Assembly (NCBI RefSeq): GCF_035917415.1
Contig: NZ_CP109073.1
Coordinates: 372,001-436,000 of the forward strand
DNA length: 64,000 nucleotides
Direction: 5' to 3'
Source of the DNA: Streptomyces sp. NBC_01803
Lineage (GTDB): Bacteria; Actinomycetota; Actinomycetes; Streptomycetales; Streptomycetaceae
Positions 1 through 64,000 of this stretch are shown here, piece after piece. The notes below the pieces were generated by a model. It was not told where the DNA came from, searched no databases, and saw only the letters and a list, made by a program, of their open reading frames with translations. A program made the translations under genes and the position numbers. Within the stretch, counting starts at the first letter, position 1; each line of letters starts with the position of its first letter.

Positions 1-351
1 CCGCACGGAGACCCGCCGGGTGAACCCCGGGACGCTGTGCCCGGCCCACGCCGAGAGCACCACGTCCGGCTCACCCCGAAAGCGGCGGACGCGGTCCACG
101 CCTCAGCCGCCGCCGGGCGTTCCCGGTGCTGGAGCGCGCGCGGGGAGCGCCACGATCCCGGCGTCCGGATCGGCATCGATCCCCGCGACGGCCCGCAGGC
201 CGATGCGCGCTGTCCGCCGCGTCCCTTTCGCTCCTTGCGCCGGGTTATCTCCTGGCGTGCCCCCCACACAGCGTGCGTGCCCCATCGCGACCGGTGTGAG
301 GTAAGTAAAAAATGCTCGCCAGAGTTTGAAGGAACGGGTAAGGGCTCGCTA
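1..351. other. Left-end stretch without a recognised gene
   Basis: I recognise no protein here. Open frames run across it on both strands, as expected at this GC content, but none has a convincing start with ribosome binding site or a family motif. The right part (from about 300) is the presumed promoter and leader of the NlpC/P60 gene. Base composition loosens around 298-335 (an A-rich run near 303-312), which fits an upstream regulatory region. Confidence 0.5.
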
Positions 352-456
352 GGGTCTGGCGTCGAACCTTCGCGCGGGAGTCCACTCATCCGGGGTGGCT
401 GTGGAGGTACCGCTGAGTCCGCGTCAGTCGCGGAGCCGGGATCACGTGCGAGACCC
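352..456 (+). promoter_or_regulatory. Candidate c-di-AMP (ydaO/yuaA) riboswitch upstream of an NlpC/P60 hydrolase gene
   Basis: A closing helix can form between GGGTCT (352-357) and AGACCC (451-456). Inside it, TCCGCG (418-423) pairs with CGCGGA (429-434) around a five-base loop. This is preceded by CGCTGAG and followed by GCCGGGATCACG. That arrangement (GCTGAGTCCG, small hairpin, CGGAGCCGGG) resembles the conserved core of the ydaO/yuaA class, which in Streptomyces commonly precedes cell-wall hydrolase and resuscitation-factor genes. The element ends about 34 bases before the GTG start at 490, with AAGGAG between. The class assignment is from memory of the consensus, not from a covariance model. 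Confidence 0.6.
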
Positions 457-489
457 GGTAGGCGGTTGAGGAAGAAGGAGCTCGCCCCA

Positions 490-1542
490 GTGGCGTCCCA
501 CCGTCGTCCCAAGCAGCCCAGCCGGGCCCGCGTGACCATTTTCGGCGCCACCGCAGCCGCTACTGTCGCGATCACCTCCCAATCCGCCCAGGCGGAGCCC
601 GAGCCGACCATCGAAGAGGTGCAGGACGAGGTCGACCGGCTGTACGAGGAGGCCGAGGCGGTCACCGAGGAGTACAACGGGGCGAAGGAGCAGGAGGAGC
701 AGCTCCAGGCCGAGGTGGACGATCTGCAGGATTCCACCGCGCGTGGCCAGGAGGAGCTGAACGAGCTGCGCTCGGGCGTCGGTTCGGTGGCGTCGGCCCA
801 GTACCGCAACGGTGGTATCGACCCGTCGCTGCACCTCTTCCTCTCCGCCGACCCCGACGCCTATCTCGACCAGGCGTCCACGCTGGACCAGGTGAGCGGC
901 AAGCAGGCCGAGACGCTGCGGCTGATCGAGGACCGGCAGCGCAACCTGGACCAGCAGCGCCAGGAGGCCACCGACAAGCTCGCCGAGCTGGAGGAGCTGC
1001 GCGGCCGGCTCAGCGACCAGAAGGAAACGATCCAGGACAAGCTGAACGAGGCGCAGTCGCTCCTCAACCAGCTCACCGAGGAGGAGCAGGCCAGGCTCGC
1101 CGCCCAGGAGCAGGCGGAGGCCGATCGCGCCGCCGAGGCCGCGCGCGCCGACCGTTCCGACGACCGCGCCGACTTCGTCGACGTCCCCGGCTCCTCCCGC
1201 GGCTCGGCGGCGCTCTCCGCCGCCGCCACCAAGCTCGGCTCGCCCTACGTCTGGGGCGCCACCGGCCCCAGCTCCTTCGACTGCTCGGGCCTGACCTCCT
1301 GGGCCTACGCCCAGGCCGGCGTCTCCCTGCCGCGCACCTCGCAGTCCCAGGCCGGCGTCGGCACCCGGGTGGGCATGAGCGAACTCGCCCCCGGCGACCT
1401 GGTGTTCTTCTACAGCGACCTGCACCACGTCGGTCTCTACGCCGGCAACGGCCAGGTGATCCATGCCCCGCGGCCCGGCTCCGTCGTGGAGTACATCTCC
1501 ATCAACGCCATGCCGTTCCAGTTCGGCACGCGGGTCGGCTGA
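490..1542 (+). CDS. Secreted NlpC/P60 peptidoglycan endopeptidase with coiled-coil domain
   Basis: A 350-residue exported cell-wall hydrolase, predicted to cut stem peptides of peptidoglycan. The N-terminus is basic, then alanine-rich and hydrophobic, ending in SAQA near residue 37 as a likely signal peptidase site. Residues of about 42-210 are Glu/Gln/Leu-rich heptads (long coiled coil), as in RipA-like and Streptomyces SwlA-type hydrolases. The C-terminal NlpC/P60 domain (about 235-350) shows the catalytic Cys in DCSGL (about residue 265), His in LHHVGLY (about 313) and a third polar His in VIHAPRPG (about 325). The GTG at 490 is chosen because AAGGAG lies 9 bases upstream and the signal peptide starts there. 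The frame is open further upstream but without coding character. It is probably controlled by the upstream riboswitch candidate. Confidence 0.88.
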   Translation: MASHRRPKQPSRARVTIFGATAAATVAITSQSAQAEPEPTIEEVQDEVDRLYEEAEAVTEEYNGAKEQEEQLQAEVDDLQDSTARGQEELNELRSGVGSVASAQYRNGGIDPSLHLFLSADPDAYLDQASTLDQVSGKQAETLRLIEDRQRNLDQQRQEATDKLAELEELRGRLSDQKETIQDKLNEAQSLLNQLTEEEQARLAAQEQAEADRAAEAARADRSDDRADFVDVPGSSRGSAALSAAATKLGSPYVWGATGPSSFDCSGLTSWAYAQAGVSLPRTSQSQAGVGTRVGMSELAPGDLVFFYSDLHHVGLYAGNGQVIHAPRPGSVVEYISINAMPFQFGTRVG

Positions 1543-1807
1543 CGTCCCGAGTCCCGTGCCCGCCCCGGCCGGGGAACCCCCCGCACAGGGACTTGTCGTC
1601 AGTGCCCGTCGCGGTGGACGTGAAACGGCGCGTACCGCGGTCGAGGCCGAACGGCACGACGGAGCGGCCCCGTTCCGCCACCTCCTTCCGCCGCCCGCCC
1701 GTGGCCGTGGCCGGTCCGGCGAACAGCGTCACGGCCACGGCCGCGCCCCCGGCCACTCCGGACGTGGCCAGGGCCGGCGCCGACCAGGAATGCCCGGCGC
1801 CTGTTCC

Positions 1808-2251
1808 TCACTCGTCCAGCGCCTCGACGAGGACGCCAAGGGAGTGGAGCACGCCCGCCCGTTCGTGCTCCGGAATCGATCCGAGCAGTCGGCTGAACCG
1901 CTCCCGTCGCGCGGTCGCCAACTCCTCAGCGGCCCGCTGCCCGGCGGGCGTGAGCCGCAACACGACACCGCGTCCGTCAGCGCGGGCCGAGGATCGCTCC
2001 ACCCACCCACGGGCGGCGAGCTGCCCCACCAGGCGGCTGACCGTGCTCTTCACCAGGCGCAGCCGTCGGGCCAACTCGACCTGCCGCAGCTCCCCTTCGC
2101 GGGCCAGCTCGCCCAGGGCATGTGCCTCGGAGACCGGGATCGGCTGACCGTGCGGCGTCAACTCCGGCTGGTGCAGCCCGAAGGCGCGGATGAAGGTCCC
2201 CATCGTCTCCTGGAAGACGGCCGGGTCGTCGGTCACACGATCCTTCCCCAT
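1808..2251 (-). CDS. MarR-family transcriptional regulator
   Basis: A 147-residue winged-helix regulator. Residues of about 40-105 carry the MarR fold: a helix-turn-helix in the stretch QVELARRLRLVKSTVSRLV, followed by the wing with a DGRGVVLRLT strand and the LTPAGQRAAEEL helix. The ATG at 2251 gives the usual MarR length; an in-frame ATG at 2275 is less likely because it lies upstream of a TATGAT -10-like hexamer. That hexamer sits six bases before the 2251 ATG, so the mRNA may be leaderless. An inverted repeat ATGGTT/AACCAT spans the start and could be an autoregulatory operator. It is divergent from the DUF6153/DUF305 pair to the right, which it may control. The ligand is unknown. Confidence 0.85.
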   Translation of the reverse strand: MGKDRVTDDPAVFQETMGTFIRAFGLHQPELTPHGQPIPVSEAHALGELAREGELRQVELARRLRLVKSTVSRLVGQLAARGWVERSSARADGRGVVLRLTPAGQRAAEELATARRERFSRLLGSIPEHERAGVLHSLGVLVEALDE

Positions 2252-2269
2252 GGTTCGATCATACAACCA
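2250..2269 (-). promoter_or_regulatory. MarR promoter/operator overlap (inverted repeat over start codon)
   Basis: The half-sites ATGGTT and AACCAT form a 6-bp perfect inverted repeat with an 8-base spacer. It contains the -10-like TATGAT on the minus strand and overlaps the ATG of the MarR gene. A regulator bound here would block its own promoter. Confidence 0.45.
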
Positions 2270-2421
2270 TCTCATCAACTCTCGAACGCGAGTCCGGGCG
2301 CCGCCGCGGCGGCCCGGCCTCAGGGTGATCGGGACGACGCACGGGCGATCACGTGCGGCCGGCACCGCACCGGCTCCGGAGTGGCGACCGGGACGCGGGG
2401 GACGGACGGGGGGTCCGTACG

Positions 2422-2838
2422 ATGGTCCTCATGTCATCGCAGCGCCCGTCCGCCGCCTCGCCCGTCCGGGCGGGCGCCGGGCCGACGCTGATGGCGCTCG
2501 CCGTCCTCATCGGCCTGATGGCCATGCACGGGCTCGCGCCCGGTACCGCCACACCGTACGCGCCGTCGGGGACCGAGCACGCGATGGCCTCCGCCGCCGC
2601 CACGGGCGCTCAGCCCGATGTCGAGCACGCGCACCCGGGGCAGGGCGGGCACGCGGAACACGCCGACGCGGAATGCGCGGCCGGCGGTGTGGCCTCCGCC
2701 CCGCCGCTCAGCCCCCCGCCACTCGCCGTCCTGCCGCCCGGCACCGCGAGCCCGCCGCTCACGCGCTCCTTCGTGGACGAGCCCGGCGGGGGACGGGCCC
2801 CGCCATCCCTGAGCGAACTGCAACTCCTGCGCATTTAG
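2422..2838 (+). CDS. DUF6153-like small membrane/secreted protein, His-rich
   Basis: A 138-residue protein with one hydrophobic segment near the N-terminus (GPTLMALAVLIGLMAMHGLAPG, about residues 20-40). A long extracytoplasmic region follows with clustered His and acidic residues (EHAHPGQGGHAEHADAEC). The C-terminus PPSLSELQLLRI is the hallmark I remember from Streptomyces DUF6153 proteins. Function is unknown. The His-rich stretch and the adjacent DUF305 gene suggest a metal, perhaps copper, role (inference). The ATG at 2422 has a GGGGGG stretch 8 bases upstream; the ATG at 2431 is an alternative. Confidence 0.72.
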   Translation: MVLMSSQRPSAASPVRAGAGPTLMALAVLIGLMAMHGLAPGTATPYAPSGTEHAMASAAATGAQPDVEHAHPGQGGHAEHADAECAAGGVASAPPLSPPPLAVLPPGTASPPLTRSFVDEPGGGRAPPSLSELQLLRI

Positions 2839-2918
2839 GCGCCTCGCGCGGCACGGCCCACGATCGGCCGGTGACCGCGCCCAGGCACGCCAGTCATCAC
2901 CTTTACGCAGAGAGTCAC

Positions 2919-3566
2919 ATGATCATGACCATGAAGCATTCCCACCGTTCCGCCGTGCGCCTCGCCACCGCCGCGGGCGCCGTCACCATCGCGCTGGCAC
3001 TGACCGCCTGCGGGAGCGACGGCGGCGGCCACGACGAAGACAGCTCCGCGCCCAGCGGGTCCAGCACGACTCCCGCCGAGGACGGAGAGCAGAACGCGGC
3101 CGACATCTCGTTCGCCCAGGGGATGATCCCGCACCACCAGCAGGCCGTGGAGATGGCCGACCTCGCTCTGGACCAGACGACCTCGGACGAGGTGCGGACG
3201 CTGGCGGAGCAGATCCGGGCCGCGCAGGCCCCGGAGATCGAGACCCTGTCCGGCTGGCTCGCCGCGTGGGGCGAGGCGATCCCCGAGGAGGGGATGGATC
3301 ACTCGGACCACGACATGGGCGGCGACATGGACATGGACGGGATGATGTCCGCCGAGGACATGACGGAGCTGGAGAACGCTTCCGGCACGGCCTTCGACAC
3401 CGCCTTCCTGGAGATGATGATCGAACACCACCGAGGCGCGGTCGAGATGGCCGAGACCGAGCAGGCCGACGGCTCCTACCGGCCCGCGCTGGACATGGCG
3501 GAGGACATCATCTCTTCCCAGACCGCCGAGATCGGCGCCATGAACGAGCTCCTCGGCGAGGGCTGA
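2919..3566 (+). CDS. DUF305 family lipoprotein (His/Met-rich, probable metal binding)
   Basis: A 215-residue protein with a lipoprotein signal: basic start, hydrophobic core, lipobox LTAC with the Cys at about residue 28, then a Gly/Ser/acidic linker. The DUF305 body has two matching helical motifs, FAQGMIPHHQQAVEMADLAL (about 70-90) and MMIEHHRGAVEMAE (about 165-180). Each has the HH...Q/G-AVEM signature of a ferritin-like metal-binding bundle. Between them lies a Met/His/Asp-rich insert with repeated GDMDMDGMM-type residues, typical of periplasmic copper handlers. Three closely spaced ATGs (2919, 2925, 2931) leave the exact start open. A 16-bp terminator hairpin follows directly. The gene is probably co-transcribed with the DUF6153-like gene 80 bases upstream. 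Confidence 0.85.
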   Translation: MIMTMKHSHRSAVRLATAAGAVTIALALTACGSDGGGHDEDSSAPSGSSTTPAEDGEQNAADISFAQGMIPHHQQAVEMADLALDQTTSDEVRTLAEQIRAAQAPEIETLSGWLAAWGEAIPEEGMDHSDHDMGGDMDMDGMMSAEDMTELENASGTAFDTAFLEMMIEHHRGAVEMAETEQADGSYRPALDMAEDIISSQTAEIGAMNELLGEG

Positions 3567-3571
3567 CACCC

Positions 3572-3608
3572 GCCGGGGCGGAGGCGGCCGGACCGCCTCC
3601 GCCCCGGC
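3572..3608 (+). terminator. Strong hairpin terminator after the DUF305 gene
   Basis: Perfect 16-bp stem (left arm 3572-3587, right arm 3593-3608) with a five-base loop, starting 5 bases after the stop codon. There is no U-tract, as is common in Streptomyces terminators. Confidence 0.75.
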
Positions 3609-3776
3609 TCGGGCTCCGGCTCGGCGGTCGCGGATTCCGGCAGACTGCGCGGGGCTCAGGGTATGGGGGCACCACGGGCCGTCCGCCCGATCCGCGACGA
3701 GCTCGACGCCCGCTGACCGCCCCGACCGGGCGAACGGCCAGCACGGCCCCGGCGGCCACACCTGAGCGGTGTCCGG

Positions 3777-4982
3777 TCAGCGGGTGGCCTGGACCGCTTC
3801 CCGGATCGCCAGACAGGCCGCGCCGCGGGCCCACAAGTCGTCGTCCGCCGGATGCGTCACCAGCTCGCAGTCACTGGCCGCGGTGGAGAAACCGTGGACA
3901 GCCAGCGCCTCGCGGCACGCCGGGCCGAAGAGGTCCCAGGCGATAAGTCCCTCCCCGGTCAGCACCAGCTTTCCCGGGTTGACCAGATTGCACAGCGTCG
4001 CCATGGCCCGCCCCAGGGCCGCGCCCATCTCCTCGAAGGCCGTCAGCACCGCCCGCTCCCCCGCCCGGGCCCGCACCAGCGCATCGGCGATCGTGGCGCT
4101 GGGCAGGCCGGTGGCCCGCTCGATCGCGGCCAGCACCGCGCCATCGGAGGCCACCGCCTCCAGACACCCCGTGTTCCCGCACGAGCACACCGGCCCGCCG
4201 GGCAGCACCGGGATGTGACCCAGCTCCCCGGCCAGTCCGGTCGTCCCGGTGAAGAGCTCGCCCCGAAGCATCAGCCCGCAGCCGATGCCCGCGCCGACCG
4301 TCACCACCGCCAGCGACTCGCAGTCCCGGCCCGCGCCGAACCAACGCTCCGCCACCAGCAGCCCGTTCGCGTCGTTGTTCACCACGACGGGCAGCTCCAG
4401 CGCCGTCGACAGCGGACCGGCCACGTCGACGCCGTCCCACCCCATGACCCCGGAGTGGACGCACCAACCCCGGGACGCGTCGACATGCCCGCCCAGGCCG
4501 ACCCCCACACCCAGCAGCCGGTCCGCCGAAGGCGCGTGGGCCCGCAGCAGATAGGAGGCGGCCTGTCCGGCGAGCGCCAACACCTCGGCGGGACCGGCGT
4601 CCGTTGCCACCGGCAGCCCGCTGCGGGCCACGACGGTCGCCTCCAGATCGGTGAGGACGGCCGTCACGGCGCGCGGGGCCAGCTTCACTCCCACCACAAA
4701 GTGCCGTTCCCGCGTCACAGCCACGATCCGCTGCGGGCGGCCACCGGAGGACGACCGCACGCCGACCTCCCGGAGGTAGCCGCGCTCGATCAACGGGTTG
4801 ACGGCACGCGTCAAGGTCGACTGGGACAGGCCCAACCGCTGGGACAGCTCGGTCCGGGAGGCCGGTCCGCCCGTCAGCAGCTCGGCGAACACCACGGCTC
4901 GTGTGTTCTCGGCGACTGTGCCCGGTGCTGCGGATCCCCCCACGACCTGGCGGAATCCCCCCACGACAGTTTCCGAGGACAT
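3777..4982 (-). CDS. ROK-family transcriptional regulator / sugar kinase (NagC/XylR type)
   Basis: A 401-residue ROK protein. An N-terminal winged helix-turn-helix (about 28-85; LSQRLGLSQSTLTRAVNPLI) makes it a regulator rather than a simple glucokinase. The ROK domain follows: a sugar-binding/phosphate region with GVGVGLGGHVD (about 160), VVNNDANGLLVAERWFGAG (about 205), and the zinc motif CSCGNTGCLEAVAS (about 275) typical of ROK proteins. The ATG start gives a normal length for the family. It is expressed alone: no sugar transporter lies next to it, so the controlled regulon and effector sugar are unknown. Confidence 0.88.
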   Translation of the reverse strand: MSSETVVGGFRQVVGGSAAPGTVAENTRAVVFAELLTGGPASRTELSQRLGLSQSTLTRAVNPLIERGYLREVGVRSSSGGRPQRIVAVTRERHFVVGVKLAPRAVTAVLTDLEATVVARSGLPVATDAGPAEVLALAGQAASYLLRAHAPSADRLLGVGVGLGGHVDASRGWCVHSGVMGWDGVDVAGPLSTALELPVVVNNDANGLLVAERWFGAGRDCESLAVVTVGAGIGCGLMLRGELFTGTTGLAGELGHIPVLPGGPVCSCGNTGCLEAVASDGAVLAAIERATGLPSATIADALVRARAGERAVLTAFEEMGAALGRAMATLCNLVNPGKLVLTGEGLIAWDLFGPACREALAVHGFSTAASDCELVTHPADDDLWARGAACLAIREAVQATR

Positions 4983-5137
4983 GCGAGGAGTCTAGTGGAC
5001 CGGTGCTACCCCCCTGGCGGCTCGGCTCCGCCTCCGCGACCGGTCGGCATCGAGCCGACCGCGGGGCGGTGCCGCGTCCGCGCGACAGGCACGGGCGGCG
5101 TGGGCAGGGCGGTGGGCGGGGCGGTGGGCGGGTGGGA

Positions 5138-5458
5138 CTACGGGGCGATCGGGCGGTCGGACAGGTGGGCGAGCTCGGTGAAGAAGGCGCGGTAGAGGGG
5201 CTCGTCGGTGGTCGGGATCTCGATGGTGACGAACAGGTGTCTGGAGCTCGTCGTGCTCGCGTAGATCGGTTCGTCGAGCGGCTCGACATTGCCGAAGTGC
5301 AGCCGGGTCAGACCACCCTTGCGCGCCTCGGCGCGCACCTTCACCCAGCTCAGCGGCGTCCGGTATGACCCGATGACGCGATTGCGCCGGAACAGCTCGA
5401 AGATCCCGTGATCGACCCGCAGATGCACGTCGTCATGCTCGAAGACCTTGGGCTCCAC
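5138..5458 (-). CDS. Small conserved-looking protein, tandem paralogue B
   Basis: A 106-residue protein of no family I recognise. It starts at GTG 5458, two bases after the TGA (5460-5462) of its upstream neighbour, so the two are translationally coupled. It aligns by eye with that neighbour over its whole length. Matching pairs include FEHDDVHLR versus FDYEDLHLR, GIFELFRRN versus GVFELFDLG, and DEPLYRAFFTEL versus DEPLFRAYFTQV near the C-termini. No signal peptide, membrane segment or cysteine cluster is visible. Likely cytoplasmic. Confidence 0.7.
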   Translation of the reverse strand: MEPKVFEHDDVHLRVDHGIFELFRRNRVIGSYRTPLSWVKVRAEARKGGLTRLHFGNVEPLDEPIYASTTSSRHLFVTIEIPTTDEPLYRAFFTELAHLSDRPIAP

Positions 5459-5459
5459 G

Positions 5460-5801
5460 TCAGACCACCCGCCGGCCGGCGAGCGCGGCGACCTGGGTGA
5501 AGTACGCGCGGAACAACGGCTCGTCGCCGGGCGGCACCCGGACCGCCTGTGAGCCGGCGAACCTGAAGGCGAGCCGGTCGGTGCCGTAGAGCGCGGCGTT
5601 CGGATCACGCACGACACCGAAGAACAACTCGCCGGGTTTCTCCGGCTTCTTGTAGTGCGCCGACTTGTAGTGCGCCAACGCCCCCAGCCAGCGCGGTGGA
5701 ACCCGGAACGCGTGGCCGGCGCTGCCCAGGTCGAACAGCTCGAACACCCCCCGGTCCCCACGCAGATGCAGGTCCTCGTAGTCAAACGCGAGCGGCTCCA
5801 T
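5460..5801 (-). CDS. Small conserved-looking protein, tandem paralogue A
   Basis: A 113-residue protein, first gene of a two-gene operon with a diverged copy of itself (5138-5458). It begins MEPLAFDYEDLHLRGDRGVF and ends near RAYFTQVAALAGRRVV. The mid-part is richer in Lys and aromatics (LAHYKSAHYKK) than paralogue B. I know no function for it. The ATG at 5801 is used because the paralogue's start aligns with it; the longer open frame upstream has no coding character. Confidence 0.7.
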   Translation of the reverse strand: MEPLAFDYEDLHLRGDRGVFELFDLGSAGHAFRVPPRWLGALAHYKSAHYKKPEKPGELFFGVVRDPNAALYGTDRLAFRFAGSQAVRVPPGDEPLFRAYFTQVAALAGRRVV

Positions 5802-6086
5802 GCCGGAGAAGGTAGCGCGATCCGGCACCGCTGATCGCCGGGTGGCCCACCGCGGTGGCCGTACGAGGCGGGTCGGCATCGCCCGAGGTATCCGGGGGGC
5901 CGAGACGTTGTGGGGTGAGCGACGTGGAGGCCGGGACGACATCGGCGGTGCCGTCCCGGGACTCCCCCGCGCACTGGTGGCCGAGCCCGACCGGGAATCA
6001 ACCGCCCGCACCGCGTCACGGGGGTACTCACCGGTGTTCTCGTTCCCGGAAGTGGCGTCGCCCGGTGCGGACTGGGGCCGCCGCGG

Positions 6087-6512
6087 TCAGCAGGCGTCGT
6101 AGCGCCACTCGCCGTCCTCGCGCACCCAGGGCTGTCCGACCAGGCCGCCGTCGATCATCGGGACGCCCACGGTGTAGGTGACGTGAGCCTCATCGCCGTC
6201 GATCTCGTCCACGCTGAACGTCTCGACGGAGAGCTGCCCGAGGTCGGCGGCGAACTGTTCGAGCTGCGCCGTGTACTCGTCCTCGTCGAGTTCGTCGGCG
6301 CACCGCTCGGAGAGCATCGCGTAGGCGGCGGCCGGATCGGTGAAGTACGCCTCGGTGTGGTCGCGGACGGCCTGTTCCAGCGCGGCGGCCTCTTCCTCGC
6401 CGCCGTTCTCACCGCCGCCGTCGTCACTACCGCCGCACGCGGCGGTGAAGGCGAGGGCGGCGGCGAGCGCGATGGCTATGTGTATGCGGGATGGGGTCAT
6501 GCGAACCAGCAT
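6087..6512 (-). CDS. Small secreted lipoprotein
   Basis: A 141-residue putative lipoprotein: N-terminal hydrophobic segment (IHIAIALAAALAFTAACGG) with lipobox TAAC, a short Gly/Glu linker, then a compact domain of about 100 residues. The body (LEQAVRDHTEAYFTDPAAAYAMLSERC..., ending QPWVREDGEWRYDAC) has the alpha+beta pattern of NTF2-like/SnoaL-type or DUF4878 lumazine-binding-like lipoproteins. That is a resemblance in pattern only. Two Cys residues (in SERC and the C-terminal DAC) could form a disulfide. ATG at 6512 follows GAGGG by 4 bases; ATG at 6500 is the alternative. Confidence 0.72.
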   Translation of the reverse strand: MLVRMTPSRIHIAIALAAALAFTAACGGSDDGGGENGGEEEAAALEQAVRDHTEAYFTDPAAAYAMLSERCADELDEDEYTAQLEQFAADLGQLSVETFSVDEIDGDEAHVTYTVGVPMIDGGLVGQPWVREDGEWRYDAC

Positions 6513-6608
6513 GTCACCCTCAGTCACTCCGGAGGTATGGGGGTCACCCATCCGGTAAGGGGCGACTCTCCGGGCGGTACCGGCGCGCCTACCGGTAGCG
6601 TGCCGTTC

Positions 6609-6950
6609 ATGACCGTGAACTCGGGTGCCGGTGCCGGTGTCGAGGCGTTGCTCGGCGAGAAGATCGTCCCTCTCGCCGCCGCGACGTTCGTGGCGACGTT
6701 CGCGGGGGTGGGGCTCGGGCGTGAGCGAGCCCGGAACCGGGTGGACAAAGAGCTCCACCGCCGGTTCGGGAAGCCGCGCGGAAGCGACGCTCACCATGCC
6801 TACCAAGCCGTCATTCTGCAGATCGTCCTGATCTGGGAGCGGGCGGGGGTCGCGGCGCGAGCCCACTCGGGCGTTCTGATCCTGCTGCCCGACGGCGCCC
6901 GGCTGCTCGACGCCACGGACGTGGCCGACAAACTGCGCGCCCTTCTCTGA
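6609..6950 (+). CDS. Small hypothetical protein with one hydrophobic segment
   Basis: 113 residues, no family recognised. A hydrophobic stretch (KIVPLAAATFVATFAGVGLG, about 18-37) is followed by a basic Arg-rich patch, then an amphipathic C-terminal half containing LPDGARLLDATDVADKLRALL. There is no Shine-Dalgarno sequence before the ATG. A TAGCGT -10-like element 8 bases upstream suggests a leaderless mRNA. It is convincing mainly by codon usage and the absence of competing frames. Confidence 0.5.
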   Translation: MTVNSGAGAGVEALLGEKIVPLAAATFVATFAGVGLGRERARNRVDKELHRRFGKPRGSDAHHAYQAVILQIVLIWERAGVAARAHSGVLILLPDGARLLDATDVADKLRALL

Positions 6951-7427
6951 CACCCGGGACCCGGACCCCGGACCCGGTCCCGATCTCGCGGAAAACGCCG
7001 CGGACCGCGCCAGTTCCGTTGCCGTCCCGGCACAACGGCTTCGACCGGCGGCCGTGCGGGCGTCTTCCGTGCCGGCCGCCCCGACCCGGACCGGGTCGGC
7101 CGGCACCCCCGGAACGCCGGCAGGCGGCAGGCGGCAGGCGGCAGGCGGTCCCGGGTCACTGGGGGACGCGGAACCCGAACTCCCGCAGGACGTCAACGCA
7201 GAGTCGACGGAGAGAAGCCCGGCCGGGTGCGGGCCCCGGGTTTCGCCCTCCGAGCCTGGGGGTCCTCTCGGCCCCGCCGCGCGGCAGCGGAGGGACACAC
7301 AGCAGTGTGATCCACGTCACTGCTCCGGGATGGCGCAGGGCGATGACTTCGGAACGGTGTGGCGGTCTTTATCTCCGTACGCCAAAAGTGAGGCCGTACA
7401 CCGGCAGTGAGAAAGAGGAGCAATCCC
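6951..7427. other. Intergenic stretch with a 7-bp tandem repeat
   Basis: No gene is supported. The stretch contains four perfect copies of GGCAGGC (7119-7146), a GC-rich stem-prone segment after 6951 (repeated CCCGGGACCCGG-like steps), and the promoter region of the RibD/DHFR-like gene ahead of its GAAAGAGGAG ribosome binding site at 7411. Confidence 0.5.
7119..7146 (+). repeat. (GGCAGGC)x4 tandem repeat
   Basis: Four exact 7-bp copies in the intergenic stretch between the small hypothetical gene and the DHFR-like gene. A likely slippage-prone minisatellite. Confidence 0.85.
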
Positions 7428-8024
7428 ATGCGCATCGTGATCATCGCGTTCATCAGCCTGGACGGCGTGGTGCAGGCGCCGGGGGGACCCAAGGAGGACA
7501 CCGACGGCGGCTTCGCCCACGGCGGCTGGTCGCACCCGTTCTTCGATCCGGAGATCGTGGGCGGTGCCTTCGACGACGCGATGACCGGCGCCGAGGCGCT
7601 GCTGTTCGGTCGCCGCACCTGGCAGACCATGGCCGCGGCGTGGCCCGCGCGGGCCGGCGACCCGTTCGCCGACCGGATGAACGCCATCCCGAAGTACGTC
7701 GTGTCCCAGACCCTGGGCGACGACCAGCTGACGTGGCACAACACCACCCGCATCCCCGGCGAGGAGGCCGTCGCCCGCATCCAGAAGCTGCGCGAGAGCG
7801 ACGGCGGCGACCTGCTGGTCATGGGCAGCCCCACCCTGGTGCGCACCCTGCTGGGCGAGGGCCTGGTCGATGAACTCCGCCTCATGATCGAGCCGGTGCT
7901 CCTCGGCGGCGGCAAGACGATCTTCCCCGACGACGGTGGGCTCCGGACGCTCGAATTGGTCTCCACCGTCACCAGCCCCGCCGGCGTGCAGGTTTCCACC
8001 TACCGACCGGCCACCGAGAAGTAG
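7428..8024 (+). CDS. Dihydrofolate reductase-like / RibD C-terminal domain protein
   Basis: A 198-residue single-domain protein of the RibD C-terminal/DHFR superfamily (YwjB/YyaP type). It starts MRIVIIAFISLDGVVQAPGG, the conserved SLDG motif of the group. It continues with LLFGRRTWQTM (about 65) and GDLLVMGSPTLVRTLLGEGLVDELRL (about 125-150), the NADPH-binding GS..L...LL..GLVDE motif, followed by PVLLGGGKTIF. Members bind NADPH; the substrate of this stand-alone class is usually unknown. GAAAGAGGAG lies 7 bases before the ATG. Confidence 0.87.
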   Translation: MRIVIIAFISLDGVVQAPGGPKEDTDGGFAHGGWSHPFFDPEIVGGAFDDAMTGAEALLFGRRTWQTMAAAWPARAGDPFADRMNAIPKYVVSQTLGDDQLTWHNTTRIPGEEAVARIQKLRESDGGDLLVMGSPTLVRTLLGEGLVDELRLMIEPVLLGGGKTIFPDDGGLRTLELVSTVTSPAGVQVSTYRPATEK

Positions 8025-8036
8025 GCACGACGCAGC

Positions 8037-8066
8037 GGGGCGCCGAACCCTACGGTTCCGGCGCCC
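8037..8066 (+). terminator. Probable hairpin terminator after the DHFR-like gene
   Basis: GGCGCCGAACC pairs with GGTT-C-CGGCGCC across a four-base loop with one bulged base, about 15 bases after the stop codon. Confidence 0.5.
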
Positions 8067-8312
8067 GGCGCGAGCGGCGAACCACGGCTCCCCGGGGTTC
8101 CTACCAGTCCGTGCCCACCTCCCGGGCCGCGCCTGTGTGCGGCGGACATCGACGTACTCGGGGTGTCGTCCGAGAGGGCACCCGGCGCCGAAGTCGCCTC
8201 GCGCCGGGGCGTCCGCCGTGAGAGTGGCCAGGAGCCACGCGGTCGTGAGACCCCGGAAACGTCCGCCGTCCTTCGTGCGGACGGACGCGAAGCGGCCCCC
8301 GCCGCCACGCGG

Positions 8313-8414
8313 TCAGACCTCCCGGCGGGCGGCAAGGGCGTCGGAAAGCGTCGCCACGGAGCGGATGGCGCCGCCTATGCCATAGGCGTTGTTGAGCAGA
8401 AAGACAATCTTCAT
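8313..8414 (-). pseudogene. Truncated N-terminus of a family 4-type glycosyltransferase
   Basis: A 33-codon reading frame beginning MKIVFLLNNAYGIGGAIRSV and ending at a stop straight after LAARREV. This is the exact N-terminal Rossmann start of a large Streptomyces glycosyltransferase family, which normally runs to about 400 residues. Nothing downstream in any minus-strand frame continues the protein. AGGGG precedes the ATG by 2 bases. It is a gene remnant left by deletion, or a very short independent peptide gene (less likely). Confidence 0.5.
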
Positions 8415-8702
8415 GGCCCCTAGGTCGTGATGCGATGCCGAGGGCACGGCATCCACTCCCGATGTGACTCCCGAGGTGAGCGAACAGTTGCCCTCACGTG
8501 GCCGGACGCCAGGCCCGGTGAAGCGATGTGAGAGAAGGTGAGGAGTGGCCGGCACGCCCGCGTAGGATTGCCGGACGCGAAGCACCACACCGCGGCAGCT
8601 CCGCCACCCTCCCCCGGCGGGCGCCTGTTGCCGGCGAGTCCCTCGGCGCCTCCGCGCCCGCGTCCCCCGGTCCGGCGCCCGCCGCGACCCTAGGACGCCG
8701 TT
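8415..8702. other. Short stretch without a gene
   Basis: Nothing recognisable. It separates the glycosyltransferase remnant from the methyltransferase gene and presumably holds the promoter of the latter. Confidence 0.4.
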
Positions 8703-9560
8703 ATGACACCCTCATCGAGCGATTCCGCCAGGATCAGCCCCACGGCCCACTACACGGGGTACGTGTGGGCGCGCCACGGCGTCGGGGCTCGCGAGTTCGC
8801 CACCTCGCAGGGCCGCCTGGCGTGGTATGGGCTGAGGCCGCTGATGGCGGCCAGCAGAGCCTTCGGAGGTCCCACGCTCGAAGGGCTGCTGCTGGCCCGG
8901 CACCGGGTGATGGACCATCTGCTGACCGAGGAGATCACCTCCGGCCGGGTCGGGCAGGTGCTGGAGCTCGCGGCCGGCATGTCGCCGCGCGGGCGGTCGT
9001 TCGCCACCCGTTTCGGGGACCGGATCACCTACGTCGAGGCCGATCTGCCGGGCATGGCCGAGCGCAAGCGCCGGACCCTGGCCCGGATGGGCCCGTCGGC
9101 CGGCCGGCACCTCGTGGAGGCGGTGGACGTGCTGGAGGAGAGCGGGCCGCTGAGCCTGGCGGAGCTGTCCGGGCGGCTCGACCCGGAGCGGGGTCTGGCG
9201 GTGATCACCGAGGGGCTGCTGAGCTATCTGGAGCCCGCCGCCCTCACCACGCTGTGGACGCGGATCGCTCAGCTCACGGGCCGCTTCCCGCACGGTGTCT
9301 ATCTGTCGGACCTGCATCTGGGGCAGGAGAACAGCGGGCCGCTGGAGTCCGCCACGAAGCGGGTGATCTCCACCGTGGTCCGCGGGCGCCTGCACTTCCC
9401 GTACACCGCCGCCACCGACGCCGAGGCGGCGCTGCGGGGGGCGGGCTTCGCCACGGCGACGCTCCACCGGCCCGCCGAGTTCCGCGACATCCTGCCCGGC
9501 GTCGACGGTCCCGGCGCCGACCGCGTCCGGATCATCGAGGCCCGTGCCCCGAAGCCGTGA
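8703..9560 (+). CDS. SAM-dependent methyltransferase, PPM/leucine carboxyl methyltransferase family
   Basis: A 285-residue class I methyltransferase of the LCM/PPM (Tcmp-like) family. Motif I appears as VLELAAGMSPRG (about residue 82-95), where LCM proteins have E-L-G-A-G-x-x-x-R. The acidic end of beta-2 is YVEADLPGM, and the LCM post-motif is AVITEGLLSYLEPA (about 175). The family O-methylates carboxylates or hydroxyls of small molecules or proteins; the substrate here is unknown. The gene stands alone with an ATG start. The downstream glycosyltransferase is 157 bases away and could be co-expressed. Confidence 0.83.
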   Translation: MTPSSSDSARISPTAHYTGYVWARHGVGAREFATSQGRLAWYGLRPLMAASRAFGGPTLEGLLLARHRVMDHLLTEEITSGRVGQVLELAAGMSPRGRSFATRFGDRITYVEADLPGMAERKRRTLARMGPSAGRHLVEAVDVLEESGPLSLAELSGRLDPERGLAVITEGLLSYLEPAALTTLWTRIAQLTGRFPHGVYLSDLHLGQENSGPLESATKRVISTVVRGRLHFPYTAATDAEAALRGAGFATATLHRPAEFRDILPGVDGPGADRVRIIEARAPKP

Positions 9561-9717
9561 GGCCGTGAGGGTCGCCGGTTTCCTGTGCGGCCGATGAGCA
9601 ACGCCCGGGCTCGCTTGGCCGGGTGCGCACAAAGAAGACGACCGGGCGTGGTCGGGTCCCGGGAGGCTCCTATCGTGGTGGCTTTCCGCACCTTCGGCCG
9701 GGGAGAGGTCCGGGACC

Positions 9718-10992
9718 GTGCACATAGCCATGACCGGCTTGGGAAGCAGGGGCGATGTCCAGCCCACCGTGGTCCTCGCGGCCGAACTCGCGAGGCGTGG
9801 GCACGAGGTCTCGGTGGCGCTGCCCGCGGACCTCCTGGACTTCGGGGCGCGACTGGGTCTGACGACCGTCTCCATCGGGGTCAGGGCGAAGGACTTCCTG
9901 GAGTCCGAGGAGGGCCGGCGGCTGCTGGCGGACGGCCAGAGCGGCAAGTACGTCAAGGGCCTGCTCGCTTACAAGCTCAAGGTCGCCGACGGGCCGCAGG
10001 CGGTGCTGACCGAGATGGCGCGCGACGCCGATGTGATGGTGACGGGGCTGATCACCGAGGACGAGACGGCGTGCATCGCCGAGGCGCGGGGCATTCCGCT
10101 GGTGTGTCTGCACCACGCGCCGAGGCGCCAGAACGGCGCGTTCCCCTCGGTGTTCGTCCCGCAGCACCGCTACCCGCGTTTCGTCAACCGCCTGACGCAC
10201 ACCCTCGCGTACCACGCCGAGTGGCGGATGACCGGCGGCTACGTCAACCGGTTCCGCGCGAAGCTCGGCCTGCCCCCGGCCGAAGACCCCACCCCCGTCC
10301 GGCTGGCGCGTTCCGGCGCGGCGGAACTCCAGGCGTACAGCCGCCACATCGTCCCCGAGCTCGCCGACTGGGACCCGCACCGCCCGCTCGTCGGCTTCCT
10401 CGGGCTGTCGCGGGAGCAGCGGCGTCTTCTCGGTGAGGACGCCGTGGACCCCGCGCTGGCGGAGTGGCTCGCGGCGGGGGAGCCACCCGCGTTCTTCGGC
10501 TTCGGCAGCATGCCCGTGCGGGATGTTCCCGGCACGCTCGCGGTGATCGAGAAGGTCAGCCGCACGCTCGGGGTGCGTGCCCTGGTCGGCGCCGGGTGGA
10601 GCGCGTTCGACATCGGTGCCGGGGGCGTGGACCCGGCGCGGGTCCGTGTGGTCGGCGGCTTCAACCACGACGCCGTCCTGCCCCGCTGCCGGTTCGCCGT
10701 GCACCACGGTGGCGCGGGGACGACGGCCGCGTCGATCGGGGCGGGCCTGCCGACGGTCGTCTGCTCGGTCGCGTTCGACCAGCCGTTCTGGGGACGCCAG
10801 TTGGAACGGCTCGGGGTGGGCCGCACGCTGCTGTTCACCGACCTGAGCGAGCGCGCGCTGACGCGCGCGGCGGCGGCGGTGCTCGCCCCGGACGTCCGCC
10901 GCCGCGCGCGGCGGCTGGCCGCGCTCTTGCGCGGCGAGGACGCCGTCGGGCGGGCGGCCGACCTGATCGAGAAGACCGTCGCCGAACGGTGA
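9718..10992 (+). CDS. GT1-family glycosyltransferase (UGT/macrolide glycosyltransferase type)
   Basis: A 424-residue GT-B fold enzyme. The N-terminal acceptor domain starts MHIAMTGLGSRGDVQPTVVLA, the typical start of actinobacterial UGT-like transferases of the sterol/natural-product type. The C-terminal nucleotide-sugar domain has FFGFGSMPV (about 260) and the donor signature VHHGGAGTTAASIGAGLPTV (about 330-350), followed by SVAFDQPFWG. GTG 9718 has GGAGAGG 9 bases upstream. It probably attaches a sugar to a lipid, antibiotic or other small molecule. No sugar-biosynthesis genes are adjacent, which suggests detoxification or an orphan role (inference). Confidence 0.88.
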   Translation: MHIAMTGLGSRGDVQPTVVLAAELARRGHEVSVALPADLLDFGARLGLTTVSIGVRAKDFLESEEGRRLLADGQSGKYVKGLLAYKLKVADGPQAVLTEMARDADVMVTGLITEDETACIAEARGIPLVCLHHAPRRQNGAFPSVFVPQHRYPRFVNRLTHTLAYHAEWRMTGGYVNRFRAKLGLPPAEDPTPVRLARSGAAELQAYSRHIVPELADWDPHRPLVGFLGLSREQRRLLGEDAVDPALAEWLAAGEPPAFFGFGSMPVRDVPGTLAVIEKVSRTLGVRALVGAGWSAFDIGAGGVDPARVRVVGGFNHDAVLPRCRFAVHHGGAGTTAASIGAGLPTVVCSVAFDQPFWGRQLERLGVGRTLLFTDLSERALTRAAAAVLAPDVRRRARRLAALLRGEDAVGRAADLIEKTVAER

Positions 10993-11451
10993 GGCCACTG
11001 CGGCGGTCCGGAGTGAGCCCCAGCGGCCGTCCGTCAGCCGTGCCGCTCGCACCACCGGAGGACGGCGTCGCCGCGTGCCGCGGGCCGCGGGCCGCGGGCC
11101 GCCGTGGCCGAAACGCTCCCTCAGATCCTGGGCCCTGCCCCTTCCGGACGCCCAGGTCGGCCGATGTCCGCCCGGTCCAGGCGGGCGTCGCAGGGGCCGG
11201 ACGCGGCGAGCAGGCGGATCCGCGCGGCCTGGCTGGTGGTGGACCAACTGCCCCGGGCCGTACGGCTGTGGCTGCGCTGACGGGCCGCCGACCGCGCCGG
11301 CCCGGGGCGACGCTCACCTCGTCGCGCGTCGGCGCACCGTGCGGACCATGCCCGCGCCGAGTGCCAGGGCGACGTGGTGGACCAACTGCCCCGGGCCGTA
11401 CGGCTGTGACTGCGCTGACGGGCCGCCGACCGCGCCGGCCCGGGGCGACGC
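10993..11451. other. Intergenic stretch dominated by a duplicated gene end
   Basis: No independent gene. Most of it (from 11236) is the extra copy of a 138-bp unit that contains the 3' end of the neighbouring LAXTG protein gene. The first 240 bases hold nothing I recognise. Confidence 0.55.
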
Positions 11452-11511
11452 TCACCTCGTCGCGCGTCGGCGCACCGTGCGGACCATGCCCGCGCCGAGT
11501 GCCAGGGCGAC
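11236..11511 (-). repeat. 138-bp tandem direct duplication covering the 3' end of the LAXTG gene
   Basis: Copy 1 is 11236-11373 and copy 2 is 11374-11511, directly abutting. By eye I find one mismatch (G to A at 11403). Copy 2 contains the true stop codon (11452-11454) and last codons of the surface-protein gene plus downstream DNA. Copy 1 is a non-functional duplicate lying beyond the stop. The near-identity means a recent event. Confidence 0.9.
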
Positions 11512-12228
11512 GGCGCCGGCCGCGGCGAGCGGCGCGAGACCGGTGGACGAGCCGGTGGCGGCGAGTTCGGGCTCCGGGGCGGCCACGGGCGTCACCGGTG
11601 TCGGCTCGCCGTCCCCGGGGGTGGTCGCGCCGCCGGTGGCCGGCTCGGGCTCGTTGCCGGGGGCCGGCTCGGCGGTGGTGACGCCGAACTCCAGGTCACT
11701 GGCCGAGCTGTAGCAGACGCCGTACCCGGCGGGCCAGGTCGCCGAGAACGCGGCGGAGCCGATGGTGCCCTCCGGGGGGTCCGCCTGGAGCCGTGTCCTG
11801 ATCCGGGCCTCGGCGTGTTCGCCCGGCAGCAGGGGGCCGGTCTCGCCGAAGTAGACGCCCGTGTCGACCTGTCCGGGCTCGATGGGGACCCAGGCACCGT
11901 CGACGTACCACTGGTTCTCACTCGCGATGTCCGCGCCCGATGAGGAGTCGTAGGCGCCGACCTCGACGAAGGTGTAGAGGGTGTCGACCGGGTGGTCATA
12001 GGTGTTGGTGACGCGGTAGGTGGACTCGGCCCACTCGCCCGCGACCATGGGATCGGGGACGCCGATCAGTTCCACGGTGAGCGCCTCGTCGCGCGTCAGG
12101 TCGGCGCACTCCTGCGCGCCGGTGCCCGGCTGGATGTCCGTTGCGTGGGCCGGGGAGGCGATGAGCACGGCGGCGGACGCCATGGCCAGGGTCAGCGCGG
12201 CGCTCGCGGCGCTGCGGCGAAGTGTCAT
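11452..12228 (-). CDS. LAXTG-anchored cell-surface protein (class E sortase substrate)
   Basis: A 258-residue surface protein. The signal peptide occupies residues 1-29 (MTLRRSAASAALTLAMASAA...SPAHA). A beta-rich extracellular domain (about 30-175, with VAGEWAESTYRVTNTYDHPV-type strands) follows, then a Pro/Glu/Thr wall-spanning linker (EPAPGNEPEPATGG). The sorting signal is LAATG (about 222-226), followed by a hydrophobic helix and basic tail RRRATR. LAXTG with a basic tail is recognised by class E sortases of Streptomyces, as with chaplins and related proteins. No sortase gene is visible in the window. The 3' end of the gene lies in the second unit of a 138-bp tandem duplication. Confidence 0.85.
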   Translation of the reverse strand: MTLRRSAASAALTLAMASAAVLIASPAHATDIQPGTGAQECADLTRDEALTVELIGVPDPMVAGEWAESTYRVTNTYDHPVDTLYTFVEVGAYDSSSGADIASENQWYVDGAWVPIEPGQVDTGVYFGETGPLLPGEHAEARIRTRLQADPPEGTIGSAAFSATWPAGYGVCYSSASDLEFGVTTAEPAPGNEPEPATGGATTPGDGEPTPVTPVAAPEPELAATGSSTGLAPLAAAGAVALALGAGMVRTVRRRATR

Positions 12229-14990
<2,762 letters not shown>

Positions 14991-15021
14991 CGGAGTCCAC
15001 CGGGACGGTCACGTCATCAAC

Positions 15022-15046
15022 GGGGAAGGGCCGAGGGCCCTTCCCC
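15022..15046 (+). terminator. Terminator after icd
   Basis: GGGGAAGGGCC and GGCCCTTCCCC form a perfect 11-bp stem with a 3-base loop, followed by TGTTGT, 32 bases after the stop codon. Confidence 0.85.
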
Positions 15047-15090
15047 TGTTGTCCCCCGCGGGCGCCGGCCCCCGCCTCGCCCCGGTCGCA

Positions 15091-15118
15091 CGTCCCACGT
15101 CCCACGTCCCACGTCCCA
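15091..15118 (+). repeat. (CGTCCCA)x4 tandem repeat
   Basis: Four exact 7-bp copies plus a partial one, between the icd terminator and the kinase gene. Confidence 0.85.
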
Positions 15119-15305
15119 CGACAGGACGGTCACGGACGCGGCGGTCTCCTGTGCGCGTTCGGGCACAACCGACGGCCGGTGGTGGTCCGGGGGCCGGTGG
15201 GACGCCAGAATGTGCGGCACGATGACTTCCGGCCGACCGGACCGGACACTTCAGGGGGTTGCGAACGATGGTTCTCACGTGGGCGCGCCGGGCAGGAGCC
15301 GGGCG

Positions 15306-16934
15306 GTGAAGCCGCTGGGGCCGACGGATCCACAGACGCTGGGCGCGTACCGGCTGCTGGGCCGGCTGGGCACCGGCGGCATGGGGCAGGTCTTCCTCGC
15401 CCGGACGCCGGACGGGCGCACCGTGGCCGTCAAGCTGATCCATCCGCACTTCGCGCACGAGCCCGAGTTCCGGCGCCGTTTCCGCCAGGAGGTGGCGGCG
15501 GCGCAGCGGGTGGCCGGGGAGTGGACCGCGCCGGTGCTGGACTCCGACACCGAGGCGGAGATCCCGTGGCTGGCCACGGGGTTCGTCCCCGGCCCCTCGC
15601 TGACCCACGTGGTGGACGAACTGCACGGCCCCCTGCCCGGGTTCTCCGTGTGGCGGCTGGCGGAGGGGCTGGCCCGGGCGCTGACGGCCATTCACGCCGC
15701 CGGGGTGACGCACCGTGACCTCAAGCCGTCGAACGTGCTGCTCACGCTGGACGGCCCGCGCGTCATCGACTTCGGCATCGCCCGCGCGGCCGAGGCGAGC
15801 ATGGCGACCCGGACGGGCGTCTCGGTGGGGTCACCCGGGTACATGGCGCCGGAGCAAGTGCGGGGCGAACGCTCCACCGAGGCGAGCGACGTCTTCGGTC
15901 TCGGCGCGGTGCTGGCCTACGCCGCGACAGGGACCGGGCCGTTCGGCGGCGGGGACTCCGCGGCGCACGCGCTGATGTTCCGCGTCGTCATGGAGCCGCC
16001 GCGGCTGGACGGGCTCGCCGCCGGGCCGCTGCGGGAGCTGGTGGAGCGCTGCCTCGCCAAGGAGCCGGCGGACCGGCCCTCCCCGGCGGAGATAGCGGCG
16101 GAGGCCGCCCGGCACGACGACCCGGACAGCGCGGAGGGCGTCTGGCTGCCGCCGACCCTGACGGCGCGGCTCGGCCGGGAGGCGGCCGGGCTGCTGGCCC
16201 TGGAGGGTCCGTCGCCGACGACGGTGAGCGCCGTTCCGCCGGTGCCGACGGCGCATAACGTACCGACGATGACCTCGGCGGCCAGCTTCACCCCACCGCC
16301 ACCGGGAGCACATCCGTCCACCACGATCTCCACTCCGCCCCTCCCCCCGCCCGTACCCGCGTCCCGACGCCGGGGCCTGGGCGTGGTGGTCGGGGCCGCG
16401 CTGGCCGTGGTGGCCGTCGCCGGGCTGGTGTACGCCGTGGGCGGCGCCGGCGAGGGCGACGGTGGGGACGGACAGGACGAGGCGGCCGATGTCGGCACCG
16501 AGCCCGAGGACGAGCGGACGGCGGAGCAGTCCCCGCCGCCGGAGGAGTCCGGCACCGACGAGGAGCCCGCGGACAACGGCTCCGCCGGGCCGGAGACGGC
16601 GTTCGACTTCACCGGCACTTGGGAGGGCACGGTCGACGAGGGCGACGGCACCCCGCCGTACGACGTGATCGTCGAGTACAGCGGCGGCGAGGTCGGCGAA
16701 CAGGTCGCCACCGTCGACTACACGCGGCTGGAGTGCGGCGGCACCTGGACGCTGCGCGAGGCGACCGACTACCGGGTCGATGTCCTGGAGCACCTCACCT
16801 TCGGGCAGACGGAGTGTGTGGACGAGGTGGACATCACCCTCACCCCGGTGGACGAGAACACCCTGCGGTACAGCTTCGTGAATGACGCCGGTTTCTTCGA
16901 GACGACCGGCAGCGCCGACCTGCGCCGCGGGTGA
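15306..16934 (+). CDS. Membrane-anchored Ser/Thr protein kinase with extracellular sensor domain
   Basis: A 542-residue Hanks-type (Pkn/Stk) receptor kinase. The kinase domain is about 13-270: glycine loop [15 protein letters not shown]-binding Lys in VAVKLI, catalytic loop [15 protein letters not shown], and APEQ of the P+1 region. After a Pro/Thr juxtamembrane linker there is one membrane helix ([22 protein letters not shown], about 358-378) and an acidic spacer. A beta-rich extracellular domain of about 100 residues follows, starting DFTGTWEG, with two Cys ([14 protein letters not shown]) that may form a disulfide. There are no PASTA repeats. GTG 15306 has AGGAG 7 bases upstream; in-frame ATGs at 15210 and 15222 are possible but lack such a site. 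The gene is monocistronic; no phosphatase is adjacent. Confidence 0.9.
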
Positions 16935-17457
16935 GCGTCCAGAGCGGGCGCGGCGGAGCTCGCCGCCACGCCCGGTCGTCGCGCCCGGCCCGGCCCGACA
17001 CGTCACGTCACGGGACGGGACGGGACGGCCTACCGATGGACCTGGGCGCCTCCTGGATCCGGCCGTTCACGCGCTTCGTGCCGGACCCGGCCGCGCCGGC
17101 GACCGTCGCGGAACGCGTCAAACGCGTCGTGGTGCGCGGGCGGCCACGACTCGCGCGCCCGGACCGTCCACCGTTCGGCGGTCCTCCTCGCCGAGCGGCT
17201 CGCCACGAGCTGACGGAGTTCCCCGACAGTCACGTCGGCCGCGCGACCTACCCGGACGGATCCGCCGAGCGGCCGTCCGGGTGCTCACCGGCGCGGCGGA
17301 GCAGGCTGGAAGGAGTAACCGCGCACGCCGATCGGAGTGAAGGAGCGCGCGCCCGCCGTTTCCCTCGGCCGCCGGAACGGGATCGTGCCGCACTGTTCTC
17401 GGCAGATCCGGGTACCTGGGTCAGTCCCCGTCAGTGACGACCCGAATGGAGGAACAG
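16935..17457. other. Intergenic stretch before the hemerythrin gene
   Basis: No gene I can defend. A minus-strand frame at 17030-17233 is open but has no family motif. Close to the hemerythrin start lies GGGTAC (17410-17415), resembling the -10 of Streptomyces SigB-type stress promoters. The matching -35 is not clear at standard spacing. Confidence 0.4.
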
Positions 17458-18036
17458 ATGGCCCAAACACACAGTGACGCCGCGGGCACGGACAACGACG
17501 TGGTGGCCCTGCTGATGCGGCAACACCAGCAGATCCGCGAGCTGTTCACGCTGGTGGAGGAGGCGACCGGCGACACGCGCCAGGAGGCGTTCGGCCGGTT
17601 GCGGCGGCTGCTGGCCGTTCACGAGACCGCCGAGGAGGAGGTCGTCCACCCGGCCGCCCGCAAGACCTTCGCCGGGGGCGACCAGGTGGTCGACCAGCGC
17701 TTGGAGGAGGAGCGGAAGGCCAAGGAGGTGCTCAGCCGCCTGGACGACATGAACCCCGGTGACCCGGACTTCATGCCGCTGTTCCTCTCGCTGCGGGACG
17801 CGGTGCTCGAACACGCGGAGGCCGAGGAGCGGCTAGAGTTCAGCGAACTGCGGGCGCACACCGACCCCGAGCGGCTGGCGAAGATGGCCAAGGCGGTCAA
17901 GGCCGCCGAGGCTACGGCGCCGACCCACCCGCACCCCGGCGCGGAGAGCGGGAAGAAGAACATGGCGCTCGGCCCCCTCGCATCGGTCGTGGACCGCACG
18001 CGGGACGCCGTCCGGAAGGCGATGTCAAAGGACTGA
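17458..18036 (+). CDS. Hemerythrin HHE domain protein
   Basis: A 192-residue four-helix-bundle protein expected to bind a non-haem di-iron site and sense or handle oxygen, NO or oxidants. Iron ligands are visible as His in RQHQQIRELF (about 21), HETAEEEVVHP (His and Glu near 60-67) and HAEAEERLEF (His and Glu near 125-130), the H...HxxxE...HxxxE pattern of HHE domains. The last 50 residues are Lys/Ala-rich and contain DRTRDAVRKAMSKD. The ATG at 17458 has GGAGG 5 bases upstream. A stress role is suggested by family behaviour and by the SigB-like GGGTAC upstream. Confidence 0.85.
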   Translation: MAQTHSDAAGTDNDVVALLMRQHQQIRELFTLVEEATGDTRQEAFGRLRRLLAVHETAEEEVVHPAARKTFAGGDQVVDQRLEEERKAKEVLSRLDDMNPGDPDFMPLFLSLRDAVLEHAEAEERLEFSELRAHTDPERLAKMAKAVKAAEATAPTHPHPGAESGKKNMALGPLASVVDRTRDAVRKAMSKD

Positions 18037-18076
18037 CGCCACGAGCCCGGGCTCCCCCGCCCGCGTCACCCGCCGT

Positions 18077-18106
18077 TTGGGATTCGCGGCCGCGATGCCG
18101 TACAGT
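18077..18106 (+). promoter_or_regulatory. Promoter of the tRNA-Met gene
   Basis: TTGGGA (18077-18082) and TACAGT (18101-18106) are separated by 18 bases. The -10 ends 12 bases before the first tRNA base. Confidence 0.55.
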
Positions 18107-18118
18107 TCAGCGTGTCGA

Positions 18119-18192
18119 CGCGGGGTGGAGCAGCTCGGTAGCTCGCTGGGCTCATAACCCAGAGGTCGCAGGTTCAAATCCTGTCCCCGCTA
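18119..18192 (+). tRNA. Initiator tRNA-Met (CAT anticodon)
   Basis: A 74-base cloverleaf starting CGCGGGG and ending CCCCGCTA, without encoded CCA. The anticodon CAT is at 18153-18155 and the T-arm contains GGTTCAAATCC. Two initiator hallmarks are visible: the first acceptor position is unpaired (C1 opposite T72), and the anticodon stem has three consecutive G-C pairs (GGG/CCC). It is a single-gene transcription unit with its own promoter and terminator. Confidence 0.95.
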
Positions 18193-18198
18193 CGAGAG

Positions 18199-18229
18199 AA
18201 GGCCCGGATCCGATGAGGATCCGGGCCTT
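18199..18229 (+). terminator. Terminator of the tRNA-Met gene
   Basis: AAGGCCCGGATCC pairs perfectly with GGATCCGGGCCTT (13 bp) around a GATGA loop, 6 bases after the tRNA. Confidence 0.9.
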
Positions 18230-18362
18230 CGTCGCGTCCGGGCAGGCCCGGCCGTTGTCGTCGGGCGCGTGGCGAGCGGAAGAATTTTTGACATGGACAC
18301 TTCTGATGAGCCGGATCACGCGGTAGAACAGTTGCCGCAGCGATCCTGCCCATGGAGGTTCC

Positions 18363-19157
18363 GTGAGACTCACCCGGTCCCTGTCAGCCGTCTCCCTGCT
18401 GATATTCACCTTCGTACTCGCCCTGATGGGAACGGGCCCGGCGCAAGCCGCCGGGCCCGCCTACGTGGCCCTGGGAGACTCGTACTCCGCCGGCAACGGC
18501 GCCGGGAGCTATATCGGCTCCAGCGGCGACTGCCACCGCAGCAACAACGCCTACCCCGCGCGGTGGGCCGCCGCGAACAGCCCCTCCTCGTTCTCCTTCC
18601 CCGCCTGTTCCGGCGCCGTGACCACGGACGTGACGAACTATCAGCTCAGCTCGCTGAGCTCGTCCACCGGGCTGGTCAGCGTCACCGTCGGTGGCAACGA
18701 CGCCGGTTTCGCCGACGTCATGACGACCTGTGTGACCGGCTCCGACAGCGCCTGCCAGAACCGCGTCGCCACGGCGCGGAACTACATCAGCAACACGCTC
18801 CCGGCCCGGCTCGACGCGGTGTACCGGGCCATCCGCTCCCGGGCGCCCAACGCGCGCGTCGTCGTCCTGGGCTACCCGCGCATGTACATCGAGCCGTCCT
18901 GGTGGTGCCCCGGACTCGGCGAGGACCAGCGCGAGGCCATCAACGACGCCGCCGACCTGCTGAACTCCGTCACCTCCTCACGCGCCTCCGCCCACGGCTT
19001 CGTCTTCGGCGACGTGCGCGCCACCTTCTCCAGCCATGAGCTGTGCTCCGGAGACGACTGGCTCCACGACCTCGCCTACCCGACCTGGGAGTCCTACCAC
19101 CCGACCTCCCTGGGTCACTCCAACGGCTACCTGCCCGTCCTCAACGCCAAGGACTGA
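18363..19157 (+). CDS. Secreted SGNH/GDSL-family lipase/esterase
   Basis: A 264-residue extracellular hydrolase of the Streptomyces GDSL lipase group (such as the S. rimosus and S. coelicolor enzymes). The signal peptide is residues 1-30 (ends GPAQA/A). Catalytic Ser40 lies in ALGDSYSAGNG, the oxyanion Asn in TVGGNDAGF (about 117), and the catalytic Asp/His pair in YHPTSLGHSNGY near the C-terminus. The expected six Cys that form three disulfides in this family are present (GDCHR, PACSGA, MTTCV, DSACQ, WWCPG, ELCSG). It hydrolyses ester bonds of lipids or acylated compounds outside the cell. GTG start with GGAGG 4 bases upstream. Confidence 0.93.
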   Translation: MRLTRSLSAVSLLIFTFVLALMGTGPAQAAGPAYVALGDSYSAGNGAGSYIGSSGDCHRSNNAYPARWAAANSPSSFSFPACSGAVTTDVTNYQLSSLSSSTGLVSVTVGGNDAGFADVMTTCVTGSDSACQNRVATARNYISNTLPARLDAVYRAIRSRAPNARVVVLGYPRMYIEPSWWCPGLGEDQREAINDAADLLNSVTSSRASAHGFVFGDVRATFSSHELCSGDDWLHDLAYPTWESYHPTSLGHSNGYLPVLNAKD

Positions 19158-19237
19158 CCGGGCCCGACCGCTCGGCGCCGGCGACGTCCGGCGCCGAGCC
19201 CCCGGCCCGGCACGGTCCGGCGCCGGTACCGGATGCT

Positions 19238-19470
19238 CAGCCGAGGTCGTAGGCGGTGACTTTGTCGATGCTGGTGAACGCCCCCGGTGGTCCACCACGA
19301 CGGGCAGTCCCGTTTCCTCGACACCGGGCAAAGCCTGCCGCTCGGCACGGGCATCGTCACCACCCGCGCCGACGCCGCCGTCTCCCCCGCCGCCCCGGTC
19401 CACCGTGGTCCTCTCCACCGACGGCCTGGTCGAGTCCCCCGGGCACCCCCTCGGCCAGGGGGCTGGCCGG
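19238..19470 (+). pseudogene. Decayed SpoIIE/PP2C-type phosphatase fragment
   Basis: Short pieces of a SpoIIE-type serine phosphatase can be read in different frames. VVGGDFVDAGERPR (about 19240-19285) matches the metal-binding VGGDF-D motif. DGQSRFLDTGQSLPLG (about 19300-19345) matches the usual AGH...G-x-LPLG region. VVLSTDGLVESP (about 19402-19440) matches the TDGL-E motif. The order is right but the segments between motifs are deleted and the frame changes, so no functional protein is possible. The sensor and HTH/ATPase parts usual in the family are absent. Confidence 0.6.
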
Positions 19471-19720
19471 CTGCGGCGGCCCGACGTCCCCCGGACGCCT
19501 TCCGCGACCCGCCGCTGAGCCGCGTCCGGCCCGCCGACAGCGAGGACGACGTCGCCCTGCTCGCGCCGCGCGTGCCCGCCCCGGCTGAACCGCGCGACCC
19601 CGGCCCGCCGCGCACAATAACCGTTGAACGCCGACGAAGATGCGCGAGGAGTGAAGGTCCGGGTAACGCGCGGCAACCGCCACCGATATCCTCTGCAGCA
19701 GGGGCGAACGGGGGGACTTG

Positions 19721-21901
19721 ATGGGGGATCAGCTATACGGCCAGGAAGCCTTGTTGGACGGCCTGGTGCCACGGCTGGTCGGGGTGGAGCGACTCGGCGA
19801 CGCCTGGGTCGCCCGTGAATTCCCCGGCGGCGGCCCGGTGGTCCAGATCGTCGGCGGCCGGGGCGCCGGCAAGAGCGCGCTGCTCGACGCGCTGTCCGCC
19901 GGCTACCGCAACCGCGTCCCGCTGGCGCTCGCCGACCTGGCGGCGCCCGGGTTCGGCGAGCCGGGCCTCGCCGATGTCGCCGGGGAGGAGTCGGCCAACG
20001 CCTCGCCGGTGACGCACCTGCTCTACCTTCTCTCCTACAAACTCGGCCTGCCGGCCCGCTCCTTCCGCCGCCGGCTCTTCTTCCCCCGGCTCTCCTGCGG
20101 CCTGTTGCCGACCACCGCGTGGCAGCCCCCGGACTCCGGCCTCACCCCGGACGCCCTGGCCCAGGCCCAGAACGAGCTGCGGGCCCTGCTCAAGCAGCCG
20201 CAGCCCAACGAGCGGCGGCTGCGGGAGACCGTCCGGCAGTGGCTGGACGCCCTCGTCCCGTACCTGGCGAGCCTGCCCGGCCTGCCCGGACTTGAGGCGG
20301 TGGCCACCGCGGTGCTGCAGACCGCCCGCGGTCCGCTGCTGTCGAGCTGGGCGGACCGGGGCGCGCTGCGCTGGTGGCGCGGACGCCTCACCCAGTACCA
20401 AGGGAGCGCCGAACAGCGGCTGTTCACCATGGTCGGTGACTTCCAGATGCAGGACGACGGGCGCCGCGCGGTGGAGGAGCTGCTGATCGAGGCGTTCCTC
20501 GCGGACATCGCCGACCACTACGGCGCGCTCAGCCGGACGTTCGGCGCGGCACGCCCGCTGGTGCTGCTGGACAACGCCCACACGCCGGTCGGCGCCCGTT
20601 TCCTGGAGCGGCTGCTGAGCGCCCGCCGGGCGCTGGCGGACGCCGCGGGCGACCCGCGCAAGCCGACCGACCTGCCCGTGGTCGTCGTCACCTCGCTGGG
20701 CGACGGGACCGCGCCGCCCACGACCCGCCAGGTGGGCCGGAAGACCCCGGAGCCCGACGGGCCGCTGCTGCGGCTCGGCATACCGCGGGCGGGCGCCGAC
20801 GACATCCGCGCCATGCTCAGCGCCCGCCGGGCCCCGGGCGACGCGGGCTATCCGCCGCATCTCTCCCGACTCATCGCCCGGTTCAGCGGCGGCCGGCCGG
20901 GCTGCGCCGGGATCATGGTGGACGCGGTGGCGGACCGCAAGCGGGCCGGCGGCGAGCTGCGCGGACCGGAGCTGCTGGACATCCCGGCCTCGGAGCGTGC
21001 CCGGTCCGTCGCCGACCGGCTGGCCGAACTGCTGCTCCCCGACCAGCGGTTACGGGAAGACCTGACGCTGCTCGCGCCCGCGCTCGACGAGCAGGCCGCG
21101 CGCCGCCTCTGGCTGGCGCTGGGCGACCGCGACCCGGACCCCGCGCCGAACCCGGGCCCGGACCCGGACCCGGACCCGGAGCTGGGCGCGCGGGCCGCCG
21201 ACCGGCGGCTCGCGGCGGTCACCGCCGAGCTGGCCGGCGACCACTGGTACCAGGCGCCCTGGCCCTGGCCGACGGAGCCGGCCGGTCCGTCGGCCACCGA
21301 GACCCCGTTGATCGGTGACCGGGCGCTGCGCGCCCTGCTCCTGCACCGGCTGACGCGCCGCTCCTCACCCGACGAGTGGCGACAGACGCACCGCCTGCTG
21401 CGCGCCGTCCACAACCCGTCCCACCTGCCCGAGGACACAGTGGGCCACCGGCTCGGCTATCTGCACCACACCATGGCCCTGGGCCGGCTGGAGATCGTCG
21501 TCCGCTGCCTGCACCAGCGCCTGGCCGCCGCCGACATCGGGCCGCGCGCCTGGCTGGCCTCGGTGAACGTCGTCTGCGCCGCGCCGCACCCGCCGTGGGG
21601 ACCCGCCCCGGAGCCGGTGCCCGGCCTCGGCCCCTGCCCGGCCTGCGCGGGAGCCGACGGGCCGGTGGTGCACCGGGCGATCAGCCGACTGGTGCGCGGG
21701 GTGTGGCAGGCGGCCGACCCGCTGACGGCGGTGCCCGACGAGGACGACGTGGAGCGGGTGCGGACCGGGCTGCTGACGCTCTCCATGCTGCACGACGACG
21801 AGGTCTGGCGGGCGGCGCTGCACGCCTGGCCCGCGAGGCTGACCGAGGGCATTCAGGCGCCGGACCTTCCGGTGCCGATGGGGGGAGGGGACGACACATG
21901 A
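19721..21901 (+). CDS. Large P-loop ATPase of unknown function, first gene of a two-gene module
   Basis: A 726-residue cytoplasmic protein. The Walker A motif VGGRGAGKSALLDALS is near residue 45-58. A Walker B candidate LVLLDNAHT is near 280, with a sensor-like VVVVTSLGDGT near 325. An acidic Pro-Asp repeat linker (DPDPAPNPGPDPDPD) is near 470-485. The C-terminal part has a CPAC motif (about 636), possibly metal binding or redox. The layout resembles STAND-like or AAA NTPases, but I cannot name a family. The stop overlaps the ATG of the next gene (ATGA), so the two are translationally coupled. Codon 444 is TTA (21050-21052), the rare leucine codon read by the bldA tRNA in Streptomyces. GGGGGA is just upstream of the ATG. 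Confidence 0.8.
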   Translation: MGDQLYGQEALLDGLVPRLVGVERLGDAWVAREFPGGGPVVQIVGGRGAGKSALLDALSAGYRNRVPLALADLAAPGFGEPGLADVAGEESANASPVTHLLYLLSYKLGLPARSFRRRLFFPRLSCGLLPTTAWQPPDSGLTPDALAQAQNELRALLKQPQPNERRLRETVRQWLDALVPYLASLPGLPGLEAVATAVLQTARGPLLSSWADRGALRWWRGRLTQYQGSAEQRLFTMVGDFQMQDDGRRAVEELLIEAFLADIADHYGALSRTFGAARPLVLLDNAHTPVGARFLERLLSARRALADAAGDPRKPTDLPVVVVTSLGDGTAPPTTRQVGRKTPEPDGPLLRLGIPRAGADDIRAMLSARRAPGDAGYPPHLSRLIARFSGGRPGCAGIMVDAVADRKRAGGELRGPELLDIPASERARSVADRLAELLLPDQRLREDLTLLAPALDEQAARRLWLALGDRDPDPAPNPGPDPDPDPELGARAADRRLAAVTAELAGDHWYQAPWPWPTEPAGPSATETPLIGDRALRALLLHRLTRRSSPDEWRQTHRLLRAVHNPSHLPEDTVGHRLGYLHHTMALGRLEIVVRCLHQRLAAADIGPRAWLASVNVVCAAPHPPWGPAPEPVPGLGPCPACAGADGPVVHRAISRLVRGVWQAADPLTAVPDEDDVERVRTGLLTLSMLHDDEVWRAALHAWPARLTEGIQAPDLPVPMGGGDDT

Positions 21902-23445
21902 GGATCATGGGCGTCATGAGGGGCTGGCCGCCGCGGGTGCGGGTGCTGGCCGTGGTGCTCGCGCTGGCCGTGCTGGGGGCGACGGGCTGGCTCGGGTACC
22001 GGGTCTTCGGACCCGACGACTCCTGCGCGCCGGGCGTGGTGTCGCGCGACGGCGAGTGCGTCGGCGTGACCGACGGCTCGTATGCCTTCGGCGAGGAGTA
22101 CCTGCGGGATGTCTTCGGCCGCGTCGCGATGGAGAACGCGGAGGTCGAGAGCTCGGGCCTGCCGTATGTGACGGTCGCGTTCGTGCTGCCGTTCACCGAC
22201 CCCGACCCCGTGCAGAAGGACCATGTGCTCACCCAGGTGCAGGGCGCCTACCTGGCGCAGTACCGCGCCAATCACCGGGAGAACGAGGCGCCCCCGCTCA
22301 TCCGCCTGGTCCTCGCCAACCCCGGTGAGCGGAGCGTCTGGTGGGAGCCGATGGTCGACCAGCTCGCGGAGATGGCCCGCTCCCCCGAGGACAACCTGCG
22401 GGTCGTCACCGGATTCGACGTCAGCATTCCCGAGAACAAGTCGGCGCTGCGCGAGCTCACCGACGAGCACGGCATCCCCGTGGTGACCGGGCCGGTGACC
22501 GCCGACGACATCGGCAACAGCCCGGAGGAGCCCGACGCCTTCCCGGGCCTGGTGAAGGTGGTGGCGGACAGCGGGGACCAGGCCGAGGCCCTGATCGACT
22601 TCGCCGGCGGTGTGGATCCCGAACGCACCCTGCTGGTGGCGGACCAGCGGGAGGACGACAACTACGTCGCCTCGCTCCGCGAGGTCTTCCGCGCGCGGAC
22701 GGAGGGCACCCCGCGCACCGAGGAGCCGTTCACCTCGCCCGAGGACTACAACCAGGAGGGGAATCTGCCCAACGTCTTCGACCGGATGGTCAACAACATC
22801 TGCGACGCCGAGACCATCGACACCCTCTACTTCGCCGGGCGCCCGGTCCAGCTCCGGCTGTTCGTCAACGCCCTGGGGCGGCGCGGGTGTCAGGACCAGA
22901 CCTACGACGTGATGACCATCTCCGCCGCCTCCACCCTGGCCACCGACGACGAGCTGGACCTCGACGCCCTGCGCAGCGGCGTCGAGGTCATCTACACCGC
23001 CCACGGCCATCCCGAGGAGTGGTCGGGCCCCGACGCGCCGGCCACGGGCGGCTCCGAGGAGCAGTACGACGACTTCCTCACGCTGATCGACGACGCCGGC
23101 CTGACCGGCCGGGTGAACCTCGCGGACGGCCGGACCATGATCATGCACGACGCGGTGCGGACCGCCGTGACCGGGATCCGCAACGCCACCGTGGACGACG
23201 TGACCATCCCCGCGCTGTCCGACATCAGCGAGGGCTGGCCGCAGGTCCGCGGCGAGGACAACCGGGTGGCGGGCGTCACCGGCTGGATCTGCCTCGACAA
23301 CTACGGCCGCGCCCACAACAAGGCGGTGGCCGTGGTCCGACTGAGGGCCGGCGAGGGCGACACCACCGAGATCGCATTCGAGGGCGTCGCCTGGCCCGAG
23401 GGCGCTCCCCCGCCCGCCGACTGCGCGGTGGCCAACCGGAACTGA
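21898..23445 (+). CDS. Membrane-anchored periplasmic-binding-protein-like (type I) protein
   Basis: 515 residues. A short cytoplasmic start is followed by one membrane helix (VRVLAVVLALAVLGATGWLGYRVF, about 13-36), then an extracytoplasmic portion. Two Cys near the membrane (DSCAPG, DGECVGVTDGSY) probably pair. The remainder has the pattern of a leucine/branched-chain amino-acid binding protein (type I fold): YVTVAFVLPFTDPDP (about 85-100), a 'PVVTGPVTADDIGNS' region (about 195) and RTLLVADQREDDNYV (about 242-256). Such modules bind small ligands, but no permease or transporter ATPase is nearby. The coupled partner is a cytoplasmic P-loop ATPase, so a sensor role rather than transport is my inference. 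Stop is followed by the convergent acyl-CoA synthetase gene. Confidence 0.8.
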   Translation: MRIMGVMRGWPPRVRVLAVVLALAVLGATGWLGYRVFGPDDSCAPGVVSRDGECVGVTDGSYAFGEEYLRDVFGRVAMENAEVESSGLPYVTVAFVLPFTDPDPVQKDHVLTQVQGAYLAQYRANHRENEAPPLIRLVLANPGERSVWWEPMVDQLAEMARSPEDNLRVVTGFDVSIPENKSALRELTDEHGIPVVTGPVTADDIGNSPEEPDAFPGLVKVVADSGDQAEALIDFAGGVDPERTLLVADQREDDNYVASLREVFRARTEGTPRTEEPFTSPEDYNQEGNLPNVFDRMVNNICDAETIDTLYFAGRPVQLRLFVNALGRRGCQDQTYDVMTISAASTLATDDELDLDALRSGVEVIYTAHGHPEEWSGPDAPATGGSEEQYDDFLTLIDDAGLTGRVNLADGRTMIMHDAVRTAVTGIRNATVDDVTIPALSDISEGWPQVRGEDNRVAGVTGWICLDNYGRAHNKAVAVVRLRAGEGDTTEIAFEGVAWPEGAPPPADCAVANRN

Positions 23446-23481
23446 GCGACGCCTCACGAGCCGACGGCGAGCGCGCCGGGG

Positions 23482-25416
23482 TCAGCCGCCGTAGAGCTCC
23501 TCGATGTCCTTGGCGTACGCCTCCGTCACCGCCTTGCGCTTGACCTTCAGCGACGGGGTCAGCAGCCCGTTCTCCTCCGTGAAGTCGCCCTCCACCAGGA
23601 TGAACTTGCGGATGGACTCGGCGCGCGAGACGGCCTCGTTCGCGTAGTCCACCGCCCGCTGCACGTCGGCCAGGAGCTGTTTGTCCTGCTTCAGCTCCTC
23701 GAACGGCGTGTCCAGCGGACGCTTGCGCACCGTCAGCCAGTGGTGCAGCGCGTCCGGCTCCAGCGCGATCAGCGCGCCGATGTACGCCTGCTTGTCGCCG
23801 ACCACCACGCACTGCCCGACCGGGGGGCGGCTGCGCAGCCGGTCCTCCAGGACGGCGGGGGAGACGTTCTTGCCCCCGTTGGTGATGATGATGTCCTTCT
23901 TCCGGCCGGTGATCTTCAGATAGCCGTCGGCGTCGAGAGCGCCGAGGTCGCCGGTGGAGAACCAGGAGTCGGGGTCCAGGGCCTCGTGGCTGGCGGCCGG
24001 GTTGTTCCAGTACCCCCCGAAGACGGTGCCGCCCTTGATCAGCACCTCGCCGTCGTCGCCGATCCGCACCGAGTTCCCCGGCACCGGCTGGCCGACCGTG
24101 CCGGGGCGCGGGGTGAGCGGCGGGATCAGGGTGACGGCCGCCGTGGTCTCGGTGAGGCCGTAGCCCTCGTAGATGACGATGCCGCAGGCGAAGAAGAACA
24201 GGTTCAGCCGGGTGTCCAGCGGGGAGCCGCCGCTGATGGCGTAGCTCATCCGGCCGCCGAGCGCCTTACGGATGCGGCGGTAGACGAGCAGGTCGTAGAG
24301 GAGCCGCGCGGCGGCCAGGCCACGGCTCGGGCCGGGGCCGGTGCCGAGGTACTTGCGCAGTGCGGCCTCGCCGTACTTCACGGCGATCCGGTCGGCCCGC
24401 TCGAACGACGAGCCGCGGCCGATCTTCTCGGCCATGGCCCGTCCGGTGTCGTGGATCTTCTCGAAGAGATACGGCACACCGACGACGAAGGTCGGCTTGA
24501 AGATGGCCAGTTCGGGCCGCAGGTCGTCCGGCTTGATGCTCGGGCAGTGGCCGATCTCGATGCGCCCGGACAGACAGGCGATCTGGAGGGTGCGGCCGAG
24601 GATGTGGGCCAGCGGCAGGAACAGCAGCGTGGAGGGCGTCTGCCGGGTGACCTCTTCGAAGACGGGCTTCAGCAGCTCGACCAGGTTGGCGGACTCGGCG
24701 TGCAGGTTGGCGTGGGTGAGCACGCAGCCCTTGGGGCGGCCGGTGGTGCCCGAGGTGTAGACGAGGGTGGCGATGGTGTCCGGCCGGAGCGCGGTGCGCC
24801 GTTCGGTCACCTCCGCGTCGGCCACGTCCCGGCCGAGCGCGGTGAGCTGGGCCAGTGCCCCGTCGTCGATCTGCCAGAGCCGGGGGCGGGGCAAGTCGGC
24901 CGGCAGGGCGGAGATCCCGGCGTCGGCGGTGGCGGCGTGGTCGGCGGTCTCCACGACGATGAACGCCGTGCCGGAGTCCCGCAGGATCCACTCGATCTGC
25001 TCGGCGGAGGACGTCGCGTAGATCGGCACGGTCTCGCCACCGGCGGCCCAGATCGCGAAGTCCAGCACCGCCCACTCGTAACAGGTGCGCGCCATCACGG
25101 CCACCCGCCCGCCGGGCACCAGACCCGCCGCGATCAGCCCCTTGGCCGCGTCCGTGACCTCCCGCGCGAACGCCGAGGCCGTCACCGGGACATAGCGGTC
25201 GCCGACCTTGCGCCGGATGACCACCGAACCGGGCGCCTCCGCCGCGTTGGTGAACGGGATGTCCCCGATGCTCCCCGAAGCCGGCGGAGTGACCAGCGGC
25301 GGGACACGCACCTCGCGCACCACACCGTTCTCGCTGATCAGCTCGGGTCTGACCCGGACGGACAGATCCGCGCGCCGCTTTGCCCGTTTCATGTCCTTGA
25401 GTACCCGCGCGTACAT
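23482..25416 (-). CDS. Long-chain fatty-acid CoA ligase / AMP-binding synthetase
   Basis: A 644-residue adenylate-forming enzyme that activates fatty acids to acyl-CoA via acyl-AMP. Core motifs: P-loop YTSGTTGRPKGC (about 215-226), GYGLTETTAAV (about 395), STGDLGALDADGYL (about 480) and ITGRKKDIIIT with the catalytic-loop Lys further on in KVKRKAVTEAY. The length and end (YAKDIEELYGG) match FadD15-like long-chain synthetases. ATG 25416 is preferred over ATG 25437 because AAAGGGG lies 5 bases upstream of it. Membrane association is likely but no helix is obvious. Confidence 0.9.
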   Translation of the reverse strand: MYARVLKDMKRAKRRADLSVRVRPELISENGVVREVRVPPLVTPPASGSIGDIPFTNAAEAPGSVVIRRKVGDRYVPVTASAFAREVTDAAKGLIAAGLVPGGRVAVMARTCYEWAVLDFAIWAAGGETVPIYATSSAEQIEWILRDSGTAFIVVETADHAATADAGISALPADLPRPRLWQIDDGALAQLTALGRDVADAEVTERRTALRPDTIATLVYTSGTTGRPKGCVLTHANLHAESANLVELLKPVFEEVTRQTPSTLLFLPLAHILGRTLQIACLSGRIEIGHCPSIKPDDLRPELAIFKPTFVVGVPYLFEKIHDTGRAMAEKIGRGSSFERADRIAVKYGEAALRKYLGTGPGPSRGLAAARLLYDLLVYRRIRKALGGRMSYAISGGSPLDTRLNLFFFACGIVIYEGYGLTETTAAVTLIPPLTPRPGTVGQPVPGNSVRIGDDGEVLIKGGTVFGGYWNNPAASHEALDPDSWFSTGDLGALDADGYLKITGRKKDIIITNGGKNVSPAVLEDRLRSRPPVGQCVVVGDKQAYIGALIALEPDALHHWLTVRKRPLDTPFEELKQDKQLLADVQRAVDYANEAVSRAESIRKFILVEGDFTEENGLLTPSLKVKRKAVTEAYAKDIEELYGG

Positions 25417-25654
25417 GTCAGCCCCTTTGCTGGCCATCCGGCTCTACCCGACTGCCCAGTAGGCTTACTCCTTGGTAAGGAAAAAGCAATGCCCGGTACC
25501 CGCTTGTTTGACCCGTCGGCCACCACCACCGGCCGTGCCTCCCGCGGCGACCGCCGCGAAGGGAGCGTCACCGCGCCGCCGCCCCTTCCGTGTGACGGAT
25601 CCGTCGCCACCGGGGCGGTCCGCGGCGGCACTTCGTTGTGGTAGGCATGCGTCC

Positions 25655-27064
25655 GTGGAACTCCCCATAGCGCAGACGACGCACGGTGCGGTGCGTGGCC
25701 GGAACGAGAACGGCGTCAGTTCGTTCAAGGGCATCCCGTACGCGGCGCCGCTGGACGGTCCGGCCCGTTTCGCGGCACCCGGCGAGCCCGAGCGGTGGGA
25801 CGGAGTCAGGGAGGCGCACCGCTTCAGCAGCGATCCCCCACAGGTCTCCCTCTTCCCGGACAGCGACTCCGCGTGGAGCCCGGGCGATTCGGCTGACTGC
25901 CTGAGCGTCAATGTGTGGACCCCCGACCCCGGCGGGCGCGGGCTGCCAGTGATGGTCTGGATCTACGGCGGGGCCTACATCCTGGGCACCTCCCGGGCCT
26001 CCGACTACGACGGGGCGAACCTCGCCCGGGGCGGCGTGGTCGTGGTCACCCTCAACTACCGCGTCGGCTTCGAGGGCTTCGGCTGGCTGCCGGACGCGCC
26101 GCGCAACCGCGCCCTCCTCGACCAGCTCGCCGCGCTGCGCTGGGTGCGGGAGAACATCGCGGCGTTCGGCGGCGACCCCGACACGGTGACGCTCTTCGGC
26201 GAGTCCGCCGGCGCCGCCTCCATCGCCGCCCTGACCGCCGCCGAGGCCGGGCGGGGGCTGTTCCGGCGGGCGATCGGGCAGAGCGTCGCGAGCGGCTTCC
26301 AGCCGGAGGAGCGGGCCCGGCGCGCGGCCGAGCGGATAGCGGGGGCGCTCGGCGTGCCCGCGACGGCGGAGGCGTTCGGCCAGGTCGCCTCGGAGGCGAT
26401 CCACGCCGTGCAGAGCGTCCCCGGGATGCTCACCCCCTTCGGGCCGCTGGTCGGCGGCGACGATCTGGTGCCCGACCTGCCGTGGCGCCGGCTGCGCGCC
26501 GAGGTGGACCTGATCGCCGGGTTCAACCGCGACGAGTACACGCTGTTCGCGCTGCTGGAGGCGCCGGAGCGGCAGGACCCGGTGGTGGCCGCGGAACGGC
26601 TGGGCCTGCCCGCCGGGGCCGTCGCGGAATACCGGGCGGCCCGCCCCGGGATCTCCGACCAGGACCTGTACGTGCTGATCATGTCGGACGGTCTCTTCCG
26701 GATGCCGTCGCTGTGGAGCGCGCGGAACCACCCGGGGCGGAGCTGGTGCTACGAGCTGACCTGGGCCACCCCGGCGCTGGGCGGAGCCCTGCGGGTGTGC
26801 CACGCCCTGGACGTCCCGCTGGTCTTCGGCAACCTGACCGGCCGGCCGCTCGGCCAACTGCTGCTGGGTGACCCGGCCCCCGCCGAGGCGGAGACCCTGT
26901 CGAAGGAGATCCGCAGGGCGTGGACCTCGTTCGCGACCACGGGCGACCCCGGCTGGCCCGAGTACCGGGCGGGGGAGGCGCTCACGCGCGTCTGGGACCT
27001 GCCGGTCTCGGTGGTCTCCGACCCGGAGGCGGTGTCCCGCCGGATCTGGGAATCCGCGGGCTGA
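25655..27064 (+). CDS. Type B carboxylesterase
   Basis: A 469-residue alpha/beta hydrolase of the carboxylesterase/para-nitrobenzyl esterase family. It begins with the typical TTHGAVRGRNENGVSSFKGIPYA. The oxyanion region is MVWIYGGAYILG (about 105). Catalytic Ser is in LFGESAGAASI (about 187), Glu in GFNRDEYTLF (about 295) and His in VCHALDVPLVFGN (about 384). There is no signal peptide, so it is cytoplasmic. It probably hydrolyses small carboxylic esters; the natural substrate is unknown. The start is GTG 25655 because the family start motif follows at once. The longer frame from 25472 crosses low-complexity noncoding DNA. Confidence 0.9.
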   Translation: MELPIAQTTHGAVRGRNENGVSSFKGIPYAAPLDGPARFAAPGEPERWDGVREAHRFSSDPPQVSLFPDSDSAWSPGDSADCLSVNVWTPDPGGRGLPVMVWIYGGAYILGTSRASDYDGANLARGGVVVVTLNYRVGFEGFGWLPDAPRNRALLDQLAALRWVRENIAAFGGDPDTVTLFGESAGAASIAALTAAEAGRGLFRRAIGQSVASGFQPEERARRAAERIAGALGVPATAEAFGQVASEAIHAVQSVPGMLTPFGPLVGGDDLVPDLPWRRLRAEVDLIAGFNRDEYTLFALLEAPERQDPVVAAERLGLPAGAVAEYRAARPGISDQDLYVLIMSDGLFRMPSLWSARNHPGRSWCYELTWATPALGGALRVCHALDVPLVFGNLTGRPLGQLLLGDPAPAEAETLSKEIRRAWTSFATTGDPGWPEYRAGEALTRVWDLPVSVVSDPEAVSRRIWESAG

Positions 27065-27072
27065 TCGAGCGG

Positions 27073-27101
27073 CCGGGCGGGCAGCGGGCCGCCCGCCCGC
27101 T
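27073..27101. terminator. Bidirectional hairpin between convergent genes
   Basis: CGGGCGGGC and GCCCGCCCG arms flank a short loop just after the esterase stop, in the 91-base gap to the convergent acyl-CoA dehydrogenase gene. Confidence 0.5.
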
Positions 27102-27120
27102 CACCCGCTCACCGGCCCGC

Positions 27121-27152
27121 GCGGTCACGCGGTCACGCGGTCACGCGGTCAC
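27121..27152 (+). repeat. (GCGGTCAC)x4 tandem repeat
   Basis: Four exact 8-bp copies directly downstream of the stop codon (27156-27158) of the acyl-CoA dehydrogenase gene. Confidence 0.85.
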
Positions 27153-27155
27153 GCG

Positions 27156-28325
27156 CTACTCGCCGATGGTGCCGAGCCGCGCGTGGCCTTTCAGGAGGTT
27201 GCGCGCGATGGTGCGGCGCTGGATCTCGTCGGTGCCCTCGAAGATGCGCAGCAGGCGCAGCTCGCGGTACCAGCGCTCGATGGGCAACTCCTTGGTGTAG
27301 CCCATGCCTCCGTGGATCTGGAGCACGCGGTCGACCACCTCGTTGGCCATGATCGCGCCGTGGATCTTGGCGATGGAGGAGGCGTGGCGGGCGTCCTTGC
27401 CCTGCTGGACGCGCCAGGCGGCGTGCAGGGTCAGCCACTTGGCGGACTCGATCTCGATGGCGGAGTCGGCGATCATCCACTGGATCGCCTGGTAGTCCGC
27501 GATCGGGCGGCCCATGGACTGCCGGATCTTGGCGTAGTCGATGGCCATCTGGAGCAGCCGCTCGGCGGAGCCGATGGCCCGGGCGGGGATCATGAAGCGG
27601 CCCTGGCCGATCCACTGCATGGCCAGCGTGAAGCCGCCGCCGACCTCGCCGAGGACGTTCTCGTGCGGCACGCGGACGTCCTGGAAGACGAGCGCGGCCG
27701 GGCCCCACTCCCCCATCGTCGGGATGGCCTCGGATTTCCAGCCCATGTCGCGGTCGACCAGGAAGCAGGTGACGCCGCCGCCTGCGCCCTTGTCGGGGTC
27801 GGTGACGGCGAAGACCATGACGAAGTCGGCGTCGTTGCCATTGGTGATGAAGGTCTTCTCGCCGTTGATGACCCAGTCGCCGCCGTCCCGGACCGCGCGG
27901 GTGCGGATGTTGCGCGCGTCGGAGCCGGCGCCGGGCTCGGTGATGGCGAAGCAGGACTTGCGCTCACCCTCGATGGTGGGGATCAGATAGCGCTGCTTCT
28001 GCTCCTCGTCGGCGGCGTAGAGGATGTTGTCGGCCGAGCCGCCGAAGCGGAACGGCACAAAGGTGCGGCCCTGCTCCATCGCGACGATCGCGTTCATCAC
28101 CGCGCCGAGGGCGGCCCCGCCGTACTCCTCGGGGGTGTCGATCCCCCACAGGCCGCTGCGCCGGGCCTTGGCACGCAGCTCGCGGAGCACCTCCGGGTCG
28201 AGCCCGGGGCGGCCCTCGCGCTCGTTGCGCAGCACGTCGGGCTCCAGCGGCACGACCTCCTTCTCGATGAAGGACCGCACGGTGTCGCGGATCTGCCGCT
28301 CCTCCGGTGAGAGCGAGAAGTCCAT
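27156..28325 (-). CDS. Acyl-CoA dehydrogenase
   Basis: A 389-residue FAD-dependent acyl-CoA dehydrogenase of beta-oxidation or branched-chain catabolism. It starts MDFSLSPEERQIRDTVRSFI. The FAD/substrate signature CFAITEPGAGSDARNI is near 128-143. The C-terminal ACAD signature is IHGGMGYTKELPIERWYR (about 345-362), with DEIQRRTIARNLLKG at the end. The ATG at 28325 is chosen because the family motif starts there. It is divergent from a TetR regulator; the 183-base gap holds three copies of a TTCYAGRAA-like palindrome, suggesting control by that TetR. Confidence 0.92.
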   Translation of the reverse strand: MDFSLSPEERQIRDTVRSFIEKEVVPLEPDVLRNEREGRPGLDPEVLRELRAKARRSGLWGIDTPEEYGGAALGAVMNAIVAMEQGRTFVPFRFGGSADNILYAADEEQKQRYLIPTIEGERKSCFAITEPGAGSDARNIRTRAVRDGGDWVINGEKTFITNGNDADFVMVFAVTDPDKGAGGGVTCFLVDRDMGWKSEAIPTMGEWGPAALVFQDVRVPHENVLGEVGGGFTLAMQWIGQGRFMIPARAIGSAERLLQMAIDYAKIRQSMGRPIADYQAIQWMIADSAIEIESAKWLTLHAAWRVQQGKDARHASSIAKIHGAIMANEVVDRVLQIHGGMGYTKELPIERWYRELRLLRIFEGTDEIQRRTIARNLLKGHARLGTIGE

Positions 28326-28354
28326 GTCGGGGGCCTGCCTTCCGGATTCAGGTT

Positions 28355-28376
28355 TTCTAGAACGCACTTCCAGGAA
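28355..28376. promoter_or_regulatory. Candidate TetR operators in the acyl-CoA dehydrogenase / TetR intergenic region
   Basis: TTCTAGAA (28355-28362) and TTCCAGGAA (28368-28376) are adjacent palindromes on one helix face. A third, TTTCTGGAA (28441-28449), lies nearer the TetR gene. Similar half-sites and placement between divergent genes suggest an operator set. Confidence 0.45.
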
Positions 28377-28508
28377 TGCTGTCAGCTTCCGCGTCCGGCT
28401 CGGCGGTGTCAAGGGATACGGGGACACATACGGGAACGTGTTTCTGGAATCTCCGGCGCTAGGATCCCTCGGGGGAAAGCCGAGCGGCCCCGGGAGGGAA
28501 TGAGCGCG

Positions 28509-29327
28509 ATGGGACGCAAACCGTCCGCCGGCCGGCGGGGCTCATGGGAGTGGAGCCGCACGGCGCAGACCCGGCAGACCATGCTCCGGGCCGCCCGCGA
28601 GGTCTTCACCGAACACGGCTTCGCGGAGGCCAGCATCTCCCAGGTCATCGAACGGGCCGGGTCCAGCGTCGGCAGCCTCTACCACCACTTCGGCGGCAAG
28701 ACCGAGCTGTTCATCGCGGTGTGGGAGAGCTTCCAGGACGCGCAGGAGGAGGCCGCCGCCGCCAGCGTCGCCGAGGCCAGGAGGGACGGCGTCACCGACC
28801 CGCTGGAGCTGTTCGCCGTGGGCTCGCGCACCTTCCTGGAGAACGCCTGGCGCCACCGCGACCTGGTGCGCCTGTTCCTGCACGGTGACACCCCGCCCGG
28901 CTTCGAGCTGACCCGCCGGGCCCGCGCGCGCGGCTGGGTCCGGCAGAACGCGGCCCTCCTCGGCGCCGGCGACGACCCCCTCAGCCGCCTCACCGTCACC
29001 GTCATGAGCGGTCTCATCGGTGAGGCCATGTGGGAGGTCGCCACCAGCGACGACGAGGCGGAGGCGAGCGAGGTGACCGACGCCGCGCTCACGATCGTCC
29101 GCCGCTTCGACTTCCTGGCGAACGGAACGGACGCGGGGAGTGGAACGGACGCCGCGAGCGGAACGGACCCCGGGAACGCGGGGGACGCGGCGAACGGCAC
29201 CGACACCGACACCGACACCGGGAACGCCGCGAACGCCGCGAACGGCACCGACACCGGGAACGCCGCGAACGCCGCGAACGGAACGGACACCGGGCACGTG
29301 GCGGACGCCGGGGAGCCGGAGGCGTAG
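28509..29327 (+). CDS. TetR/AcrR-family regulator with repetitive C-terminal tail
   Basis: A 272-residue regulator. The N-terminal HTH (about 17-65) contains FAEASISQVIERAGSSVGSLYHHF, then an all-helical ligand domain to about 200. After DAALTIVRRFDFLA the protein carries a tail of about 70 residues made of repeated GTD units (GTDAGS, GTDAAS, GTDTGNAANAAN and variants), unusual for TetR proteins. The underlying DNA is a degenerate tandem repeat (about 29118-29295). ATG 28509 is preferred because GGGAGG is 10 bases upstream; the ATG at 28500 sits too close. It probably represses the divergent acyl-CoA dehydrogenase gene. Confidence 0.85.
   Translation: MGRKPSAGRRGSWEWSRTAQTRQTMLRAAREVFTEHGFAEASISQVIERAGSSVGSLYHHFGGKTELFIAVWESFQDAQEEAAAASVAEARRDGVTDPLELFAVGSRTFLENAWRHRDLVRLFLHGDTPPGFELTRRARARGWVRQNAALLGAGDDPLSRLTVTVMSGLIGEAMWEVATSDDEAEASEVTDAALTIVRRFDFLANGTDAGSGTDAASGTDPGNAGDAANGTDTDTDTGNAANAANGTDTGNAANAANGTDTGHVADAGEPEA
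29118..29295 (+). repeat. In-frame degenerate tandem repeat at the 3' end of the TetR gene
   Basis: Units such as GAACGGCACCGACACCGGGA and GAACGCCGCGAACGC recur, encoding Gly-Thr-Asp / Asn-Ala-Ala runs. All changes keep the frame, consistent with slippage expansion within a translated tail. Confidence 0.75.
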
Positions 29328-29335
29328 TCCGGGAC

Positions 29336-30274
29336 TCAGGGGCGGGCGGTGCCGAAGGCCCGGCGCAGGTGCCCGGCGGCGTCGGCGACCGCCTCATCCG
29401 CCCGCGCGAAGACGCCGACCTGCGGGAAGAAGCCGTGGAAGACGCCCGGGTAGCGCTTGGCCGCGCACTCCACGCCGTCCTCGCGGAGCCGGCGGGCGAA
29501 GTGCTCGCCGTCGTCGCGGATCGGGTCGTACTCGGCGGTGATGACGAACGCGGGCGGCAGGCCGCGCAGGCTCGGGGCGGTGGCGGGCACGGCGAGCGGG
29601 TTGGCGCGGTCGGCCTCGTCCCGCAGATACTGCTCCCAGAACCACACCACATCGTCGCTGGTGAGCAGCGGGCCGTCGGCGTACTCGGTCCAGGAGGGGC
29701 GCCGCACGGCGTACTCCATGGCCGGATAGGCCAGCAGTTGGAAGACCGGGCGCGGTCCGCCCCGGTCACGGGCCAGCAGGCAGACGGCGGTGGCGAGGTT
29801 GGCACCCGCGCTGTCCCCGCCGATGGCTATCCGGCGCGCGTCGGCGCCCAGTTCGGCGGCGTGCGAGGCGACCCATGCCAGGGCGGCGTGGCAATCGTGC
29901 GGCGGGGTGGGGAACTTGTGCTCCGGGGCGAGGCGGTAGCCCACCGAGACCACCAGACAGCGGGCCCGGCTGGCCAGGGTGCGGCACAGGGCGTCGACGC
30001 GGTCGATCCCGCCCAGCGTCCAGCCGCCGCCGTGGAGGTAGACCAGCACCGGCAGCCCGCTCCCGGGACCCGGCCGGTACAGCCGCACCGGGATCTCCGC
30101 GTCCACACGCGGGACGACATGGTCGGACACCTCATGCACGGACGGTGGCGTGCCCTCGGTGGCGCGCCCGCCGAAGAACTCACGGGCGCCCGCGAGGCCC
30201 ATCCGGTGGATCGGCAGCGGCAGCAGTTCCTTGAGCAGATCGGCCGCCGCCCGCGCGTCGGGATCGAGTTTCAC
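29336..30274 (-). CDS. Alpha/beta hydrolase, hormone-sensitive lipase (family IV) esterase
   Basis: A 312-residue cytoplasmic esterase. HSL-family hallmarks are clear: VYLHGGGWTLGG (about 83-94), the nucleophile GGDSAGANLA (about 157), Asp in ITAEYDPIRDDGE (about 253) and His in GVFHGFFPQ (about 283). It should hydrolyse short to medium acyl esters. It starts GTG 30274 with GGAGG a few bases upstream. It converges with the TetR gene, the two stops being only 8 bases apart. Confidence 0.9.
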   Translation of the reverse strand: MKLDPDARAAADLLKELLPLPIHRMGLAGAREFFGGRATEGTPPSVHEVSDHVVPRVDAEIPVRLYRPGPGSGLPVLVYLHGGGWTLGGIDRVDALCRTLASRARCLVVSVGYRLAPEHKFPTPPHDCHAALAWVASHAAELGADARRIAIGGDSAGANLATAVCLLARDRGGPRPVFQLLAYPAMEYAVRRPSWTEYADGPLLTSDDVVWFWEQYLRDEADRANPLAVPATAPSLRGLPPAFVITAEYDPIRDDGEHFARRLREDGVECAAKRYPGVFHGFFPQVGVFARADEAVADAAGHLRRAFGTARP

Positions 30275-30425
30275 GGTGCCTCCGGAGGTCGGGGGCGGGA
30301 CGTCCCGCCCTCTCCTCAGACCGTGACCGCGACCGGCGGCCGGAAAACGCCCAACGGACCTGATCACATAGGCAACTGATAGAGAATCAGGCACGGCGGC
30401 GCGCACGCCGCCGCGCGCGGGTGGG

Positions 30426-31097
30426 TCACTTCTCGGCGGGCGGCTGCGCCTCACTGGGCTGGACGACCACGAACCCGTCGCCCTGGAGCATCAGTTGGAA
30501 CGCCTCGCCCGAACCGCCGCGCAGCATCGACTTGATGCTCTGGCCCCGGTGAATCGACGTCCGCAGCTGGCTTGTCCAGCCGACGACCGCGTCGGTGTCA
30601 ACGTAGACGGGGGCGTTGGAGGTCACCGGGATGACGATCGGTTCGCCGTCGGAGATGAGGCCGATCCGGCCCTGCCCGGCGAACTGGCAGTTGAACAGAC
30701 CGCCGCCCGTCATCCCGGCGCCGCTCACCATCTTGATGTCGTAGCTGAGCGTGGGGTCGAAGCACAGCACGTTGCGGCCGTTGATGGTCAGCGCGTCCTG
30801 GGGATCCAGCTCTATGACGAAGCAGCTCTGCGCGTTGTGCGCGAACCACACCTCGCCCTGGCCGCGCACGGCCATCAGGGAGAGCCCCTCGCCGGTGACG
30901 GCGCGCTTGAGGAAGTTCCCCACCCCCTGGGACTTCACCTCGAACTGGAGATTGCCGCGAAAGGCCACCATCGAGCCCTGACGGGCATGGCACTCGCCGT
31001 TGACGACATACTTGATCGCCTTGGAGTGCTGGAGGGACATCCCGCTCGCGGCGGGCGCCTGGGCCTGATATTCGGATTTAAAGAGATCGCTTCGCAC
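30426..31097 (-). CDS. AIM24 family protein
   Basis: A 223-residue protein of the AIM24/TIGR00266 beta-helix family. It is Gly- and Val-rich with repeated beta strands and typical stretches RQGSMVAFRGNLQFE (about 40-54), VWFAHNAQSCFVIEL (about 83), MVSGAGMTGGGLFNCQFAGQG (split over 122-142; a signature of the group) and GWTSQLRTS. There is no signal peptide or membrane segment. The biochemical function in bacteria is unknown; the name comes from a mitochondrial homologue. GTG start at 31097. It is divergent from the MFS gene. Confidence 0.88.
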   Translation of the reverse strand: MRSDLFKSEYQAQAPAASGMSLQHSKAIKYVVNGECHARQGSMVAFRGNLQFEVKSQGVGNFLKRAVTGEGLSLMAVRGQGEVWFAHNAQSCFVIELDPQDALTINGRNVLCFDPTLSYDIKMVSGAGMTGGGLFNCQFAGQGRIGLISDGEPIVIPVTSNAPVYVDTDAVVGWTSQLRTSIHRGQSIKSMLRGGSGEAFQLMLQGDGFVVVQPSEAQPPAEK

Positions 31098-31177
31098 GGC
31101 GCGATCATAGAGCTTGACCCGTTCGAGTGACGGAGAATCGCCGGTGTGGCGCGCGGAAGCGAGGGGTGTGCGGGGGC

Positions 31178-32425
31178 ATGGGGGCTGGGCGGTCGCTGGG
31201 GCGGCGATTCCGGTGGCTGTGGGCGGCGTACGCGGTCAGCACGTTCGGCACGTGGCTCGCGTTCCAGGCGTTCCCCTTGACCGCGATCCTCGTGCTGGAC
31301 GCCGGGCCGACGCAGGTGTCGGTGCTGGCGGCCACGGGGCTGGCGGTGGGGGCGGTCGTATCGGTGCCGCTCGGCCCGTGGGTGGAATTCCGTCGCAAGC
31401 GGCCGGTGATGGTCGCGATGGATGTGACCCGGTTCGCGGCGTTGATGAGCGTCCCCGCCGCGTTCGCGCTCGGCCGGCTCAGCTTCGTCCAGCTCCTGGT
31501 CGTGTCGGTCGTCGTCGCCGCCGCCGACATCACCTTCAACGCGGCCGGCGGCGCGTTCCTGAAGTCCCTGGTCCCACCGGGGGACCTGCTCGTCGCGAAC
31601 GCGCGGTTCGAGGCCACGACCTGGACCGCCACCGTGCTGGGACCGCCGCTCGGCGGCACCGCGATCGGGCTGTTCGGCCCGGTGATGACCGTGGTGGCCG
31701 ACGCGGTCAGCTATCTGCTCTCGGCGGTGGGGATCCACGCGATCGGCGGGAAGGAGCCGCGCCCCGCGCGAACCGACGCACCGGCACGGCCCCGGGCCGG
31801 CGACCTGCTCGACGGGTGGCGGTACATCCTGGCGGATCCGGCGCTGCGCCCGCTGTTCTTCAACACGATCCTCGTCAACAGCCTGATCATGGCGGCCTCG
31901 CCGCTGCTCGCCGTCCTCATGCTCAGCGACCTCGGGTTCGCCCCCTGGCAGTACGGTCTCGCCTTCGCGGTGCCCTGCGTCGGCGGCCTGATCGGCTCAC
32001 GACTGGCCCGCCGGCTCGTCGCGCGGTTCGGGCAGCACAGGGTGATGCTCACCGCCGGGGCGCTGCGGGCCTGCTGGCCGATCGGGCTGGCCTTCATCCG
32101 CCCGGGCACCGCCGGGCTCGTGCTCGTCATGGCCGTCGAGCTCGGGCTGATCACCTGCATGGGCGTGTTCAACCCGGTGCTCGCCACCTACCGGCTCGAC
32201 CGCACGGAGACGGACCGAGTCGCCCGAACCCTGTCCGCCTGGTCGGCCACCGGCAAAGCCACCATCGCGGCCACGACCGGTCTGTGGGGCCTGCTGGCCG
32301 GCCTCACGAGCCCCCGCACCGCGATCGCGATCGCCGGCCTCCTCATCCTGACCACCCCACTCCTGCTCCCCCGCCACATCGACGCGCCGCAGCATGAGCG
32401 GGAAGCGGCCGGAAGCCACCCATGA
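31178..32425 (+). CDS. MFS transporter (exporter type)
   Basis: About 415 residues, a major facilitator protein with 11-12 predicted helices, beginning GRRFRWLWAAYAVSTFGTWLAF. It has the GPWVEFRRKRPVM loop between helices 2 and 3 (motif A position) and a substrate path with no obvious specificity marker. Its similarity in pattern is to macrolide/multidrug exporters of the MFS_3/EntS type. GTG 31127 and GTG 31166 are alternative starts; ATG 31178 is chosen because the first helix follows directly and earlier starts lack a ribosome binding site. Drug or metabolite export is inferred. Confidence 0.85.
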   Translation: MGAGRSLGRRFRWLWAAYAVSTFGTWLAFQAFPLTAILVLDAGPTQVSVLAATGLAVGAVVSVPLGPWVEFRRKRPVMVAMDVTRFAALMSVPAAFALGRLSFVQLLVVSVVVAAADITFNAAGGAFLKSLVPPGDLLVANARFEATTWTATVLGPPLGGTAIGLFGPVMTVVADAVSYLLSAVGIHAIGGKEPRPARTDAPARPRAGDLLDGWRYILADPALRPLFFNTILVNSLIMAASPLLAVLMLSDLGFAPWQYGLAFAVPCVGGLIGSRLARRLVARFGQHRVMLTAGALRACWPIGLAFIRPGTAGLVLVMAVELGLITCMGVFNPVLATYRLDRTETDRVARTLSAWSATGKATIAATTGLWGLLAGLTSPRTAIAIAGLLILTTPLLLPRHIDAPQHEREAAGSHP

Positions 32426-32435
32426 CACCCCGCAG

Positions 32436-32463
32436 GTCATACCCCGGCGTGCGCGGGGACCAC
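32436..32463. other. Solitary CRISPR type I-E-like repeat unit (degenerate) or small hairpin
   Basis: A 28-base element whose minus strand reads GTGGTCCCCGCGCACGC then CGGGGTATGAC. It resembles actinobacterial type I-E repeats (CCCCGCGCACGCGGGG core) except for one extra C that disturbs the stem. It occurs once, with no spacer array and no cas genes. A weak terminator for the MFS gene, whose stop codon is 11 bases upstream, is an equally good reading. Confidence 0.35.
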
Positions 32464-32522
32464 ACGCGGGGTGGATGCGGCCCGGTCCGGCAAGATTCGC
32501 CCACCTGAGTGGCCACAGCAGG

Positions 32523-32549
32523 ACGGCCCCGCCGTCAAGGCGGGGCCGT
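32523..32549 (+). terminator. Hairpin terminator upstream of the XRE gene
   Basis: ACGGCCCCGCC pairs perfectly with GGCGGGGCCGT (11 bp) around GTCAA. It insulates the graspetide-region regulator from the MFS gene. Confidence 0.75.
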
Positions 32550-32622
32550 TCGCTGTTCCCCCAACTCCCGTCAGGGGTACGGTTCCGAGTGCTACCACGG
32601 AACCTGCAACACGGAGATCAGC

Positions 32623-33825
32623 TTGCCACATCCTGCTGACGACCACACTGGCGCGCGTATCGCCGATCACCGCAAGCTCCGCCAGCTCACCCAAGCCGGT
32701 TTGGCTCAGCGGGCGTTCCTCTCGCGCGGCACCATCGCCAAGGTGGAAGCCGGGCTCACCCCTGCCACTCCGGCGATCGTGGCGGCCGTCGCCAGAGCGC
32801 TGGAAGTCGAGATCGCGGTACTCAACGGTCAGCCCTACATGGACGAGATGCGCCAAGACCGGCTGGACCGCATGGTCGCGCCGCTGTCCGATGTGCTCGA
32901 CATGTACGACCTCGGCCCGGACCCGTACATCACACCGCGCCCCCTGGGCGTGATCGCGGCCGAGGTGGACGAGCTGTGCGCGCAGACCTGCGCCACCGAG
33001 TACAAGGGCGTGGGCGAGAAGCTGCCGGGCCTGCTCGGTGAGCTGACCACCGCCGTGAGTCTGCTCAACGGGGCGGAGCGGCAGCAAGCGGCCGGGGCGC
33101 TGTCGTGGCTGTACTGGGTGGCCTACGAGTTCGCGTACCGCCTGGGCTACCACCAGCTCGCCGCAATCGCGTTGGAACGCATGGGCTGGATGGGCGAGCA
33201 GGCGCAGGACCCGTTGCTGCTCGCCACGCGGCTGACGAAGCGCTCATCCATGCTGCTGCGGCGCGGCGAGAACGTCATGGCCCGGCGCGTGCTCGACCGC
33301 GGCCTGTCTCTCGTCGGGCAGCACGACGCCCCGAGGGGCGTGCCAGCGCTCGCGGTGGAGGGCACCCTGCACCTGGCCGGCGCCATCGCCGCCGCGCAGG
33401 CGAAGGACGGCGACACCGTCGACGGGTACATGGAGGAAGCGCGGCGCACGGCGAAGGCGATCGGCCGCGACGTCCCGCACGTGTATTGGGGGTCGTTCGG
33501 GCTGACCAACGTGCAGCACTTCGCCGTCGCCACCGCCGTCGAACTCGGCCATCTGGGCGACGCGATGAAGGAAGCGAAGGAGCTGCACTTCCCGCCTCAG
33601 CACCCCAAGATGCGGGTCGGCCGGTACCACATCGAGATGGCCCGCGCCTTCGCCCAGATGGGCAGGCACCCGCAGGCGGAGAAGGCGCTGCACCTGGCGC
33701 GCGAGGTGGCGCCGCAGCAGGCCCGCTACCACCCGTTGATGCGGGAGACGATCGGTGTGCTGGTGCGCCGTCAGAGGCGCGCTCCACAGGGGCTGACGGC
33801 GCTGGCGGCGTGGGTGGGTATGTAG
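32623..33825 (+). CDS. XRE-family regulator with TPR-like C-terminal region
   Basis: A 400-residue regulator. The N-terminal Cro/C1 helix-turn-helix (about 10-65) includes RKLRQLTQAGLAQRAFLSRG and KVEAGLTPATPAIV. The rest is all-alpha with TPR-like hairpins (for example AKALHLAREVAPQQ near the end), a common architecture of Streptomyces regulators that sit beside small-peptide or RiPP loci. The start is probably TTG 32623 (CGGAG 6 bases upstream, then the HTH). A GTG at 32509 exists but overlaps the terminator. A perfect palindrome 18 bases after its stop may be its operator. It likely controls the graspetide genes downstream. Confidence 0.82.
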   Translation: MPHPADDHTGARIADHRKLRQLTQAGLAQRAFLSRGTIAKVEAGLTPATPAIVAAVARALEVEIAVLNGQPYMDEMRQDRLDRMVAPLSDVLDMYDLGPDPYITPRPLGVIAAEVDELCAQTCATEYKGVGEKLPGLLGELTTAVSLLNGAERQQAAGALSWLYWVAYEFAYRLGYHQLAAIALERMGWMGEQAQDPLLLATRLTKRSSMLLRRGENVMARRVLDRGLSLVGQHDAPRGVPALAVEGTLHLAGAIAAAQAKDGDTVDGYMEEARRTAKAIGRDVPHVYWGSFGLTNVQHFAVATAVELGHLGDAMKEAKELHFPPQHPKMRVGRYHIEMARAFAQMGRHPQAEKALHLAREVAPQQARYHPLMRETIGVLVRRQRRAPQGLTALAAWVGM

Positions 33826-33843
33826 CGCGGGACGTGGTCGGGA

Positions 33844-33864
33844 GTGTTCCCGAATCGGGAACAC
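33844..33864. promoter_or_regulatory. Perfect 21-bp palindromic operator candidate
   Basis: GTGTTCCCGA - A - TCGGGAACAC: two perfect 10-base arms around one base. It lies between the XRE gene and the next gene, about 65 bases before the latter's start. This is the form expected of an XRE dimer site. Confidence 0.65.
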
Positions 33865-33929
33865 CAGGGGCCTTCCCCTCCACCACAGTGATGACTGTCA
33901 GCGCACGGCAGCTCACTGGAGAGCCGATT

Positions 33930-34478
33930 ATGGCGACGATCGCCCCCGCACTACCCCCAGCGGTACCCGAGTGGATTCCCGTCGGCCGGTACCCCGAACT
34001 CCGGCCCACCGGCCGGTGGTTCGATGCCGTCACGGCCTACAGCGTCGAGGGCGTCCGCGCGATCGCGCGGCTCGGCGAGCGGTCCGGGCCGGTGATCGAT
34101 GACCCGGAGCAGGGACTCGTCACGTGGTTCGTCAGGCCCGGGTCGGCCGTGGGCTGGTCGTTGCCGTGCGTCGGGGTCCTCGGCGCCGGTTGCGAGATCG
34201 TCGTTCCCCCGGCGGCCGTTCCGGACAGGGCGCTCCTGCGCTGGGTGATCCCTCCGGCCGGGGACTGCCTGACCTGTCCGGCGCTGCTGTACGACACGCT
34301 CGCCCTCGTCACCGGCGGACGGAGACCGAGGGCGAGCGTGTCCACCTTCACGTCGCCCGAGTGCCTCTTCGGCGAGCACGAGGCGTGCACCAAGGCCGAG
34401 GTGCCCTCCTCCCCGCAGGACAGCTCGGTGATCTACGAGCCGTGCAACTGTGACTGCCACGCGGGGGCCGGGCGGTGA
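33930..34478 (+). CDS. Hypothetical protein, copy 1 of a duplicated gene
   Basis: A 182-residue protein of unknown function. It contains EWIPVGRYPELRPTGRWFDA, TWFVRPGSAVGWSLPCVGVL and PAGDCLTCPALLYDTLALVT, and a Cys-rich C-terminus (ECLFGEHEAC, EPCNCDCHAGAG). The C-terminal CNCDCH cluster could bind a metal. Residues 14-182 are nearly identical to the gene at 36250-36825. ATG 33930 has GGAGAG upstream. Its stop overlaps the GTG of the following (truncated) gene by four bases, as in copy 2. Confidence 0.75.
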   Translation: MATIAPALPPAVPEWIPVGRYPELRPTGRWFDAVTAYSVEGVRAIARLGERSGPVIDDPEQGLVTWFVRPGSAVGWSLPCVGVLGAGCEIVVPPAAVPDRALLRWVIPPAGDCLTCPALLYDTLALVTGGRRPRASVSTFTSPECLFGEHEACTKAEVPSSPQDSSVIYEPCNCDCHAGAGR

Positions 34479-34630
34479 GCCGGATGATGACGCTGGCCCT
34501 GCTCAGCGATGAGGCGCTGGCGCGGGCGGGGGACTCGCACCCGGAGTTGTGCGTCCGGCTCGTGGTCACCGGCATCCGCCACGACCCATCCGGCCGGACA
34601 CCGCCGTCGCGGCTGGAGCTTCGGATGTCC
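33969..34630 (+). repeat. 662-bp direct repeat, left copy
   Basis: Matches 36316-36977 without gaps (constant offset 2347). I count five base differences by eye, about 99% identity. It covers most of one hypothetical gene and the first third of the next. Confidence 0.9.
34475..34630 (+). pseudogene. Truncated copy 1 of the second duplicated gene
   Basis: The first 52 codons (MSRMMTLALLSDEALARAGD...) are the same as in the gene at 36822, with one amino-acid change. Similarity then stops abruptly at 34630, where the duplicated block ends. The frame runs on without a stop into antisense of the XRE gene, giving nonsense. Confidence 0.7.
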
Positions 34631-34678
34631 ACAGGCAGGCGGCGGGGCGCTCCCGCCACTGACCAACGCCTCGCGATG

Positions 34679-34721
34679 CCCCGGGCGCCCGGCCTTCCTC
34701 GTGAAGGCGGGCGCCCGGGGG
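34679..34721. terminator. Long imperfect hairpin at the 3' end of the second XRE gene
   Basis: CCCGGGCGCCCG-GCCTTC pairs with GAAGGC-GGGCGCCCGGG around CTCGT, with a one-base bulge. It lies 20 bases beyond the minus-strand stop and could work in both directions. Confidence 0.7.
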
Positions 34722-34741
34722 CTGTCGTCATTTCCGGGGCT

Positions 34742-36112
34742 TCAGGCGTGGGCAAGTTGCCATGTGCGGGCACGCTCGTCCAGGTCAGCGGCTCTCCGGG
34801 CCCCCCGCCGCAGCACCGGCCGGAGGGTCCGGCGCATCCCGGCAACCGCGTCGACGCCCCGGGACGAACGCACTCCCTCCAGCATGTCCAGCGCCCTGTC
34901 CCAGGTGTCGCACGCCTGCTCGACATGGCCCTGGGCGGCCTGCTCACGTCCTTGTGCCGCGATCGTCAGCGCGGTGATCCGCCGGTACTCCGGCGAAGGC
35001 CGGGACCGCGCGGCAGCGGCGTAATGCCGTTCGGCGGCCGAGTGGTCGCCCAAGGCCACCATGGTCTTCGCGCTGTGGCTGGAGACACAGGCCCGTGCCG
35101 AACCCCACAGTGCCGCCCAACGGGGCATCTCCCGCTCGTCGCCGCGCAGCACGAGGTCCTGCGCGGATCTCAACTGGCGGGTGGCTTCGGTGCGTCGGCC
35201 AGCGTTGGCCAGTGCGCGAGCGCGCGTGACCTGGAAGAGCGCCTCGGTGCACGTGTCGGCTTGGCCGTGGACGCGTCCCAAGGCGGCGTCGGCCAGTTCG
35301 AGGGTGTGTCCTGGCTGCCGGATGTCCATCCCGTTGTGCGCCATGATCCGCAGTATGAACGCTTCGTGCAGCCGGTCATCTGCTTCGCGGGTGAGCTGGA
35401 ACGCCTGGAGGTAGTAGCGCTGCGCGAGGCCGTGTTCGCCGGCGTCGTACGCTTTCCAGCCGCACAGGTAGGCCAGTTCGGCTGCGGCGCCCAGCATCGC
35501 GTTGCGGTAATCCTGGGTTGCGAACGTCGCGCGGCACAGCCGGGCGACGTCCGAGGTGAGGTACTGGACCACGGCGGCCCGCCCGTGCTGTCCGCCGTGC
35601 CGTTCGTCGATGGCGGTGAAGAGCGCGGTCATGTCCCGGACGGCGTCGATCTCCGCGTGTCCGGCGCGCTGGCCGGTGGCCCGTTGCTGGTACTCGGCTG
35701 CCTGCTCGATACCCAGGGGCAGCGCGGCTGCGGCGACGCTGTAGGCGGCCCCGGTGATGAAGCCCCTCCGTTCGATGTCGGCCTCGCCCAACTGGCGCAG
35801 CAAGGTCACCGGATCAGGCCCCAGGCGCAATCCGAGACGCGCCGGGGCCTGACTGCTGTCCACCAGTCCGAGGTCGGCGGGCTCCACCTGGCGCCCCAGT
35901 CGCCTGGACAGTGCTTCTGCGATGTACGAAGCCGTCCGCGGCACCGGGCGCTTCCCCCCGATCCAGTGGGCCACAGCGCTCTTGTTCGTCAGAAGGCTGT
36001 CTCCTGTCTCTGCTGCCACCGCGCGGACCGCGCGGGCGAGTTGGTCATAGCTGTATCCGGCCTCGACGACGGCGTCCCGCAACGCCTGATTCGACGTCCG
36101 CCTGTTGGTCAC
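34742..36112 (-). CDS. XRE-family regulator with TPR-like domain, inserted between duplicated blocks
   Basis: A 456-residue regulator on the opposite strand. The N-terminal HTH region (about 5-75; SYDQLARAVRAVA..., NKSAVAHWIGGKRPVPRT) is followed by a linker and TPR-like helical repeats to the end. It is of the type often annotated as transcriptional regulator/tetratricopeptide protein in Streptomyces. The start is GTG 36112. It lies exactly between the two copies of a 662-bp repeat, reading toward the truncated copy. It may be a recent insertion or the core of a duplicated segment. A GGTATACC palindrome (36147-36154) upstream may be part of its promoter. Confidence 0.82.
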   Translation of the reverse strand: MTNRRTSNQALRDAVVEAGYSYDQLARAVRAVAAETGDSLLTNKSAVAHWIGGKRPVPRTASYIAEALSRRLGRQVEPADLGLVDSSQAPARLGLRLGPDPVTLLRQLGEADIERRGFITGAAYSVAAAALPLGIEQAAEYQQRATGQRAGHAEIDAVRDMTALFTAIDERHGGQHGRAAVVQYLTSDVARLCRATFATQDYRNAMLGAAAELAYLCGWKAYDAGEHGLAQRYYLQAFQLTREADDRLHEAFILRIMAHNGMDIRQPGHTLELADAALGRVHGQADTCTEALFQVTRARALANAGRRTEATRQLRSAQDLVLRGDEREMPRWAALWGSARACVSSHSAKTMVALGDHSAAERHYAAAARSRPSPEYRRITALTIAAQGREQAAQGHVEQACDTWDRALDMLEGVRSSRGVDAVAGMRRTLRPVLRRGARRAADLDERARTWQLAHA

Positions 36113-36249
36113 TCTCTGATCACCCTCCCGAGCAGGGCGTTAAACCTGGTATACCGTTCCGCAGCCGTAGCCGCTAGTCGCAACCACCCTACGGGGAGTT
36201 GTATCCGCTGTAACCGATCCACCGAATCTTCAGCCCGAGGGGGCAGTAG

Positions 36250-36825
36250 GTGCCGATCACAGCAGCGGGCTGGCCACCGCCCGATGACCCCGACTCCGAA
36301 CTCACCCGTGTCTCCGAGTGGATTCCCGTCGGCCGGTATCCCGAACTCCGGCCCACCGGCCGGTGGTTCGATGCCGTCACGGCCTACAGCGTCGAGGGCG
36401 TCCGCGCCATCGCGCGGCTCGGCGAGCGGTCCGGGCCGGTGATCGATGACCCGGAGCAGGGATTCGTCACGTGGTTCGTCAGGCCCGGGTCGGCCGTGGG
36501 CTGGTCGTTGCCGTGCGTCGGGGTCCTCGGCGCCGGTTGCGAGATCGTCGTTCCCCCGGCGGCCGTTCCGGACAGGGCGCTCCTGCGCTGGGTGATCCCT
36601 CCGGCCGGGGACTGCCTGACCTGTCCGGCGCTGCTGTACGACACGCTCGCCCTCGTCACCGGCGAACGGAGACCGAGGGCGAGCGTGTCCACCTTCACGT
36701 CGCCCGAGTGCCTCTTCGGCGAGCACGAGGCGTGCACCAAGGCCGAGGTGCCCTCCTCCCCGCAGGACAGCTCGGTGATCTACGAGCCGTGCAACTGTGA
36801 CTGCCACGCGGGGGCCGGGCGGTGA
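36250..36825 (+). CDS. Hypothetical protein, copy 2 of the duplicated gene
   Basis: 191 residues, from EWIPVGRYPEL onward nearly identical to the 33930-34478 protein, but with a different N-terminus (MPITAAGWPPPDDPDSELTRVS). GTG 36250 with a G-rich ribosome binding site 6 bases upstream. It has the same Cys-rich tail (CNCDCHAG). The stop overlaps the next gene's GTG by four bases. No function is known to me. It is probably the functional copy, since the complete downstream genes follow it. Confidence 0.75.
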   Translation: MPITAAGWPPPDDPDSELTRVSEWIPVGRYPELRPTGRWFDAVTAYSVEGVRAIARLGERSGPVIDDPEQGFVTWFVRPGSAVGWSLPCVGVLGAGCEIVVPPAAVPDRALLRWVIPPAGDCLTCPALLYDTLALVTGERRPRASVSTFTSPECLFGEHEACTKAEVPSSPQDSSVIYEPCNCDCHAGAGR

Positions 36826-36977
36826 GCCGGATGATGACGCTGGCCCTGCTCAGCGATGAGGCGCTGGCGCGGGCGGGGGACTCGCACCCGGAGTTGTGCG
36901 TCCGGCTCGTGGTCGCCGGCATCCGCCACGACCCATCCGGCCGGACACCGCCGTCGCGGCTGGAGCTTCGGATGTCC
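36316..36977 (+). repeat. 662-bp direct repeat, right copy
   Basis: Right partner of 33969-34630, same orientation, about 99% identical by eye. Confidence 0.9.
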
Positions 36978-37514
36978 CCGGGCCAGCTCAGGGACCTGAT
37001 GGCGCAGGGCCGCGCGGCCCAGGTGGCGCACGTCGCCCAGGCCCGCGCCCGCGCCGGGCGCGCACAGGCCGCCGGGGCCGCCGCCGAAGTCGCCACCGAC
37101 GGGACCCGCGTCGACACGGGCGTCATCGAGCGGGTGGCGATCGCCCTCCACGAGTACCAGCCGCCGGCCGCGTCGCCGGCCCCGGCCCGGCCCGGCCCGG
37201 CCCCCCACCCAGCCCCGTCCGCCCACTCGGCCAGCGACCGCCACCAGCCCCGTAGATCCCCCTGCCAGCCCGGGGAGCCACTCGGAGGCTCCATCCAAGG
37301 CCGGGCCGGCAGGGTGTCCCCGCCCCTTTTCGCTGACGACCAGGGGGCGGGAAGGCGACCCCGCCTGGGGAGGCCAGGGGTCGCAGGGTCCCGGCCGCCT
37401 TTTCCCCCCGTCGGGCGACCGGGACCCACTCCCCTCCTCATCCTCTTCATGGACCGGCTTCCGGCTCCAAGCACTCGACGAAGGAGAACCACCCCATGCA
37501 CGCCACCACCGTGA
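36822..37514 (+). CDS. Hypothetical protein upstream of the graspetide precursors
   Basis: Begins MSRMMTLALLSDEALARAGD and contains PGQLRDLMAQGRAAQVAHVA and GVIERVAIALHEYQPPA. The first 115 residues look coding. Beyond that the frame turns into Pro/Arg/Ser-rich sequence and overlaps the first precursor gene by 19 bases. The true protein may therefore be shorter, with a frameshift or stop-loss in the tail. No family recognised. It is coupled to the preceding gene by a GTGA overlap. Confidence 0.55.
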   Translation: MSRMMTLALLSDEALARAGDSHPELCVRLVVAGIRHDPSGRTPPSRLELRMSPGQLRDLMAQGRAAQVAHVAQARARAGRAQAAGAAAEVATDGTRVDTGVIERVAIALHEYQPPAASPAPARPGPAPHPAPSAHSASDRHQPRRSPCQPGEPLGGSIQGRAGRVSPPLFADDQGAGRRPRLGRPGVAGSRPPFPPVGRPGPTPLLILFMDRLPAPSTRRRRTTPCTPPP

Positions 37515-37753
37515 TGCCTTCCCCCAGCGCGCTGCCCACTGCTCAGCGGCCGTTCGTGCTGGGCCTGTTCACCGCTGACCCGTCGCCCGCCGGCCAGGAT
37601 CGTCACCCGCTGAGCAAGCCGCGGTTCGACCCGGTGCGGCAGGTGTCCGTCCTCGCGGACGGCACGCCCCGCGTCAGCACGCTGTGGGCGGACCCCACCA
37701 AGACCCACGCCGTGCGCGGCCACCGGGGAGAGCTGGAGTCCCTGATCCTGTGA
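37496..37753 (+). CDS. tgmA: Graspetide (ATP-grasp-modified RiPP) precursor peptide 1
   Basis: An 85-residue precursor. The leader contains QRPFVLGLFTAD (about 18-29) and the TgmA hallmark RFDPVRQVSVLADGTPRVST (about 44-63), the stretch recognised by the TgmB ATP-grasp ligase. The likely core is the last 25 residues, with Ser/Thr donors (VST, PTKT) and Glu/Asp acceptors (LWAD, GELES) for omega-ester or omega-amide crosslinks. AAGGAG is 9 bases before the ATG. It is followed by a second, different precursor and the maturase gene. Family assignment rests on the motif and on the order tgmA-tgmA-tgmB. Confidence 0.85.
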   Translation: MHATTVMPSPSALPTAQRPFVLGLFTADPSPAGQDRHPLSKPRFDPVRQVSVLADGTPRVSTLWADPTKTHAVRGHRGELESLIL

Positions 37754-37833
37754 CCCGTCCCGGCGGGGCCGCTGTGACGCGCACGGCCCCCCGGCCCGGC
37801 CCGCCCGACCAGATCCAGAGTGAGGAATTGAAG

Positions 37834-38106
37834 ATGCCCACGACCACCGCTGTCCCCGTCACGGGCCCTCAGACATTGCCGCCCGCCCGCCGGCCGTTCG
37901 TGCTGGGCCTGTTCACCCCCAGCCCCCGACTGCCGCTGGACACGGGGGCGTTCCGGTTCGACCCGGTGCGGCAGATCGGCGTCCTGGCGGACGGCACGCC
38001 CCGCGCCGACGCGCCCGGGGACGAGCGCAGCAGGACCACCGGCGGCCTGAACTCCCCGACCGAGCTGGAGATCGACGGCACTGCCTCGGACGGACTTCCG
38101 CTGTGA
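37834..38106 (+). CDS. tgmA: Graspetide precursor peptide 2
   Basis: A 90-residue second precursor. It shares RRPFVLGLFTPS and RFDPVRQIGVLADGTPRADA with precursor 1 but has an unrelated C-terminus rich in Thr/Ser and Asp/Glu (SRTTGG, SPTELEIDG, SDG), a good substrate for several ester crosslinks. The leader is conserved while the core is divergent, as expected for two products from one maturase. GAGG precedes the ATG at 37834. Its TGA overlaps the GTG of the maturase gene (GTGA). Confidence 0.85.
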   Translation: MPTTTAVPVTGPQTLPPARRPFVLGLFTPSPRLPLDTGAFRFDPVRQIGVLADGTPRADAPGDERSRTTGGLNSPTELEIDGTASDGLPL

Positions 38107-39293
38107 CGGCGGAGTCTGACCGCCCGGTGGCGGTGATCACCGAGCCGGACAATCTGACGGCCGACCGCGTCGTGCTGGAACTGGGAGAGCTGGGCGTCCC
38201 TGTGGTCCGGTTCGACCTGGCCGACTTTCCCCGGGACATGACACTGAATGCCTCCCTCAGCCCTGCGGGCTGGCACGGCACCCTGTCCGTACACGGCCGG
38301 ACCGTGGCGCTCCAGGAGCTGCGTGCCATCTGGTGGTGGCACCCGGGACCGCCAAGGATCGCCCTGGACGGGCTGTGCGCGGCGGAGGCCGAGTGGGCGC
38401 GGGAAGAGGCCATGGCCGGTGTGGCTGGGGTGCTGGCCGCGCTGGAATGCGAGCATGTCAACCACCCGTCGCGCACCCGGGCGGCGCAGTCCAAGCCGGG
38501 CGCGCTGGCCTCCGCCGCGGCCTGCGGCCTGAACGTGCCGGCCACCTGGATCGGCAACCACCCCGGCGCCGCGCGGGGCTTCGCCCGGGAGACACCCGGC
38601 GGGGTGGTGGGCAAGGCCCTCACCCGCCCGTGGATCGCCTGCCCGGACGGCACCTCCCGGTCCCTGCACACCACCCCGGTCGATCACCGGGCCATCGACA
38701 GCGGCATCGGCCTGGGCGCCCACCAGCTCCAGCACCGTGTCGTCAAGGACCACGAGGTGCGGCTGACCGTCGTGGGCGGGGAGATGTTCGCCGCCCGTAT
38801 CGACGCCCACAGCCCGGCCGCCCGTGAGGACTTCCGCGCGGACTACGGCGCCCTGACCTACCGCCACACCCAGGTCCCGGACACGGTGCGCGAGGGCATC
38901 ACCCGGCTGATGGCCCACTACGGGCTGCTGGTCGCGGCCATCGACCTCCTGGTCGACGAACAGGGGCACTGGTGGCTGGTCGACCTCAACCCCGCTGGGC
39001 AATGGGACTGGCTCCAGAAAGAGCTGCCCGCCCTGCCACTGGCCCAGGCCATGGCCGAACTGCTCGCCTCCGGCCGCCCGACGGCCAAGCAGCCCGCGGT
39101 GTCGCCGGCAGTGCCGGGCCCACAGGCGGACCTGAGCCTGTGCCCGGAGCGGCAGATCACCGTCACCGAGGACGGCGTGCCGTTCATCAGCACCCCGTCC
39201 ATGGCGAGCAGCTTCGAGACCGTCGTCCAGACCCAGGAGGACATGCAGATCTTCGACGGATCGAATTCCCGAAAGGGGGCGAGCCACACCTGA
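38103..39293 (+). CDS. tgmB: TgmB-like ATP-grasp graspetide maturase with a precursor-like C-terminal tail
   Basis: A 396-residue ATP-grasp ligase that should form side-chain ester/amide links in the precursor cores. Visible are the N-terminal AVITEPDNLTADRVVLEL, the IWWWHPGPPR motif of this group (about 76-85), ATP-binding GGVVGKALT (about 165-174), DHEVRLTVVGGEMFA (about 218-232) and the metal-binding VDLNPAGQWDW (about 296-306). Usual TgmB proteins end shortly after this, near 320-330 residues. Here about 60 residues follow, containing PERQITVTEDGVPFIST (348-364). This matches the precursor recognition motif P-x-R-Q-V-x-V-x-x-D-G-x-P-x-x-S-T and is followed by a Ser/Thr/Glu/Asp-rich end. 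No methyltransferase gene follows. Confidence 0.88.
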   Translation: MTAESDRPVAVITEPDNLTADRVVLELGELGVPVVRFDLADFPRDMTLNASLSPAGWHGTLSVHGRTVALQELRAIWWWHPGPPRIALDGLCAAEAEWAREEAMAGVAGVLAALECEHVNHPSRTRAAQSKPGALASAAACGLNVPATWIGNHPGAARGFARETPGGVVGKALTRPWIACPDGTSRSLHTTPVDHRAIDSGIGLGAHQLQHRVVKDHEVRLTVVGGEMFAARIDAHSPAAREDFRADYGALTYRHTQVPDTVREGITRLMAHYGLLVAAIDLLVDEQGHWWLVDLNPAGQWDWLQKELPALPLAQAMAELLASGRPTAKQPAVSPAVPGPQADLSLCPERQITVTEDGVPFISTPSMASSFETVVQTQEDMQIFDGSNSRKGASHT

Positions 39294-39630
39294 CCTGGGT
39301 GGAGCCCGGAGTCGGCCCATGAAGAGGAGAGGAGCTGCCCGTCCCCGCCTGCGAGACAAGCCGGGGCGGGCGGCCGGCTGGTCCTCCACCACGATCCCGT
39401 CAGCTGTCCTGCGGCGCTGCCGCGGCGGCGCCCAGCTCCCGGTCCGCGAGAGGTTCTCCGCACCACCGCCTCCGGTCAACCTCCGGTCGACATAGCGGCC
39501 GGCCCCATGGGCCTTCCCTTCCTCGGGTTTGTACTGTGCTGGCGCAGGGCCGACCTGGCAACGGGAGGGAGAGCTGAATCGGTGGTGCTCCTCCGGCTTC
39601 GGGCGGCGTGACAGAGCACAAGGAGGACGG
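39294..39630. other. Stretch between maturase and phosphatase remnant
   Basis: No gene. It holds a terminator-like hairpin (39337-39372) and, at its right end, AGGAGG (39621-39626) before the phosphatase start codon. Confidence 0.5.
39337..39372 (+). terminator. Probable terminator of the graspetide operon
   Basis: GCCCGTCCCCG pairs with CGGGGCGGGC with one bulged base, about 45 bases after the maturase stop. Confidence 0.5.
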
Positions 39631-40133
39631 ATGAGCAGGGGCAAGGCTGCTGAGAGCAGTCCTCGGGTACGGACGGTTGAGCTTCCGGGGGGAGGCGTGG
39701 TATTGGCCCGGGGTTTGCGGGGTGCGTCGGCGCCGCAGCCGTTTCCGCAGTTCGGCCTGTATCTGCTGGGACATCCTCTCGACCGCCCCAACTTCTACGG
39801 CCGGTACCTGGTGGGGCTGCGCCCGTGGAGCCCGCCCTGGCCGCACGAGCGCGTCGACTGGCCTGACTTCTCCTCCCCTCGTCAGCCGGAGGAAGCGATC
39901 GGTCAACTCCGTGGGGCCTGGCCCGCATACAGCATGGTGAACGTGTCGAGGTCGCCTGCGGCGGCGGGCGTGGTCGCACCGGGACCGCCTTGGCCGCACT
40001 CGCCATCCTCCAAGGGATGTCTTCCGCCGAGGCGGTCGCATGGGTGCGGGCGGCATACGCCCCCAAGGCGGTCGAGACGCGGTCACAACACCGCTTCCTC
40101 CACCGAGTCGCCGCTTCGGAATCACCTGCTTGA
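39631..40133 (+). pseudogene. Frameshifted protein-tyrosine phosphatase family gene
   Basis: Frame one encodes MSRGKAAESSPRVRTVELPG to about EEAIGQLRGAW (39631 to about 39920), with the PWSPPWPHERVDWPDF segment typical of a Streptomyces tyrosine-phosphatase-like family. The catalytic part continues one frame back: ERVEVACGGGRGRTGTALAA (Cys codon 39957-39959, C-x5-R signature), then AEAVAWVRAAYAPKAVETRS, stopping at TGA 40131-40133. Joining the two gives a normal-looking protein of about 165 residues, so a single-base loss, perhaps in the GGGG at 39913, broke it. AGGAGG is 4 bases before the ATG. A sequencing error or programmed shift cannot be excluded. Confidence 0.75.
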
Positions 40134-40690
40134 AGCCGGTGACACAACCACGGCGACGACCGCTGCCGCCCACCCCGCCCATGTGGCGTCCGTAGGGGGC
40201 CGTGCGGACCGAGGTTGTCCGGCGCCGAGATTCGCAAACACGTACGAACGTCTCCCCCGTCTCGAACTCCGGGCGTCTGCCGCCCTGAGGCAGCGCGGTC
40301 GTGTCCCGTACCGTGAACGACCGGCCGCCGACCAGGAGTTGGGTCGCCCACGCGGACACCCGTCGCGTCCGGTTCCCGCGACCCGTACACCGCCCCGCTC
40401 ACCGTCCGCGCTCCGGCTGTTCGGCCCTCTCCGGCCGCGCGGGACACGTGTGGGTCGAGACAGGCACCATCTCCCCGAACGCACCGCAGTAGACCGTCTG
40501 CCGCCCACGGGCCGGCCACTTCCTCGATCAAGGCGCCGAGATGTGCACGATCAAGGCCGCAGAAGGCAGGATGGGACAAGGCCGCGCGGGCCGAGAAGGA
40601 CGTCACCATCCACTCAACCCGCGCGGCCCTCGTCATGTCACGGCCGGCCAACCCCGCGCTACCGCGTATCGAGTCGTTAGGCTCAAAGAC
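40134..40690. other. Stretch of decayed sequence
   Basis: No intact gene. On the minus strand, from a GTG at 40359, a short run (WATQLLVGGRSFTVRDTTALP, ..EFETGETFVRVCESR) resembles the start of small Streptomyces proteins of the VRD-LPGGGKRL type. It lacks a sensible stop and runs into antisense of the phosphatase, so it is at best a remnant. The promoter of the VOC gene is at the right end (TTAGGCT near 40676). Confidence 0.35.
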
Positions 40691-41131
40691 ATGACTGTTC
40701 AGCGGATGGACAACGTCGCCATCGTCGTCGACGATCTGGACGCGGCTGTCGCCTTCTTCACCGCGCTCGGCATGGAGCTGGAAGGCAAGGCGCAGATCGA
40801 AGGCATGTATGCGGACCGCACCGTCGGACTCGACGGCGTCCGGAGCGACATCGCGATGATGCGGACCCCGGACGGCCACAGCAAGCTGGAGCTGACCAAA
40901 TACCACACCCCCGCGGTATCCGACGCCGAGCCGCGGAACCCTCCGCCCAACACGCTGGGCCTGCATCGCGTCATGTTCGCCGTCGACGACATCGACGACA
41001 CCATCGCCCGCCTGCGCGCCCACGGCGCCGAACTCCTCGGCGAGGTAGCGCAGTACGAGAACATCTTCCGGCTCTGCTACCTCCGCGGCCCCGCAGGCAT
41101 CATCGTCGCCCTAGCCGAACAGATTGGCTGA
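40691..41131 (+). CDS. VOC/glyoxalase-fold protein
   Basis: A 146-residue vicinal-oxygen-chelate protein with two beta-alpha-beta-beta-beta modules: MDNVAIVVDDLDAAVAFFTALGMEL (split over residues 6-30) and GLHRVMFAVDDIDDTIARLRAHG (about 92-114), ending YLRGPAGIIVALAEQI. Metal ligand candidates are the Glu in KLELTKY and the Glu near the end in ALAEQ. These proteins are dioxygenases, lyases or resistance proteins; the substrate cannot be read from the sequence. There is no Shine-Dalgarno before the ATG; a TAGGCT -10-like element 8 bases upstream suggests a leaderless transcript. Confidence 0.82.
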   Translation: MTVQRMDNVAIVVDDLDAAVAFFTALGMELEGKAQIEGMYADRTVGLDGVRSDIAMMRTPDGHSKLELTKYHTPAVSDAEPRNPPPNTLGLHRVMFAVDDIDDTIARLRAHGAELLGEVAQYENIFRLCYLRGPAGIIVALAEQIG

Positions 41132-41152
41132 CGCGGGCCTGCCACGCGGAGC

Positions 41153-41464
41153 ATGTCGACGGTCAGCACCGCGTGGGAGCAGGCCAAGCCCACCATGCTC
41201 GCCTCGCTCAGCCTGCCCGCCGAGGCGGGTGAGCATCCGGCGGCACGGGCCGCGCTGTTGGACGGCCCCTACCGCGAGATCGCCGCGCGGGTGCCGACGA
41301 ACTCCCAGATCGTGTTCGACGACGACGGACGGCCGCACGTCGCCGCCCTGGAGCCGGAGCCCGAACCCGCCTGCGCCCGAGTAGGCGGCGGGGGGGCATG
41401 GCGGGGCACCACGTGGCGCGTCAGTCGGCTTTGTCGCCTGCCAGTGTGGTCCGTACCAGGGTGA
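41153..41464 (+). pseudogene. Possible transposase (Tn3-type) fragment
   Basis: The frame reads LLDGPYREIAARVPTNSQIV then FDDDGRPHVAALEPEPEP, which reminds me of an internal segment of Tn3-family transposases in actinomycetes. It then loses sense (Gly run, overlap with the MarR gene). No inverted repeats or other transposase parts are nearby. Assignment is from memory of the motif and is weak. Confidence 0.3.
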
Positions 41465-41885
41465 GCAGCGCGTCGAGGTCTGTCAGCTGCTGTGGTGCCA
41501 GCGAGCCGAAGAGCTGACGAAGCACGTGAGTTCCTGCCTCTTCCGCCGCTGCCAGGGCGGTGCGGCCCGTATGCGTCAGCTTGACGGTCTTGCGGCGGCG
41601 GTCCTCGGGGTGGCCGGTCCGGCTGACCAAGCCGAGGCGTTCCAGGCTCTCCAGGATCTGGGTTACGGAGCGCGGGGCCTGTCCGAGGGCGGTGGCGAGT
41701 TCGGCCTGGTGCAGCGCGCCGCGGCCGGCCAGCGCCTGGAGGACCTTGGTGCGGGAGAGAGACAGTCCCGCGGTCGCCATCATGTGCTGATCGACCTGTT
41801 CGCGCAGGGTGTGGGCGAGGGTGAGGAAGGACAGTCCCACCTGCTCCGGCGTGCTAGCTGTAGCTGTTGCTTCGTACCGCTCCAT
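41421..41885 (-). CDS. MarR-family regulator, divergent from an SDR gene
   Basis: A 154-residue MarR protein. The core is LSLSRTKVLQALAGRGALHQ then AELATALGQAPRSVTQILESL (recognition helix), with the wing TGHPEDRRRKTVKLTHTGRTA. It is divergent from the SDR/MMPL pair with 57 bases between, containing a perfect 12-bp palindrome. The expected role is repression of the SDR and transporter genes until a ligand, perhaps a toxic aromatic, binds (inference). Confidence 0.88.
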   Translation of the reverse strand: MERYEATATASTPEQVGLSFLTLAHTLREQVDQHMMATAGLSLSRTKVLQALAGRGALHQAELATALGQAPRSVTQILESLERLGLVSRTGHPEDRRRKTVKLTHTGRTALAAAEEAGTHVLRQLFGSLAPQQLTDLDALLTLVRTTLAGDKAD

Positions 41886-41914
41886 GGTTCAGGTATCCTC
41901 CCATAGTGTAATCA

Positions 41915-41926
41915 TGAGGTACCTCA
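41915..41926. promoter_or_regulatory. Palindromic operator candidate in the MarR/SDR gap
   Basis: TGAGGTACCTCA is a perfect 12-bp palindrome. A related AGGTATCCTC lies at 41891-41900 next to the MarR start, so there may be two sites. Confidence 0.55.
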
Positions 41927-41942
41927 CGAAAGGAGCTGTGAG

Positions 41943-42809
41943 ATGGACCGTCCGGTTGCCCTGATCACCGGAGCCACCTCCGGACTGGGCCGCATCGCCG
42001 CCTTCGAGCTGGCCCGGCTGGGCTACCGCATCGGCGCTGTGGCTCGCTCCCGGAGCAAGGCGGAAGCCCTCGTCGACGAGCTCAGGGCGGTGACCGACGG
42101 GCCCGTCGATGTCTTCCACGGCGACCTCGGCCTCATCTGCGACGCGCGCCGCATGGGTGAGGAGATCGCCGCGCACTACCCGCGCCTGGACGTCCTGGTC
42201 AACAACGCCGGCCTGCACGCCTTCACGCAGCGCGTCACCGCCGAAGGCTTCGCGGAGATGACAGCCGTGAACTACCTGGGCCCGTTCGTGCTCACCGAGG
42301 CGCTGAAGGGCAAGCTCGGCGCCTCAGCGCCGGCCCGGGTCGTCAACGTCGCCTCCGAGGCGTCCCGGCAGGCGAAGACCATCGCGCCGGCTGTGGATCT
42401 GCGCCGTACCGACGCCTACACCCGCCGGGAGTCGATGCCTCTGTACGGACGCACCAAGCTGATGACGATCATGTGGACGCAGGAGCTCGCCCGACGCCTG
42501 AACCCGAACAAAGTCACGGTGAACTGCTGCGATCCCGGCTTCAACGCCACCGGCCTGGGCCGGGACCTGCCCGGCTCCGCTGTCCTGCAGCGCGTGCTGA
42601 ACACCCTGAGGATCGGCGATCCCCGCAAGGGCGCCGGCATCATCGTGCGGCTCGCCACCGACCCGGCGTTCGCCGGGACCAGCGGCGGCTACCTCTCCGT
42701 GCGTGACGCCCGCCCGCTGGAGTGCCCCGAACCCGGCCGGGCCCCGCTCCTGCAGAAGGAGCTGTGGGAGGAGACCGTGGAGCTCCTCGCCGCCCACGCG
42801 GTCGACTGA
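41943..42809 (+). CDS. Short-chain dehydrogenase/reductase
   Basis: A 288-residue Rossmann oxidoreductase similar in layout to retinol-dehydrogenase-like SDRs. The cofactor motif is TGATSGLGRIAA (about 8-19), then NNAGLHAF (about 84), the active-site region NVASEAS (Ser) and YGRTKLM (Tyr/Lys, about 167-173). A PGFNATGL loop follows. NADP preference is likely from the Arg-rich VARSRSK after beta-2. AAGGAG lies 6 bases before the ATG. It is followed 175 bases later by an MMPL transporter and probably controlled by the divergent MarR. Confidence 0.88.
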   Translation: MDRPVALITGATSGLGRIAAFELARLGYRIGAVARSRSKAEALVDELRAVTDGPVDVFHGDLGLICDARRMGEEIAAHYPRLDVLVNNAGLHAFTQRVTAEGFAEMTAVNYLGPFVLTEALKGKLGASAPARVVNVASEASRQAKTIAPAVDLRRTDAYTRRESMPLYGRTKLMTIMWTQELARRLNPNKVTVNCCDPGFNATGLGRDLPGSAVLQRVLNTLRIGDPRKGAGIIVRLATDPAFAGTSGGYLSVRDARPLECPEPGRAPLLQKELWEETVELLAAHAVD

Positions 42810-42984
42810 GACCTGAGTCGTCCGTCGAAAGAAGGACGGCGACCGGTACCGGGGTACCGCCCCGGGCGCGGATTCGTCCTCGCGTAGCTCATTTCGGCCG
42901 CACCCGGCTCCTACGTTTGTCCGCGGCGCCTGTCATGTCTGCCCCTTTTACATCCTTTTCTTCTTCCCTGTGGGAGTAATTCTC

Positions 42985-45219
42985 GTGGCCACCTTTCTCT
43001 ACCGGCTCGGCCGGCTCGCCTTCCGGCGGCGCCGACTGGTGCTGCTGGCCTGGATCGCGGTGCTCATCGCCGCGGGCATCGGCGCCAGCAGTGTGTCCGG
43101 CACGACGACGGACAACTTCACCCTTCCCGGCACCCAGTCGCAGCAGGCCATCGACCTGTTGGAGAAGGAGTTCCCCCAGGCATCGGCCTCCGGTGCCACA
43201 GCCCGCGTGGTCATCGAGGCCACGGACGGGCAGAAGGTGACGTCCGCCGCGCACAAGCCACTGGTGGAGTCCCTGATCGCCGACCTGCAGAAGGCGCCGC
43301 AGGTGGCGAGCGTCGCTGATCCCTTCACCGCCGGCCTGGTCAGCTCCTCGGGCAGCATCGCCTACGCCCAGGTGACCTATGCCGTCCCGCAGGCCGATAT
43401 CACTTCTGCCGCGTCGGACGCCCTGCACGAGGTGGCGGACCGGGGCGAGCAGGCCGGCCTGAACGTCAGCCTGGGCGGCGACGCGGTGCTGGAGGAGGAG
43501 CAGAGCAACGCCGCGGAGCTGATCGGCCTGCTGGTCGCCGCCTTCGTCCTGGTCATCACCTTCGGTTCGCTGGTCGCGGCCGGGCTGCCGTTGCTGTCCG
43601 CGATCGTCGGCGTCGGTATCGCCCTGTGCGGCATCACCGTCGCCTCGTCGTTCGTCGACATGGCCTCCAACGCGCAGACCCTGGCGCTCATGCTGGGGCT
43701 GGCGGTGGCGATCGACTACGCCCTGTTCATCGTCTCCCGCTACCGCACGGAGCTTCGGGCGGGGCATCAGCCCGAGGAAGCCGCCGGACGTGCCCTGGGC
43801 ACCGCGGGCTCGGCCGTGGTGTTCGCCGGCCTGACCGTCATCATCGCGCTGGCGGGGCTGAGCGTCATCGGGATCGCGATGCTCACCACCATGGGCCTGG
43901 CCGCGGCCTTCGCCATCACCGTCGCCGTGCTGGTCGCGCTCACCCTGCTGCCGGCCACGCTGGGTTTCGCCGGCAACCGTGTGGCAGGCGGGCGCCTGAC
44001 CACGCGGCGTATGCGCGCCGCGCAGCGCGACCGGCGCGTCACGATGGGCGTGCGCTGGGGCCGCTTCGTCACCCGGCATCCCTGGAAGATGCTGCTGGCC
44101 TCGGTCGTCGGCCTGAGCGTGCTGGCCGTACCCGCGCTGTCGCTGCGGCTGACCCTGCCGGACGACAGCATGGCCGCTCCCGGCAGTACACAGCGCGTGG
44201 CCTACGACACGCTGAGCAAGGGCTTCGGGCCGGGTTTCAGCGGCCCGCTGACCGTCGTCGTCGACGCGCGGGACGGTGACGACGCGGAGGCCGCGGCGAC
44301 GGATACCTCCGCGATGCTGGACAGTCTCACGGACGTCGTCACTGTGCGGCCTCCGGTCTTCAACGAGGCCGGTGATGTCGCCTTGCTCACCGCGGTGCCG
44401 GGCAGCTCACCCACCAGCCAGGAGACGGTCGACCTGGTCGCCGAGATACGTGACCGCAGTGCCGCGGTGGAGGAGGACAACGGCACGCGCGTGATGGTGA
44501 CCGGCACGACCGCTGTCAACATCGACGTCTCCGCCAAGCTCGGTGAGGCGATGGTGCCCTACCTGGCCATCGTCGTCGGTCTGGCACTGATCCTGCTGCT
44601 GCTGGTGTTCCGGTCGGTGCTGGTCCCGCTGAAGGCCGCAGCGGGCTTCCTGCTCAGCGTGGTCGCCACCCTCGGCGTGCTGGTGGCCGTGTTCCAGTGG
44701 GGCTGGCTGAAGGACGTCTTCGGCGTGGACGAGACCGCGCCCATCGTCAGTCTGTTGCCGATCCTGCTGATCGGTGTCGTCTTCGGCCTGGCCATGGACT
44801 ACGAGGTATTCCTCGTCTCCGGCATGCGCGAGGCATACGTCCACGGCGCCGGCCCCACCGAGGCGATCGTCACCGGATTCCGGCACGGCGCCCGCGTGGT
44901 CACCGCCGCCGCCGTCATCATGATCTCGGTCTTCGCCGGCTTCCTCCTCGACGACATCGTCCTGGTGAAGTCCATCGGCATGGGCCTGGCCACCGCTGTC
45001 CTCTTCGACGCCTTCGTCGTCCGCATGACCCTCGTGCCCGCGGTGATGACCCTGCTCGGCGAGCGGGCCTGGGCACTTCCCGGCTGGCTCGACCGCCTGC
45101 TGCCCAACGTGGACGTCGAGGGGGAAAAACTGCGTCATGCCCTGGCCGAACGCGACCGTCAGATGTCCGTTCCCGCGCCGTCCGACCAGGAGCCGGCGGC
45201 GCCTGCTCCCCTGGGGTAG
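42985..45219 (+). CDS. MMPL-family RND transporter
   Basis: A 744-residue inner-membrane transporter with the MMPL layout: one helix, an extracytoplasmic domain (about 60-170), a block of five helices (about 175-335), a second extracytoplasmic domain (about 380-500) and a final helix block. Conserved proton-path residues are in ALMLGLAVAIDYALFIVSRY (about 236-255) and GVVFGLAMDYEVFLVSGMRE (about 597-616), both with the D-Y pair typical of MMPL proteins. It likely exports lipids, glycolipids or hydrophobic drugs. GTG 42985 has GGGAG 8 bases upstream; a GTG at 42970 is possible. Confidence 0.92.
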   Translation: MATFLYRLGRLAFRRRRLVLLAWIAVLIAAGIGASSVSGTTTDNFTLPGTQSQQAIDLLEKEFPQASASGATARVVIEATDGQKVTSAAHKPLVESLIADLQKAPQVASVADPFTAGLVSSSGSIAYAQVTYAVPQADITSAASDALHEVADRGEQAGLNVSLGGDAVLEEEQSNAAELIGLLVAAFVLVITFGSLVAAGLPLLSAIVGVGIALCGITVASSFVDMASNAQTLALMLGLAVAIDYALFIVSRYRTELRAGHQPEEAAGRALGTAGSAVVFAGLTVIIALAGLSVIGIAMLTTMGLAAAFAITVAVLVALTLLPATLGFAGNRVAGGRLTTRRMRAAQRDRRVTMGVRWGRFVTRHPWKMLLASVVGLSVLAVPALSLRLTLPDDSMAAPGSTQRVAYDTLSKGFGPGFSGPLTVVVDARDGDDAEAAATDTSAMLDSLTDVVTVRPPVFNEAGDVALLTAVPGSSPTSQETVDLVAEIRDRSAAVEEDNGTRVMVTGTTAVNIDVSAKLGEAMVPYLAIVVGLALILLLLVFRSVLVPLKAAAGFLLSVVATLGVLVAVFQWGWLKDVFGVDETAPIVSLLPILLIGVVFGLAMDYEVFLVSGMREAYVHGAGPTEAIVTGFRHGARVVTAAAVIMISVFAGFLLDDIVLVKSIGMGLATAVLFDAFVVRMTLVPAVMTLLGERAWALPGWLDRLLPNVDVEGEKLRHALAERDRQMSVPAPSDQEPAAPAPLG

Positions 45220-45406
45220 GCACACGCCCGGCACACCTCGACCCCGCCCGCCGGCCCACTCCCCCGAGGGCTGGCGGGCGGCCTGCCCGAACAGTGAAAA
45301 TGCCTGAACCTGCCATGACCGAGCCCACCGCCGAAGAGCCCGCACGCACTGTTTCCTCGCACGCGTCCCGGCTTCCGCGGTCACTGACCAGCGACCCCGC
45401 GGCCGG

Positions 45407-45625
45407 GAGCAGCGACGCCAGCTGGCCGACCTGACCGACCGGGAACGCGAAGTCCTCACCGCCGTCGCCACCGGATGGTCCAACGCCGAGATAGCCACCC
45501 ACCTCCACCTGGCCGAGTCCACGGTCAAATCCCACGTCAGCCGCATCCTGGGAAAGATCAACGCACGTGATCGCGTGCAGGCCGTCATCTTCGCCTACGA
45601 CGTGGGCATGGCCCGCTCCCACTGA
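45407..45625 (+). pseudogene. C-terminal remnant of a NarL/LuxR-type response regulator
   Basis: An uninterrupted frame without a start codon encodes LTDREREVLTAVATGWSNAE then IATHLHLAESTVKSHVSRIL and GKINARDRVQAVIFAYDVGM, stopping at 45623-45625. This is a complete LuxR-type HTH with the usual C-terminal tail of a NarL-family regulator. The receiver domain is missing; upstream DNA has no matching frame. A truncated gene. Confidence 0.75.
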
Positions 45626-45659
45626 CACGTCCGGACGGACACGCACCGCCCCCGTGTGA

Positions 45660-45900
45660 CGCTGCCCGACACCACCGGGGGCTGCCGCGCACCGGACCGT
45701 GGCCCTCCAGGGCGTCCACCACCCGGGACGCCGACCGCGGTGACATACCGAGCCGCCCCGTCATGCCTGCCTGATCGCCCGGGCCGAGCCGGTGGACGGC
45801 CTGCGGGAGCTTCAGTCGTGCCAGCGCGAGCCGTCCGGCCATCAGCCGCCCGTCGATCTGCCGCCGTACCTGGCCGTCCAGCCGGACACAGTGCTGTCCG
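45660..45900 (-). pseudogene. Degenerate MarR-family gene fragment
   Basis: The minus-strand frame (45842 leftward) reads QAVHRLGPGDQAGMTGRLGM then SPRSASRVVDALEGHG, matching the LGPG...LAERLGMTPRSATRVVDALE core of a MarR subfamily. The wing and C-terminal helices that should follow are replaced by unrelated residues. It partly overlaps the end of the LuxR remnant. Confidence 0.45.
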
Positions 45901-46050
45901 ACCGAGCATGTCCGCTACCACCGCTTCTTCACTTCTCCACCACCCGGCAATCCTCCCGGAGTACCTCGCCGCCATGCCCCAAATCATCGCTCCCACCGGC
46001 CGCAGCAGACGGTTCGTCCACAGTCCGTTCCTACCGACGAAGGCAGCGGC

Positions 46051-47328
46051 ATGAGCACCCTCATACAGGAAGCCACCGTCATCGCGGCCAGCATCGTCGT
46101 CTCGGCCGCCGGACACCGCTACCTCTACCTGCGGCTCGTCAAAGACGTCACGGCATCCGCCCGGCTGCGCCGTGCAGGACAGGCCGCGGCGGTGGCTCTC
46201 ACCGTCCTGGTCCCCACAGGAGTTGTCGCCGCCGAGTACGCCAATCCGGCGCACATCGCCTGGCTGGCCTGGCCGACGTTCGTCTGGGTCAGCGTCGCCG
46301 CCTACCTCATGATGATCCTCGTCGTCCTGGAGATTCCGGTACGCCTCTCGTCGCGTGCGCTGCGACGGCGTACCGGATCCGGTCCCGCAGCCCCTGCGCG
46401 GGCCCCTCAGGCACCGGTCGTCCACCAGGCACAGTCCGCCAGCGCTCCCAGCCCGGACCGTACGTGTCCTCGGCCGATCGAGGACACGCCGCGGATGGTG
46501 GACCGTCGTCTCGTTCTGGCCCGCTCGGTCGCGCTGCTCGCCACCGGTGCCGCCGTGGCCACCACCAGCTACGGCTTCCGCCGCGGGCTGGGAGCACCAG
46601 ACGTGAAGACCGTGCCGGTGGCGCTGCGCCGACTGCACCCCTCACTCGACGGCATGCGTATCACCATGGCCAGCGACCTCCACCTCGGGCCGTTCTTCGG
46701 ACGCGCCCACACCACACGCATGGTGCGCATGATCAACGACACGGTTCCCGACCTGGTCGCCATCGTGGGAGATCTCTCCGACGGCAGTGCCGAAGACCTG
46801 GCTGCGCACGCGGAGCCGCTGACCCGCCTGTCCTCGACCCATGGCACCTTCTTCGTGACAGGCAACCACGACTACCGCCACGACATCGACGCCTGGATCG
46901 ACACACTCGCCGGCTTCCGCGTCACCACCCTGCGCAACACCCGCTCACTGATCAAGCACCGCGGCGGAACGCTCGATCTCGCGGGCGTCACCGACATCGA
47001 AGGCGAACAGCATCGCGACGCACCGGACTACGACACAGCCCTCGGCGACCGCGACCCCTCTCACCCCGTCGTCCTGCTCGCACACCAACCTGTCCAGGTG
47101 CACGAAGCAGCCCGGCACAACGTCGATCTCCAGCTGTCCGGCCACACCCACGGCGGCGCCTTCTTCCCCGGCAACCTGCTCGTCCCACTGACCCAGCCCG
47201 TCACCGCCGGACTGGCCACCATCGACCGCACACAGCTCTACGTCTCCCGCGGCGTCGGAGCGTCCCTCCCGCCCATCCGGGTCGGAGCACCACCCGACAT
47301 CACGGTGATCGAACTACGCGGGGCGTGA
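46051..47328 (+). CDS. Membrane metallophosphoesterase (YkuE/YaeI-like)
   Basis: A 425-residue protein with three or four N-terminal helices (about 5-95 and RSVALLATGAAVATTSYGF at about 155-173), then a calcineurin-like phosphoesterase domain facing outward. Dimetal motifs are complete: ASDLHLG (about 207), VGDLSDG (about 237), GNHDYRHD (about 271), LAHQPVQ (about 345) and LSGHTHGG (about 367). It resembles phosphodiesterases acting on lipid or cell-wall substrates. The ATG at 46051 has only a weak ribosome binding site (AAGGCAGCGGC). Confidence 0.88.
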   Translation: MSTLIQEATVIAASIVVSAAGHRYLYLRLVKDVTASARLRRAGQAAAVALTVLVPTGVVAAEYANPAHIAWLAWPTFVWVSVAAYLMMILVVLEIPVRLSSRALRRRTGSGPAAPARAPQAPVVHQAQSASAPSPDRTCPRPIEDTPRMVDRRLVLARSVALLATGAAVATTSYGFRRGLGAPDVKTVPVALRRLHPSLDGMRITMASDLHLGPFFGRAHTTRMVRMINDTVPDLVAIVGDLSDGSAEDLAAHAEPLTRLSSTHGTFFVTGNHDYRHDIDAWIDTLAGFRVTTLRNTRSLIKHRGGTLDLAGVTDIEGEQHRDAPDYDTALGDRDPSHPVVLLAHQPVQVHEAARHNVDLQLSGHTHGGAFFPGNLLVPLTQPVTAGLATIDRTQLYVSRGVGASLPPIRVGAPPDITVIELRGA

Positions 47329-47560
47329 GAGACGAGTGCTGGAGGCACGATGCGCAATGAGCGGCGGCACCAGCGTAGGTGCCGCCGCTCCTCGCCGCCC
47401 AGGTCAGGTTCGGCGTCGTCACGTGAAGTCGGGGACTGCCGCATGGTCGGCCAACTGCCCCTCCAGCTTTCTGAGCGACTCGCCCCGGGCGAGGGGGGAC
47501 GCCTTCGTCCGCGCCCCGCGCGGGTCGCTGGTGAGCACTGCCGTGAGGGGAATTGATCAT

Positions 47561-48715
47561 CTAGGGGAGGTTGCGGGCCATGACGATGCGCTGGACCTGG
47601 TTGGTGCCCTCGTAGATCTGGGTGATCTTGGCGTCGCGCATCATCCGCTCCACCGGGTAGTCCCGGGTGTAGCCGTACCCGCCCAGGAGCTGGACCGCGT
47701 CCGTGGTGACCTCCATCGCCACGTCCGAGGCGTAGCACTTGGCCGCCGCCCCGAAGAACGTCAGATCCGCGTCCCCGCGCTCCGACTTCGCCGCCGCCGC
47801 GTACGTCAGCTGCCGCGCCGCCTCCAGCTTCATCGCCATGTCCGCGATCATGAACTGGATCCCCTGGAAATCCCCCACCGGCTTCCCGAACTGCTTCCGC
47901 TCCCGGATGTACCCCTTCGCGTAGTCCAAAGCGCCCTGGGCCACGCCGAGGGCCTGGGCGGCGATCGTGATGCGGGTGTGGTCGAGGGTCTTCATCGCGG
48001 TGGTGAAGCCGGTGCCCTCGTCGCCGATCATCCGGTCGGCGGGGATGCGGACGTTGTCGAGGTAAACCTCGCGGGTCGGGGAGCCCTTGATGCCGAGCTT
48101 CTTCTCCGGCGCCCCGAACGAGACGCCCTCGTCGGACTTCTCCACCACGAACGCCGAGATCCCGCCCCGGGTCCGCTTCTCCGGATCGGTCACCGCCATC
48201 ACCGTGTAGAACTCCGAGACTCCCGCGTTGGTGATCCACCGCTTGACCCCGTTCAGCACCCAGGAGTCGCCGTCCCGCACCGCCCGCGTCTTCATCCCGC
48301 CCGCGTCGGAGCCGGCGTCCGGCTCCGACAGGCAGTACGAGAACATCGCCTCACCGGCGGCGAGGGGCGCGAGGTATTTGGCCTTCAGTTCCTTGGAGCC
48401 GGACAGGACGACGGGGAGGGAGCCCAGCTTGTTGACGGCGGGGATCAGCGAGGAGGACACGCAGACGCGGGCGACCTCCTCGATCACGATCACCGTCGCC
48501 AGCGCGTCCGCCCCCGCACCCCCGAACTCCTCCGGCACATGCACCGCGTGCAGATCACTCGCCACCAGCGCGTCCAGCGCCTCCCGCGGGAAACGCCCCT
48601 CCTCGTCCACCTCCGCCGCGAACGGCGCGATCTTCGCCTCCGCCAGCGCACGGACCGACTCCCGGAGCAAATCGTGCTCCTCAGCCGGACGGAAGAGATC
48701 GAAAGCCTGGTTCAT
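47561..48715 (-). CDS. Acyl-CoA dehydrogenase (TetR-regulated)
   Basis: A 384-residue FAD-dependent acyl-CoA dehydrogenase, close to short/branched-chain enzymes. FAD/substrate signature is YCLSEPDAGSDAGGMKTRA (about 127-145). The C-terminal signature is LLGGYGYTRDYPVERMMRDA (about 343-362), then IYEGTNQVQRIVMARNL. The ATG is 48715, directly at the family start MNQAFDLF. The shared intergenic region with the divergent TetR holds a 12-bp inverted repeat containing GCACTCAGT, which should be the TetR site. Confidence 0.93.
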   Translation of the reverse strand: MNQAFDLFRPAEEHDLLRESVRALAEAKIAPFAAEVDEEGRFPREALDALVASDLHAVHVPEEFGGAGADALATVIVIEEVARVCVSSSLIPAVNKLGSLPVVLSGSKELKAKYLAPLAAGEAMFSYCLSEPDAGSDAGGMKTRAVRDGDSWVLNGVKRWITNAGVSEFYTVMAVTDPEKRTRGGISAFVVEKSDEGVSFGAPEKKLGIKGSPTREVYLDNVRIPADRMIGDEGTGFTTAMKTLDHTRITIAAQALGVAQGALDYAKGYIRERKQFGKPVGDFQGIQFMIADMAMKLEAARQLTYAAAAKSERGDADLTFFGAAAKCYASDVAMEVTTDAVQLLGGYGYTRDYPVERMMRDAKITQIYEGTNQVQRIVMARNLP

Positions 48716-48748
48716 CGTGAGGCTCCAGTGTGACGAGGGAACGGAAGG

Positions 48749-48788
48749 ATGGCACTCAGTACCCTCAATTATGCACACTGAGTGCCAT
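48749..48788. promoter_or_regulatory. TetR operator: 12-bp inverted repeat
   Basis: ATGGCACTCAGT (48749-48760) and ACTGAGTGCCAT (48777-48788) are perfect inverted arms 16 bases apart. Each arm contains a near-palindrome GCACTnAGTGC. It lies between divergent acyl-CoA dehydrogenase and TetR genes. Confidence 0.75.
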
Positions 48789-48817
48789 CACGTCATCTCC
48801 GGTGTTATGTTCCCCTC

Positions 48818-49543
48818 ATGAGCGAGACGCGCGGCCGGAGGCAGGAGACGGGGAACGGGACACCGAAGCCGCCGATGCGGGAGGCCATCGTCGAGGCGGC
48901 GTTCGAGCTCTTCCTGGCGCGCGGGTTCGAGCAGACCACCATCGATGACATCGCCGCCCTCGCGGGCGTCGGCCGGCGGTCCTTCTTCCGCTACTTCCCC
49001 GCCAAGGAGACGGTGGTCTTCCCCGACCACGACCGGTGCCTGGCCGACATGACCCGGCTGCTGAGCACCGCCCCGGACGAGGGCGCCCCGGTGGACCGGG
49101 TCTGCGAGGCCGCCCGCCTGGTGCTGCGCATGTACGCGGAGAACCCGGTCTTCTCAGTGCAGCGTTACCGGCTGACCAAGCAGGTCCCCGGGCTGCGCGC
49201 GCACGAGTTGTCCGTGGTCTGGCGGTACGAGCGCACCCTCGCCGAATACCTGCGGGCCCGTTTCGCCGGCCGCCCCGATGGGACGCTGCGGGCCGACGTG
49301 ATCGCCGCCGCCGTGGTCGCCGCGCACAACAACGCGCTGCGCTCCTGGCTGCGCTCGGGCGCGGAAGGAGACGCCGGCACCGCCACGGACGAGGCCCTGG
49401 CCTTCGTGCGGGAGTCGTTCGGGTCCGCCGAGGCACCCGACGACGTGGTGGTCGTGGTCTCCCGACGCGGGGTGCCGATGTGGCGGGTCGTCCAGGAGAT
49501 CGAGGCCGCGGCCGGGAAGGGGCACCCACCAGAAGGGAACTGA
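48818..49543 (+). CDS. TetR-family regulator of acyl-CoA catabolism genes
   Basis: A 241-residue regulator. The HTH (about 22-68) contains TTIDDIAALAGVGRRSFFRYF with FPAKE. The helical ligand domain follows, with AAVVAAHNNALRSWLRSG near 175. ATG 48818 follows the intergenic operator. The same operator half-site occurs on both sides of the gene, so it likely represses the divergent dehydrogenase, itself and the following 3-hydroxyacyl-CoA dehydrogenase, with an acyl-CoA as the probable effector (inference). Confidence 0.9.
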   Translation: MSETRGRRQETGNGTPKPPMREAIVEAAFELFLARGFEQTTIDDIAALAGVGRRSFFRYFPAKETVVFPDHDRCLADMTRLLSTAPDEGAPVDRVCEAARLVLRMYAENPVFSVQRYRLTKQVPGLRAHELSVVWRYERTLAEYLRARFAGRPDGTLRADVIAAAVVAAHNNALRSWLRSGAEGDAGTATDEALAFVRESFGSAEAPDDVVVVVSRRGVPMWRVVQEIEAAAGKGHPPEGN

Positions 49544-49572
49544 GTGCGTTCTGTTTCAGCACTCAGTGCCAT
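49539..49572. promoter_or_regulatory. Second TetR operator upstream of the hydroxyacyl-CoA dehydrogenase gene
   Basis: ACTGAGTGC (49539-49547) and GCACTCAGTGCCAT (49559-49572) repeat the motif of the first operator. GCACTCAGTGC alone is an 11-base palindrome. The site overlaps the end of the TetR gene and precedes the dehydrogenase start by 63 bases. Confidence 0.7.
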
Positions 49573-49634
49573 ATGCTGATTCCGCCGGGCTCCGGCCGCG
49601 CGACCGCGCGTTTCCCCAACACCACGGAGAACCC

Positions 49635-50495
49635 ATGGAATCCGTATCTCGTCTCGGTGTCGTCGGCTGTGGCCTGATGGGCTCCGGGATCGCCGAGGTC
49701 GCCGCCCTCCGGGGCATCGAGGTCCTGGTCGCCGAGGCCACCCCCGAGGCCGCCGACGCCGGGCGCGAGCGCGTCGCCGCCTCCCTCGACCGCGCGCTGG
49801 GCCGGGGCAAGATCACCGAGGAGGAGCGCGAAGGGGCCCGCTCCCGGCTGAGCTTCACCGCCGACCTCGGGGACATGGCCGACCGTCAGTTCGTCATCGA
49901 GGCCGTCGCGGAGAACCCCGGGCTCAAGACCGACGTCATCCGCACCCTGGACAAGGCGGTCGCCGACCCGGACGCCATCCTGGCCACCAACACCTCCTCC
50001 ATCCCGATCGTGGATCTGGCGGTCGCCACCCAGCGCCCGGACCGGGTGATCGGCATGCACTTCTTCAACCCGGTGCCCGTGCAGCGGCTCGTGGAGCTGA
50101 TCCCCGCGCTGACCACCAGCAAGGACACCGTCGAGCGCACGACCCGGCTGGCCGCCGACCAGCTCGGCAAGGAGGCGATCCAGGCGGCCGACCAGTCCGG
50201 ATTCGTGGTCAACGCGCTGCTCATCCCCTATCTGTTGTCCGCCGTCCGGATGATGGAGTCCGGCGTGGCCCGCCCCGAGGACATCGACCGGGGCATGGAG
50301 CTCGGCTGCGCCCACCCCATGGGACCGCTGCGGCTGCTGGACCTGATCGGTCTGGACACCGCGCAGGCCGTGGCCGAGTCCATGTACGAGGAGTTCAAGG
50401 AGCCGCTGTACGCCGCCCCCGCGCTGCTGCGCCGGATGGTCGCGGCGGGGCGGCTGGGCCGCAAGACCGGCCGGGGCTTCTACTCCTACGCCTGA
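49635..50495 (+). CDS. 3-hydroxybutyryl-CoA dehydrogenase
   Basis: A 286-residue NAD(P)-dependent 3-hydroxyacyl-CoA dehydrogenase. The Rossmann motif is LGVVGCGLMGSGIAEVAA (about 7-24). Next come VIEAVAENPGLKTDV, ATNTSSIPI (about 117) and the signature MHFFNPVPVQRLVELI (about 142-157). The C-terminal domain has GMELGCAHPMGPLRLLDLIGLD and ends KTGRGFYSYA. It oxidises 3-hydroxyacyl-CoA in beta-oxidation or the ethylmalonyl/butyrate route. GGAG is 6 bases before the ATG. It is part of the TetR-linked regulon. Confidence 0.93.
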   Translation: MESVSRLGVVGCGLMGSGIAEVAALRGIEVLVAEATPEAADAGRERVAASLDRALGRGKITEEEREGARSRLSFTADLGDMADRQFVIEAVAENPGLKTDVIRTLDKAVADPDAILATNTSSIPIVDLAVATQRPDRVIGMHFFNPVPVQRLVELIPALTTSKDTVERTTRLAADQLGKEAIQAADQSGFVVNALLIPYLLSAVRMMESGVARPEDIDRGMELGCAHPMGPLRLLDLIGLDTAQAVAESMYEEFKEPLYAAPALLRRMVAAGRLGRKTGRGFYSYA

Positions 50496-50622
50496 CGGAC
50501 ATGAGTGCGGATGGGTGAGGGCACCGCTCGCCGAGGGGCACGTCGATCTCGTGCTCACCCGCCCGGGGCGGGCCGGGCGGGGGCGGTCGGAGAACCGACC
50601 CGCCCGCCCGGACCGGCCCCTC

Positions 50623-51597
50623 TCAGGGACAGCGGACGACCTGGGCGGCGTAGGCGAGGCCGGCGCCGAAGCCCAGGAGCAGCACGGGCGCGCCGCTGGT
50701 GACCTCGCCGCGTTCGACCAGCTTGGACAGGGCCAGCGGCACACTGGCCGCTGAGGTGTTGCCGGACTCGACCACGTCCCTGGCCACGATCGCCCGGGAG
50801 GCCCCGAGCCGGTGGGCGATCATGTCGATGATCCGCAGGTTGGCCTGGTGGGTGACGACCGCGGCCAGGTCGGCGGGGTCGACGCCGGCCCGCTCGCACG
50901 CCTGCCGCGCGATCGGGGTGAGGGAGCGCGTCGCCCACCGGTAGACCACGCCGCCGTCCTGGCGGAACAGGGCGGGCGGGCCATCGGGGCCCGTGGTCTC
51001 CAGGGCGATCGCCGGGCCGCGTTCGGGGTCGGAGCCCCACACCACCGGGCCGACGCCGACGGTCTCCTCGGTCTCCGCCGCCGTCAGGACGGCGGCGCCG
51101 GCGCCGTCGCCGAAGATGACGCAGGTGGAGCGGTCCTCCCAGTCGAGGAAGTCGCTCATCTTGTCGGCGCCCACCACCAGCGCGGTGCGGCTCGCGCCGC
51201 CGCGGATGGCATGGTCGGCCGTCGCCAGCGCGTAGCAGAAGCCGGAGCAGGCGACGTTCACGTCGAAGGTGCCCGCCGCGGGGATCGCCAGGTGACGGGC
51301 GACGCGCGCGGCGATGTTCGGCATGCGGTCCACGGCGGTACAGGTGGCGACGACGACCAGGTCGACCTGCGCGGCGTCGATGCCCGCCCGGGCGAGGGTC
51401 TTCGCGGCGGCGGCTCCCGCCATGTCCGCGACGGTCTCGCCGGAGGCGGCCAGCCGACGGGTGGCGATCCCGACCCGGGAGCGGATCCACTCGTCGGAGG
51501 TGTCGACCATGGTGGCCAGTTCGTCGTTGGTGAGCACGCGCGCCGGCTGGTAATGGCCGAGCGACAGGATTTTGGATCCAGTTGCCAGGGGAACCAC
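50623..51597 (-). CDS. FabH-like beta-ketoacyl-ACP synthase III
   Basis: A 324-residue thiolase-fold enzyme, last gene of the NRPS operon. Catalytic residues are Cys117 in VNVACSGFCYAL, His in VVTHQANLRIID (about 244) and Asn in VESGNTSAASVP (about 273). The ligand-binding start ILSLGHYQPARVLTN and DEWIRSRVGI are typical FabH. Within a biosynthetic cluster it may make a starter acyl chain, or act as a CerJ/ChlB3-like acyltransferase rather than in housekeeping lipid synthesis. GTG 51597 with GGAGG a few bases upstream. It lies 41 bases after the exporter gene. Confidence 0.92.
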   Translation of the reverse strand: MVPLATGSKILSLGHYQPARVLTNDELATMVDTSDEWIRSRVGIATRRLAASGETVADMAGAAAAKTLARAGIDAAQVDLVVVATCTAVDRMPNIAARVARHLAIPAAGTFDVNVACSGFCYALATADHAIRGGASRTALVVGADKMSDFLDWEDRSTCVIFGDGAGAAVLTAAETEETVGVGPVVWGSDPERGPAIALETTGPDGPPALFRQDGGVVYRWATRSLTPIARQACERAGVDPADLAAVVTHQANLRIIDMIAHRLGASRAIVARDVVESGNTSAASVPLALSKLVERGEVTSGAPVLLLGFGAGLAYAAQVVRCP

Positions 51598-51638
51598 GGG
51601 TCCTCCAGATGATCGGTCCCCGCGCGGTCGCGGGTGCT

Positions 51639-52886
51639 TCAGTCGGCGCGGTGTCGGGTGAGGCTGAGCAGGAGCAGGGCGCACAGGGACGCGCCGGCGG
51701 CGACGCCGAGGAGGACGGGCCCGGGGCGGAACCGTTCGAAGAGCAGGCCCGCGGCGGCGTAGGCGAGCGGGCCGGCCAGCATGGCGGCGGTGGCGAACAC
51801 CGGCATGACGTAGGGCCGCAGATGCTCCGGCGGCCGGGTGGTCATCAGGGTGATGGCGGGCGCGGTGATGGCGGGCAGGAACGCGCAACTGGCCGCGACC
51901 GCCAGCGCGACCGTCACGGCGGGCTGGTCCAGGGGCATCAGCCACAGCGGCAGTGCCACGCCGACGCCACCGATGGAGCCGAGCACGACGGGGGCGACGC
52001 GGCGCGCGAGGGTGGCCACCACCAGGGTGCCGGCCACTGTGCCGCCGCCCCACGCGGCCAGCAGCGCGCCCGCGACGTGTGGGTCCGCGTCGTAGCGGAC
52101 CTTGGCCAGGACCGGCAGGGAGAGCAGGACGAACGGCATCAGCAGCCCGTATCCGAGCGCGGCGATCGACAGCGTGCGGATCACCTTGTCCCGGAGCATG
52201 TACCGGACCCCGGCCTTCATCTCCCCGGTGAACGACTCGGGGGGCGCCGCCGCCGCCCGCCGGGGAAGCCCCAGGAGCAGCAGTGCGGACACTACGAAGG
52301 TGCCGGCGTCGATCCAGAGCACGTTGAGCGTGCCGATCAGCCCGATCAGGCCGCCGGCGACCGCCGGGCCGATGAGCCGGGCGCCCGACGTGGCCGTCTC
52401 GAAGAAGGCGTTGCCGGCCATGGCGGCGCTTGGGTCGTCGCCCACCACCTCGGACAGCAGCAGGCGCTGCGCGGGCAAGTAGGCGGCGGCCACGGTCCCG
52501 GTGCCGGCGACGATCAGCAGCAGCGTCCAGAACGGCAGCAGCCCGGCGATGTGCAGCAGCGGCACCGAGGCGATGAGGGCCGCGTTGGCCAGGTCGCCCA
52601 CCACGGTGATCCGCAGCGCGCCCCACCGGGCCACGAGTATCCCGGCGGACAGGCCGAACAGGGCGATGGGCAGGATCTGGATGACGAACACCAGGCCCAT
52701 CCGGGCGGGCGAGCCGGTCGTCACCAGCACGAACCAGGGCAGTGCCAAGGTGGTCATCTGGGTGCCGAGGGACGAGACGAACTCCGCCGCCAGCACCCGG
52801 CGCACGCCCCGCTGCCGCAGCGGTCCCAGCCCGAACCGGCCGCCGCCCGCCGTCTCCACCGGCCCGGCGGCCTCCGACACCGTCAC
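51639..52886 (-). CDS. MFS transporter of the NRPS operon
   Basis: A 415-residue EntS-like/MFS_3 exporter with about 12 helices. It starts PLRQRGVRRVLAAEFVSSLG and has the motif-A-like loop VARWGALRITVVGDL and the STAAYLPAQRLLLSEVV-type helix 4 region. GTG 52886 overlaps the thioesterase stop (GTGA), so it is translationally coupled. It is expected to export the peptide product and give self-resistance. Confidence 0.88.
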   Translation of the reverse strand: MTVSEAAGPVETAGGGRFGLGPLRQRGVRRVLAAEFVSSLGTQMTTLALPWFVLVTTGSPARMGLVFVIQILPIALFGLSAGILVARWGALRITVVGDLANAALIASVPLLHIAGLLPFWTLLLIVAGTGTVAAAYLPAQRLLLSEVVGDDPSAAMAGNAFFETATSGARLIGPAVAGGLIGLIGTLNVLWIDAGTFVVSALLLLGLPRRAAAAPPESFTGEMKAGVRYMLRDKVIRTLSIAALGYGLLMPFVLLSLPVLAKVRYDADPHVAGALLAAWGGGTVAGTLVVATLARRVAPVVLGSIGGVGVALPLWLMPLDQPAVTVALAVAASCAFLPAITAPAITLMTTRPPEHLRPYVMPVFATAAMLAGPLAYAAAGLLFERFRPGPVLLGVAAGASLCALLLLSLTRHRAD

Positions 52887-53632
52887 GTCACGACCTCCGG
52901 GCACAGGGTGCCGGAGACCGTCGTCACGACGTCGGCGGCGGCCGGGTGGAGGAAGAAGTGGCCGCCGGGCAGCAGCTCCAACCGGGACCCGGCGCCGGCC
53001 TGGCGGCGCCACCCGTGCAGCGCGGCCGGCGCCACCAGCGGATCGGCGGTGCCGCCGAAAACGGTCATGGGCACCGGCAGCGGCGGCTCCGCGCGGTACT
53101 CGTAGGTCTCCAGGACGGAGAAGTCCGCCCGCAGGGTGGGCAGCATCAGCTCCATCACCTCGTCGTCGTCCAGCAGCTCCCCGGGGGTGCCGCCGAGGCG
53201 GCGCAGCTCCGCCTTCACCTCCTCGTCGGAGGCCGCGTGCACGGGCGGCCGGGTGCGCGGCACGTCGGGCGGCGCGGCCCCGGAGACGAACAGGTGCTCG
53301 GGGAGCGGCCAGCCGCGTCGGCGCAGCGTCCTGGTCAGCTCGAAGGCCAGAAGGCCGCCCATGCTGTGGCCAAAGATCGCGAAGGGGCGGTCCAGGTGTG
53401 CCCGCAGCGCGTCCGCGAGGGCGCCGACCAGCGGCCGGAGCCGGTTGAACGGGGTCTCGGCCAGGCGGCGGCCCCGGCCGGGGACCTCCAGCGGGCAGAC
53501 CTGGATCCGGCCGGAAGCGAGATCGCCCCAGGCCCGGTAGGCGGACGCGCCGCCGCCCGCGTACGGCAGGCAGAAGAGGCGGAAGCCGGTCTGCTCCGCC
53601 GGCTCGCGCCAGGCGAGCCATGCGTTGTCCAC
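52883..53632 (-). CDS. Type II thioesterase
   Basis: A 249-residue external thioesterase (GrsT/TEII group) that removes wrong or stalled acyl groups from carrier proteins. It begins RLFCLPYAGGGASAYRAW. The nucleophile Ser90 is in IFGHSMGGLLAFEL, the Asp in FGGTADPLV (about 195) and the His in PGGHFFLHP (about 227). GTG start with AAGGAG 7 bases upstream. As the NRPS shown lacks an integrated thioesterase, this may also help release, though editing is the usual role. Confidence 0.92.
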   Translation of the reverse strand: MDNAWLAWREPAEQTGFRLFCLPYAGGGASAYRAWGDLASGRIQVCPLEVPGRGRRLAETPFNRLRPLVGALADALRAHLDRPFAIFGHSMGGLLAFELTRTLRRRGWPLPEHLFVSGAAPPDVPRTRPPVHAASDEEVKAELRRLGGTPGELLDDDEVMELMLPTLRADFSVLETYEYRAEPPLPVPMTVFGGTADPLVAPAALHGWRRQAGAGSRLELLPGGHFFLHPAAADVVTTVSGTLCPEVVT

Positions 53633-53706
53633 GTGCGGTCTCCTTCGGTTCTCGGCCCGGGATCCCGGGCCGGGTGCCCGGCCCGGCGCGCGACGCGGCC
53701 CCGTGC

Positions 53707-53901
53707 TCACTCCGCGAGGGTCAGGGCGCCGGAGGGGCAGCGTTCCACCGCTTCCCTGGCCGAGTCGCGGCCACCGGCCGGCGGCTCGGGGTCGAGCAGG
53801 ACGACGGTCCCCTGCTCGTCGGACTGGTCGAACAGGTCGGGCGCGGTCAGGGCGCACATGCCCGCGCCGACGCAGCGTCCGGTGTCGGCCTGGATGCGCA
53901 T
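53707..53901 (-). CDS. [3Fe-4S] ferredoxin
   Basis: A 64-residue actinobacterial ferredoxin: MRIQADTGRCVGAGMCALTA with Cys10 and Cys16, and Cys55 in ERCPSGALTLAE. Three cysteines in the C-x5-C...C-P pattern indicate a 3Fe-4S cluster. The gene starts 10 bases after the P450 gene on the same strand and is its probable electron donor. Confidence 0.92.
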   Translation of the reverse strand: MRIQADTGRCVGAGMCALTAPDLFDQSDEQGTVVLLDPEPPAGGRDSAREAVERCPSGALTLAE

Positions 53902-53911
53902 GCCGCTCTCC

Positions 53912-55120
53912 TCACCAGGCCACCGGCAGCCGGTGCACGCCGTAGATCGTCATGTTGTCGCGCATCGGGATCGCCTCGACGGGCTCGGCCAGGCGCAGTC
54001 CGGGGAACGAGCGGAGCAGGGTGCTGTAGCCGATCCGCAGCTCGATGCGGGCGAGTTGCTGGCCGAGGCACTGGTGGATGCCGTGGCTGAACGTCAGGTG
54101 GCCGATGGCGCGGCGCGTGACGTCGAGGCGGTCGGGGTCGGGGAAGCGCTTCGGGTCGCGGTTGGTGCTGGGCAGGTGGAGCAGCACGGTCTCGCCGGCC
54201 TTGAGGACCTCGCCGTCCATCTCGATGTCTTCGAGCGGAGTGCGCTGGACGCCGATGTGCACGATGGTCAGGAAGCGCAGCAGCTCTTCGACGGCGCCCT
54301 CGACGAGGGACTCGTCGGCGCGCAGCGCGGCCAGTTGCTCCGGCTCGCGCAGCAGGGTGTAGGTGCCGAGCGAGAGCATGTTCGCCGTGGTCTCGTGGCC
54401 GGCGACGAGCAGCAGGAGCGCGACGCCGATCAGCTCGGGGTGGGACAGCTCGCCGCCGGCCACCAGGCCGCTGAGCAGGTCGTCGCCGGGCTCGGCCTGC
54501 TTGCGGGCCGCCAGCTCGCCGAGGAGGCCGACGATGTTGCCGAGCGCGCCCATCGCCTGCTCGGGGGTGACGTCGAGGCTGAGCAGCTTGGCGGAGTCGG
54601 CCTCGAACCGCTCCTGGTCGGCGACCGGGATGCCGAGCAGTTCGCAGATCACCTGGGCCGACATGGGGACGGCGAAGTCCCGCACCAGGTCGGCGGGCGG
54701 TCCCTTGCGCTTGATCGCCTCGACGTGGTCGGCGGCGATGCGCTCGATCCTGGGGGCGAGCAGCTTCATCCGGCGCAGGGTGAACTGGCCGGTGAGCAGC
54801 TTCCGGTAGCGGGTGTGGTCCGGCGGGTCCATGTGCTCGAACTGGCCCGGCGGCATGTCCTTTTCCAGGTCGAAGTCGGCCGCGCGGTCCGAGGGGAACG
54901 CCAGGTGCTTGAGGGAGCCCCGGGAGCTGAAGCGCGGGTCGACGAGGATCGCGCGGGCCTGGTCGTATCCGGTGACCAGCCAGCCCCGGTGGCCGTCGGG
55001 GAAGGTCATGGGGGTGATCGGCCGCTCGGCCCGGGTGCGGGCGAACACCTCGGGCGGGTCGAGCGGGCGCTCCCGGAACGTGGGCAAGCCGTTGGTGAAG
55101 GGGCAGACCGCTTCGGTCAT
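53912..55120 (-). CDS. Cytochrome P450
   Basis: A 402-residue bacterial class I P450. The I-helix oxygen motif is LVAGHETTANML (about 236-247), the ExxR is in VEELLRFL (about 280), the PERF-like DPKRFPDPDRLD is near 320, and the haem loop is FSHGIHQCLGQQLAR with the Cys ligand near residue 350. The ATG start MTEAVCPFTNGLPTFRERPL is usual for CYP105/107-like enzymes. It probably hydroxylates an amino acid or the peptide product of the adjacent NRPS. It is co-transcribed with the ferredoxin. Confidence 0.93.
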   Translation of the reverse strand: MTEAVCPFTNGLPTFRERPLDPPEVFARTRAERPITPMTFPDGHRGWLVTGYDQARAILVDPRFSSRGSLKHLAFPSDRAADFDLEKDMPPGQFEHMDPPDHTRYRKLLTGQFTLRRMKLLAPRIERIAADHVEAIKRKGPPADLVRDFAVPMSAQVICELLGIPVADQERFEADSAKLLSLDVTPEQAMGALGNIVGLLGELAARKQAEPGDDLLSGLVAGGELSHPELIGVALLLLVAGHETTANMLSLGTYTLLREPEQLAALRADESLVEGAVEELLRFLTIVHIGVQRTPLEDIEMDGEVLKAGETVLLHLPSTNRDPKRFPDPDRLDVTRRAIGHLTFSHGIHQCLGQQLARIELRIGYSTLLRSFPGLRLAEPVEAIPMRDNMTIYGVHRLPVAW

Positions 55121-55181
55121 CGCAGTACGTCCTTTGCCTGGGTCGTGGGTGGGGCGGGCGGTGCGTTCTCGGGGCGCGCGG

Positions 55182-55928
55182 TCAGAAGGACATCCCGCCG
55201 TCGATCGTCAGGACCGTGCCGGTGATGTACGCGGCCCGGTCGGAGAGCAGGAACGAGACGAGGTCGGCCACCTCCTCGGGCCGGCCGACGCGCCCGAGCG
55301 CGATCTGCCGGCGGAACCCTTCCAGGTGGGCCTCGGGCAGGCTGAGGACCGGGTCGGTGCCGATGAAGCCGGGGGCCACCACGTTGGCCCGGATGCCGTA
55401 CCGGCCGACCTCCTTGGCCAGGGACTTGGTGAAGCCGATGATTCCGGCCTTGGTCGCCGCGTAGTTGGTCTGGCCGGCGTTGCCGTGGAGGCCGGCGATG
55501 GAGGAGAGGTTGACGATCGCGCCGTGCCGCCGCTTGGTCATCTCGCGGACGACCGTGCGGCAGACGTGGTAGACGCCGTCCAGGTTGACCCGGAGCACGG
55601 CGTCCCAGTCCTCGTCCTCCATCAGCAGCAGCGGGTTGTCGCGGAGGATCGCGGCCGAGGTGACCACGGCGGTGATGGGTCCGAGGGCGTCCTCGGCACC
55701 GTCCACCAGCTCCTCGACGGCGGAGCCGTCGGACACGTCGGCCCGGCGGACGTAGACGCGGCGGCCGAGGTCGGTGATCTCCCGCTCCAGTTCCTTGGCG
55801 GCGGTGCCGTCGGAGGCGTAGCAGACGGCGAGGTCGAAGCCGTCCCGGGCGAGCCGCAGGGCGGTGGCGCGGCCGATGCCGCGCGAGCCGCCGGCGACGA
55901 GCGCCACCGGGGTGTCGGTCCGGGTCAT
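55182..55928 (-). CDS. FabG-like 3-oxoacyl-ACP reductase (SDR)
   Basis: A 248-residue SDR with [17 protein letters not shown] (about 11-27), [10 protein letters not shown] (catalytic Ser, about 142), [12 protein letters not shown] (Tyr/Lys, about 155-159) and the C-terminal [12 protein letters not shown]. All are typical FabG residues. In the cluster it may reduce a beta-keto intermediate, perhaps from the ketosynthase III encoded in the same operon. Its ATG overlaps the NRPS stop by four bases (ATGA). Confidence 0.92.
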
Positions 55929-58900
55929 CGGTCGGTCCTCTCGTCGGCGGGGTCGGCGGGATCGGCGGGGAGCACGGTCCGCCGCAGCCGGTGCCGCAGC
56001 TCGGCGACGCGCAGCCCGGGGTGGGTCGTGATGAGTTCGAGGAGCTGGATCCACTGGCGGACCATCACCCCCATCACGCGGCCCGCGACGCGGTCCGGGT
56101 TGTACAGCCACAGGCCGCCGAGCTTCCCCTCGTGCTCGCGCATGACGAGGTAGAGGTCCATCACGTTGGGCCGCATGACCGTGATCAGCTCGGGGAGGAC
56201 GTCGTCGTCCCCGACGCCGGTGTCCAGCGGGGCGACGCGCAGGCCGTGCATGTCCAGTGCCGAGGTGGGCGCGTTGAGCAGGTTGAAGCCGATCCGGAAC
56301 GGGTCGTCGGCGCCGTCGCGGACGGCCTCGTGGATGAGGTGCCGCAGCGGCACGTCCTGGTGGAGATAGGCGTCGACCAGGCTCTCGCGGACCCGGGCCA
56401 GCAGCTCGCCGAACGCGGGGTCGTCGGCCAGGTCCACCCGGATCAGGGCGGGGCTGATGAAGAAGCCGATCATGCGCGCCACTTCGGGCCGTTCACGGCC
56501 GGCCAGCGGGCAGGCCACGGTGACGTCGTCGCTGCCGGAGAAGGTGTGCGTCAGCAGCTCGAAGGCGCCCATCAGGAGCATGAACAGCGTCACGCCCTCG
56601 CGCTGGGCGGTCTCGCGCAGCGCCTGGGTGAGCCGGGGGTCGAGGGCGAAGCCGTGGGTGTAGCCGTCCGGCGCGGGGGCGGTCTGGTGCGCGGGCGCGT
56701 CGAAGTGGAGCCGGGGCGGCATGGGGTCCAGCCGCCGCCGCCAGTACCCGACGTGTTCGGCGAAGGCGCCCTCGGCCAGCTGCCGCCGCTGCCAGGCCGC
56801 GTAGTCCGGGTAGTGCAGCGGGAGCGCGGACAGGCGGGGCTCCAGGCCCCGGGCGTGGGCCTCGTACAGCTCGGTCAGGTCCTGGTAGAGCACGCCGTAG
56901 GCCCACTGGTCGACGACGATGTGGTGCATGGCCAGCAGCAGCACGTGCCGGCGGTCCGTCAGCGCCACGAGCACGCCCCGGACCACGGGCCCGGCGGCCA
57001 CGTCGAAGGGGCGGTCCACCTGGTCCTGGACGACCCGGCGCAGCCTCTCCTCACGGGTGGCCTCGTCGTGGGCGCGGAGGTCGACGGATTCCAGCGGCCA
57101 GGAGCCGTCCGGGTCGACGTACTGGACCCAGTCGGCGGGACCGCGCCGGACGACGCGGGTGCGCAGCGCCTCGTGGCGCCGCACGGTGTCGTCCAGGCTG
57201 CGGCGCAGGGCGCTCTCGTCCAGGTCGCCGTCGAGGGAGAGGGCGGTGACGACGTTGTGGTGCGGGTCGTCCAGGGCGACGGGCTGGTGCAGCACGTCGA
57301 GCTGGGCGAACGAGACGGGGATGGCCTCGGCGCGGTCCACGGCGGGGAGCGCGGTGAGCGGGGCGGGGCCGGTGGGGCGGCCCGCCGGGACGGCCGGGCT
57401 CTCCGGCTCGGCCATGGAGGCCGCGGGTGTGTCGGGGGCGGCGGCGGTGATCGCCCGGAGCGCGGCGAACCAGCCGTCCGCCAGCTCGCGCACCGCCGCC
57501 TCGTCCACCAGGGCCCCGGCCCACGTCCAGTGGGCCACCAGCTCGGGTCCGCCGGGGCCGTCGTGGGTGACGGCGTTGAGCTCCAGCGGGTGGGCGAGCG
57601 GCATGGCGGGGTCGGCGCCGCCCGTGGCCGTGGCGGTGTCGTCCCGCACCGGGGTCCAGGGCGCGAGCCCGTCGGGGGCGGTGACGCGGCCGAGGTAGTT
57701 GAACGCGATCTGCGGCTCGGGCAGGGCGGCCAGCGCGGGGGCGGTCTCCGGGTTGAGGTGGCGGAGCAGGCCGTAGCCCAGGCCGTCGCCGGGGATCGCG
57801 CGCACCTGGTCGCGGACGCGGGTGACGGCCGCCGCCGGGTCGGGGCCGGGGTCGAGCCGGACCGGGTGGGAGCTGGTGAACCAGCCGACGGTGCGGGAGA
57901 GGTCCATCCCGGGGGCCAGGCCCTCGTGCCGACCGTGGCTCTCCACCTCGACCGCCACCGGGCCGTCCGCGCCGCCACGGGCGCGCCGCCATCGGGTGAG
58001 GGCGAGGCCGAAGGCGGCGAGCAGCACGTCCTGGACGCCGGCCCGGAAGGCCGCCGGAAGCCGTCCGAGGAGCGGCGCGGTGTCCTCGGCCGGGAGGGTG
58101 AGGGCCAGCTGTCCGGCACCACCGTGCACGTCGCGGGCCGGGTCGAGCGCCCCGGCGACCAGCGGTGGCGCGTCGCGCAGGAGGCCGGTCCAGAGGGGGA
58201 GTTCGGCGGTCAGCTCCTCGGCGTGGGCCCGTTCGGTCAGCAGCTCGGCCCAGCGGCGCAGCGAGGTGCCCACCGGGGCCAGGGCCACAGGCCGACCGGC
58301 CGTGACGGACTCCCAGGCGGCGGCGAGGTCCGGCAGCAGGATCCGCCAGGACACGCCGTCGACCACCAGGTGGTGGAGGACGAGCAGCAGCCGGCCGGCG
58401 CGTTCGGGTCCGGCGTCGCACCACACGGCCTGGAGCACCGTCCCGGCCGCCGGGTCGAGGCGGGCCTGTGCGGCGGCGGCCTCCGCCGAGACGAGCGCGC
58501 CGAGCGCGGCGTCGCCACCGGAGGAGGAGACCGTGGCCGAGGAGGGGGAGGCGGAGGAGACCGGAGCGGAGGAGGAGGCGGCCGGGGCGGTGGCGTCGAT
58601 CCGCCGGAGGTGGTCCGCGGCCCGGACCGCGCCGGGGGCCTCCGCGTACAGGGACCAGCGGCCGTCCGGCTGGACGACGAGGCGGGACCGCAGGACGTCG
58701 TGGTGGTCCAGGAGTGCTTGGAGTGCGGCGGTCAGCCGGTCGAGGTCGGCGCCGGGGGGTGTGGCGACGACCGTGGCCTGGCTGAAGCCGGTGGCCGTGC
58801 CGCCGAGGCCGCGCAGCCACTCCACGATGGGGGTGGGCGGGATCTCGCCGGTGCCGACGTCGTGCGTGGCGGGCGCGCGGTCCGCGTCCAGCCGCTCGGC

Positions 58901-61900
58901 CACGGCGGCCAGGCCGGCCGCCGTCTGCCGGGCGAAGACGTCGCGGGCGGTGATCAGCAGTCCGGCGGCGCGGGCCTGGGCCACCACCTGGATGGCCTGG
59001 ATGCTGTCACCGCTCAGCTCGAAGAAGTTGTCCTCGGCGCCGACCTCGGGCAGGCCGAGGACCCGGGCGAACACCTCGCACAGCGCCTTCTCCTCCGGCG
59101 TGGCGGGCGGGCGGGAGCCGGCGGCGGCCCGGAAGTCCGGCGCGGGCAGGGCCGCGCGGTCCAGCTTGCCGTTGGCGGTCTGCGGCAGCGCGGCGAGCGC
59201 GATCACCGCCACCGGGACCATGTAGGGCGGCAGCCGGTCGGCGGCGGACGCGCGCACGGCGGCCGGGTCGGCCCGCACGCCGTCGGCGGGGACGACATAG
59301 CCGACCAGGTCGGTGACGCCGGGCCGGTCCTCGCGGGCGACGACCACCGCCTGGGCGACGGCGGGGTGGGCGGTCAGCGCGGCCTCGACCTCGCCGAGCT
59401 CGATGCGGAAGCCGCGCACCTTGACCTGGTCGTCGCCCCGACCGACGAACTCCAGCCGCCCGTCCGGGCGCCACCGCACCAGGTCGCCGGTGCGGTACAT
59501 CCGGGCGCCCGGCTCGAACGGGCAGGCCACGAACCGCTCGGCGGTCAGCCCCGGCCGGCCGAGGTAGCCACGGGCCAGGCCGGTGCCGGACAGGTACAGC
59601 TCGCCCACCACGCCCGGCGGCACCAGGCGCAGCGCGCCGTCCAGCACGTAGACGCGGCTGTTGTCCTTGGGGCGGCCGATGGGCGGCACGTCCTCGACGC
59701 CCGTCGCCGGGTCGACGGGGTGGATGGTGGCGTAGGTGGTGGCCTCGGTGGGGCCGTAGCCGTGCCGGACCCGCAGGCCCGGGTTGTGCTCCAGGACCCG
59801 GCGGATGACGCCGGGCGCGGCGGCCTCACCGCCGGTGAAGACCTCCCGCATCCCCGCGAAGCAGGCCGGGTTCTGGTCCGCGACCAGGTTGAACATGGTC
59901 GCGGTGACCAGCATCGTCGTCAGGTCGTGCCGGGCGACGAGCCGTTTGATCTGGTCGGCGTCGATCGTCTCGTCGGGCGCGACGACGACCGTGCCGCCGG
60001 TCAGCAGCGGCACCCACAGCTCGAAGGTGGAGGGGTCGAACGAGTACGGGTGGTGCAGCAGCGTCCGGTACGGCGGGGCGCTGGCGCGGCGCCGGTCGTG
60101 GGCGAGGCCGACGACGTCGCGGTGCCGCACCGCCACGCCCTTGGGCCGGCCGGTGGAGCCGGAGGTGTACAGGACGTACGCCAACCGGTCCGGGTGAGTG
60201 GGTGGTTCGACGGCCGGGCCGTCGTCGGTGGGAGAGTCGTCGCCGGTCGCGAGGACCACCCGGGCGTCGTGGTCGAACGCGCGGCCCTTCGCCGGATCGT
60301 CCACCAGCAGCACGGGGGCGGCGGTGTCCGCCACCACCCAGGCGGACCGCTCCGGAGGCCAGGCGTGGTGCAGCGGAACGTACGCACCGCCCGCCTTCAC
60401 CACCGCCAGCAGGGCGACCACCAGCTCGGGCGAGCGACTCATCGCCACCGCCACCGGGGTCTCGGCGCCGACGCCGCGCGCCCGCAGGCGGCGGGCCAGC
60501 CGGTCGGCGCGGGCGTCGAGCTCGGCGTAGCTCAGCTCGGTGTCGTCCCAGGTCACGGCGGTGGCGTGGGGGGTGCGCCGGGCCTGCTCCGCGAAGAGTA
60601 CGGGCAGGGTGCCGGGCGGCAGCTCGCGGTCGACGCCGTTCCACTCGGTCAGCAGCCGGTGCCGTTCCTCCGGCAGGAGCACGTCGAGGGCCTCGACGGG
60701 CCGGTCCGGGTCGGCGGTCACGGCCGCCAGCACCTGCCGCAGCCTGCGCTGAAGGGCGTCGACGGTGGGCGGGTCGAAGACGTCGGTGTTGTATTCGACG
60801 GTGCCGTCGATCCCACCGGGCCGGCCGTCCGCCGGGGGACGTTCGAACAGCGCCAGGGAGATGTCCGTGCGGGTGGTGCCGGTGGACACCGGCACCACCG
60901 AGACGCCGAGGCCGGGCAGCTCGGGCACCGACCCGGGGGTGTTCTGCCAGGCGAGCATGGTCTGGAAGAGAGGGTGGTGGGCCAGCGAACGGGTGGGGTT
61001 GAGAGCGTCCACCACGTGCTCGAACGGGATGTCCTGGTGGGCGTAGGCGTCCAGGCTCCGCTCCCGGACCCGGGACAGCAGCTCGCGGAAGGTGGGGCGG
61101 CCGGAGAGGTCCACACGCACCACGAGGGTGTTGACGAAGAAGCCGATGAGGTCCTCGGCGGCCTGGTCGGTGCGTCCGGCGATCGGCGTGCCGATGGGGA
61201 TGTCCTCGCCCGCGCCGAGGCCGTTCAGCACGGTGGCGAGCGCGGCGTGCAGGACCATCGCGACGCTGGCGTCGGCGGCGCGGGCCAGCCGGACCAGGCC
61301 CTCGTGGAGGCCGGGGTCCCAGGTGAAGGAGAGCAGGTCGCCCCGGTGGGACGCCTCCCTGGGGTGCGGGCGGTCGGTGGGCAGCGGGACGCGTTCGGGC
61401 AGGCCGGCGAGCGCCTGCCGCCAGTGGCCGAGTTGTCCGGCCAGCGGGCTGGCGGGGTCGTCCCGGTCGCCGAGCAGGTCCCGCTGCCACAGGGTGTAGT
61501 CGGCGTACTGCACGGGCAGCGGCTCCCACGCCGGGGCCCGGCCCTGCCGGCGGGCGGCGTAGGCGGTGGCCAGGTCGCCGCCCAGCGGCGCCAGGGACCA
61601 GCCGTCCGCCGCGATGTGGTGCACCACGACGACGAGCACGTGGTCGTCGGGGGCGAGGGCCAGCAGGGTGGCGAACAGCGGGGGTTCGGTCGTCAGCTCG
61701 AAGGCGTGCCGGACGGCCTCGGTGACCGCCCGCCCGAGGTCCGCCTCGGTCACCGGGATCACCGGCAGCTCGGGGCGCGCCTCCTCGGGGCGGAGGATGT
61801 GCTGCCGGGGCACGCCCTCCCGGTCGGGGAAGACGGTGCGCAGCGCCTCGTGGCGGGCCGTCACATCGGCCAGGGCCGCCCTCAGATGGGCGGGGTCGAG

Positions 61901-64000
61901 CGGGCCGGACAGCCGCAGGGCCACGGGGATGTTGTAGGTGGGCGAGGGGCCTTCGAGGTGGTGGAGGAACCACAGCCGCCGCTGGGCGAAGGAGAGTGGC
62001 AGCTCGTCGGGCCGGGTGGCGGGCGCGAGCGCGGGGCGCGCGCCCGTGGCCTGCCGCAGCCGGGGGGCGAGGGCCGCCGGGGTGGGGGCCTGGAACAGCG
62101 CGCGGACCTCCAGCTCGACGCCCCGGGCCGCGCGGAGCTGCGCGATGAGGCGCGTGGCGAGCAGCGAGTGGCCGCCCAGGTCGAAGAAGCTGTCCGTCGC
62201 GCCGACCCGTTCCACGCCCAGCACGCGCGCGAAGAGGTCGCACAGGACCGCCTCGTCGGGGGTCCGGGGGGCGACGTACGCGGTCCCCGCTCCGGGGCCG
62301 GCGGTGGCGGGCGCGGGCAGGGCCTTGCGGTCGATCTTGCCGTTGGGGGTCATCGGCAGCGCGTCGAGGAAGACCAGCGCGGAGGGGATCATGTAGCCGG
62401 GCAGCTTCTCCGACAGCGCGGCCCGCAGCCGGGTCCGTTCCGCCTCGGCCGCCGCCGCCCCGGCGCCGGTCACCAGGTAGGCGGCGAGCCGCTGGTCGCC
62501 GGGCACGTCCTCCCGGATGACGGCGACGACGTCCCGGACGCCGGGCTGGCCGACGAGCAAGGACTCGATCTCGCCGAGCTCGATCCGGTAGCCGCGCAGC
62601 TTGACCTGATGGTCGAGGCGGCCGAGGAATTCCAGGGCGCCGTCGGCGCGGCGGCGGACCAGGTCGCCGGTGCGGTACAGGCGGGCGTCCTGGCCGGCGG
62701 TGAGGGAGTCCACGGTGAAAGGGTCGGCGGCGAAGGGGTCGGCGGCGAAGGGGTGGGCGGCGAAGGGGTCGGCGATGAAGCGTTCGGCGGTGAGCTCGGG
62801 CCGGCCCAGGTAGCCCCGGGCCAGGCCGGCGCCGCCGACGCACAGCTCGCCGGGCACGCCCGGTGGGACGGGCCGGCCGTCGCCGTCCAGCACGTGCAGC
62901 TCGGTGTTGGCGATCGGCTCCCCGAGGGTGACCGGCCCGTCGCCGACCCGTGCCACCGAGGACCAGATCGTGGTCTCGGTGGGGCCGTACATGTTCCACA
63001 GCTCGACGCCCCTGGCCACCAGCCGCCGCGCCAGGTCGGCGGGCAGCGCCTCGCCCCCGGCGAGGGCGCGCAGCCCCCGGCCGCCGGTCCAGCCGGCGTC
63101 CAGCAGCATGCGCCAGGTGGAGGGCGTGGCCTGCATCATCGTGGCGCCGGAGGTGTCGAGCGCGTCGGCGAGGCGGCGGCCGTCGGTGGCGACGTCACGG
63201 CCGGCGAGGATCACGCGGGCGCCCTCGACCAGCGGCAGCAGCAGCTCCAGCATGGCGATGTCGAAGGAGAACGTGGTGACGGCGAGGAGGGAGTCACCGG
63301 CGTCGATGCCCGGCCGTTCCCGCATGGCGTGCAGGAAGTTGCCCAGGGCGCGGTGCGGGATCTGCACGCCCTTGGGGCGTCCGGTGGAGCCGGAGGTGTA
63401 GATGACGTACGCGAGGTCGTCCGCGTCGACGGGCGCGGCCAGGGGGCCGGCGGGCTCGGCGTCCAACTCGGCGCGGATCTCGTCCAGGCACAGCGCCTCG
63501 GCCTTGACGGGCGGCAGGCCGGTCAGCACCTCGCGCTGGGTCAGCAGCACGGGGAGCCGGGAGTCGTCCAGCATGAACGCGACGCGGTCCGGCGGGAAGC
63601 CGGGGTCGATCGGCACATAGGCGCCGCCGGCCTTCAGGACGGCGAGCAGGGCGACGACCATCTCCGGGGAGCGTTCCAGGCAGATACCCACGAGGGTGTC
63701 GGGGCCGACCCCGAGGCGCCGCAGGCGGCGGGCCAACTGGTTGGCGCGCCCGTCGAGTTCGGCGTAGGTGAGGGCGGTGCCGGCGCAGCGGAGCGCTTCG
63801 GCGTCCGGAGTTCGCGCGGCCTGCTCGGCGAACCGCCGGTGGGCGAGGAGCGGTTCGGGCCAGTCACGGCGGGTGGCGGCGTCCCGCCGCCGCAGGGCGG
63901 TCTCCTCGGCGGGGTCGAGCATCGGGACGCCGGCGAGGGACGCGCCGGGGTCGGCGACGAGGTTCCTCACCAACAGCGCCAGGTGGGCCGCCATGCGTTC
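55925..64000 (-). CDS. Non-ribosomal peptide synthetase, 5' end beyond the window
   Basis: At least 2690 residues are visible (numbering from 63994). Domains: end of a condensation domain (1-25); A1 (about 44-560; [20 protein letters not shown]); PCP1 with GGHSLLA (about 610); C domain with HHIAADGWS (about 795); A2 (about 1130-1640; [11 protein letters not shown] near 1277); PCP2 with LSGDSIQAI (about 1663); epimerisation domain with [10 protein letters not shown] (about 1877); and a terminal condensation domain with HHIVVDQWA (about 2360). Stachelhaus-style residues read by eye are D-I-L-Q-L-G-M-I-W for A1 (close to glycine codes I remember) and D-P-F-V-F-G-G-T-Y for A2 (unassigned; partly like valine). 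The A2 residue should become D. No thioesterase domain. The frame stays open to the window edge, so the gene is partial. Confidence 0.95.
62705..62775 (-). repeat. In-frame short repeat inside NRPS A1
   Basis: A 15-base unit (consensus GGCGGCGAAGGGGTC on the plus strand) recurs about four times and encodes repeated D-P-F-A-A/T units between RFIADPF and the RLYRTGDL core. This surface loop of the adenylation domain has been lengthened by about 20 residues without breaking the frame. Confidence 0.7.

Follow-up and report, generated by a model that had tools for sequence, protein, structure and literature searches.

In-frame fusion of a graspetide precursor fragment to a TgmB-like ATP-grasp enzyme in Streptomyces sp. 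NBC_01803

Two precursors and an extended ATP-grasp enzyme

The window, i.e. the whole stretch of DNA that was analysed, comprises 64,000 nucleotides of the genome of Streptomyces sp. NBC_01803 (contig NZ_CP109073.1, positions 372,001 to 436,000), and all positions given below refer to it. It contains a small graspetide cluster, in which a tgmB-like open reading frame (ORF) lies directly downstream of two precursor genes, p1 and p2. The p2 stop overlaps the tgmB start, and the whole unit of p1, p2, tgmB and the tail encoded at its 3' end is enclosed by an inverted repeat:

37441..37469, + strand: left arm of the inverted repeat, 29 nt, 86% complementary to the right arm
37496..37753, + strand: precursor p1, 85 aa, leader RPFVLGLFT...RFDPVRQVSVLADGTPRV; TIGR04186 23.9 bits, slightly below the cut-off of 25
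37834..38106, + strand: precursor p2, 90 aa, leader type as in p1; TIGR04186 28.6 bits, over the cut-off of 25
38103..39293, + strand: tgmB-like ATP-grasp ORF, C-terminally extended, 396 aa; TIGR04187 331.6 bits, residues 8-321
39300..39328, - strand: right arm of the inverted repeat, 29 nt, immediately after the tgmB stop

The arrangement resembles that of the actinobacterial TgmA/TgmB (TIGR04186/TIGR04187) clusters, with which it shares adjoining short precursors carrying an RPF leader and a DPxxQ...DGxP motif, and an ATP-grasp ligase immediately 3' of them. It differs from these in that the ligase carries a C-terminal, in-frame precursor fragment of another class, and in that the ligase scores under the TIGR04187 cut-off (331.6 vs 350 bits). 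The leader of p1 is like that of p2, but its core lacks the TxGGL...ExEI(F)D pattern common to p2 and P0064, a precursor from Streptomyces sp. 8L. It is possibly a divergent or decaying paralogue.

TIGR04187 was covered from position 1 to 311 of 312 by the 396-aa protein (E=4.3e-99). Seven relatives scanned singly, two of which were fragments, scored 173-337 bits and were likewise all under the cut-off. In the AlphaFold2 model, block means of pLDDT were 91-98 across residues 11-320, and the ATP-grasp fold was like that of solved graspetide ligases, with PruB (9bou, E=2.2e-28) and MdnC (5ig9) as the best Foldseek matches. All 18 invariant columns of a 56-sequence alignment, which included the window's enzyme, were present in it. 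Based on these columns, the confident fold and the structural matches, the ATP-grasp domain looks intact and functional.

The tail and its precursor class

The residues following the ATP-grasp domain were divided into three parts:

39081..39134, + strand: linker, residues 327-344; its first part is like the native C-termini of relatives, which are short (by eye)
39135..39257, + strand: precursor fragment of the LCPERQ class, residues 345-385, comprising the latter half of a leader and the greater part of a core
39258..39290, + strand: last 11 residues, GSNSRKGASHT, where the class has an acidic D-x-D core end (class alignment, motif check)

The precursor profile TIGR04186 matched the tail with 34.7 bits (E=1.4e-8) when it was searched alone and with 30.3 bits (E=3.3e-7) within the whole protein, where the match spanned residues 334-386. 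The match started at profile position 13-14 of 72. Both scores exceed the cut-off of 25, and the tail alone ranked above p2 (28.6 bits) and p1 (23.9 bits). Since a curated profile was matched over its cut-off, the tail is derived from a precursor, and at the level of sequence its similarity to precursors is more than chance. The significant tail-precursor match on which the preliminary description had staked its claim was therefore found. The 17-residue alignment it gave between PERQITVTEDGVPFIST of the tail and PVRQVSVLADGTPRVST of p1 was reproduced with 9 of 17 residues identical, but the similarity extends further than this motif, from S345 to D385. The fusion of precursor-derived sequence to the enzyme is supported by the profile and by the stand-alone precursor P0067 described next.

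Profile searches with p2, p1, P0064 and the tail as queries returned P0067 and P0068. The former is a stand-alone protein of 98 aa from Streptomyces aidingensis, annotated as ‘putative ATP-grasp-modified RiPP’. Residues 345-382 of the tail were identical to P0067 at 36 of 38 positions and to P0068 at 26 of 38. An origin of the tail from p1 or p2 was rejected, as the pairwise E-values were 1e-4 and 0.001, against this near identity to P0067. The nearest relative found is thus P0067, of another class, rather than p1 or p2.

Relatives of P0067 at E<=1e-4 were found in 9 of 392 genomes of the genus and 11 of 394 of the family, the window's genome being counted in both. The class has the approximate pattern PFG...LCPERQ...DGxPF...PSM...QTxED...D-x-D. 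A tgmB motif was present downstream of the precursor in all 17 class loci examined outside the window's genome, although the open frame that contains it is only 119 aa long in L155 and 253 aa in L156. The C-termini of the class enzymes read, for example, DVNPNGQWGFIPALRAPITQALADLLE, which the window's enzyme does not resemble. At the DNA level, positions 39137-39254 matched the class precursor gene of L151 with 78% identity over 118 bp in a plus-strand blastn search of nine class loci, four of which lay in the wrong orientation for it. The other matches of this search fell in the tail and tgmB, except for a weak one of 49 bp that lay upstream of p1.

Unlike the free-standing P0067, which has a PFG leader motif and an acidic core end, the tail has kept neither end of a precursor. 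Each of the 19 class sequences examined, namely P0067, P0068 and those of the 17 loci (two of these identical; L153, L164 and L167 read by eye), has a PFG motif in its leader and ends its core with D-x-D, and both are missing from the tail. The resemblance to the class ends at D385, after which only GSNSRKGASHT and the stop follow. The preliminary description had likened the composition of the tail to that of graspetide cores; most of a core is indeed retained, but these last residues are unlike the core ends of the class. The residues preceding S345 look like native ends of relatives, e.g. RPHTAAQPPTA (by eye). Because both class ends are absent and native-like residues precede S345, the fragment is internal, and the enzyme seems to have retained its own C-terminal end.

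The same genome yielded neither a complete copy of such a precursor nor a cognate enzyme. No further P0067-like match was found there at E<=1e-4, GRASP_targ matches at E<=0.01 were limited to p1, p2 and the tail, and there was no second strong TIGR04187 enzyme, the second match scoring 52.8 bits. A remnant of a second TgmB near the cluster was also considered and rejected: when the regions 33501-37490 and 39294-43000 were searched by tblastn with the 17 class enzymes, a single match of 52 residues (E=0.054) was obtained. No match to P0067 was found in plasmid records. Relatives of TgmB occurred in 59 of these records, with at most 48.6% identity among the 20 matches listed.

An assembly or sequencing artefact, by which two genes were fused or a stop codon was deleted, would agree with a fusion that is confined to one genome while the class members examined elsewhere are free-standing. 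We regard it as very unlikely. The genome is a single 5.85-Mb contig, GC3 of residues 350-386 is 0.97, and a single base error would not yield a fragment that lacks both ends and has unrelated sequence on its flanks. Even less credible is an additional, separate translation of the tail region from an internal start, which would yield a third precursor poor in leader sequence. An in-frame GTG is present at 39099, upstream of the fragment, but, in contrast to p1 and p2, no purine-rich ribosome-binding site is apparent ahead of it (by eye), and the product would be without the PFG motif.

Distribution of the fusion among relatives

To place the tail among related enzymes, 5.8 billion proteins were searched and the best 7993 candidates were scored, which gave 62 relatives besides the window's protein. 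The window's enzyme continues for 75 residues past the end of TIGR04187 compared with 13 in the middle relative, in agreement with the excess of about 60 residues noted in the preliminary description. The range was 3-37 residues in 57 of the 62 relatives, and five ran further; the additional residues are therefore real, but a long C-terminal extension is not in itself peculiar to this enzyme. P0005 (Streptomyces sp. 8L, L070) has 85 residues past the profile end, in an extension without a TIGR04186 match. P0016, P0017, P0018 and P0052 have 208-211 residues past it and carry a C-terminal NUDIX domain.

A TIGR04186 match at the C-terminus was found in none of the 62 relatives, and in the 56-member alignment (A1) only the window's protein had a match to this profile at E<=0.1. 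A tail shared by most TgmB homologues, which by the preliminary description would have counted against its claim, was thus not seen among the homologues examined. A search with residues 326-396 returned the window's protein only, among 12 candidates. P0048, a metagenomic protein of 422 aa on a 1,980-bp contig and one of seven relatives outside alignment A1, has a sub-threshold TIGR04186 match of 24.0 bits at its N-terminus (residues 12-71), from which an in-frame fusion at the opposite end is possible.

Genomes were surveyed in the same manner. Matches to the enzyme were found at E<=1e-60 in 33 of 295 genomes of the genus Streptomyces (best 6 candidates scored per genome), at E<=1e-75 in 5 of 392 genomes of the genus (best 4 per genome) and at E<=1e-40 in 16 of 41 genomes of relatives, with the window's genome included in each count. 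Among the matches listed in these 295, 392 and 41 genomes, no other ran stop-free into the tail region. In a scan of 173 tgmB ORFs, with overlapping loci counted, the fused domain occurred solely in five reads of the window's locus; the profile was built from 14 class loci, p1 and p2 and is hence weighted to one precursor class. The fusion was accordingly seen in one genome.

Two further sources of fusions were examined and rejected. Relatives gave no support for read-through into a precursor located downstream, the inspected stretches after the stop being unlike a precursor (L020 and some others were left out). Among the long open frames L171-L173, two were free precursors with an apparently spurious upstream frame and one was unrelated. 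A natural precursor-TgmB fusion was described neither among the literature matches listed nor in the excerpts of PMC8939145, PMC13003496, PMC13097080, PMC9826346 and PMC8429565.

Origin and possible roles of the tail

The preliminary description had considered that the enzyme modifies itself, that the tail is a built-in pseudo-substrate, or that it is the fossil of a third precursor. The fusion of precursor-derived sequence stands and the fossil fits best, whereas the other two are weakened because the tail has no RPFG/PFG, has no acidic core end and stems from a class that lies next to a different TgmB type. We propose that a TgmB which appears intact has acquired, in frame, an internal piece of a foreign, non-cognate precursor, and that this piece is probably a scar of recombination. 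The comparisons show the fusion itself, the class from which the piece stems, the loss of both its ends and the completeness of the enzyme domain. The starting point would have been an ordinary two-precursor graspetide cluster, p1-p2-tgmB. Part of the interior of a precursor gene from the other class may then have been added to the 3' end of tgmB by illegitimate recombination. The frame was preserved, and the protein now ends in a precursor-derived and probably disordered tail. The ATP-grasp domain most likely still crosslinks the cores of p1 and p2 after recognising their RPFVLGLFT leader motif. The tail itself is most likely inert and not a substrate, since it has neither the leader recognition motif nor the acidic core end and comes from a non-cognate class.

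Published work on related systems bears on this proposal. In the excerpt of the ThfA/ThfB study (PMC13003496), a construct in which SUMO replaced the leader escaped modification by ThfB, the recognition element was inferred to be RPFG, and a leader placed at the C-terminus could do without the final 40 of its 67 residues. Makarova et al. considered conserved leader motifs most likely to activate ATP-grasp enzymes, as with PFFARFL, and found only aspartates conserved throughout their alignment of cluster 2 cores (excerpt of PMC8939145); we infer that this cluster takes in TgmA-type precursors. Some points speak against a scar. The results for ThfB may not apply to the window's enzyme, tethering could substitute for leader recognition, as in borosins, and a stretch that is in frame and so close to P0067 is also consistent with a selected tail.

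We also considered whether the tail is retained because it affects the enzyme in cis: it could be a tethered substrate whose ring pattern has become independent of the leader motif, or a leader mimic that tunes the access of p1 and p2. Taken together, such roles appear unlikely. As a self-substrate in the manner of borosins, the tail would have its Ser/Thr residues crosslinked to Glu/Asp by the enzyme to which it belongs; tethering would replace the leader motif and a protease would free the product. Most of a core (PSMASSFETVVQTQEDMQIFD) is retained, including Ser/Thr and Glu/Asp, and natural fusions of enzyme and core are known from borosins of types I-III (excerpt of PMC8429565). Furthermore, a fuscimiditide precursor with its leader at the C-terminus was still modified (excerpt of PMC13003496). 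This role is nonetheless improbable, given that the tail lacks the D-x-D core end found throughout the class, that the aspartates alone are conserved across cluster 2 cores according to the excerpt of PMC8939145, that the precursor class adjoins a different TgmB type and that leaderless ThfA was left unmodified by ThfB in the excerpt of PMC13003496. Like the fungal borosins (OphMA type), the window's enzyme combines a modifying enzyme and a core-like sequence in one chain, with the core at the C-terminus. Borosins differ in being methyltransferases of other chemistry and fold, and in the window's locus the fused core is truncated and free precursors, p1 and p2, are present as well.

If the tail is a leader mimic, its leader half would fill or gate the leader site of the enzyme, which would lead to constitutive activation or to competition with p1 and p2. 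MvdD and MvdC became constitutively active ligases when engineered to carry a leader at their N-termini (excerpt of PMC9826346), and the leader half SLCPERQITV...PFIS is nearly unchanged compared with P0067. The probability of this role is similarly low: the part retained is not the recognition motif, PFG being missing, and AlphaFold2 placed the tail without confidence. All but one of residues 331-396 had a pLDDT <50 in the single-chain model, which is a weak test because the aligned relatives have no tail. The window's fusion shares with the engineered ligases a leader sequence that is covalently attached to the enzyme; the latter are man-made, N-terminal and carry an activating leader, whereas the fusion described here is natural, C-terminal and without the recognition motif.

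The sequence variation of the tail was compared with that of the class. pN/pS of the tail against class members had a mean of 0.81 (range 0.47-1.33, 10 pairs) and that of the other pairs a mean of 0.65 (range 0.37-1.26, 45 pairs), ranges that do not separate drift from constraint; the calculation left out L153, L155, L159, L164, L166, L167, L168 (duplicate of L161), P0067 and P0068. The high identity to P0067 would fit either a recent fusion or constraint.

If the tail does act in cis, the protein would be, according to the literature search, the first natural enzyme-precursor chimera of an ATP-grasp RiPP system, and one assembled from two graspetide systems. It would then be the natural equivalent of ligases engineered with a fused leader, would parallel in bacteria the borosins of fungi, and would illustrate how fused enzymes of RiPP pathways originate. 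If it is a scar, as we prefer, it would still record plainly that two graspetide systems recombined, and would caution that tools for finding precursors can match inside a maturase gene.

The surroundings of the cluster were inspected as well. The arms of the inverted repeat match at 25 of 29 positions, compared with a maximum of 22 among 396 pairs of 100-base segments drawn at random from the window, a comparison made post hoc. Inverted pairs of 20-28 nt with 71-86% complementarity were also seen in the loci of six relatives, and a genome scan with an IUPAC pattern (<=3 mismatches) gave no copy of the repeat beyond these two arms. Given the post hoc comparison and the pairs in the loci of relatives, the repeat may have arisen by chance; alternatively, it could be the trace of a mobile cassette or of a past rearrangement. 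Upstream of the cluster, a 670-bp direct repeat (99% identical) is located at 33967-34636 and 36314-36983, which together with the inverted repeat hints at local rearrangement. Downstream, the first part of the region 39631-40133 had no Pfam match. The region contains a GGGRGRTGT stretch, which we take to be phosphatase-loop-like, in another frame than the upstream ORF at 39631, and its sequence suggests a frameshifted gene.
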